IMG/VR virus record: IMGVR_UViG_3300010045_000009
Span: 1 to 29,290 of that record
Length of the DNA stretch: 29,290 nucleotides
Direction: 5' to 3' (one strand)
Source of the DNA: a virus
In this document: positions 1-29,290 of the stretch, piece after piece
Layout: each line of letters opens with the position of its first letter
Numbering within the stretch: position 1 is the stretch's first letter
Notes under the pieces: model-generated
Databases searched by the model: none
The model's input: the letters and a program-made list of their open reading frames with translations, nothing else
Told to the model about the DNA's origin: nothing
Translations under genes and position numbers: made by a program

Positions 1-351
1 GCCGCGCGCGACCTTGCCGCCGCAGATCACGACGCCGTCCGCGTCCTCCCCTACCGGGAAGGCGCAGTCGCCCCAGGCCCGCGCGCTGAAGGCCTTGGTC
101 TTCGAGTCGGGGCCGAGGATCGCCATGTCGGGCAACGGCCGCGTGCGGACCACGGGCGGGGCCTTGTTGCCGTACTTGCCGGACCAGACGGCTTCGAACT
201 GGCCGCGCTGCGGGAGGTTCAGGTCCCGGGCCCGGCCGCGTACCGACGACGCGGTCACGCCGAGCCCGATCATCGCCGCGATCTGCGGCGTCGGGATGCT
301 CGCATGCCAAGCGGCCGTGAGCGTGGTGTCCATCGGGTCGGTCCAGATCAT
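1..351 (-). CDS. GcrA-like cell-cycle regulator, C-terminus cut by window edge
   Basis: The 117 visible residues begin MIWTDPMDTTLTAAWHA and continue with PQIAAMIGLGVTASSVRGRA (residues 22-41). This is the layout of the GcrA N-terminal helix-turn-helix, where a W-T-D start is followed by an S/P-x-Q-I-A-x-x-L/I-G-G-V-T turn. Near the window edge, DCAFPVGED...VICGG (residues 95-112) matches the C-terminal C-x-W/F-P-I/V-G ... F-C-G block of GcrA proteins. The start ATG overlaps the stop of the upstream gene by 4 bases (ATGA), so it is the last visible member of the replication operon. In Caulobacter-type bacteria GcrA binds sigma-70 RNA polymerase and activates promoters carrying CcrM-methylated GANTC sites. 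A phage copy could redirect host or phage promoters; that role is inferred. Family assignment is fairly sure; the end of the protein is not visible. Confidence 0.8.
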   Translation of the reverse strand, partial: MIWTDPMDTTLTAAWHASIPTPQIAAMIGLGVTASSVRGRARDLNLPQRGQFEAVWSGKYGNKAPPVVRTRPLPDMAILGPDSKTKAFSARAWGDCAFPVGEDADGVVICGGKVARG

Positions 352-953
352 GCGGCGTCCTCCTCCCATGGCGTCGGCTCGTCCCCGAAGGGGATCGGGT
401 CGTCAAAGGGGATCGCCGCACCGCTCCGGCGATAGGGGTCGGGGGCCTGTAGCTTGGCGCCGGGGAACTCGACCTTCGCCAGCTTCAGGGCCCCGGGGAT
501 CATGTCGATCAGCGCCGCGACCTCGCGCGCCGTGTACACGTGTAAGTGCCGGCCCTCGGCTATGACCTTCCCGGCCTCGGCGTCCGTCTCGACGAAGGCG
601 GCCACCGACCCGTCCTCAAGCCGGACCTCCCACACCCAAGGCTGGATCGGCCGCATCCCGGCCTCTTCCGCCAGCGTGTCCAGGGCCGCCCAGCCGCGCT
701 GCATGGAGCCGGTCTTCTGCTCGACCTCGGCCAGCATGTCGCGGGTCAGGAACTCGGCCTTCCAGGCGCTTTCCAGGGCCTTGCGCCAGCGGGCCTGCTG
801 GCCCCGGAACCGGGCGAACAGCGCCGGGTCGAGGCGCGCGGCCATGCTTTCCAGGCGCCCGGTCCCCCACTTCCGCTCGGCTTCGATGCGGCACACGTCC
901 GCGCCGTCGAAGAAGCCCGACAGCATGGCGGCGTCTTCAGGGCTGATCGCCAT
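348..953 (-). CDS. Hypothetical protein of replication operon (201 aa)
   Basis: I do not recognise this family. The start at 953 was chosen over a longer in-frame form beginning at 992 because a strong ribosome-binding sequence (GAGAGGAG) lies about 6 bases before it and the protein then begins MAISPEDAAMLSGFFDG. The first half is alpha-helical and charged, rich in Arg/Ala/Trp (RFRGQQARWRKALESAWKA around residues 47-65). The middle (WVWEVRLEDGSVAAFVETD) looks like a small beta-sheet segment. The C-terminus is acidic and Pro-rich, ending TPWEEDAA. Its start lies inside the end of the primase gene (17-base overlap) and its stop overlaps the GcrA-like start, so it is probably co-translated with both. 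A replication-accessory or regulatory role is possible only by position. Confidence 0.75.
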   Translation of the reverse strand: MAISPEDAAMLSGFFDGADVCRIEAERKWGTGRLESMAARLDPALFARFRGQQARWRKALESAWKAEFLTRDMLAEVEQKTGSMQRGWAALDTLAEEAGMRPIQPWVWEVRLEDGSVAAFVETDAEAGKVIAEGRHLHVYTAREVAALIDMIPGALKLAKVEFPGAKLQAPDPYRRSGAAIPFDDPIPFGDEPTPWEEDAA

Positions 954-3348
954 GAACGGGCTCCTCTCGCTTCGGGAAAAACCGCTTCGCAATCCGTTCC
1001 TTGCGGACGATTTCTAGGCTGCGGCGCTCGGCGAAGTGGTCGCGGATGCTGGCGTTCAGGGTCCAGGCCTTGCCGTCCTCGGCAAGCCATCCGCCGCTGA
1101 CAAAGGGCGCGAGCAACGCGCTCATTTCCCAGTAGGATTCGATCCTGCGTAGCGGCGCTATGTTCCACCGCAGGTCCGACAGGGTGAAGCGGTCCTGCGC
1201 GCTGGTGAGGATGTAGCTCCCGACCGCCTGAAGGCGCTCGCGCTGGTCGAGGTCGAACATGTCCACATAGAAGCTGCGGGCATGCGGGATCAGGAATTCC
1301 TGCACGATCCGCCCGGCCCGCTCGACGGTCCCGGCGCTAACCGGCAGAACGTCAGCTTCGGTATGGTTTTCCAGCACATGGAGGATCAAGCTCAAGCTTC
1401 CATGCACCCCCGGAAGCTTGCCGACCCAGGACGTGAACGCCCGCCCGAGGATTTCCGCGTCAACCTCCAGATCGAACACGTCCTGGCGGAAGGCGTTGGC
1501 CGCCGCGAGGCCATCGGCGTCCATCATGAAGGTCTGCGGCTTCATGGACGACAGGTAGTCGATGCGGTCGCTGTAGTGCTTGTAGGCGGCGTCGCTCTCG
1601 GCGTCGGCGGCGGGCGGGCCGGGCTCGATCAGGATCGGCAGGAAGCGCTGCGTCAGGCCGTCCGACATGAGGTCCGAAAGCTCGCGCATCCGGTCGGGTT
1701 GGATACCGCCCAGGAAGGCGACGCAGAGGTTGCGCACGTAGATGGAGCGCTCGACGCGGTCCACGTAGTAGGACCCGCCGTTGTGCGCCGTGAGCCAGAA
1801 GGCCCGGTCGCTGGCGCCCCGGTTGTTGTTGTAGCGGTCCAGGCTCCCGACGAAGCCGGAAAGCTCGTCATGCACCACCAGGGTTCCGCGATCCTGCTGC
1901 GCCAGCATCTTCGCCACCGCCTCGACCGTGACGTCGTTGACGATGTAGCGGGTCAGCGGCGGCGGCTTCTCGCCGCGATCCTCCTTCGGCGTCGCTTCCC
2001 AGCGGGCCATGTCGCGGGCGCGCTGCTCGGCGTAGCCGTGCTGAATGCGGAACAGGGGCCGCAGGGCGCCCTGCATGATCGGCGACTTCTTCGTGGCGCT
2101 CTCGCCGACCAGCATCGTCCACAGCCGGGGCGGCGCGTACCAGTCGCCGAACTTGCGCATCTTCACCCGGAACCGCTGGTCAAGCGCACCCGACATTGCG
2201 GTCAGCGCCGCCATCGCCACGCCCGCCGCGTCGGCGCCCAGGTTCGCGGCCTCGTAGGTCACATAGGCCTGTTGGCCGCGCGGCAGGGTGTCCATGGGGA
2301 ACGGCGGCGGGGGTGACTTCACCCAAGGGTTGAACCCCTCGGGCGTACTAGGCTTTGGGGGCGCAGCGTTCGGCTTCGCGACGGAAGCCTCCCATGCCAG
2401 CTTGCCGTTCCACTGCGCCAGCGCGCGACCCCAGCGCTCCATGAACGCCGTCCGGCCGCGCCCCTCCCGCTCAAGGCCTTCCTCAAGCGGCAGGCCGTCG
2501 ATGCGGGTCGCGATCCCGTAGAGGTAGAGGCCCCACGCCCGCTCGCGCTCGGCCTCGACGCGCGGATGCCCGGCCGGTTCGACGTCCTTAAGCTCCCGCT
2601 TCAGGTCGCAGGCCACGCCCCAGATGATGTTCGCCATGCGCTCTTCGCGGCCGTCCACCACCTGCCCGAAGTCGTTGACCTGCTCGGGGGTGTGGACCCG
2701 CTCGACACCCTGCCCGGCGTTGCGCGCGAACTCCTCGCGCAGGGTGTCCACGGCCTCGCGCACCCAGTCCGGCAGGTCGAGGACTTCGACCTCCCACGGG
2801 GCCCGGCCGGGCTCCCACGCGTACTCATGGCCGCTGTCGTGCATCGACGGCGGACAGACGAAGAAGCCGCCCTGCCCCCGGATGTCCACGCCGATCCGCG
2901 TCTTGAAGGTGGGCGGGGTCCAGCCCTCGGGGGCGCGGAAGACGATCTGCCGCCCGCCGCCGCCTGTCCGCTGGGACGGCGTCTCGGGCTCGATGTTGTT
3001 CGCATGGACGGCCAGCAGGCCAGCCCACCAGCCCAGGCCATCCTTGCCCTCGCGCTGGTCGAGGTCGATCACCACCAGCCGACCTGAACACTGGCCCGCG
3101 ATGACGCCCATGTTCTGGCGTTGAACGAAGCGTCCGGCCGCGCCGTACCAGTCGCGGAACGTGGCGTCGTCGGCCAGCGCGTCTTCGAACTGTCGCCAGT
3201 CCACGACCGGCCGTTTCCAGTTCACATGCTCGCGGGGGAGAAGCGCAGGGACCACCTGCCAGCCGCAGGCACGGTACATCTTCGCCCAGGCCACCGGCCC
3301 GGCGAATTCCGTGTCGAAATCGGCTTGAAGCGGCATCGCCACGCTCAC
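937..3348 (-). CDS. Bifunctional primase-polymerase / DUF3987 helicase-like replication protein
   Basis: This 803-aa protein probably primes and unwinds phage DNA. Residues ~15-205 fit the archaeal-type PrimPol fold: the metal-binding DLD motif (VVIDLD, 92-97), then TPSQRTGGGGRQIVFR (123-138) and GVDIRGQGGFFVCPPS (153-168), all typical of bifunctional primase/polymerase N-terminal domains. Residues ~345-780 resemble DUF3987 (YfjI-like P-loop ATPases). A Walker A-like GESATKKS is at 415-422 and a Walker B-like LVVHDELSG at 490-498. The usual second glycine of the P-loop is replaced by Lys (G-x4-K-K-S), so ATPase activity should not be assumed. The start is GTG at 3348, preceded by AGGTGAAGGT; an ATG four codons later is an alternative. 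The gene follows the SSB-like gene after a 52-base gap containing a stem-loop. Domain calls rest on motif reading. Confidence 0.88.
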   Translation of the reverse strand: MSVAMPLQADFDTEFAGPVAWAKMYRACGWQVVPALLPREHVNWKRPVVDWRQFEDALADDATFRDWYGAAGRFVQRQNMGVIAGQCSGRLVVIDLDQREGKDGLGWWAGLLAVHANNIEPETPSQRTGGGGRQIVFRAPEGWTPPTFKTRIGVDIRGQGGFFVCPPSMHDSGHEYAWEPGRAPWEVEVLDLPDWVREAVDTLREEFARNAGQGVERVHTPEQVNDFGQVVDGREERMANIIWGVACDLKRELKDVEPAGHPRVEAERERAWGLYLYGIATRIDGLPLEEGLEREGRGRTAFMERWGRALAQWNGKLAWEASVAKPNAAPPKPSTPEGFNPWVKSPPPPFPMDTLPRGQQAYVTYEAANLGADAAGVAMAALTAMSGALDQRFRVKMRKFGDWYAPPRLWTMLVGESATKKSPIMQGALRPLFRIQHGYAEQRARDMARWEATPKEDRGEKPPPLTRYIVNDVTVEAVAKMLAQQDRGTLVVHDELSGFVGSLDRYNNNRGASDRAFWLTAHNGGSYYVDRVERSIYVRNLCVAFLGGIQPDRMRELSDLMSDGLTQRFLPILIEPGPPAADAESDAAYKHYSDRIDYLSSMKPQTFMMDADGLAAANAFRQDVFDLEVDAEILGRAFTSWVGKLPGVHGSLSLILHVLENHTEADVLPVSAGTVERAGRIVQEFLIPHARSFYVDMFDLDQRERLQAVGSYILTSAQDRFTLSDLRWNIAPLRRIESYWEMSALLAPFVSGGWLAEDGKAWTLNASIRDHFAERRSLEIVRKERIAKRFFPKREEPVHGDQP

Positions 3349-3364
3349 AGACCTTCACCTGATC

Positions 3365-3394
3365 GGGCCCGGCGACCGGATCGCCACCGGGCCC
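3365..3394 (-). other. GC-rich stem-loop just upstream of the primase ribosome-binding site
   Basis: Perfect 8-bp arms GGGCCCGG (3365-3372) and CCGGGCCC (3387-3394) are extended inward by CGA/TCG with a 3-base bulge. On the minus-strand transcript it lies between the SSB-like stop and the primase ribosome-binding site (about 3352-3361). No T-run follows, so a simple intrinsic terminator is unlikely. mRNA stabilisation, attenuation or translational control are options. Confidence 0.5.
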
Positions 3395-3400
3395 CATGGG

Positions 3401-4132
3401 TCAGAAGTCGTCATCAACCGAAGCAAGCACGGGGGCTGGCGCGGCGGCGGGCGGCGGGGGCGGTGGAGCGGGCGGCGGCGCCGGGGCCGGTGGCGCAGGC
3501 GGCGCGGGGGCGGCCTGCTGCGGCGGCGGTGGCGTAGCTGTCTGCTGGTGGGCCTGCTGCTGCACGTAGCCGGGCTGAAGCTCGGCGGGCCGGGGAACCC
3601 ATTTCACGATCTGCCAAACGGGCTCGTAGTTCGTGGAGGACACCGGTTCGCCGCCTGCACCCTTGCCTTGCGAGACGCGGGCGATGGTGGAGGCCAGCTT
3701 GACGACCGGCAGAAGGCCCGGGTTCGCGGGGAGCCCGGCTTCGTACAGGTCGTAGAGGGCCTTCATCGCATCGACCGACACCTTCGCGTTGGCGGCCATT
3801 TCCCGAAGGTCGCCCCCCGACTGCTTTCCGAGAAGCAGGTTCAGCCGGTAGCCCGGTCGATGCTTGTCGGACGGCTTGTCGGGAAGGCCTTTGCCGAGGA
3901 TCGCCGTGCGGATGTCCGGCGCCGAGCCGGTCGGAAAGTGGAGCCACCCCGTTTCGATAGCCTCAAGGTCGAACACAGCTTGGAACACGTTCTGAGGTAT
4001 CTCGACGGTCGCGGAGTCCCACCGACCGGAGACGTCGGTTCGATCCACACGGAAGATGCGCCCGGCCCGAGCATCGTACTTGATGATCGGAATTCGGTTG
4101 CCTTGGTCAGACGCTGGCAAGTTAAGTGGCAT
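3401..4132 (-). CDS. Putative single-stranded DNA-binding-like protein
   Basis: A 243-aa protein with an N-terminal ~175-residue beta-rich globular region and a ~65-residue tail that is almost entirely Pro/Ala/Gln, ending in the acidic-aromatic tip ASVDDDF. A disordered Pro/Gln-rich linker closed by a D-D-D-F tip is the hallmark of SSB proteins, whose tip recruits replication partners. Its place between a resolvase and a primase supports the role. The start at 4132 (MPLNLPASDQ) was preferred over a GTG five codons upstream because GGAGTGG lies about 6 bases before this ATG. I cannot see a clear OB-fold signature, so it may be a phage-specific ssDNA-binding protein unrelated to bacterial Ssb. 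Placement is firm; function is inferred from tail and context. Confidence 0.65.
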   Translation of the reverse strand: MPLNLPASDQGNRIPIIKYDARAGRIFRVDRTDVSGRWDSATVEIPQNVFQAVFDLEAIETGWLHFPTGSAPDIRTAILGKGLPDKPSDKHRPGYRLNLLLGKQSGGDLREMAANAKVSVDAMKALYDLYEAGLPANPGLLPVVKLASTIARVSQGKGAGGEPVSSTNYEPVWQIVKWVPRPAELQPGYVQQQAHQQTATPPPPQQAAPAPPAPPAPAPPPAPPPPPPAAAPAPVLASVDDDF

Positions 4133-4149
4133 AATCCACTCCGTCACAA

Positions 4150-4167
4150 AGCGGCGAATGCGCCGCT
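4150..4167 (-). other. Stem-loop ahead of the SSB-like gene
   Basis: Perfect 7-bp arms AGCGGCG (4150-4156) and CGCCGCT (4161-4167) enclose a 4-base loop. It lies in the short gap between the 91-aa gene and the SSB-like gene, just upstream of that gene's GGAG ribosome-binding site. On the minus strand it is followed by TTTGTGACGG, too weak a T-run for a confident terminator. Confidence 0.45.
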
Positions 4168-4180
4168 ACACATCGGCGCG

Positions 4181-4456
4181 TCAGAAGTCGCACCGATCCC
4201 TCATAATCTGCATTAGGTCTTCCGACCCCAGTTCTTCGCGTTTCTGTTGGATGATCTCTTGAAGCTCGTCATACCAGCCGCCCGGCAGGTCGAGCGGGCG
4301 GAAGTCCAGGCGGGCTTGAATCTCGTCCAGTTGGGCGGGGTAGAGCGCGCCCATGACCTCATCGACCAAGGTCGGCCAGAGGTCCGGCTTGTCGCGCTTC
4401 ACGCTGTAGGCGCTGGGCGGCAGGAGGGACGCGGCGAAGGCGTTCGGACGCTTCAT
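4181..4456 (-). CDS. Hypothetical protein (91 aa) of replication operon
   Basis: The protein starts MKRPNAFAASLLPPSAYSVK and ends RDRCDF. I do not recognise it. The C-terminal half (WYDELQEIIQQKREELGSED) is charged and should form helices, possibly a short coiled coil. The start at 4456 was chosen because it gives an ATGA overlap with the upstream gene's stop (4453-4456), the junction style seen throughout this operon; a longer in-frame extension would run through the coding part of that neighbour. It sits between two replication-type genes (resolvase side and SSB side), so a role in DNA metabolism is possible but unsupported by any motif. Confidence 0.7.
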   Translation of the reverse strand: MKRPNAFAASLLPPSAYSVKRDKPDLWPTLVDEVMGALYPAQLDEIQARLDFRPLDLPGGWYDELQEIIQQKREELGSEDLMQIMRDRCDF

Positions 4457-4749
4457 GGCGCCACCACCTTCACCCTGCGGCAGGCCTTGACCGCGATCCC
4501 CCACAATTCGGAGAGGAAGCGGTTCTCGGGCCGGTCCTTGTCCTTCGCCCAGACCCACTTCGGCGCGGCGTCGCCGTCAACGACGTGGTCAACGGCCTTG
4601 TCGATCATCGCCAGCTTGCGCTTGATCGGCAGGGCGGGCGACCGGGGGTCGGCGTCCATGGCGAACAGCGCCGCCTCATGGAAGGGCTGCATGTCCAGGC
4701 GCAGGTGCGGCGGGCGCAGCAGGTTTCCGTCATCGTCACGCGGGCGCAT
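4453..4749 (-). CDS. Hypothetical protein (98 aa) of replication operon
   Basis: A small basic protein starting MRPRDDDGNLLRPPHLRLDM, with PIKRKLAMIDKAVDHVVDGD near residues 42-61 and a basic C-terminus (KACRRVKVVAP). No family was recognised. Its ATG directly abuts the TAA of the RuvC-like gene (TAAATG in transcript order) and its stop overlaps the next start, so translational coupling on both sides is likely. Two tryptophans in KWVWAKDKDRPENRF and the basic charge are compatible with nucleic-acid or protein binding; that is a guess. Confidence 0.7.
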   Translation of the reverse strand: MRPRDDDGNLLRPPHLRLDMQPFHEAALFAMDADPRSPALPIKRKLAMIDKAVDHVVDGDAAPKWVWAKDKDRPENRFLSELWGIAVKACRRVKVVAP

Positions 4750-5235
4750 TTACGCGGCCTCCGCTCTGATCGGGTGGGTCCGGCCGTAGTCGGCCAGCAG
4801 GGCGGCCTCAGCGCGCCCGTCGTGCTTCTTCAGGCGCCATTGGTCGGCGTCCTGCGGGAAGCGCTGCGAGGCCAGTGCACGGGCTTCGTCCTTCCCCGCC
4901 GTGATCCCCATGAACCGCTTCCACGACTGCGGGGTGACCAGCAGGTAGGGGATGAAGTTCGACGCCAGCAGCATGCGCAGCGTGCCGAAGCCCACGCCGA
5001 CCTTGAAGGCCTGCGGTCCGCCGTCCGTGGGTCGCGCCCATTGGCGCTCTAGGACCGCGAACTCGATGTCGGGGGACCGGGCGTCCAGCAGCCGGGCGAG
5101 CGAGCCTTCATCGTAGTCCTGGCCCTTCTTGCCCTTGAAGACCGGCATGTCGAAGGTCTGCACCCTGCCCCGCACCATGAACGCGAGCGCCCCGTTCACG
5201 CCGGGGTCGATACCCAGGATGACGCCCCCGGCCAT
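4750..5235 (-). CDS. RuvC-like Holliday junction resolvase
   Basis: This 161-aa protein has the RNase H-like fold signature of RuvC resolvases: GVILGIDPGVNGALAFM (4-20) with catalytic Asp10, FAVLERQ (59-65) with Glu63, and KKHDGRAEAALLADYG (136-151) with Asp139 and Glu143. The family cuts four-way DNA junctions symmetrically. In phages it resolves branched replication and recombination intermediates before packaging. The start at 5235 (MAGGVILGID) was chosen because it overlaps the upstream HTH stop in a TAATG junction and places the first catalytic Asp at residue 10, as in other RuvC proteins. A longer in-frame extension would run through the HTH gene and lacks conserved features. Length is close to bacterial RuvC (about 170 aa). 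Confidence 0.87.
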   Translation of the reverse strand: MAGGVILGIDPGVNGALAFMVRGRVQTFDMPVFKGKKGQDYDEGSLARLLDARSPDIEFAVLERQWARPTDGGPQAFKVGVGFGTLRMLLASNFIPYLLVTPQSWKRFMGITAGKDEARALASQRFPQDADQWRLKKHDGRAEAALLADYGRTHPIRAEAA

Positions 5236-5459
5236 TAGGCCGCCTGCTCGCGACGCCGCTCTCTGCGAACCGCGTCCGCGACGCCCAGTTCGATCCACGT
5301 TGCTAGGCCAAGCTCGACGATCAGAAGCCAATATTCCGAGGGGATGCGCTCGCGCTGCCACCACGACTGAACCGTGGTCGGTTTCTTCGACAGGTTGAGC
5401 TTGCGGGCGACGACCGCCACGCCTCCGCCATCACGTATGACATCTCGATGACTGCGCAT
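5235..5459 (-). CDS. Small helix-turn-helix regulator (Cro/repressor-like)
   Basis: A 74-aa protein. VIRDGGGVAVVARKLNLS (residues 7-24) followed by TTVQSWWQRERIPSEYW (28-44) is the pattern of small phage HTH proteins that bind operators at early promoters: G-G-x-x-x-V-A, then T-V-x-x-W, then R-I-P-x-x-W. The C-terminus is basic (RRERRREQAA). It is the first gene leftward from the control region and its stop overlaps the RuvC-like start, so it could repress or activate its own operon. No good ribosome-binding sequence precedes the ATG at 5459; a leaderless or weakly translated transcript, as known for some phage repressors, is possible. Whether it acts as CI, Cro or CII cannot be told from sequence. 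Confidence 0.75.
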   Translation of the reverse strand: MRSHRDVIRDGGGVAVVARKLNLSKKPTTVQSWWQRERIPSEYWLLIVELGLATWIELGVADAVRRERRREQAA

Positions 5460-5548
5460 GATGGCCGATTCGTGCGCTCGAAAAAAAGACTTGGCAAGCG
5501 CAGTTTGAGTGCTAATCGAATCGCGTGGGACGAGTTTTGTGTTCTGTG

Positions 5549-5563
5549 AGTGCGCTCTGCACT
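5549..5563. promoter_or_regulatory. Candidate operator palindrome AGTGC-N5-GCACT
   Basis: Two perfect 5-bp arms separated by 5 bases lie about 90 bases upstream of the small HTH gene. The size and symmetry fit a dimeric HTH repressor site, but a single copy of short arms is weak evidence. Confidence 0.35.
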
Positions 5564-5591
5564 ATTCGCCTCCCTATTGTCCCGCTGACAA

Positions 5592-5657
5592 CTCACATTG
5601 CGTTAGACGTAACGACCACTTTACCAAGGGATTGACCTGAATTTTGCGCAATGTGAG
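5592..5657. repeat. 11-bp inverted repeat CTCACATTGCG / CGCAATGTGAG
   Basis: The arms at 5592-5602 and 5647-5657 are perfect reverse complements 44 bases apart and flank the TTGACC hexamer. The arms contain two of the three TCACATTG copies. The spacing is too wide for a simple hairpin and fits two operators facing each other around a promoter. Confidence 0.6.
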
Positions 5658-5802
5658 CACGTAACATGGATATGCCACGCCAAGTGATCCGTAATACAGC
5701 AAGCGTCATATCAAGGGATCGAGAGATGTCGGTGTGGTCAGCCCAGGAAAAGGACGTACAGTCGGCGAACGCGTTATTCGGGTTCGACCTGCCGGACCTT
5801 TC

Positions 5803-5828
5803 ACATTTGTTAATAACAAATGTTAACA
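5803..5828. promoter_or_regulatory. Nested AT-rich palindromes, candidate operator
   Basis: ACATTTGTT (5803-5811) and AACAAATGT (5815-5823) form a perfect 9-bp inverted repeat with a 3-base centre. A second dyad, TGTTAA (5808-5813) and TTAACA (5823-5828), overlaps it. Such overlapping dyads in a phage control region suggest regulator binding. No T-run follows, so it is not a standard terminator. Confidence 0.5.
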
Positions 5829-5953
5829 GCTTCACATTGTACTGGCCCGAAACCGCCACGCTACCTCAAGGTGCATATGTTTCGGATCGCATTCCGTGAT
5901 GGATAGACAACTCACTGTGAATAGGCGCTAATTGGGTTCCACTCGGGGTTGAG

Positions 5954-6643
5954 ATGGTAAAAACACGGTTCCCTGACGCACCGCCTCAGATTGCAGCCTT
6001 GCCGCTGGATCGACGGGGTTTTCCGACGCCATGGTTCGTGCCGTGGATCGACGGGGAGCCTGATTTTGTCGGGGTTAGACCTGAGAGAATTACCGAAGCC
6101 CGCACCCGCCGCCTCTGTTGGACCTGTGGTCAACCTCTAGGTGGTGTCTTCGCCTTCGTGATCGGGCCGATGTGCGCGGTCAACCGCGTCACCGCCGAGC
6201 CCCCCAGCCACCTTGCCTGCGCCCGCTTCGCCGTCACGGCCTGCCCGTTCCTGACGAAGCCGCTCGCCAAGCGCGGCGACAGTCCGAACGTGCCGCAGGG
6301 CGCCGAGAAGCCCGTCGCCGGGATCATGATCGAACGGAATCCGGGCGTGTCCCTGATCTGGCAGACGGGGAGCTACCGCTACCTGCGCGAGCCGGGGCCG
6401 AAAGACCGGCCGGTGGGCCTGTTCTTCATCGGGGCGCCAAGCCGCCTAGAGTGGTACGCGCACGGCCGCCGCGCCACCCGCGCCGAGGTCGTCGAAAGCG
6501 TCGAGACGGGGCTACCGAAGCTCGTCGAAATCGCCCGCGCCGAAGGCCCTGCGGCCGTGCGCGAGCTTAAGAAACTCATCGAACGCGCCGTGAAATTTCT
6601 CCCGGCTGAAGAGGAGACGACAGATGCCGCAGTCCAAGGGTGA
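5954..6643 (+). CDS. Conserved-type Cys-rich hypothetical protein (229 aa)
   Basis: The first gene rightward from the control region. Residues 52-100 carry a cysteine set likely to bind zinc: CWTC (55-58), then FAFVIGPMCAVNRVTAEPPSH (Cys74, His86), Cys89 and CPF (Cys97). I know similar CWxCG...GPMCAVNR...SEPPSH...CPFL proteins as uncharacterised genes in bacterial genomes and phages, with no assigned function. The middle (GVSLIWQTGSYRYLREPG) and the end (KLIERAVKFLPAEEE) look like an ordered domain and a helix. Only a weak purine stretch (GGGG) precedes the ATG. The gene starts beyond all the TCACATTG copies, so its promoter is probably controlled there. Function unknown. Confidence 0.8.
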   Translation: MVKTRFPDAPPQIAALPLDRRGFPTPWFVPWIDGEPDFVGVRPERITEARTRRLCWTCGQPLGGVFAFVIGPMCAVNRVTAEPPSHLACARFAVTACPFLTKPLAKRGDSPNVPQGAEKPVAGIMIERNPGVSLIWQTGSYRYLREPGPKDRPVGLFFIGAPSRLEWYAHGRRATRAEVVESVETGLPKLVEIARAEGPAAVRELKKLIERAVKFLPAEEETTDAAVQG

Positions 6644-6661
6644 AACGTGGGAGTAGTTGCG

Positions 6662-7036
6662 ATGATGGCTGAGCCCCGATCCTTCGGGAAGAACGTCAAA
6701 CCCGCCGCCTCGGAGAAAACGGGCGGCTACGTCTCGCAGGCCAAATGGGCGAAGCCGCTCCCGAGGCCCCGGGTCAACGTGATCCCGGCGCAGAGTTGGC
6801 TGGCCTATAACTGGATCGACAAAGACCCCGACCTCGAATTCGTGCTGTTCGCCATCGCCGAGTCGGGATGGACACTTGAGGCCATCGAGCGCGAAACCGA
6901 AAAGAACGGTCACAAGGTCAGCAAGTACACCCTCATCGCGTGGGACCAGGGCAGCACAAAGCGGCCCCAGAACGCCACGCTGAACAGCGTCATGGCCGCC
7001 ATCGGCTGGGACCGGCCTTGGGTCCGCCGATCATGA
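6662..7036 (+). CDS. Cro/CI-like helix-turn-helix protein (124 aa)
   Basis: The start at 6662 was chosen because GGGAG lies about 8 bases before it; an in-frame GTG five codons upstream has no such signal. The N-terminus (~40 residues) is basic and probably flexible. The C-terminal part, residues ~60-120, resembles a lambda-repressor-type HTH: ESGWTLEAIERETEKNGHKV, SKYTLIAWDQGSTKRPQNAT and LNSVMAAIGWDR. The helix pattern, the W-x-x-G-x-T-K-R-P-Q-N recognition/turn segment and the following L-x-x-V-x-x-A-I/L-G-W match XRE-family transcription factors. It probably binds operators in the nearby control region and may be the lysogeny or immunity regulator, opposing the leftward HTH gene. That role is inferred. 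Confidence 0.7.
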   Translation: MMAEPRSFGKNVKPAASEKTGGYVSQAKWAKPLPRPRVNVIPAQSWLAYNWIDKDPDLEFVLFAIAESGWTLEAIERETEKNGHKVSKYTLIAWDQGSTKRPQNATLNSVMAAIGWDRPWVRRS

Positions 7037-7055
7037 GCGAAAGGAGCCTCGCCGA

Positions 7056-8306
7056 ATGCCGAAGACCCTCGACCCTGCCGACCTCGCGCGCTTTCTCGTC
7101 ATGGAGGGCGCAGCAGAGCTTATCGAAGCCTTCATGGGCATCCCCGAGGGAGCCATGCGGGACAGCCTGATAAACATCGCCCAGGTCACCCGGGACCAGT
7201 TTCTCGGGGGCATGAAGCAGCCCGACCCCTTGGGTCTGATCGGCGCGGCTGATCCGGTGAAGGCCTTGAGCGGCCCGCGCCGGGGACAGGCCCGCACCGA
7301 CGATCCCGAGGTTCGCGCCGTCCAACTCATGATCGAGGGCCGGACGCCGGTCCAGGCGGCGCAGGAAACCGGCCTCGACCTGAACAGCGTCCGCGCCGCG
7401 CACAAGGCGGCCAGGATGGGCGGGGTTGTCTTCCCGAACCTGAAGGCCTCTCAGAAGCCGAAGGGCACGGTCACCTTCATCACGAAGGTCGAGGAGCTGA
7501 ACAGCCAGAGCATGGCGATCATGTCGCGCACGGCGGCCGAGCGCGGGCTGACCTTGGAAGACTACCTGCACCGCCGCGCGACGGCGCTCAGCATGGCGAT
7601 GGAGGGCCGCCACGTCCGCGCGATCATGGAGGCCACGAAAGAGGCCAAGTCCGTCCTCACGTCGTGGTTCGCGTCGGCGCGGCAGGCCGGGTACGACGTG
7701 CCCTACATGATCGACGCGACCACGGTCCCGGTCGAGGAGGTCGCGGAGAACGTCGTCCCGATCCGGCCGCCGAAGCCCAAGGCGACGAAGGCGAAGAAGG
7801 GCAAGGGGAAGAAGAAGCACCCTCACCCGCCCTTCATCCTCACCATGGATCAGTACGCCATCGTCGGCGGGCTTCAGCGGGCGGGGCTCGACAAGGCGGC
7901 GAAGCACATGGGCGTGCCCATGGACGTGATGCTGCGCCTGCGCCGCGAGGCCATCGCCATGCTCGACCAGGGCGTGTCCACGCCAGAGGTCGCGACGGCC
8001 CTGAAGGTCCCGGAAACCCAGCTTGCCGCATGGCGCACGGCGGCGCAGGTGACCGGCGTGCTGGCGATGGCGAAGCACGACCCGGCGACCCTGATCGGCG
8101 CGCGCAACATGGGCGTCGAGCCCGAGGTCTACCTGAAGCTTCGCGATGAGGCCTTGGCGCTGCTGGACTCGGGCCTCGGCGCGAGCGAGGTCGCCCAACG
8201 CTTAGGCCTCGAAAGGCAGAAGGTGTCCAACTGGGGCACCTTCGCGACCCGGGAGCGGCGCGAGCAATATCCCAGCATTCGGGCGAAGACAGAGCCCCAA
8301 GCGTAA
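7056..8306 (+). CDS. Large protein with repeated helix-turn-helix-like units (416 aa)
   Basis: I do not recognise a named family. Several segments look like HTH units: residues ~85-120 (EGRTPVQAAQETGLDLNSV), ~284-330 and ~351-398. The last two align closely with each other (HMGVPMDVMLRLRREAIAML against NMGVEPEVYLKLRDEALALL, then S-x-x-E-V-A-x-x-L-x-V/L at matching spacing), so the C-terminal half arose by internal duplication with a period of about 67 residues. Residues ~238-258 are a very basic linker (PKATKAKKGKGKKK). The pattern suggests a multi-site DNA-binding protein, perhaps a phage-specific regulator, nucleoid-like or partition-type protein. AAAGGAG precedes the ATG at a good distance. 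The preceding HTH gene ends only 19 bases upstream. Confidence 0.75.
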   Translation: MPKTLDPADLARFLVMEGAAELIEAFMGIPEGAMRDSLINIAQVTRDQFLGGMKQPDPLGLIGAADPVKALSGPRRGQARTDDPEVRAVQLMIEGRTPVQAAQETGLDLNSVRAAHKAARMGGVVFPNLKASQKPKGTVTFITKVEELNSQSMAIMSRTAAERGLTLEDYLHRRATALSMAMEGRHVRAIMEATKEAKSVLTSWFASARQAGYDVPYMIDATTVPVEEVAENVVPIRPPKPKATKAKKGKGKKKHPHPPFILTMDQYAIVGGLQRAGLDKAAKHMGVPMDVMLRLRREAIAMLDQGVSTPEVATALKVPETQLAAWRTAAQVTGVLAMAKHDPATLIGARNMGVEPEVYLKLRDEALALLDSGLGASEVAQRLGLERQKVSNWGTFATRERREQYPSIRAKTEPQA

Positions 8307-8368
8307 CCTTGTCGAGCGGTCCCCAGGAAGGAGGGAAAACCCTGTCGTAGAAGCTTAGGAGGACCGCC

Positions 8369-8791
8369 ATGACCATGCGTGACGACTCTCGTGTCCGCGA
8401 ACTGGAGTCGAGCCTGTTCGTCGCTGGCCTGATCGCTCAGACCTTCGTCGAACGGCTCGCCGTCTTCGACCGCGAGAACGCCCACCTGCGCACCGTGGCG
8501 CAGAAGGTCGCCTGCCCTTACGGACACCGCGCCAGCAACGGCGGCTGCATGCTGGGCTATCCCGGCTGCGCCTGCATGGACGACCTGTACTACGCGACCA
8601 GCTACCCGCCCGAGACGACCGAAGAGGCCTACAAGGAACGTCTTGAAGCGCGACTCTCGGCGCTCGCCGAGCGCGTCAGGATCGCCGCCAATCATTTCCG
8701 ATCCATGGCCGAAGGCTTCGACCGCGCCCGCGAGCCCAGCAAGGCCGCCGCCTGCGCGGGCATGGCGAACCTCATGGGAGACAATCTGTGA
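8369..8791 (+). CDS. Hypothetical Cys-rich, coiled-coil protein (140 aa)
   Basis: AGGAGG precedes the ATG at 8369. The N-terminal ~45 residues form a charged helix. A cysteine cluster follows around residues 49-69: CPYGH, GGCMLGYPGCACMDD. The C-terminal 60 residues are again helical (EERLEARLSAL-like heptads, NHFRSMAEGFDRARE). Four Cys plus His in a compact centre suggests a zinc-binding knot between two coiled coils. No family is recognised. It opens a tight run of five small genes that overlap by 4 bases at each junction, so these are probably translated together. Confidence 0.7.
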   Translation: MTMRDDSRVRELESSLFVAGLIAQTFVERLAVFDRENAHLRTVAQKVACPYGHRASNGGCMLGYPGCACMDDLYYATSYPPETTEEAYKERLEARLSALAERVRIAANHFRSMAEGFDRAREPSKAAACAGMANLMGDNL

Positions 8792-8988
8792 ACACGATGA
8801 TCCGCACGGCCTTCAGGGTCGGGACCAAGCTCGTCTGCATCCGCCCGGGGACGACGCTGCTCGTCAAAGGCCAGCCCTACACCGTGATCGACAACGCCGA
8901 CCTCGGGCCGCCCTCGGCGCTGGTCGAGGTCAAGGAATTCCCGGGGCTGCTGTTCCACCCCGACCGCTTCGTTCGGGAGGTCACATGA
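8788..8988 (+). CDS. Hypothetical small beta-rich protein (66 aa)
   Basis: A GTG start overlaps the previous stop (GTGA, 8788-8791); an ATG three codons later is an alternative. The sequence (GTKLVCIRPGTTLLVKGQPY, TVIDNADLG, ALVEVKEFPGLLFHPDRF) reads as a small SH3-like beta barrel, a pattern common in short phage proteins of unknown role. It resembles phage proteins with a G-x-x-Y-T-V-x-x-I core, which I know only as hypothetical. No catalytic or metal motif is seen. Confidence 0.7.
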   Translation: MNTMIRTAFRVGTKLVCIRPGTTLLVKGQPYTVIDNADLGPPSALVEVKEFPGLLFHPDRFVREVT

Positions 8989-9401
8989 CCGCCGAGGACG
9001 ATCTACTTGAACGCCACTGCCCGACCTGCTTCATCCACTACGCGGCGCCCAAGGCCTTGTTCGACAGGAAGAACGAGACGGGCGAGGCGTGGTACTGCCC
9101 GAACGGCCACCACATCATCTACAAGGTATCGAAGCTTCAGCAGGCGAAGGACGAAGCCGCCGCCCTGCGCCGCGAGCGCGACAGGCTCAAGCAGAACGAA
9201 GCCTACTACATCGAACAGCAAGAACATGACCGGCGAGCGAAGCGCGACCTCACCAAGCAGGGCGCCGCGCTGAAGGGCCAGTTGACGAAGATCAGGAAGC
9301 GGGTCGGGAACGGCGTCTGCCCCTGCTGCAACCGCACCTTCAGCGACCTTCAGCGCCACATGAGCAACAAGCACGCCGACTACCGCGCGGAGGTCGCATG
9401 A
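8985..9401 (+). CDS. Zinc-finger and coiled-coil protein (138 aa)
   Basis: The start at 8985 makes an ATGA overlap with the previous gene. The N-terminal CPTCFIHYAAPKALF ... WYCPNGHHIIYK (residues ~11-45) is a CxxC...C-P-N-G-H zinc ribbon-like element. Residues ~50-105 form a charged coiled coil (AALRRERDRLKQNEAYY). The C-terminal VCPCCNRTFSDLQRHMSNKH (~111-130) is a classic C2H2 zinc finger. The combination recurs in phage proteins of unknown function and suggests nucleic-acid or protein binding. The zinc motifs are plainly visible; the biological role is not. Confidence 0.75.
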   Translation: MTAEDDLLERHCPTCFIHYAAPKALFDRKNETGEAWYCPNGHHIIYKVSKLQQAKDEAAALRRERDRLKQNEAYYIEQQEHDRRAKRDLTKQGAALKGQLTKIRKRVGNGVCPCCNRTFSDLQRHMSNKHADYRAEVA

Positions 9402-9673
9402 CCCCTGAGAAAGACCGGCTGGCGACGATCCGGGGGCTTGTCTGGGACAACCGCGCCCGTATGCCGTCGTTCGTCATCTACGACCACCCGAAGGACTTCC
9501 CCGACCATTTCGTGGCCCGGCTGTGGTGGGGCCTGCCCGAGTGCGTCGGGACGGCCTTCACGATCCGCTCGACGGAAATCGACACGCTGCGCGACCTCAT
9601 GGAGTCGGCCGGGCTGGTGAAGCTCTCGCCCAACGAAGGCGACGACCCGATCATCTTGGAGACATGGCTATGA
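9398..9673 (+). CDS. Hypothetical protein (91 aa)
   Basis: The ATG overlaps the upstream stop by 4 bases. The protein reads as an alternating helix/strand small fold (FVIYDHPKDFPDHFVARLWW, TLRDLMESAGLVKLSPNEGD). Its end (DPIILETWL) resembles short phage proteins that start by describing a region able to 'DHFVARLW', which I recall only as uncharacterised. No motif for catalysis or metal binding was seen. It is probably translationally coupled to both neighbours. Confidence 0.7.
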   Translation: MTPEKDRLATIRGLVWDNRARMPSFVIYDHPKDFPDHFVARLWWGLPECVGTAFTIRSTEIDTLRDLMESAGLVKLSPNEGDDPIILETWL

Positions 9674-9960
9674 CCCAGCGCCTACCGACCCGCTGGAAGC
9701 TCGCCAGCGCCCTTATCGCGGCCGGGCTGTACGACATGGCCGAGCGCGCCGTCCTCGGCCTCTATGACGACTACCTGTCGCCCTACGACCTGCCGATCAC
9801 GATCCTCGCCCATGAGCTTCAGCGGATCGGCACGCCCGAGGCCCTGTTGATCCGCAGGCAGGCGATGGCGGGCGAGTTCGACGCCACGGCGGAAGAGGGC
9901 GCGCTGTGGGCGCAGAGCCCCGAGGGGCAGGCCATGCTGGCGAAGATGAGGAAGGGGTGA
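9670..9960 (+). CDS. Hypothetical protein (96 aa)
   Basis: Start 9670 was chosen from two in-frame ATGs two codons apart, because GGAG (9658-9661) is 8 bases from it but only 2 from the earlier one, and it gives the ATGA overlap used by neighbouring genes. The protein is mainly helical (KLASALIAAGLYDMAERAVL, TPEALLIRRQAMAGEFDA) and acidic in the second half. Family unknown. It ends the run of tightly overlapping accessory genes. Confidence 0.7.
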   Translation: MTQRLPTRWKLASALIAAGLYDMAERAVLGLYDDYLSPYDLPITILAHELQRIGTPEALLIRRQAMAGEFDATAEEGALWAQSPEGQAMLAKMRKG

Positions 9961-9994
9961 CGATCTGCCGTAGACCATCTGAAAGGCCTTCCCC

Positions 9995-10192
9995 ATGGAC
10001 GACGACCTCACCGCTGACACCGTCTACACGGTCCCCGAAGCCATCCGCCGCCTGAAGGTGAGCAAGTCCACCTTCTACCGAGCGAAGCGCGCCGGGCAGA
10101 TCAGGACGGTCAAGTTCCGCAAGCGGACGCTGGTCCCGATCACGGAAATTGACCGCCTCCTCACCCTGCCTACGCCGCTGCCTGCCGCTTGA
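9995..10192 (+). CDS. Excisionase-like winged-HTH DNA-binding protein
   Basis: A 65-aa protein with the MerR/excisionase-type layout: VYTVPEAIRRLKVSKSTFYR (10-29), AKRAGQIRTVKFRKRTLVPI (30-49) and EIDRLL (51-56). This is the helix-turn-helix plus wing seen in HTH_17/AlpA/Xis proteins. Such proteins bend attachment-site DNA and steer an integrase toward excision. AAAGG precedes the ATG. The gene faces the integrase and their 3' ends overlap by 23 bases (10170-10192), so transcripts from the two would be antisense to each other there. The pairing with an integrase is the main support for the Xis role; an early regulator is the alternative. Confidence 0.75.
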   Translation: MDDDLTADTVYTVPEAIRRLKVSKSTFYRAKRAGQIRTVKFRKRTLVPITEIDRLLTLPTPLPAA

Positions 10193-11417
10193 ACTCGATG
10201 ACGTTCCCCGCGAGGAACGAACCCCAGTCGCACATAATCAGGCGGCGCTCTTCAAGCGCGTCGTCATCCCAGTAGTGATGCTCGACATCCGACCCGATCC
10301 GGTGCGCAAGGCAAAGCTCGGCGAACTCGCGCCGATAGTTCGGCGAGTGCTTGACCCAATTGCGGAAGGTCCGCCGCCAGCCGTGCAGTGAGGCCTTCGC
10401 GACCCCGTCCTCATCGCGCCCGACGATGTCGGTCACCACGTTCGTAATGGCATCGCCCCCGATAAGCTCTCGGGTCCAGGGGTTCAGGAACACCGCCCGA
10501 TCCGGCCGCATCTTGTCCACGCCAAGCCGCAACAGCAGCGTCACCGCCGCGTCGTTCAGCGGGACCCGATGCTTCTCCTTCATCTTCATCCGCTCTGCCG
10601 GAACCGTCCAAACCTTGGCCGCGAAATCGACCTCGCCTGCGATCAGGCCGCGTGACTCTTTGGACCGCGAGAGCGTGAGGATCGTGAACTCGGCTGCGAA
10701 CGCCCACACCGTGCCAACCTGCCGCAGGGTCTTCATGAACTCGGCGGCCTCGGCGTAGGGTAGTGACGGGCGGCGGTTGTGCCTGCGCGCGCCCTGCCTG
10801 CCCAGCATCGCGTTTACAAGCTCGACGTCGGCCGGGTTATGCCAGGGCGCCGCGATCAGGTCGAAGGCGAAGGCCCGGGTCAGCACCTTGTGAATATTCT
10901 GGCGCAGCTTGCGGCCGGTGTAGGGGCGCGAATGCCAGTAGGGGTCCAGAACTTCGGCGACGTGGTACTTCGTTATCGTCGCGGGCGTCAGCCCGGCCAT
11001 TGACCCCGTGTATCCCTTCACCATCGCAAGGAACTGTTCGCGGGTCTTCTCGGCCGGGCCGGTCAGCGTCGCGATGTGCTGTTCGGCGAACTGGGCGAAG
11101 GTGACGTTCTTGTCGGGCGCTGAGCGCATGGCCTTCATGGCGTCCCGCTCGCCGATGGGATTGCGGCCAGCCCGCAGCACGTCGGCCCACCTATCCCGTT
11201 CGTCGCGGGCCGCCGGACCGCTGACCTCAGGGTACGACCCGAGACCCATTTCGGGGCGCTTATCGCCCCAGTCGAACATGAAGACCCACTTCTTCGCGCC
11301 GGTCGGCGAGACGACCAGATAGAGGCCGTCGCCGTCGCTCAATCGGTTTTTCGCGGCCTTGCCGTCCGCGCCGGTCTTCGGCTTGGCGTTCTTGATCGCG
11401 AGGTCGGTAAGAGGCAT
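10170..11417 (-). CDS. int: P4-type tyrosine site-specific integrase
   Basis: A 415-aa protein with the full P4/DUF4102 integrase layout. Residues ~1-90 are the arm-type DNA-binding domain (LTDLAIKNAKP; RLSDGDGLYLVVSPTGAKKW), ~105-200 the core-binding domain and ~215-395 the catalytic domain. Catalytic residues are visible: Arg251 (LTLSRSKESRGL), a Lys near 278-280, His345 and Arg348 (HGWRRT), His372 (LAHRIG) and the nucleophile Tyr382 (HHYWDDD). The start at 11417 (MPLTDLAIKN) has GAAGGGA at a good distance and avoids a longer form that would cover the arm-site repeats. All residues needed for recombination are present, so the gene looks functional. Enzymes of this type often integrate at the 3' end of tRNA genes; no tRNA was identified here. 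Confidence 0.93.
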   Translation of the reverse strand: MPLTDLAIKNAKPKTGADGKAAKNRLSDGDGLYLVVSPTGAKKWVFMFDWGDKRPEMGLGSYPEVSGPAARDERDRWADVLRAGRNPIGERDAMKAMRSAPDKNVTFAQFAEQHIATLTGPAEKTREQFLAMVKGYTGSMAGLTPATITKYHVAEVLDPYWHSRPYTGRKLRQNIHKVLTRAFAFDLIAAPWHNPADVELVNAMLGRQGARRHNRRPSLPYAEAAEFMKTLRQVGTVWAFAAEFTILTLSRSKESRGLIAGEVDFAAKVWTVPAERMKMKEKHRVPLNDAAVTLLLRLGVDKMRPDRAVFLNPWTRELIGGDAITNVVTDIVGRDEDGVAKASLHGWRRTFRNWVKHSPNYRREFAELCLAHRIGSDVEHHYWDDDALEERRLIMCDWGSFLAGNVIEFKRQAAA

Positions 11418-11690
11418 CGGAGCATCCCTTCTGTGCGCAAAATCCAGCCCCACCAGCAGCCCCACCCAGCCCGTGAACTGTGGTGGAACGGTGTGACCCG
11501 CAAGAAGACGCTCTGACCCGCTAAGTGGTCAATCCCGTTGAGGAATTTGGAACCGTGGGAGACTTGGAGCGTCTGTCTGACACCCGCTTTTACCTACTCC
11601 CCGACGATACGTCTAGGCCATAATTTCCTGCGGTTTGTCAATTGCTTGGGTTTTCTCGTTTTTCGCTGGTCCCACCCACAGCCCCACCCG
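11418..11690. other. attP: Candidate phage attachment site (attP) with integrase arm-type repeats
   Basis: The non-coding part (11418-11637) is AT-richer than its surroundings and lies directly upstream of the integrase. CAGCCCCACC occurs three times in the same orientation: 11445-11454, 11457-11466 (12-base period) and 11679-11688, the last inside the 3' end of the next gene. Clustered direct repeats flanking a strand-exchange core are what arm-type sites of tyrosine integrases look like. A TTGACA hexamer reading toward the integrase (11641-11636) could be a -35 element, but no clear -10 box pairs with it. The core itself cannot be located without the host attB. Confidence 0.55.
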
Positions 11691-11976
11691 AGCGATTCAC
11701 TGGGACGTCCGGCCACGCGTCGAACATGCCGGGCGGCGGGTAGGCCATGAAGTGGAACGCCCACGTCTGGCGGTAGCTACAGACCGGGCAGAACCACCCG
11801 TTCACGCTGGCGACAAGCTGGCCGAAATCCTGATCCGGGTGGTCCGCCTGATAGGCCACGTGCGCCGGGTCCATGCGGTTGTTGCCGCAGGTGAAGGGGT
11901 GGACCCGGCCGAAGGTCTGCCAGCGGTTCAGGGCGGCGACCTCAGACGGGGTCCACGGCGCCTTAAGCTTGTCCAT
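11638..11976 (-). CDS. Hypothetical phage protein with Cys motif (112 aa)
   Basis: The start at 11976 (MDKLKAPWTPSEVAALNRWQ) is preceded by GGGAGA. The N-terminal PWTPSEVAALNRWQ...VHPFTCGNN followed by W-F-C-P-V-C-x-Y-x-Q-x-W-x-x-x-F-M is a pattern I know from many small phage proteins annotated as hypothetical. The Cys/His set (HPFTC, CPVC) probably binds one zinc ion. The last ~25 residues, rich in Gly/Ser/Asn, look unstructured and lie over one of the arm-site repeats. It overlaps the upstream gene by 14 bases. Function unknown. Confidence 0.75.
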   Translation of the reverse strand: MDKLKAPWTPSEVAALNRWQTFGRVHPFTCGNNRMDPAHVAYQADHPDQDFGQLVASVNGWFCPVCSYRQTWAFHFMAYPPPGMFDAWPDVPVNRSGGAVGGTSEKRENPSN

Positions 11977-12196
11977 CGTCGTCTCCCGTCGTCGGCGCGA
12001 GCGCCTTCCGCACCATGTCCTCAATCGGGCCGTGGGCGTCGCGGGCGTAGTCGAAGGCCTTCGCGTGCGACGTGCCGACGTAGCTGTCCGGCCACCACTG
12101 AACGCCGTCGCGGAAGCCCTCGGCGTAGGCGATCCGCACGATCATCAGGAATTCCGCGACCAGGGTCGCGCGGGGGTCATCGGGTTCGGGGTCCAT
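11963..12196 (-). CDS. Hypothetical protein (77 aa)
   Basis: An acidic protein with a helical middle (VAEFLMIVRIAYAEGFRDGV) and WWPDSYVGTSHAKAFDYARD, ending in acidic GDDDGQA. No named family. Its ATG overlaps the upstream TGA by one base (TGATG) and its 3' end overlaps the next gene by 14 bases, marking it as part of a small operon. The repeated aromatic/Asp pattern suggests a compact soluble fold. Confidence 0.7.
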   Translation of the reverse strand: MDPEPDDPRATLVAEFLMIVRIAYAEGFRDGVQWWPDSYVGTSHAKAFDYARDAHGPIEDMVRKALAPTTGDDDGQA

Positions 12197-12552
12197 CAGC
12201 CTGCGCCCTCCGCGCCTTCGTGCATCTTCAAGGCCTCGCGCACGGCCTCATCGTGGACCGCCTGCGCCTCGGCCCAGGTACAGGACCGCTTCATCCACCG
12301 CAGGCCGCCGTCGTCGGGATTATTCGACGCCATGAAGATCGCCGTCTCGAATACGACCGGCCGCGACGTCAGGCCGTGGCCGTAGTCGAACCCGAGGAAG
12401 ACGGTCGAGACGTTGGCGAGCGGGAGCCGGGTCAGGTCTACCTGCCGCACCTTCCCGTCTTCGAAGAACGTCGCCCATTCGATGAACGTCGCGGGCACGA
12501 CGTCGCGGGCGGCGTCGAGGACGTAGAGGTTGTTTTCAAGGGGGTGTCCCAT
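12196..12552 (-). CDS. Conserved-type hypothetical phage protein (118 aa)
   Basis: Contains FIEWATFFEDGKVRQVDLTR, STVFLGFDYGHG, PVVFETAIFM and TWAEAQAVHDEAV. This order (E-W-A ... F-E ... R-V ... S-T-V-F-L-G-x-D ... P-x-x-F-E-T-x-x-F ... Y/T-W-x-E-A) is shared by short proteins frequent in phages and prophages and annotated only as hypothetical. A G-rich stretch (GGGGG) lies immediately before the ATG at 12552. It begins the small operon 11638-12552, downstream of the membrane-protein gene. Function not known. Confidence 0.75.
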   Translation of the reverse strand: MGHPLENNLYVLDAARDVVPATFIEWATFFEDGKVRQVDLTRLPLANVSTVFLGFDYGHGLTSRPVVFETAIFMASNNPDDGGLRWMKRSCTWAEAQAVHDEAVREALKMHEGAEGAG

Positions 12553-12579
12553 GCCCCCAAGATAACGCAGAACGCGTGG

Positions 12580-12750
12580 CTAGAGCATCCCCGCCTTCTG
12601 GGCGATCAGGAGGATCGCGACCACCACGGCCAGGACGCAGATGACCCAGCGCAGCCACGCGACGGGCGGCGGAAACGGGATGTAGGTCGCGACGGCGCAG
12701 ACCAGCCCGACCAAGATCAGGACGACGATGGCGAAGACCAAAATGCTCAT
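12580..12750 (-). CDS. Small two-helix membrane protein, holin-like in shape (56 aa)
   Basis: A short gene starting MSILVFAIVVLILVGLVCAV and ending IAQKAGML. Residues ~3-22 and ~34-50 are two hydrophobic membrane helices joined by a short Pro-rich turn (YIPFPPP). AAGGGAG precedes the ATG at proper spacing. It resembles small membrane proteins of the Thivi_2564 type found in bacteria and phages. Position at the far end of the virion operon and the two-helix topology fit a class II holin or lysis accessory, but no endolysin or spanin gene sits next to it, so the lysis role stays open. Confidence 0.65.
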   Translation of the reverse strand: MSILVFAIVVLILVGLVCAVATYIPFPPPVAWLRWVICVLAVVVAILLIAQKAGML

Positions 12751-12772
12751 CTGAGGCTCCCTTCGAAAATCC

Positions 12773-12788
12773 GGGCCGTAGGCGGCCC
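12773..12788 (-). terminator. Possible weak terminator of the virion operon
   Basis: GGGCCG (12773-12778) and CGGCCC (12783-12788) form a 6-bp GC stem with a 4-base loop. On the minus strand it is followed by GGATTTTCG, a short T-run. It lies between the last internal virion gene and the small membrane protein. Stem and T-run are both short, so termination would be partial at best. Confidence 0.3.
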
Positions 12789-12836
12789 AGAGGCCCTTCC
12801 GGCTACCGTACTAGCCGCCGACCCTGCAAAGGCCAC

Positions 12837-14483
12837 TCAGCGGCCCCGGTCGGCCTTCTCTCGATCCTTGCGCACGGCCTGCTGGCCTTGGTTTGCCGCC
12901 TGCCCCGTCCACTCGCCGATATCCTTCTCGACGGCGGTCAGGAACTTCCCGACGCCTGAGTTGCGCGCGGCCATGGCGCGAAGCTGCTGTTCGGCGAGCA
13001 TGGCGTCCTTCGTGCCGCCCGCCGCGATCATTTCCATGAGGTCCGACACGGCCTTGCGGGTCTGCGTGTTGGCGACGTGCTTCGCCACCAGCGCCGGGAC
13101 GGCGGACACATGGCCGGTCATCGCCGACGTCACGGCGCCCTTGAGGCTGAAGGGCTGGAATGATCCGGCCAGCCGCATCGCGTTGCGGAACGGCGTCCCC
13201 TCGACGACTTCCTGAAGCTTGCTGAAGGATTCGGGGTGAAGGAACCGCTCGATGTTCTTCTTGCTGTCAGGGTCGCCCAGCGGGCCGAACACCTGCCGGA
13301 TTTTGTTGTCGAGGCTCCCGCCGCTGTAGACCCGCTTCGCCTTCGACTCCGCGCCCCGCAACTTCGTGTCGAGAAGATCGACGTTGGCGAACTTCTTGTT
13401 CGCGTTCCGCGCCGCGTCGATGGCGAGCTTCCCCTGCTGCGCCAGCGCACCGCCGCCCGGGACCGCGATGTCATTCGGCCCGGCGACGTTGATGAAGTCG
13501 TTGAACTGCTTCGCCATGCGCCCGCGAAGCTCGGGGTTCGTGACGGTCTTGTAGACCTCCTGCTTCATCGTCTCGACCTCATCGAGCGTCAGCGGCAGGC
13601 CTTGCTTCACCTTGTCGGTCAACTGTCGGGCGCGGGCAAACGCCGTGCTGTCCATGACCTTCGATGCGCCGAAATCGTTGATCGTCTTCAGCGTCGCCTG
13701 CTCAAGCCGCTTCGTAGCCTCGGGCGTGTAGACCACGCCCAGGTCGCGGACCGCCTGATAGGCGTCGTCCTTCGCCTTCCGCAGCGCCGGGATGGCCTTG
13801 TCCGGCTTGAACTTCGTGGCCGCCTTGACGACCTGATCGCCCGCCGCCTTGGCGATCTTGCCGCCGACGACGTCGCCGATCTTGCCAGTGGCGGCCCCGA
13901 TCCCGGTATCCGCCGCGAGGCGCTTCATGCTCTCGGGCTTCCAATCCATCGGCGCTTCCGAGTTGGCGAAGCCTGAGACGGCGCCCTGCGTGATCGGGCC
14001 GCCGAGCGGCAGGGATGCGACCGTTTCGCCGATGAATTCCCCGATACCCCCCGGCCGCTTGGTCTTCTCGGCCTCGGCGATGGCGGGCTGCGCCATGCCC
14101 CGGTTGAGACCCTTGTTCAGCATGGAGAGCGCCTGAAGCGCCGCGCCGCCCATCCCCGACCGGGCGGCGTAGGTGGGGTCGTTCAGGTCCACGCCGGGGA
14201 TTGATTCCACCCGCCGCAACAGCCTGTCCGGCAAGCCGGTGACCCCCTTGGCGAAGCCGAGCATCTGACTCGTCTCGCGAGGGTCCTTCGGACGGGCGGC
14301 GGCTGCGGCCTGCACCTGCGCGACCTGAGGCGGGACGGCCGCAGGCGGTGGCGCGGCGGTGGCGCGGGGCGCGGGCGCATCTTCGAACTCGTCCCATGGA
14401 TCGGCCGCAGGCGCAGCCCGCATGGCGGGAGCCGCGCTCCCCGGCGCGTCTTCGAACTCGTCCCATGGATCGCGAGCGGCCAT
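12837..14483 (-). CDS. Internal virion / DNA ejection-like protein (548 aa)
   Basis: The N-terminus carries DPWDEFEDAP twice (residues 5-14 and 28-37), separated by an Ala-rich stretch. Such DPW-x-x-F repeats are common at the start of internal virion and ejection proteins of short-tailed phages. A long Ala/Pro/Gln linker follows. Glycine- and alanine-rich amphipathic stretches (IGEFIGETVASLPLGGPITQ near 147-166; GIGAATGKIGDVVGGKIAKA near 193-212) could insert into membranes. The rest is helical and basic, ending KDREKADRGR. The start abuts the stop of the lytic transglycosylase gene (TAGATG), with GAAGGTGG as ribosome-binding site inside that gene. It is the last virion gene of the operon. 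Ejection role inferred from layout and place. Confidence 0.65.
   Translation of the reverse strand: MAARDPWDEFEDAPGSAAPAMRAAPAADPWDEFEDAPAPRATAAPPPAAVPPQVAQVQAAAAARPKDPRETSQMLGFAKGVTGLPDRLLRRVESIPGVDLNDPTYAARSGMGGAALQALSMLNKGLNRGMAQPAIAEAEKTKRPGGIGEFIGETVASLPLGGPITQGAVSGFANSEAPMDWKPESMKRLAADTGIGAATGKIGDVVGGKIAKAAGDQVVKAATKFKPDKAIPALRKAKDDAYQAVRDLGVVYTPEATKRLEQATLKTINDFGASKVMDSTAFARARQLTDKVKQGLPLTLDEVETMKQEVYKTVTNPELRGRMAKQFNDFINVAGPNDIAVPGGGALAQQGKLAIDAARNANKKFANVDLLDTKLRGAESKAKRVYSGGSLDNKIRQVFGPLGDPDSKKNIERFLHPESFSKLQEVVEGTPFRNAMRLAGSFQPFSLKGAVTSAMTGHVSAVPALVAKHVANTQTRKAVSDLMEMIAAGGTKDAMLAEQQLRAMAARNSGVGKFLTAVEKDIGEWTGQAANQGQQAVRKDREKADRGR
14380..14472. repeat. 24-bp exact direct repeat coding the duplicated N-terminal motif
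   Basis: The identical 24 bases at 14380-14403 and 14449-14472 (period 69 bases) encode the DPWDEFED part of the two N-terminal motifs of the internal virion protein. Exact identity at the DNA level points to a recent duplication or ongoing recombination. Confidence 0.85.
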
Positions 14484-16376
14484 CTAGCGCGCCACCTTCT
14501 GGCGGCCGTCCGGCGTGATGAACACCGTCCCCGAGGGCAGGTTCCGAGCTTCGTCAGGCGAGCGCACCTGCACGGGCGCGCCGCCTTGGGGAGCGCCCAT
14601 AGCGCCGCCGTACTGCTTCTCGTAGACCGCATTCTCTCGGCCGATGTGCGCTTCCAACTGGTCGAGCTTCGACAGGACAGTCTGCGGACTGTCGTAGGGG
14701 TTCGGCAGGAAGGGCTTGAGGTACGGCTGTTCGCTCAGCGTCACCGCCGCGCCGGACAGATCGTGGCGAGTGATCGCCGCCAGCCGTCCCACCGCCGCCA
14801 AGGCCTGCTTGTCGGTATCCGAGCGCCGCTCGTTCATGCCGATTTCACCGATAGGGATTCCCCCCACCACGGCCTTTTCCGCGACGTTGCCCCAGCCGAA
14901 GGCCTTCGGGCTCTGCTTCACCAGATTGCGCGCGCCCCGGATCGCCTCAAGCGCGGCGCTGTTGCTGCTGTAGACCGTCCGCACCGCCGCCGGGGCGCTG
15001 CTCAGCGCGCCGCCTCCCGCACCGTCCCTCGGGGTTCCGTCCGATTTCGTCTCGCCGGTCGCGACGTTCCGCTGAATGCCGTTACCGGCGTTCTCCCACC
15101 GCTCGCCCGGCTTCGCGCCGATGCTGAAATATTCGTAGCCATCGGGCGGCGGGGGCAGACCTGCGAAGGGATCGGCCGCAGGCGCGGACGCCTGCGCAGC
15201 GGCCGGGCGAGCGTCACCGACCGGGGCAGGCGCGCCGCCCGCCGCCGCACGCTCACGCTTGAACTTATCGACGTACTGAGCGCCCGTCGTGCCGAGGACG
15301 TCGCGGCGCTTCGCACCCTGCGCCAGCGGCCGACCCGTGAACCAAACGCTCGCCGCCTCTTCGGGCGAGCCGTGCTTCGCGGCGAATTCCCCGAACTTGG
15401 TGTCGAACACCATGTCCTGCGCCTTCTGATCCAGCAGGAATTGCTGCGGGGTCATCCGCCGTCCGAGGACTTCTTCGGTCCACTGCGGGATGTTCGCGCC
15501 CATGACCTGATACTTGCCATAGGCCCGGTCGCCCGACCGCGTCACCGGCCCCATGGCGGAATAACCGCCGCGACCACGGCTCTCGCCCGCCGAAATCGCG
15601 GTGCGGTTCAAAAGCTGATCGGTCGGTGCGGCAGGGTTGGCCGCCGACACGGCGGCGACGGGCGCTGGGTTGGCGACGGGCGCTGGGTCGGCGACGGGCG
15701 CTGGGTCGGCGACAGGCGCAGGCACGGCCCCAGGTCCAGGGGCGACCTTCGGGCGCAGGTAGACCTTGTTGGGTTCGAACTCGGTATGTTCCGGGTCGCT
15801 CTCGCGGATCGTCTGGCGGTCGTCCAAGTCCTGCGGGTTGACGCCCATCGCGCCACCCCGGCCCGTACTGACGATGCTGTACTGATCGCGCAGGTCTTTG
15901 GCGGCCTTCATGTCCCCCATGAGGTCGCCTTCGTAGTCGGGCGCATTGGCGGCCATGTAGTCGCGGAACTTGTCGGGGCTGTACTTCCGCTTTCCGGTCT
16001 TCTCGTCCACGTCGTAGGAGGCGAGGAACCCTTGGTTCTTCGTCTTCTGCGCGGCCGTGGCGCGGTCGTCGGCCTTGCGCTTGTCCATGCGCGCCAGGAT
16101 GCGCTGCTGATCGCCGAAGGCCTCATCCTCGCCGCCCCCGGCCCGCAGGGTCGTCCCGATGGCGAGACGGCCTTCAGGGCTGATCGCCCACTTGCCCGCG
16201 TCCTTCAGCAGGCCGCCCGCGACGTCGCCGAGGCCGCGCTTCTTCGGTATGACGGCGGCCGGGGCCGCGCGTTCCTCAGGCATGTAGCCCGGCGCGAACT
16301 CCTCGTCCCGGAAGGTCGGGAGGTTGGCGTCTTCTTCGTCGTCGAAGCGGCCCAGCAGGTTCGACAGGAAGCCCAT
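14484..16376 (-). CDS. Virion-associated protein with lytic transglycosylase-like domain (630 aa)
   Basis: Residues ~255-370 look like a lysozyme-fold (SLT-like) domain: AISAGESRGRGGY with candidate catalytic Glu265, then AYGKYQVMGANIPQW (285-299), MTPQQFLLDQKAQDMVFDTK (308-327) and AASVWFTGRP (341-350). This is the E-S ... Y-G-x-Y-Q-V/I-M ... F-L-x-x-x-x-x-Q-D order of phage and bacterial transglycosylases. It would thin the peptidoglycan locally during DNA entry. It is preceded by a short Ala/Pro/Val repeat linker (~216-245). The N-terminal 210 residues are charged and helical; the C-terminal 200 contain a helical region and end in a small strand-rich tail (GTVFITPDGRQKVAR). GGAGGG precedes the ATG. 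The genes on both sides encode virion proteins, so an internal virion location is more likely than a free endolysin. Confidence 0.75.
   Translation of the reverse strand: MGFLSNLLGRFDDEEDANLPTFRDEEFAPGYMPEERAAPAAVIPKKRGLGDVAGGLLKDAGKWAISPEGRLAIGTTLRAGGGEDEAFGDQQRILARMDKRKADDRATAAQKTKNQGFLASYDVDEKTGKRKYSPDKFRDYMAANAPDYEGDLMGDMKAAKDLRDQYSIVSTGRGGAMGVNPQDLDDRQTIRESDPEHTEFEPNKVYLRPKVAPGPGAVPAPVADPAPVADPAPVANPAPVAAVSAANPAAPTDQLLNRTAISAGESRGRGGYSAMGPVTRSGDRAYGKYQVMGANIPQWTEEVLGRRMTPQQFLLDQKAQDMVFDTKFGEFAAKHGSPEEAASVWFTGRPLAQGAKRRDVLGTTGAQYVDKFKRERAAAGGAPAPVGDARPAAAQASAPAADPFAGLPPPPDGYEYFSIGAKPGERWENAGNGIQRNVATGETKSDGTPRDGAGGGALSSAPAAVRTVYSSNSAALEAIRGARNLVKQSPKAFGWGNVAEKAVVGGIPIGEIGMNERRSDTDKQALAAVGRLAAITRHDLSGAAVTLSEQPYLKPFLPNPYDSPQTVLSKLDQLEAHIGRENAVYEKQYGGAMGAPQGGAPVQVRSPDEARNLPSGTVFITPDGRQKVAR
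15654..15725. repeat. Four tandem 18-bp units encoding an Ala-Pro-Val-Ala-Asp-Pro linker
   Basis: Units start at 15654, 15672, 15690 and 15708. The second and third are identical, the first differs at its last base and the fourth is degenerate. They encode the hexapeptide repeat in the linker ahead of the transglycosylase domain. Copy number could vary by slippage. Confidence 0.8.
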
Positions 16377-16742
16377 CTAGTACCCTCCGCCACCCCCACC
16401 GCCACTGGGGCCGCCCGCGCCGAACGCGCGCCGCGCCGACTGGCCGAACTGGCGAGCCCGCTGCACCTTCTGCGGCAGGTTTCCCATCATCTGATCGCCG
16501 AGGCCTTGCAGCAGCCCACCTTCCCGGGGGCCATTCATCTGCGGCGCGCCCATCATCTGCTGACCGTCCGGCGCCATGCCGACCGGCCGACCGGGCTGCA
16601 TCGACGGCTTGCCTGCCAGCATCGTCTGCCAATCGACCGTAGGTTCCGGCGCGGCGTTCTCGGGCGGCAGACCGGTTCCGGCGTCGTCGGGCATGGGCGG
16701 CATGCCCGCCATCATCATTGCCATTTGCTTGAGCTTGCCCAT
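16377..16742 (-). CDS. Hypothetical Met/Gly/Pro-rich virion-operon protein (121 aa)
   Basis: The protein starts MGKLKQMAMMMAGMPPMPDD and ends in a run of glycines (GGPSGGGGGGGY). It is dominated by Met, Gly, Pro and Gln with few hydrophobic residues, so it is probably largely disordered. AGGAGG lies before the ATG, implying strong translation. Its stop directly abuts the start of the transglycosylase protein. Low-complexity Met/Gly/Gln-rich proteins are common among internal virion genes of short-tailed phages, but I cannot assign a function. Confidence 0.7.
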   Translation of the reverse strand: MGKLKQMAMMMAGMPPMPDDAGTGLPPENAAPEPTVDWQTMLAGKPSMQPGRPVGMAPDGQQMMGAPQMNGPREGGLLQGLGDQMMGNLPQKVQRARQFGQSARRAFGAGGPSGGGGGGGY

Positions 16743-16751
16743 GAAGGCCTC

Positions 16752-17777
16752 CTATCCCGCCGCCGCCGTGAGGAAGTCGCCTGCCCAGTCGATCAGGCCT
16801 TGGGTCTTCTTCGTCTTCTCGGTCCCCGTCTTCGTGCTGGTGGTCGCCGACGTGTCCCAGCCGGAGGAGTCGTCGGTCGCCGTCTTGCCGAAGTAGGACG
16901 ACGGGTCGAGGCCCGCGTACAGGTCGCCCATCTGCTTCAGGTACTCAGCCGGATAGTTCGCCGCGTCGGTGAGGAACCCCGACTCCTGCGCGCCGTACTC
17001 CCCTTGCGCGTCGAGGCGGTTGAACCGGTCGGCCTGCTCGGCGGCGGTGATGTCGCCATAGCCCTTGGCCCGGTCCACGCCGAGCCGCTGGTTTGCCTCG
17101 GCCGCACGCAGATTCGCCGACTGGTTCGCCATCGACGCCTGAAGCGCGAGGTTCGCGTTCGTCGTCGAAGCGTCCTGCCGCCGCCCGGCGTCCTCGCCGG
17201 AGAGCCGGGTGGACTCGGTGAACATGTCCTTCAGCAGTCCGCCTTCCGTCGCCGCGCGGCCACGCGCCAACTGACCTTCGGTCTCCGCTTCCTGAATGCC
17301 GTATCGCGAGCCCTGAAAGGCCTTGTTCCGCGCCGCGTCGGCCGCCTGACCGGCGCGGGTCTGGTCCGCTTGGAAATCGTAGTCGGACAGGACCGGGTTG
17401 GTGATCTGATCCTTGAACGGGTTGTAGTAGTTTTCCAGGCCGCTCAGCAGGCTTTCGCCGTTGATGTTCCCGCCGCTGACACCCCCGGCGGTGATGTCCT
17501 GAATACCGCCGAACGCGTCGCTGCTCTTGCTGAAGTCCACCCCCGGCATGGTCTGCGCGCTCTGCCACGCGGCGCGCTGAGCGTCACTGACCTGCGGGCC
17601 GAAGCCTTCCGGACCTTGGCTGACCAGATCGTTGATGCCGCCCGCGATCCCCTTGGCCGGGTCGAGCAACCAGTCGGGAGCGTTGACCCCCGTGGTCCCC
17701 GTCCGCGAACTGCCCGACGTGTTCGCCGTGTTGTCGGTCGAGGTCCCGGTGTAGGTGGTGGTCGTCTTCTTCGCCAC
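16752..17777 (-). CDS. Putative internal virion protein (341 aa)
   Basis: The GTG start at 17777 has GGAGG seven bases before it. The N-terminal ~30 residues are nearly all Thr/Ser/Gly/Asn (TTTTYTGTSTDNTANTSGSS). From ~85 to ~300 there is a long, low-complexity helical region rich in Ala, Gln, Arg and Asn (AADAARNKAFQGSRYGIQEA, LALQASMANQSANLRAAEAN). This is the composition of ejection proteins such as those with a repeated 'A-x-x-G-x-x-G-x-x-Q/R' pattern around a G-S-R-Y-G/A-F-G-G-S-like segment. It lies within the ejection-protein cluster. No enzymatic motif was seen. The role is inferred from composition and position. Confidence 0.65.
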   Translation of the reverse strand: MAKKTTTTYTGTSTDNTANTSGSSRTGTTGVNAPDWLLDPAKGIAGGINDLVSQGPEGFGPQVSDAQRAAWQSAQTMPGVDFSKSSDAFGGIQDITAGGVSGGNINGESLLSGLENYYNPFKDQITNPVLSDYDFQADQTRAGQAADAARNKAFQGSRYGIQEAETEGQLARGRAATEGGLLKDMFTESTRLSGEDAGRRQDASTTNANLALQASMANQSANLRAAEANQRLGVDRAKGYGDITAAEQADRFNRLDAQGEYGAQESGFLTDAANYPAEYLKQMGDLYAGLDPSSYFGKTATDDSSGWDTSATTSTKTGTEKTKKTQGLIDWAGDFLTAAAG

Positions 17778-17778
17778 G

Positions 17779-18201
17779 TCAGACCTCCTTGGACACCGTG
17801 ACCGAAGCGATGCCGTAGCCGAGCGGCGTCATCATGTGCGCGGTCTCGGGGGTGTCCTCGATCAGGATGCGGCTGCACCCCATCATGCGGGAGATGACCA
17901 CAAGGCCGGGTTCCATGGCGACGATTTCGGCCCGGTCGCCCACCGCCCAGAGAAACTGCATGATCCGCGCGCCGGTCGGGTAGACCTCGATCTGGCCGAC
18001 GATGGCGGCATCCTTGCCGGGGAAGAAGAACGCCCGGCGCAGCGCGATCCGCTGCTCAAGCTCTTCCAGGGTCCAGAGGTCGTCATCCTTCAGGGCCTCG
18101 GCGAACCGCTCGCGGAAGCGCGCCCAGTGGACAAGCGTCGGATCGTCGAGCGTCGGCCCGATGCGCGGGGGTTCGGCCTGATCCAGGCGGTCTTCGCTCA
18201 C
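17779..18201 (-). CDS. GNAT-like small protein of the virion operon (140 aa)
   Basis: A GTG start overlaps the preceding stop by one base. The C-terminal two thirds reads like the compact GNAT-like proteins often present in head-tail gene clusters: GQIEVYPTGARIMQFLWAVG, DRAEIVAMEPGLVVISRMMG, CSRILIEDTPETAHMMTPLG, YGIASVTVSKEV. That order is strand, A-x-G-D-x-x-E-I, helix ending in a G-C-x-x-I/V-x-I strand, then a late L-G-Y. I know similar proteins in phages only as unassigned or acetyltransferase-like. No clear acetyl-CoA loop (R/Q-x-x-G-x-G/A) is visible, so activity is doubtful. It may be structural or modify a virion component. Confidence 0.6.
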   Translation of the reverse strand: MSEDRLDQAEPPRIGPTLDDPTLVHWARFRERFAEALKDDDLWTLEELEQRIALRRAFFFPGKDAAIVGQIEVYPTGARIMQFLWAVGDRAEIVAMEPGLVVISRMMGCSRILIEDTPETAHMMTPLGYGIASVTVSKEV

Positions 18202-19712
18202 TACCGGCCTCCGATCCGCTGCACGTCCAGCTCAGACTTTCCGCCCCGTGCGAAGGCGGGCGCCGACGACCAGTCGTAGCGGATGCAGGCGATCCGGCCC
18301 GAGAGCCGGAAGTCCCGCTTCGCCTGACCCGGCGACAGTGACCAGGGACCATGAGGGCGTTGCGGCGATTGGGGAAACTCCCGCGTGCGGATGGTCAGCA
18401 GCATCGGCCCCTGCTGGTTCCTGAAGTCCGGCCAGATGCCGTTGACCAGCACCCCGCCCTCGGCCTCGCCCAGATAGAAATCCGTGCTTTCGAGGTAGCC
18501 GGTCAGCGGCGCGCCGTCGTCGCTGTGCCCCTTCTCCTGCCAGTAGACCCGGCCGTTCGGATGCACCCCCACGGGGAACGGCTGCGGCCCGGCGTCGGTG
18601 TAGGCCGAGCGCGCCAGGACGTCCCGCGACCAGCCATCGGGATTGAACGAGACCGCCCGGCTGGGTTCGAACCCGCCGTCGCGGTCGTCCGGCCAGAACC
18701 ATGTCAGTTCGCGGAAAGTGGAGGTCGAGGTCCCGACGATCTTGTCGTCCTGCCCGGCGACGATGTGATCGACGAACATCTGTCGGATCGGGCAATCCAC
18801 GATCTGGGGCGCGCCGCCCAGCGCGCAGGTCCAGAATACCCGGTCGGGACTGATCCACATGACGGCCTGCGACCGCACGACCGGCGCGCCGGGGCTGATC
18901 GCGCCGCAGTTCATGCCGACCCGTTCGAACTTCCACGTCTGGCCGGGCGCGCCGACGAAGGTCCCCATGAATAGCCCGTCCGACGTCCACACGTAGGCGT
19001 AGTCGCCGACGAAGCGGGCGCAGACGATCCGGCCGCCGCTTTCGAGAATCCATTCGCCCGCGTTGTTGGCGGACGTTGGGACCCAGTCGGTGTTGTCCTC
19101 GATATCGCTCCACCGGATGCAGAGGTCGTTGAAGACGCCTGAGACCTGCTCGTTGCAGCCGAAGGCGAACACCTGCCGCTGTGGCGCGACCTGCATGTAG
19201 GTCACCTTCGCGGGCGCGCCGGGGAGCGGGATCGCGCGCACCAGCGGGTCCTGTTCCCACTGGTAGATGCCCCGGCCGCGCGGGTTCGCCAACAGGTCGC
19301 CGCCCCAGTTGTCCAGGCTCCACGTCAGCGGGAAAAATTCGACCGTCGAGGGTGTGCCGTACGTGCCGACGCCGTAGGCGCCGGTTCCGACGCCCGCGCC
19401 CCCGGTCCCGTCGATCTGGCCGGGCACGAAGCCCACGGGCGCGATGTCGGACAGCAGGCTCCCCTGCCAGACCTTCAAGCCGTTGTGCAGCCCGAACGCG
19501 ATATCGAGGACGCTCACCGTGTCCGTCCACGTATGGACCGACCGGCAGACCCCGCCCAGGTTGTCGAGGGTCAACCGTTCCCAGCCGCCCTTGATCTGCC
19601 ACCCGCCCTGATAGAACCGCGCCAGCGACCCGTTGCCCCACCGGCCCGGGGCGGCGAACACCGTGTCGTCGCTGGTCAGGCCGGGCGGGGGCGAGAAGGG
19701 CGTGTTGGTCAT
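18201..19712 (-). CDS. Putative tail hub/stopper protein (P22 gp10-like)
   Basis: A 503-aa, Trp- and Gly-rich, beta-rich protein. The opening PPPGLTSDDTVFAAPGRWG, then ARFYQGGWQIKGGWERLT, L-x-G-V-C-R-S-V-H-T-W and LDIAFGLHNGLKVWQG match a widespread phage virion protein (P-G-L-x-S-D-D-T-x-F ... G-R-W ... G-x-W/P-E-x-x-G-G-W ... N-I-A-F-G-T-H ... L-x-V). It is found next to N4-gp56-type capsid genes and resembles, by place and beta-propeller-like repeats, the P22 gp10 packaged-DNA stabilisation protein. Repeated W/G-D blocks through the middle fit a propeller. ATGA overlap with the upstream gene. The virion role is fairly sure; gp10 equivalence is inferred. Confidence 0.65.
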   Translation of the reverse strand: MTNTPFSPPPGLTSDDTVFAAPGRWGNGSLARFYQGGWQIKGGWERLTLDNLGGVCRSVHTWTDTVSVLDIAFGLHNGLKVWQGSLLSDIAPVGFVPGQIDGTGGAGVGTGAYGVGTYGTPSTVEFFPLTWSLDNWGGDLLANPRGRGIYQWEQDPLVRAIPLPGAPAKVTYMQVAPQRQVFAFGCNEQVSGVFNDLCIRWSDIEDNTDWVPTSANNAGEWILESGGRIVCARFVGDYAYVWTSDGLFMGTFVGAPGQTWKFERVGMNCGAISPGAPVVRSQAVMWISPDRVFWTCALGGAPQIVDCPIRQMFVDHIVAGQDDKIVGTSTSTFRELTWFWPDDRDGGFEPSRAVSFNPDGWSRDVLARSAYTDAGPQPFPVGVHPNGRVYWQEKGHSDDGAPLTGYLESTDFYLGEAEGGVLVNGIWPDFRNQQGPMLLTIRTREFPQSPQRPHGPWSLSPGQAKRDFRLSGRIACIRYDWSSAPAFARGGKSELDVQRIGGR

Positions 19713-20164
19713 ACGAGGTTCAGCGCCGCCCGCAGCGGGTCGGGCTCCCCGCGCGCCGCCTCGAAAATCGCGTCATACTCAAGCTGCGTAAGGCCCGCCT
19801 CGACCAGCACAAGCTGGTCAAGCCACGGCTCGCCCGGCTCGATCACGACTTGCGATTCCCAGTGGATTTGAACGTTGCGGGGCGCCGCCGCAGCCGAGGT
19901 TTCGAGGGTCGCCAGGAAGCCCAGGCTTTCGGCGCCCAGGCGATACTGCACCTGCGTCACCGCCAACGTGGACGGCGGGTCGGCGGTCGTGACAGGCAGG
20001 AAGCCGGTGTTCAGATAGCCAAGCTGCGTTGCAGCGGGCACACCGACCGCCGCCGTGACGTCGGCCAGCGACGCGTCGTCGAGCCCCTCAAGGTCGTACG
20101 GCAGCGGGCCGGGCTCCCCAATGTCGAGCGGCGGAACAAGCTGAACTTGCTGGTACAGGATCAT
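19709..20164 (-). CDS. Hypothetical virion-operon protein (151 aa)
   Basis: Start 20164 (MILYQQVQLVPPLDIGEPG) was preferred over an ATG three codons upstream (20173): GAGGA is about 9 bases from the former and only about 1 from the latter, and 20164 gives an ATGA overlap with the previous stop. The protein has a mixed strand pattern (LAVTQVQYRLGAESLGFLAT, VQIHWESQVVIEPGEPW) and ends DPLRAALNLV. No named family. Position between the SPRY-like protein and the hub-like protein suggests a tail or surface component. Confidence 0.65.
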   Translation of the reverse strand: MILYQQVQLVPPLDIGEPGPLPYDLEGLDDASLADVTAAVGVPAATQLGYLNTGFLPVTTADPPSTLAVTQVQYRLGAESLGFLATLETSAAAAPRNVQIHWESQVVIEPGEPWLDQLVLVEAGLTQLEYDAIFEAARGEPDPLRAALNLV

Positions 20165-20844
20165 AGCGGCCATCCTCGCATGTAACCGGGCGACACGTTC
20201 CCGATCATCGGCTGAGCGCCGAAGTTGAACGTCGTGACGCTCTGTTCCAGATGCGACCCGACAGGCGCGAACGGCCCCACCATAGCGGCGAAGCTGGCGC
20301 CACCCACGCCCGTCACCGGGTTCGCCAGCGGGTTCTGGTTCCATTCCGTTCGGCCGACGCGACGCCCCCACATCAGCTTGGCGTTCAGGTCAATCTCAAG
20401 CTCCAGGGTGTCGCCCACCGACAGTTGATCGCAGGGAGCAATCCCGGCGCCGTTGACGACGATCCCCCCGCCCCAGTTGGCGCCGATCCCGTTGGCGTCC
20501 TGACCGCAGAACAGCGCGTTGTTGAACGCCGCCGTCCGCACGATCCCGCAATTCCACGACCCGCCGCCCGCCGTGATCGAGTTGAACCGCATTTCCCAGT
20601 GATACTTGCCGGAGGTTTTTCCGGCCTGTGACCGCACCGCCCGCCACGTCCCGGCGCCCGCCGCAGACAGCGTGACGGTCAGGTTGTTGTTGCTCAGCAC
20701 GATCAGGCCGTTGGCCGTGGCCGGATCGAAGGACGTGCCCGTAATCAGCGGTGGCGGCCCGGCTTGGACCGCCGGATTGAACGTGATCGGCCGGTTGCCG
20801 ATGGTCACCCGCGACAGCCGGTTCTGGGCGATGATCCGGGGCAT
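20161..20844 (-). CDS. SPRY-like domain virion protein (227 aa)
   Basis: Start 20844 (MPRIIAQNRLSRVTI) was chosen because a longer form would run through the upstream gene. From about residue 45 the sequence follows the SPRY/B30.2-like phage domain: GLIVLSNNNLTVTLSAAGAG, TWRAVRSQAGKTSGKYHWEM, N-C-G-I-V-R-T, ALFCGQDANGIGANWGGG, GDTLELEIDLNAKLMWGRR, FAAMVGPFAP and FNFGAQPM. These blocks (L-S-x-N-x-L-T ... S-G-K-x-Y-W-E ... G-D-x-L-x-x-x-x-D ... L-x-F/W ... N-F-G) are typical of SPRY-like modules on phage tail and fibre proteins, where they probably bind host surface molecules. GYMRGW near the end is the usual closing block. Target unknown. Confidence 0.75.
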   Translation of the reverse strand: MPRIIAQNRLSRVTIGNRPITFNPAVQAGPPPLITGTSFDPATANGLIVLSNNNLTVTLSAAGAGTWRAVRSQAGKTSGKYHWEMRFNSITAGGGSWNCGIVRTAAFNNALFCGQDANGIGANWGGGIVVNGAGIAPCDQLSVGDTLELEIDLNAKLMWGRRVGRTEWNQNPLANPVTGVGGASFAAMVGPFAPVGSHLEQSVTTFNFGAQPMIGNVSPGYMRGWPL

Positions 20845-20848
20845 CGGC

Positions 20849-21259
20849 TCACAGGTTCTCAGCGGCCAAATCGAACTGGACGCCGGTTGCGAAGGCCACG
20901 CCGGTCGCGACCCAGATTTCCTCATTCGCCGCGAGCCGCAGCGGCGCGGTTTCCGTGAAGTTGAAATCACTGTCACCGGGCGCCGTGGTCGCGGCCATGG
21001 TGTACGCGCCCATGACGATCAGCTTGATGAGGCTGAGCGTGACGCCCGCGTCCTTCGACCGATAGGCCTGAAGCTGCACCGCCGTGACCGTCATCCGAGG
21101 CAGGGCCTTCAGCGAGAACACCAGGGCGCCGTTCGGCCCGGCGGCGAAGCAGCGCACGGCGTTGACCGCATCGTTGTAGGTGATCTTCGCCGCGACGCAG
21201 ACGGCCTGCCCGCTGGCGAGCCCCTGAGGGGTGACGACCTTGTTCTGAGACACCGCCAT
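20849..21259 (-). CDS. Hypothetical virion-operon protein (136 aa)
   Basis: A beta-rich protein with small and Val/Ala residues (AVSQNKVVTPQGLASGQAVC, TVTAVQLQAYRSKDAGVTLS, MAATTAPGDSDFNFTETAPL, WVATGVAFATGVQFDLAAEN). Such all-beta, low-charge proteins next to fibre genes are usually baseplate or surface decoration. It ends 4 bases before the SPRY-like start. No family recognised. Confidence 0.7.
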   Translation of the reverse strand: MAVSQNKVVTPQGLASGQAVCVAAKITYNDAVNAVRCFAAGPNGALVFSLKALPRMTVTAVQLQAYRSKDAGVTLSLIKLIVMGAYTMAATTAPGDSDFNFTETAPLRLAANEEIWVATGVAFATGVQFDLAAENL

Positions 21260-21268
21260 GGTCGCCTC

Positions 21269-21862
21269 CTACAGCGTGAGGGCAAAGGCGACAGCGAGGT
21301 CTTCGGTGAACACCGAAAGGCCTTGGACGTCGCCGATCTGGATGAAGTCGGGGAGCCACACCGGCCCCGGGTTTCGGACGATCATGACCTTGCCGAGATT
21401 GCCGATGGGGCTCGGCAGATCGGAGCCGCCCGTGACCTGCGTGGCGATGAAGGCGGCGAGGGTCAGGCCCCCGAGCATGATCGGGTAGACGTTGCCCGCG
21501 CCGTCCGAAAACAGGGGACCGGCGTCGCCCGGCCCATAGCTCGCGTCGAGCGGCCCGGCCTGCGTGACGATCACGTTCCCCGCCGCGCCGTTGCGGACGA
21601 AGTACCCCTTCGGGACCGGCGGGATCGAGACGACGCCGCCCGTGCCGCCGATCACGTCGAGGAACGCCATGCGGGCTTCGTCGGGGCCGCCGAGAACGGT
21701 CGTCAGGGCCTTCACGCCCGACAGGGCGAACGGCAGGCGGCCGTTCACGTTGTCGTCCACCAGTTGGAAGACGCCCGTGTTGAGGATCACGCCCCAGGTG
21801 TTGTTGTTCTCGCCCGTCGCCTGAAGGGTGTAGCGGGCGGATGCGGAGTAGGACGACGGCAT
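21269..21862 (-). CDS. Tail fibre/appendage-like structural protein (197 aa)
   Basis: Start 21862 (MPSSYSASARYTLQATGENN) overlaps the previous TAA (TAATG). The opening S-x-R-Y-T-L-Q-A-T-G-E-N-x-N-T-W-G-x-x-L-N-x-G-V-F-x-L and the following G-P-D-E-A-R-M-A-F-L-D-V-I-G match a common phage virion protein (L-x-x-T-G-x-N-x-G-T-W-G ... N-G-x-x-D-E-A-R-x-A-x-L-x-L-T-G) that lies near fibre genes. The C-terminal part (MLGGLTLAAFIATQV) is strand-rich. It is likely part of a fibre or its attachment. No host-binding domain can be identified by eye. Confidence 0.65.
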   Translation of the reverse strand: MPSSYSASARYTLQATGENNNTWGVILNTGVFQLVDDNVNGRLPFALSGVKALTTVLGGPDEARMAFLDVIGGTGGVVSIPPVPKGYFVRNGAAGNVIVTQAGPLDASYGPGDAGPLFSDGAGNVYPIMLGGLTLAAFIATQVTGGSDLPSPIGNLGKVMIVRNPGPVWLPDFIQIGDVQGLSVFTEDLAVAFALTL

Positions 21863-22125
21863 TAGACCGGCCCTCCGAACGCGATCTTCTGCCAGGACAC
21901 CCCGGTCGAGACGGCGATGCAGTTCTGGTCGGTGACGGCGACCACCGCCCAAGGCCAGTCGGCAGGCGGCGGCAGGTCAGCCTTCCGCACCTGCCAAAGC
22001 CGCAGGGGCGACGTCGGCCACTGGGCGACGAAGAACCCGACCAGCTTCAGCAGGAAGCGCCCGGCCCAGGGCGGGGCGTTGGGCTCAAGCATGCCCTGCG
22101 TCGAGGGGGTGCGCTGCGTCACCAT
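21862..22125 (-). CDS. Hypothetical virion-operon protein (87 aa)
   Basis: A small aromatic-rich protein (RFLLKLVGFFVAQWPTSPLR, DWPWAVVAVTDQNCIAVSTG). The end (CIAVSTGVSWQKIAFGGPV) resembles the closing segment of phage proteins that place a C-I/V-A-V-S-x-G-x-x-W-x-x-I unit ahead of fibre genes. Overlaps the adaptor stop by 7 bases and the fibre-like start by one. Function unknown; probably a virion surface or fibre accessory. Confidence 0.65.
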   Translation of the reverse strand: MVTQRTPSTQGMLEPNAPPWAGRFLLKLVGFFVAQWPTSPLRLWQVRKADLPPPADWPWAVVAVTDQNCIAVSTGVSWQKIAFGGPV

Positions 22126-22766
22126 GACGGCTGCATCCTCCCCGTCGCGGTGCGGCGCGTGCTTTCGGCGCGCAGGCGGGAGTAGGCGTCGCGCTCTTGG
22201 GCGATGGCGCTGACCAGCCGCGTGTCGGCGACCGTGGCCGACAGGTAGTCGCGGTAGAGCCTGATCTTGGCTTGCGCCGTGATGAGGTCTTGGCCTTGGT
22301 TCGTCCAGGCGTTGGCCGCCGTGTCGCCCACCAGCACGGGGGTCACATCGACGATCAGGTCCCAGGCCACCTGATAGATCGCGTTCGGGATCGGGAAGAG
22401 CCGGACGATGTCGTCCGCCACCAGGGCGTCGGTCGGCTGGCCGGTGGTGTTCGGTTGGCGAAGCTCTTCGAACTCGTCAATCGAGCGGATGGTGATCGGC
22501 CAGCGGGTGTTGCCGCTGTTCTGCTCAAGGTAGACCCCGTCGATCCAGCGGGCCGCGTTCGGGGCCAGCGGCCAGGGCAGGTAGTCCTGCCCGGGAACGG
22601 TGTCTTGCACGAAGCGGCGCTCATTGAACCACCAGCGCTCGGCCGCGTAGTGGTCGATGGCGCGCGGGATGATGACCGTTTCGAACTGCGCCTTCAGGTC
22701 GTCCGCGAGGTCGTCCCGGGTCGTCTCGGCGATGATGCGTTGCTTAAGGTCCCCAAGGGTGGGCAT
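22119..22766 (-). CDS. Head-to-tail adaptor protein, SU10-like
   Basis: A 215-aa protein starting MPTLGDLKQRIIAETTRDDL. Then come ADDLKAQFETVIIPRAIDHY, RWWFNERRFVQDTVPGQDYL, LPWPLAPNAARWIDGVYLEQ and GQPTDALVADDIVRLFPIPN, followed by helical segments with YRDYLSATV. This is the order of the phage adaptor family known from SU10 and P22 gp4-like proteins: a helical N-terminus, a W/Y-F beta segment with a T-V-P-G-x-x-x-Y/L-x-L-P turn, a P-x-x-I/A-R-W-I-D/D-x-V segment, then a long helix ending in a charged tail. Its position after the capsid and head-completion genes supports this. It would sit under the portal and receive the tail. Confidence 0.78.
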   Translation of the reverse strand: MPTLGDLKQRIIAETTRDDLADDLKAQFETVIIPRAIDHYAAERWWFNERRFVQDTVPGQDYLPWPLAPNAARWIDGVYLEQNSGNTRWPITIRSIDEFEELRQPNTTGQPTDALVADDIVRLFPIPNAIYQVAWDLIVDVTPVLVGDTAANAWTNQGQDLITAQAKIRLYRDYLSATVADTRLVSAIAQERDAYSRLRAESTRRTATGRMQPSW

Positions 22767-22778
22767 CGACGCGCCCCC

Positions 22779-23153
22779 TCATCCGAGGCGCGGGATGTAG
22801 AACAGGACCACGATGGCCGCGCCGCCCGCCATGGGCGCCGAGTCCAGCCGAACGAAGACGTCGCGCCCCGCGCCCACGGCTTGCAGGAAGTCCGTGACCG
22901 CGCTCTCAACCACCTTCGGGACGTTCACTGAGAGCGTCGCGATATCGACCGGACTCGGGCCACCCACCAGGGAAAGGATGAGGTCGCGCCCGCCGCCCCA
23001 CCCTTCGGTGCAGATGCAGCGGGCGCCCATGAGGACAGCCCCGAGCGGGAGGTCGCCGAGCTTCACGCCGGTTTGAATGCCGAGCGTGTTGCGGGTCACC
23101 AGACCGCTCACGTAGTGAACGACCTGAAACCCGGTATCGCGACCGCCCGCCAT
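22779..23153 (-). CDS. Head protein, twin A (124 aa)
   Basis: Starts MAGGRDTGFQVVHYVSGLVT. It has the same length as the next gene upstream and the same layout (M-A-x-G-G-R-x-T-x-x-Q-V-x-H-x-x-S ... L-P-L-G-A-V-L-M-G ... beta-rich C-terminus). Its position next to the major capsid gene suggests decoration or head completion. It has more charged residues than its twin and a C-E-G-W-G-G-G-R insert. No enzymatic motif seen. Confidence 0.65.
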   Translation of the reverse strand: MAGGRDTGFQVVHYVSGLVTRNTLGIQTGVKLGDLPLGAVLMGARCICTEGWGGGRDLILSLVGGPSPVDIATLSVNVPKVVESAVTDFLQAVGAGRDVFVRLDSAPMAGGAAIVVLFYIPRLG

Positions 23154-23157
23154 CGGG

Positions 23158-23532
23158 TCACCCCGGGCCGGGGAGGTAGTCGAGCCATGCCGTGGCGACG
23201 CCCACCGTAGGCGCCGCGCCGGTCGAGGCGACGGTCCCGTAGATCGGGGTATCGACGGCGAGCGGACCCGCCGTCGCGAACGCCACCTGATTGTCCGTGC
23301 GCGCCAGCGTCTTCAGGTCGGTCGCGGCCAGGACTTGGGCGCCGCCGGGCGTGGTCCCGATGGCCAGCGTATTCGTCGTCGAGTTGAAGGCCTGCGACAC
23401 CAGCAGGTGTACCATGCCCATGATCGCGCCCGCAGGCAGGACGCCGATGACACCCGACGCCTGTCCGAAGCCGAACTGCGCCGAGATTTCGTGGATGACC
23501 TGAAGGTGAGTCTTGCGACCGCCAGTAGCCAT
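23158..23532 (-). CDS. Head protein, twin B (124 aa)
   Basis: Starts MATGGRKTHLQVIHEISAQF. Shared positions with its downstream twin include G-G-R-x-T-x-x-Q-V-x-H-x-x-S, then G-x-L-P-A-G-A-I-M-G-M-x-x-L, N-T-L-A-I-G and a C-terminal beta stretch ending Y-L-P-G-P-G against Y-I-P-R-L-G. The start at 23532 was chosen because a longer form would enter the capsid gene. It lies 11 bases after the capsid stop and 4 before the twin start. A decoration or head-completion protein is the best guess. Confidence 0.65.
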   Translation of the reverse strand: MATGGRKTHLQVIHEISAQFGFGQASGVIGVLPAGAIMGMVHLLVSQAFNSTTNTLAIGTTPGGAQVLAATDLKTLARTDNQVAFATAGPLAVDTPIYGTVASTGAAPTVGVATAWLDYLPGPG

Positions 23533-23543
23533 GTCGCCCTCCC

Positions 23544-24599
23544 CTAATTCGTGAAGGTGGAGAGGACGATGGTCCCGAAGTCGGCGTTGTTGAAACGCGT
23601 CTTCTTCAGGCCGTGAATCGTCCCGGCTTCCACGCCAAGCTTGTTTCCGTAGTCGAAGAGTTCTTCGTTCCAGTCGAAGCTGTCGAAGGACTGCCCCTTG
23701 CCGAAGGCGATGAACCCGGCCTGCGCGCCCATGAGGACTGCGCGGCGGGCGGTGGGCACGATCAGCCCGGTCGCCGAACTGACGCCGTTGGTGACCCGGG
23801 TGGACTCGTGGAGGACGACGCCGTTGTACATGCCCAGCGCGCCGGTCATGATCGGGTTGCCCTTGGACCCGTCGCCGGTCATCGCGGCCTTCTGGATATC
23901 CAGCCATTGGCCGGTCGCCGTGTTGGTCCGAAGCTGCGTGACCTGATTGGTGTGCAGCACCAGAACGTAGCGGTCCTCGCCGTCGATCTTCACCGGCCGC
24001 AGGACCGGCGTCGCGAGCTTAGCGATGGCGACGATCTGGTCGATCCAGTCGAGCTTCATTTCGTCGCCAGCGGCCAAGGTCTGATCGTTGGCCTTGGCGT
24101 TCGGGCGGAAGACGTGCCCGGCGTCCGGCCCCAGGACGGCGTTCATGCCGGTATACCGGGGGTCGTTCTGCACGGTGTAGCCGCACATCTGGTTGAAGAA
24201 CGCCGTGTCGAAGCGCGCCGCCCACCAGTCCTTCAGGCCCATCATGGCCTCTTCGCGGATCGACCAGGGGATGCGCTGCTCGGTCATCTTCCCGGCCGAC
24301 TTCACCGCGTGGCGAAGCTGGTCGATGAAAATGTCGTCGGTGTAGGTGGTCAGGGCTTCTTCGTTCCCCTCAAGGGTCCCGTCGCCCGACACGCCATCGC
24401 CGTTCAACTGCATGCGCAGCGTGACGCGGATGCGGTCGCCCGCGTCCTTCTTGGCTTCGGTCTTCGTCTGAACGATGTCGTCGGACGAGTCGCCGAGGAA
24501 CTTCTGAATCCACGTCGCCTTCAGGGCTTCGCGGGCGAGTTGTGACGACCAGAGCTTCTTCGCTTCGGGAGCGTTCACGCCATAGGCAGTTTCGGCCAT
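23544..24599 (-). CDS. Major capsid protein, N4-gp56 family
   Basis: The 351-aa sequence begins MAETAYGVNAPEAKKLWSSQ and continues with the N4-gp56 family signature. LAREALKATWIQKFLG (20-35) is followed by D-R-I-R-V-T-L-R-M-Q-L-N-G-D-G-V-x-G-D-G-T-L-E-G-N-E-E-A-L (74-102), then Y-T-D-D-I-F-I-D-Q-L-R-H-A-V, and D-x-x-F-F-N-Q-M-C-G. Later YVLVLHTNQVTQLRT and the C-terminal G-Q-x-F-D-S-F-D-W-N-E-E-L-F-D-Y-G-N-K-L-G-V match the family's usual end. HK97-fold capsid subunit; length normal for the family. The ribosome-binding sequence is weak (GGAA) and lies within a stem (see leader). Confidence 0.9.
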   Translation of the reverse strand: MAETAYGVNAPEAKKLWSSQLAREALKATWIQKFLGDSSDDIVQTKTEAKKDAGDRIRVTLRMQLNGDGVSGDGTLEGNEEALTTYTDDIFIDQLRHAVKSAGKMTEQRIPWSIREEAMMGLKDWWAARFDTAFFNQMCGYTVQNDPRYTGMNAVLGPDAGHVFRPNAKANDQTLAAGDEMKLDWIDQIVAIAKLATPVLRPVKIDGEDRYVLVLHTNQVTQLRTNTATGQWLDIQKAAMTGDGSKGNPIMTGALGMYNGVVLHESTRVTNGVSSATGLIVPTARRAVLMGAQAGFIAFGKGQSFDSFDWNEELFDYGNKLGVEAGTIHGLKKTRFNNADFGTIVLSTFTN

Positions 24600-24600
24600 T

Positions 24601-24683
24601 GCGGTTCCACGGGTGCGGGGTTCCGCTCCGTGCCGTGGAGCCGCCGGGGGGCCGCGAGGCCCTGACCCGTACCGGGGGTCAGG
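24601..24683 (-). promoter_or_regulatory. Structured leader of the major capsid gene: two stem-loops
   Basis: The first stem-loop pairs 24601-24612 with 24633-24644 (12 positions, one C-A mismatch). Its loop contains a 4-bp inner stem. The start-proximal arm holds the capsid gene's only candidate ribosome-binding sequence (GTGGAACC) and ends one base before the ATG. The second has perfect 8-bp arms CCTGACCC (24661-24668) and GGGTCAGG (24676-24683). The gap 24600-24713 holds nothing else recognisable. Confidence 0.55.
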
Positions 24684-24713
24684 CGGGGCGCGATGGGCTC
24701 GCGCGGGCCTTGG

Positions 24714-24908
24714 TCAGCCGGTAGGAGGGCGTTGCGCGAGGTCGTCAAGGGCCTTGGCCTCAGCCCACATGCAGCCGGGCACGACCTCGGAGAGGAAGCG
24801 CCACGTCATATAAGCTCGGCAGTAGCCTATAGGCCGCCCGTCGCGCTGCTGGGTCGAGGCGACCGGCCCGAGCCGGACGCAGTCACAGCAGGGGAGCTTG
24901 TTTGTCAC
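24714..24908 (-). CDS. Hypothetical Cys-rich small protein (64 aa)
   Basis: A GTG start at 24908. Cysteines at CCDCVRLG (residues 7-10), CRAY (30) and CMWAE (46) suggest zinc binding. The order C-C-x-C ... G-Y-C-R ... F-L-S-x-x-V-P-G-C ... W resembles small phage/prophage cysteine proteins of unknown role. It overlaps the 3' end of the SLOG-like gene by 26 bases. It is the last gene of a four-gene cassette before the capsid gene. No function assigned. Confidence 0.55.
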   Translation of the reverse strand: MTNKLPCCDCVRLGPVASTQQRDGRPIGYCRAYMTWRFLSEVVPGCMWAEAKALDDLAQRPPTG

Positions 24909-25293
24909 CGCTCGCCACCGCCGCCCAGCCGGGCGGGTCGTCGGTCCCCGTGACGCAGATCACGACCAGCCGCGCCCGGCGCGCTTTCGCGACCATGTCG
25001 GCGGTCCCGTCGCCACCCGGGAAGGCGATCACGACGTCGGGCTTCTGGTCGGTCAGCATGAGGCTGTTGCGGATCGGCCCGGCCGCCTTGCCGAAGCGGT
25101 CCCAGTCGGCCGGGATCGCGATGACCGCCGCGTCGTGCCGACGCGCCCAGTCCCCCGCCAGTCGATCCGCGCCCCGCGCCGCGCCATGGATGACGACCGA
25201 ATCCTCGGGGTGCAGGATCAGCGCGTTCAGGGCCTTCTCGACCAGGGCGGCATCGTTGAAGTCGCGACCGCCGCAGATCAGGTAACGCGTCAT
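24883..25293 (-). CDS. DUF2493-type SLOG-fold nucleotide-binding protein
   Basis: A 136-aa protein matching the DUF2493/YspA group of the SLOG superfamily. It has YLICGGRDFNDAALVEKALN (4-23), VVIHGAARGADRLAGDWAR (33-51), IAIPADWDRFGKAAGPIRNS (58-77), LMLTDQKPDVVIAFPGGDGT (78-97) and ADMVAKARRARL (98-109). The G-G-R-x-F, H-G-x-A-R-G-A-D and F-P-G-G-x-G-T motifs form the Rossmann-like nucleotide or nucleoside-ligand pocket of this superfamily, known from toxin, immunity and nucleotide-signalling contexts as well as many phages. The ligand is unknown here. Its place between scaffold and capsid is unusual for a non-structural gene. Confidence 0.85.
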   Translation of the reverse strand: MTRYLICGGRDFNDAALVEKALNALILHPEDSVVIHGAARGADRLAGDWARRHDAAVIAIPADWDRFGKAAGPIRNSLMLTDQKPDVVIAFPGGDGTADMVAKARRARLVVICVTGTDDPPGWAAVASGDKQAPLL

Positions 25294-25625
25294 CGCTCGA
25301 CGTACTCCCGCCCCTCGGCGTCCACGCGGCGGCCGGTGTCAGGGTGGCGATGCCAGCCGACCGGCTCACCCGCGAACATGACCCGCTCCCACCGGTCGAG
25401 GGCGGCCAGGGCGCCTTCGCCGTCGCGGAAGCACCACCGGTCATCGAACGAATGATAGTCGCCCCAGCGGCCGGTGATGATCGCGGTCGTGAACAGCAGC
25501 GGTTGAAGGCAGGCGTAGCGGCCCTCGCCCATGTCGCGGATCGACCGATAGCCCCAGGCGTGGAGGTAGGTCGCGAAATTGCCCATCATGACGGCTTCGT
25601 CGAGGGTGCGGCGCGGCTGACTCAT
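25290..25625 (-). CDS. Hypothetical protein (111 aa)
   Basis: Starts MSQPRRTLDEAVMMGNFATY and contains LQPLLFTTAIITGRWGDYHS, FDDRWCFRDGEGALAALDRW and GWHRHPDTGRRV. I know the pattern T-L-D-x-A-V-M-x-G-N-x-A-x-Y-L ... L-Q-P-L-L-F-T-T-x-I-I-T-G-R-W-G-D ... Y/F-D-D-R-W-C ... G-W-H-R-H-P from small genes in alphaproteobacteria and their phages, always without assigned function. ATGA-type overlaps join it to both neighbours. It may be an early-made host-directed accessory protein, but nothing in sequence proves that. Confidence 0.75.
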   Translation of the reverse strand: MSQPRRTLDEAVMMGNFATYLHAWGYRSIRDMGEGRYACLQPLLFTTAIITGRWGDYHSFDDRWCFRDGEGALAALDRWERVMFAGEPVGWHRHPDTGRRVDAEGREYVER

Positions 25626-25921
25626 TTGCCGCCGTCCCACTCGCGCAGGCGGCGCAGAATCTCGGCGTGTTCGCGTTCGAAGAACCGGAGCCGCGCCTTC
25701 GCCCACTGAAGCATGACGTGCTGCACGATCAGGTTCGTCACCACGACCGGCCCCCACCAGAGGATCAGCACCACCCGCAGGCCGGGCGACAGGTCGGGAT
25801 TGACCACCACCAGGGCGAGGCTGTTCGCGACGCCCAGAGCGCAGCACCACACGGCGACCCGGCCGAAGCCGTTCGCCCAAGGCGAGACCTGTTCGTAGGT
25901 GGGAGCTTTGAGGATCGCCAT
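25622..25921 (-). CDS. Two-helix membrane protein with coiled-coil tail (99 aa)
   Basis: The start at 25921 (MAILKAPTYEQVSPWANGFG) has AAGGGG upstream; a longer in-frame form lacks a comparable signal. Residues ~21-40 (RVAVWCCALGVANSLALVVV) and ~48-70 (RVVLILWWGPVVVTNLIVQH) are hydrophobic membrane helices. The C-terminal 30 residues are charged (RFFEREHAEILRRLREWDGG) and should form a cytoplasmic coiled coil. Holin, superinfection-exclusion or membrane-anchor roles are all compatible. It is the first gene of the cassette between the two stem-loop regions. Confidence 0.7.
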   Translation of the reverse strand: MAILKAPTYEQVSPWANGFGRVAVWCCALGVANSLALVVVNPDLSPGLRVVLILWWGPVVVTNLIVQHVMLQWAKARLRFFEREHAEILRRLREWDGGK

Positions 25922-26005
25922 GGACGGCCCCTTTGAGCGGAGGGACAGCCGCCGACCGGGTCCGCGCCATGGAGGCTTAATCCGTCGCACAGAACACCGG
26001 CCAGC

Positions 26006-26052
26006 GGCCCGGCAGGGGAAAGGATGCTCAAGTCCGAAACCCTGCCAGGGCC
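26006..26052 (-). other. Long intergenic stem-loop between scaffold and accessory cassette
   Basis: GGCCCGGCAGGG (26006-26017) pairs with CCCTGCC-A-GGGCC (26040-26052): 12 base pairs with a single bulged A and a 22-base loop. It lies in a 147-base gap (25922-26068) between the scaffold stop and the membrane-protein start. No T-run follows on the minus strand. Nothing else is recognisable in the gap. It may be a processing, stability or recombination-associated structure. Confidence 0.5.
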
Positions 26053-26068
26053 GACCATAAATCGGGAC

Positions 26069-26947
26069 TCAGGTCTTTCCAAGCTCCCGCGCACGCAGCT
26101 TGGCGAACGCCTTGTCGCGGGCGTCGCCCTTCAGCTTGGCGACATCGCCCCAGGACAGGCCGTTGTCGGCTCCCTTGGAGCGCGGCGAGGCCGCCGTTCC
26201 GCTGGCCTTCTGAAGCTTTTGAAGCTTGGCGGTGGCGGCATCCTTGCCCGAGGCGAACCCGCGCTTCTTCGCGAGGTTGTAGACGACCTCGGCCGGATCG
26301 CGCCCGCCCTCAATCGCCTCCTGCGTGAAGCTGAACAGTTCGGTCGCCAGCTTCTTCATGAGCCGGTTGCCGGTGTAGCCGAGGTCTTCCAACTCGCCCG
26401 CGCGGGCGGTGCGATAGAAGGTGGCGGCCTTGAAGTAGTCGGGGTGATCCTCGGCGAAGTCGCGTTCGAAGGTCTCCATCTGGGTCCCGACCGCGCGGAT
26501 CGTCCGCACCTGCGCGTCGCGCTGGCCGTCCGCCTGCTCGTCCGCCTGCTGGCGCACCATGAAAGCCTTCAGCACCTTCTTGATCGTCGCGATATCGGTG
26601 ATCGGCTCGTCGTCTTCGTCGCGGAGCGCCGCGATAAGCTCGGTGACGTCGTCTTTCTGCTTTTCGGTGGTCTTCGCCTCGATGCGCTCGATGCGGGCGT
26701 TTAGTTCCGTGACCTGCCGTTCTGCCGCCCGCCGCCGGGACCGCTCAGAGGCGGCCAAGCCTGTTTTGTCGTGGGCGGTTTTTTCGGCGCGCTTGAGCCG
26801 TGCAGAAAGCGGCTCTTCTTCGCTGTCGGACTCGTCGTCGGCGTCCTCTTCCGGCTCCAGGCCTTCTTCAGCTTCCTCATGCTCTGCGCCTTCGTCGGTT
26901 TCGACGTCTTCGGTCTCGGGGGTTTCAGGATCGGGTCGTTCGCTCAT
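26069..26947 (-). CDS. Scaffolding protein
   Basis: A 292-aa protein with a strongly acidic first ~50 residues (EDVETDEGAEHEEAEEGLEP). A coiled-coil segment follows (~60-110: RRAAERQVTELNARIERIEA). The centre contains FAEDHPDYFKAATFYRTARA and GYTGNRLMKKLATELFSFTQ, then GRDPAEVVYNLAKKRGFASG. The basic helical tail ends KLRARELGKT. An acidic start, helical middle and basic C-terminus are the scaffold design, with the basic end touching the capsid shell. Genes with the D-Y-x-x-A ... G-R-x-P-A-E-x-V/x-Y-x-L-A layout precede N4-gp56 capsid genes in other phages. The protein is expected to leave the head before DNA packaging. Confidence 0.75.
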   Translation of the reverse strand: MSERPDPETPETEDVETDEGAEHEEAEEGLEPEEDADDESDSEEEPLSARLKRAEKTAHDKTGLAASERSRRRAAERQVTELNARIERIEAKTTEKQKDDVTELIAALRDEDDEPITDIATIKKVLKAFMVRQQADEQADGQRDAQVRTIRAVGTQMETFERDFAEDHPDYFKAATFYRTARAGELEDLGYTGNRLMKKLATELFSFTQEAIEGGRDPAEVVYNLAKKRGFASGKDAATAKLQKLQKASGTAASPRSKGADNGLSWGDVAKLKGDARDKAFAKLRARELGKT

Positions 26948-27137
26948 GGTGGGCTTCCGTCACTTCAACCGGCCCGAGCGGGTGATCGCGTCGCCATGCG
27001 GCGCGGGCCTTCTCGTACTGCCGGTTCTTGCGTTGCGCGCCTCCCACCGTGAGCGGACGCCTACAGGCTTCGCCGTTGAACACCGCCGCCCCGCAGGTGC
27101 GACAGTCGCCGGTCGCGGGGTCGGGGCTACAGCGCAT
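26925..27137 (-). CDS. Small CxxC protein (70 aa)
   Basis: Starts MRCSPDPATGDCRTCGAAVF and continues NGEACRRPLTVGGAQRKNRQ. Cys at residues 3, 12, 15 and 25 form a likely zinc site. The rest is basic (QYEKARAAWRRDHP). The start at 27137 gives a complete Cys set and overlaps the previous gene by 11 bases; a longer form would run deep into that gene. It overlaps the scaffold start by 23 bases. No clear ribosome-binding site, so translation may depend on coupling. Function unknown. Confidence 0.55.
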   Translation of the reverse strand: MRCSPDPATGDCRTCGAAVFNGEACRRPLTVGGAQRKNRQYEKARAAWRRDHPLGPVEVTEAHHERTTRS

Positions 27138-27351
27138 CGGACGGCGGCTGGGACAGGAATCCCATCTCCTGAAAGGCGCTGACCGCGCCCGCGAGGTCGC
27201 GCATCCGCACCTTGACCGTCTCGATATTGTGCTGGGCCGCGCGTTCCTCATCGGAGCCCGCCTCGGCCTTCTCAAGCTTGCGCTCGTACATGCGAAGCTG
27301 TGAGCCGTAGGCGGCGTGCGCCCTTTGCAGGATGAACAGGGCCTCAGACAT
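27127..27351 (-). CDS. Small helical head-operon protein (74 aa)
   Basis: Starts MSEALFILQRAHAAYGSQLR and continues MYERKLEKAEAGSDEERAAQ, then HNIETVKVRMRDLAGAVSAF. The composition is that of a helical hairpin or coiled coil. Start 27351 overlaps the portal stop by 8 bases. Small helical genes right after the portal gene are common in these phages and may aid head assembly. No family recognised. Confidence 0.7.
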   Translation of the reverse strand: MSEALFILQRAHAAYGSQLRMYERKLEKAEAGSDEERAAQHNIETVKVRMRDLAGAVSAFQEMGFLSQPPSDAL

Positions 27352-29290
27352 CGTAGCCGTCGTCCTCGGGGATCGGCGCACGCGGGGCCGCCTGCTGCTG
27401 AACGGCGCCGCGCTGCGGCCGGGGCTCGGTGGCGCGGATCAGCTTGGCGATGACGTCCGCCTTGCCCTTCTCTTCGGTCGCGGCGGCGTCGGCGTTGGCC
27501 TTGATCCCCTCGGCCCCGGCCGCCGCCCGATCCTTCAGCGCCTTCGCCTTCTTCGCGTCGGTGTCCGCCTTGGTGTTGTCCACGATGGCGGCGTTGTTCG
27601 CCAGTTCGATCTGCTTGGCCTGCGCCTCGACGGGGTCCGGCTGCTCGGTCTTCTGAAGGCGCTTGCGGATGCCGTCCGCGAGCTTGTTCGCGACCGTCGC
27701 GGGCAGGTCGAGGAACGGCAGCATGTCGGCGATTTCCTCGGCCCCGATCACGCCTTGGGCATAGAGTTCGGGCAGCAGCGGCCCGAGCGTCGCCATGACC
27801 TTCGCCTTCTGGTTCGGCCCGGCGGGCGCCTCATCGACGACGATGTCGTACTCCTGCGCCTCGACCGTCTTCGCGACCGGGACGTACTGCGACGTGCCCT
27901 TGTCCACGATCCGCACCAGCTTGTCGTCGGGCAGGAATTCCCTGATCTGCGCCAGCAGCAGGCGGCCTTGATCGCGCTGGTAGCGGCGCTTCGCGTCGAA
28001 GAACGCCGAGAGGATGCCGTAGGCGGCCTGCTTGCGCTGCTGCTCAAGCACACCCGCCTGTTCGCGGCCGACCAGCCCGAGGATTTCCTCGTTCACGCCG
28101 GTACAGGCCTTCACCATGTCCTTCGCGAATTCCATGAGGCTGAAGAGCGCCGGATTGATCGGCGTCGGGCTCTTCGGCTGCACCTTCGCGCCCTGCGCGT
28201 TCGACAGACTGCCAGGTTTCAGCCACGTGATCTTGTCGGCCGCCGCCCAGGTCGCCTCGAATTTGCGGATGTCGGCGACCGCGTCCTCTTCCATCAACAG
28301 GCCGCCGTTGGCGTTGGTCCGCACGATGTGAAGAATTTCAGAGTAGAGCTTGTTCGTGAACATCTGCGGGTCGCGCATCGCGCGGCAGAGTCCGAACCAC
28401 GTTCCTTTGTTGCGGTCACGCTTCCCGGTGATCGCCTTGTAGCGGAAGCTCTTCTCCTTCAACTCCTCTTCGAACAGGATCACGTCGTTGGCGACGATGG
28501 CCCGGTAGTAGACCTTCTCCCACGTCCGTGTGCTGGGGAGGTTCGGATCGGTCATAAGGGCCTGTTCGAAGGCCTCGGGCCGCAGGATTCCGACCTTCAC
28601 GACGTTCGGGTCTTCCGGCGACGGCAGCGGCGCCAGGAACGCCTGTTCCTTCTCCCACCACTGCCATTCGCAGACCATGACCTCATCGGCCCCGGTCCCG
28701 GTCCCGAGCATGCCGGACGTGTAGCGGGTCTTCGGGTTGACGATGGTCACCCGCTTCCCGGCGTCCGTGCCGTGGTAGCCCTCGGGCTCGGCGTCCGGCC
28801 GCCCGATTTCACGGGCGTACTCCTCGAATTCGTCGCGGCTCATCCCCCACGTCCGCTTCAGGTAGCGGGCGTCCTCGAAATTCGGCTTCTTCGCGCTCGC
28901 GTCGGCGCGCATTTCGAGCGGATCGGTCCGCTCCTTCTTCAGGCTGATATCCTGCCCCTCAAGCTCGGGGGAGGAACAGGTCCAGCCGACGCCGCAGATC
29001 AGCGTGTCGTAGAAGGCCTCGCTGTCCTCCTGATCGCCGTTCGACTCGTCGTTGATGTACTGCGCCGCTTGGGTAAGCACGTCGGCGACGCCCTGATCGC
29101 CGACCTCGCGGGGGTAGTAGTTGACCTGCTGGCGGTTCTGGATTTCGGCCCCGGCGACCGCGTCGAGGGTCGGGCCGGTGATGTTGAACACCACCGGAAT
29201 CCGGCCGTTGTCCTCAATCGCCGAGCGGTCGGTCGGCGACCACTGGTGACCGGCGGCGAAGTCGTAGTCCCGCTTCGCATCCTCGTCCCA
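27344..29290 (-). CDS. Portal protein, P22-like; N-terminus cut by window edge
   Basis: The open frame continues unbroken to the window edge (29290) and gives 648 visible residues. The first visible residues (WDEDAKRDYDFAAGHQWSPT) match the P22-type portal start (D-Y-x-F-x-A-G-x-Q-W). They are followed by IPVVFNITGPTLDAVAGAEI (V/L-x-F/I-N ... V-x-G) and NRQQVNYYPREVGDQGVADV. Later blocks include YKAITGKRDRNKGTWFGLCR, ALFSLMEFAKDMVKACTGVN and EEILGLVGREQAGVLEQQRK (the N-E-E-I/L-G ... Q-x-G-x-x family segment). A long Ala/Lys/Asp-rich helical C-terminus fits the barrel/tail region. The portal is the ring through which DNA is packaged and ejected. The true start and the terminase genes lie to the right of the window. 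Confidence 0.88.
   Translation of the reverse strand, partial: WDEDAKRDYDFAAGHQWSPTDRSAIEDNGRIPVVFNITGPTLDAVAGAEIQNRQQVNYYPREVGDQGVADVLTQAAQYINDESNGDQEDSEAFYDTLICGVGWTCSSPELEGQDISLKKERTDPLEMRADASAKKPNFEDARYLKRTWGMSRDEFEEYAREIGRPDAEPEGYHGTDAGKRVTIVNPKTRYTSGMLGTGTGADEVMVCEWQWWEKEQAFLAPLPSPEDPNVVKVGILRPEAFEQALMTDPNLPSTRTWEKVYYRAIVANDVILFEEELKEKSFRYKAITGKRDRNKGTWFGLCRAMRDPQMFTNKLYSEILHIVRTNANGGLLMEEDAVADIRKFEATWAAADKITWLKPGSLSNAQGAKVQPKSPTPINPALFSLMEFAKDMVKACTGVNEEILGLVGREQAGVLEQQRKQAAYGILSAFFDAKRRYQRDQGRLLLAQIREFLPDDKLVRIVDKGTSQYVPVAKTVEAQEYDIVVDEAPAGPNQKAKVMATLGPLLPELYAQGVIGAEEIADMLPFLDLPATVANKLADGIRKRLQKTEQPDPVEAQAKQIELANNAAIVDNTKADTDAKKAKALKDRAAAGAEGIKANADAAATEEKGKADVIAKLIRATEPRPQRGAVQQQAAPRAPIPEDDGYDV

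Follow-up and report, generated by a model that had tools for sequence, protein, structure and literature searches.

In lambdoid phages, CI and Cro usually share operators, one example being phage lambda, whose OR and OL regions are bound by both proteins. Two more systems are relevant here. One is the Rac/CP-933P immunity region of E. coli (racR or paaR2, ydaS, ydaT), in which YdaS is considered the counterpart of Cro (PMC5917428, PMC9986795), and the other is N15/phiKO2, with its Cro and the immB operators, those of N15 being 16 bp long, with a TA-N10-TA pattern, and located beside cB (PMC4997575). The locus in question is part of a stretch of 29,290 bases of viral DNA (the window), an IMG/VR record. 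Like in Rac/CP-933P, a small YdaS-like protein appears to be in the Cro position, and in four relatives (L020, L023, L026, and L044) an HTH repressor is encoded divergently from the ydaS-like gene. Unlike in Rac/CP-933P, the window has no repressor gene beside the switch, and its ydaS-like gene heads a resolvase/primase operon; no YdaT homologue was identified in this comparison. Like lambda, the window possesses several dyads that overlap presumptive early promoters flanking a cro-like gene, with five core sites between divergent operons, recurring in two relatives, but unlike lambda it has no adjacent divergent cI gene, by profile search, its sites extend over about 420 bp, and its dyads, for which binding is only predicted, are short, of a 5-3-5 type, versus the 17-bp operators of lambda. 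As to N15, its Cro is among the best structural neighbors of the Cro-like protein of the window, and its operators are located next to a replication gene, as are those of the window, but the sequences of the N15 operators and of the window dyads are not recognizably related. Overall, the locus appears to be a real control region with multiple operators, for the most part ordinary for a temperate phage; what is unusual about it is that no CI gene is adjacent.

The divergent control region spans 494 bp (5460–5953), between the ydaS-like gene on the minus strand and the gene for a 229-aa protein (orf229) on the plus strand, an order that is the same in relatives, and its G+C content is 50%, versus about 65% in the neighboring genes. 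The first gene of the left operon encodes a Cro/YdaS-like predicted DNA-binding protein of 74 aa (5235–5459, minus strand), the second a RuvC-like Holliday junction resolvase (4750–5235, minus strand; PHROG 1770, E 2e-28), and further on the operon contains more genes and a primase-helicase. The right operon, on the plus strand, starts with the 229-aa protein (5954–6643), conserved in relatives, followed by a 129-aa protein with an XRE-type HTH in its C-terminal half (6647–7036), as judged by alignment, by a structural model, and by Foldseek with low E support, and by a 416-aa protein with several HTH domains (7056–8306; Pfam HTH_29 and HTH_23 above cutoffs), which diverges fast among relatives (31–43%). 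Farther right, an excisionase-like gene and an integrase are present, indicating a temperate phage. This layout agrees with the original prediction of a phage switch region with divergent early promoters, the repeats discussed below being located between two operons led by phage regulatory genes. The portal gene runs off the right end of the window, and relatives are 39–43 kb long versus its 29,290 bases; the record is probably incomplete. The nearest portal proteins in databases, which include those of Paracoccus and Rhizobium phages, share only about 35% identity with it, a nucleotide search of phages produced no match, and alignments of the RuvC-like and the 129-aa proteins confirmed no prophages in isolate genomes. 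The relatives, identified through scans with the encoded proteins, are uncultivated phages that share the order of the genes flanking the gap: L019 (contig shared with L009), L027 (L013), L028 (L011), L020–L023, L026, and L044. A small ORF within the gap (5666–5899), covering two of the motifs, has a codon-position G+C unlike that of the phage genes and no homologue in the relatives, and it is therefore treated as non-coding.

The original prediction was centered on an 8-mer, TCACATTG, and the elements it described are all in place: three exact copies (5593–5600 and 5832–5839 on the plus strand, 5649–5656 on the minus strand), a near copy, TCACATTT (5801–5808), a palindrome, TCACTGTGA (5912–5920), and a perfect 11-bp inverted repeat (arms 5592–5602 and 5647–5657). 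However, comparison of the gaps of the window and its relatives points to a dyad of approximately 13–15 bp with a 3-bp spacer, and not the 8-mer, as the true repeat unit, with the consensus of roughly ACKCA-N3-TGMGT and the core of YKCA-N3-TGMR. The 8-mer reads as TCA-CAT-TG, and two of the sites share the spacer, on either strand; since each site is near-palindromic, the 11-bp inverted repeat represents two copies of one site on opposite strands. Putative operator O1 (AGCGCA-GTT-TGAGTG, 5497–5511), with an exact core at 5499–5509, ranks fifth in the whole window with a matrix built from the relatives, and it is located directly 3' of TTGGCA (5491–5496), within a segment conserved with L027. 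Putative operator O2 (AACTCA-CAT-TGCGTT, 5590–5604), preceded by CTGAC, contains the first TCACATTG copy and ranks second and first in the whole window with two relatives' matrices, and second with a matrix from L028 only. Putative operator O3 (TGCGCA-ATG-TGAGCA, 5645–5659) contains the minus-strand copy, with an exact core at 5647–5657, and is symmetrical in 5 of 6 pairs. The operator-like dyad O4 (ACCTCA-AGG-TGCATA, 5863–5877; exact core at 5865–5875) ranks third in the whole window with the relatives' matrix, and putative operator O5 (AACTCA-CTG-TGAATA, 5909–5923), which contains TCACTGTGA, ranks first with both the relatives' and the L028-only matrices. The centers of O1 through O5 are separated by 93, 55, 218, and 46 bp. 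The symmetry of O1, O4, and O5 is moderate (2–4 of 6 pairs), which counts against the operator model. The third exact TCACATTG (5832–5839, plus strand) corresponds to the dyad CTTCA-CAT-TGTAC, with one core mismatch, and is therefore a weak site at best, and the near copy at 5801–5808 is included in an AT-rich imperfect palindrome, TTCACATTTGTTA-A-TAACAAATGTTAA (5800–5826), of a geometry other than that of the operators and probably a separate feature. As to the motif members originally listed, those at 5593, 5649, and 5912 fall within dyads, those at 5801 and 5832 fit the dyad poorly, and the sites at 5499–5509 and 5865–5875 had been missed.

A presumptive promoter of the right operon, TAGACA and GCTAAT separated by 17 bp (5904–5932, plus strand), was recognized by eye, being below the threshold of the sigma-70 scan, and in the window the O5 dyad fills its spacer. 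The start of this operon aligns in three phages as GACAAC(T/G)CA-N3-(T/C)GA(A/G)T, immediately before the 229-aa gene, and at the O5 position, after GACAA, the half-sites are conserved among the window, L027, and L028, while the 3-bp spacer is wholly different (CTG, ACC, and TTC). Such dyads, positioned inside promoter-like sequences, look like repressor operators. Two results count against the operator model: no promoter was detected by the sigma-70 consensus scan, and no leftward promoter was located. About 30 bp before the ydaS-like start, a CTTGGCAAG palindrome (5489–5498) is present that is conserved in the window, L027, and L028; a -35 box and a second binding site are candidate roles for it.

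We consider it fairly likely that the TCACATTG repeats belong to a group of some five palindromic operators in a divergent early control region, probably bound by the 5235–5459 protein, with both early operons being shut as a result. The sites, their clustering, their recurrence in relatives, their location following -35-like boxes, and the Cro-like character of the neighboring protein are directly seen. Promoter activity and repression are inferred, as are binding and the binder itself: the small Cro-like protein, as a dimer, would bind the YKCA-N3-TGMR dyads and, with O1 beside its own gene and O5 inside the presumptive right promoter, would turn both early operons off by blocking RNA polymerase, O2 and O3 serving as extra copies mid-gap. 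The earlier proposal of a phage operator set in a divergent region is thus retained as far as the multiple copies and the location and geometry conserved in relatives are concerned, with the dyad replacing the 8-mer as the unit and with a binder that is only predicted.

The best candidate for this binder appears to be the Cro/YdaS-like protein. It matches the carph-isopro family (NCBIfam NF046037) with 42.8 bits versus the cutoff of 38, and Pfam YdaS_toxin with 19.8 bits, under the cutoff of 30. Its model is a confident five-helix fold (pLDDT 89.5), for which Xfaso 1 Cro and N15 Cro, the second of them a structure solved on its operator, are the best structural matches, although the modest scores (Z of 5.5–6.7, Foldseek E of 0.15–0.8) count against the model; a PDB sequence search with the Cro-like family produced no match. 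In four phages, HTH identity to the Cro-like protein of the window declines (74% for L027, 50% for L028, 41% for L019) in the same order as does half-site similarity (ACKCA in the window, ACGCA in L027, ATTCA/ACTCA in L028, and TGACA in L019). This co-variation may be taken as an indication that the two are connected, although primase similarity tracks the operators equally well, which counts against the Cro-like protein as the binder.

Less likely, while still to be taken seriously, is that these are operators of another protein, such as the 129-aa XRE-type protein, the 416-aa multi-HTH protein, a host regulator, or a CI whose gene is not on the contig. The 129-aa and the 416-aa proteins are both encoded in the regulated operon and are present in the same phages. 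However, the HTH of the former is closest to that of L019 (80%), whose half-site differs the most, and this lack of agreement with the operators makes the 129-aa protein a weaker candidate, while the 416-aa protein is disfavored by its fast divergence. A CI gene could lie outside the 29 kb of the window, considering the larger size of the relatives, and a CI-YdaS fusion gene is present in the contig of L028, away from the switch; against this, a profile search of the contigs detected no CI homologue in the window, L027, or L019. As to a host regulator, one would expect its sites to be alike in different phages.

The distribution of CI-type genes among the relatives also bears on the role of the Cro/YdaS-like protein, our preferred binder. 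In L020, L023, L026, and L044, an HTH_3/HTH_31 repressor gene (about 190–200 aa) is encoded on the strand opposite to the ydaS-like gene, with its start 108–159 bp from the latter; this is the CI/Cro arrangement, in which the ydaS-like gene of these relatives occupies the cro position. No repressor gene is found beside the ydaS-like gene in the window, L027, L028, or L019. One speculative scenario, to which we assign a rather low probability, is that in the window, L027, L019, and perhaps L028, CI has been lost from the switch, and that a lone Cro/YdaS-like protein, acting on fast-changing dyads, would serve as the main regulator of the early genes and would determine immunity specificity. The fusion gene of the L028 phage is a single ORF (L057:10507-10935, minus strand; also G002:C1:11954-12373) that joins a CI-like HTH to a YdaS/carph-isopro-like HTH. 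Large ORFs are present between the ydaS-like and the 229-aa genes in three relatives (L021:3116-4312, L022:4006-5127, L026:3498-5027), so the gap takes up varied genes; by eye, these appear to resemble DNA cytosine methyltransferases.

A replication origin upstream of the primase-helicase operon, with the repeats as its iterons, is improbable. The AT-rich gap does adjoin replication genes, the repeats are found in both orientations, along with the AT-rich palindrome at 5800–5826, and primase similarity follows site similarity, but the dyads are spaced irregularly, at the distances given above, rather than being phased direct repeats, the sites directly follow -35-like boxes, with one keeping its place before the right operon, and a sharp GC-skew switch is not seen at the gap.

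As to the rarity of the repeats, the 8-mer had been thought to be expected far less than once by chance, and this holds for the specific word, whose expected count is 0.03 per 494 bp at the gap composition, with only three exact copies in the whole 29,290 bases and none outside 5593–5839. However, since this word was selected post hoc, the fair question is how often any 8-mer occurs at least three times, which is the case in 129 of 3000 random sequences of the composition of the 494-bp gap (4.3%), so that the 8-mer by itself is only mildly unusual; perfect inverted repeats of at least 11 bp are found in 17 of 2000 random sequences (about 0.9%). Allowing one mismatch, TCACATTG is not enriched in the whole window (13 matches versus 10.5 expected), with 6 of the 13 located within 5593–5993. 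Conservation in related phages, another expectation, does not apply to the exact TCACATTG, which is absent from the control regions of the relatives, nor was the exact gapped inverted repeat CTCACATTGCG-N30-60-CGCAATGTGAG found in the viral contigs searched, but the location and the geometry of the dyad do recur. The bare 8-mer is weak evidence, and the dyad containing it is much stronger.

The core YKCA-N3-TGMR is found 13 times in the window, with 5 matches inside the 494-bp gap, for which the remainder of the window predicts 0.14. The same gap contains 3 matches in each of L027 and L028 (0.07–0.08 expected), out of 15 in the whole contig in each case; it contains one match in each of L021 and L022 and none in L019, L020, L023, L026, or L044. 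A matrix of seven L027/L028 sites, picked by eye after the window sites had been seen, places four of its top five window matches in the gap, its second-best score being equalled in none of 5000 gap shuffles and reached by two of 720 column permutations, one of which is the real matrix. Because of this order of selection, a dyad derived de novo from L028 alone presents a cleaner test: the best such dyad ranks 5910 first and 5591 second among all window positions, and its top two places in L027 also fall in the control region, with p of 0.0035 and 0.002 (window and L027, respectively) for the second-best score in shuffled regions. Four competing L028 dyads, also derived de novo but differing in spacing, did not transfer to other phages. 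A blind joint search of the three phages over all spacings produced ACTCA with the spacing of 3 as the best dyad, at p of 0.10 overall and 0.02 at this spacing alone, and this counts as weaker, only suggestive, support; per-phage de novo scans that used no cross-phage information were not significant, L028 being marginal. The 42 kb of L019 contain only two matches to TGACA-N3-TGTCA with up to one mismatch, and both lie in its control region; this is suggestive only, the choice of this word having been made by eye. That a short word has clustered in an AT-rich gap by chance, for which the 4.3% of random sequences with any 8-mer present three times could be invoked, is very improbable given that independently found dyads transfer between phages.

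With these dyads, the 8-mer gives way to an operator model that can be tested and that predicts sites in three or four uncultivated phages. It provides a likely DNA target for the carph-isopro/YdaS-like family, none having been found in the literature searched, where the carph-isopro domain is not mentioned, and it suggests how the switch may be wired in phages that possess an integrase but no CI gene beside cro. Another small dyad, AGTGC-GCTCT-GCACT, is present in the gap of the window (5549–5563), with a look-alike, TTGGTGCGTTCTGCACCAA, in L027 and another, matching in 16 of 17 bases, on the other strand in L044.
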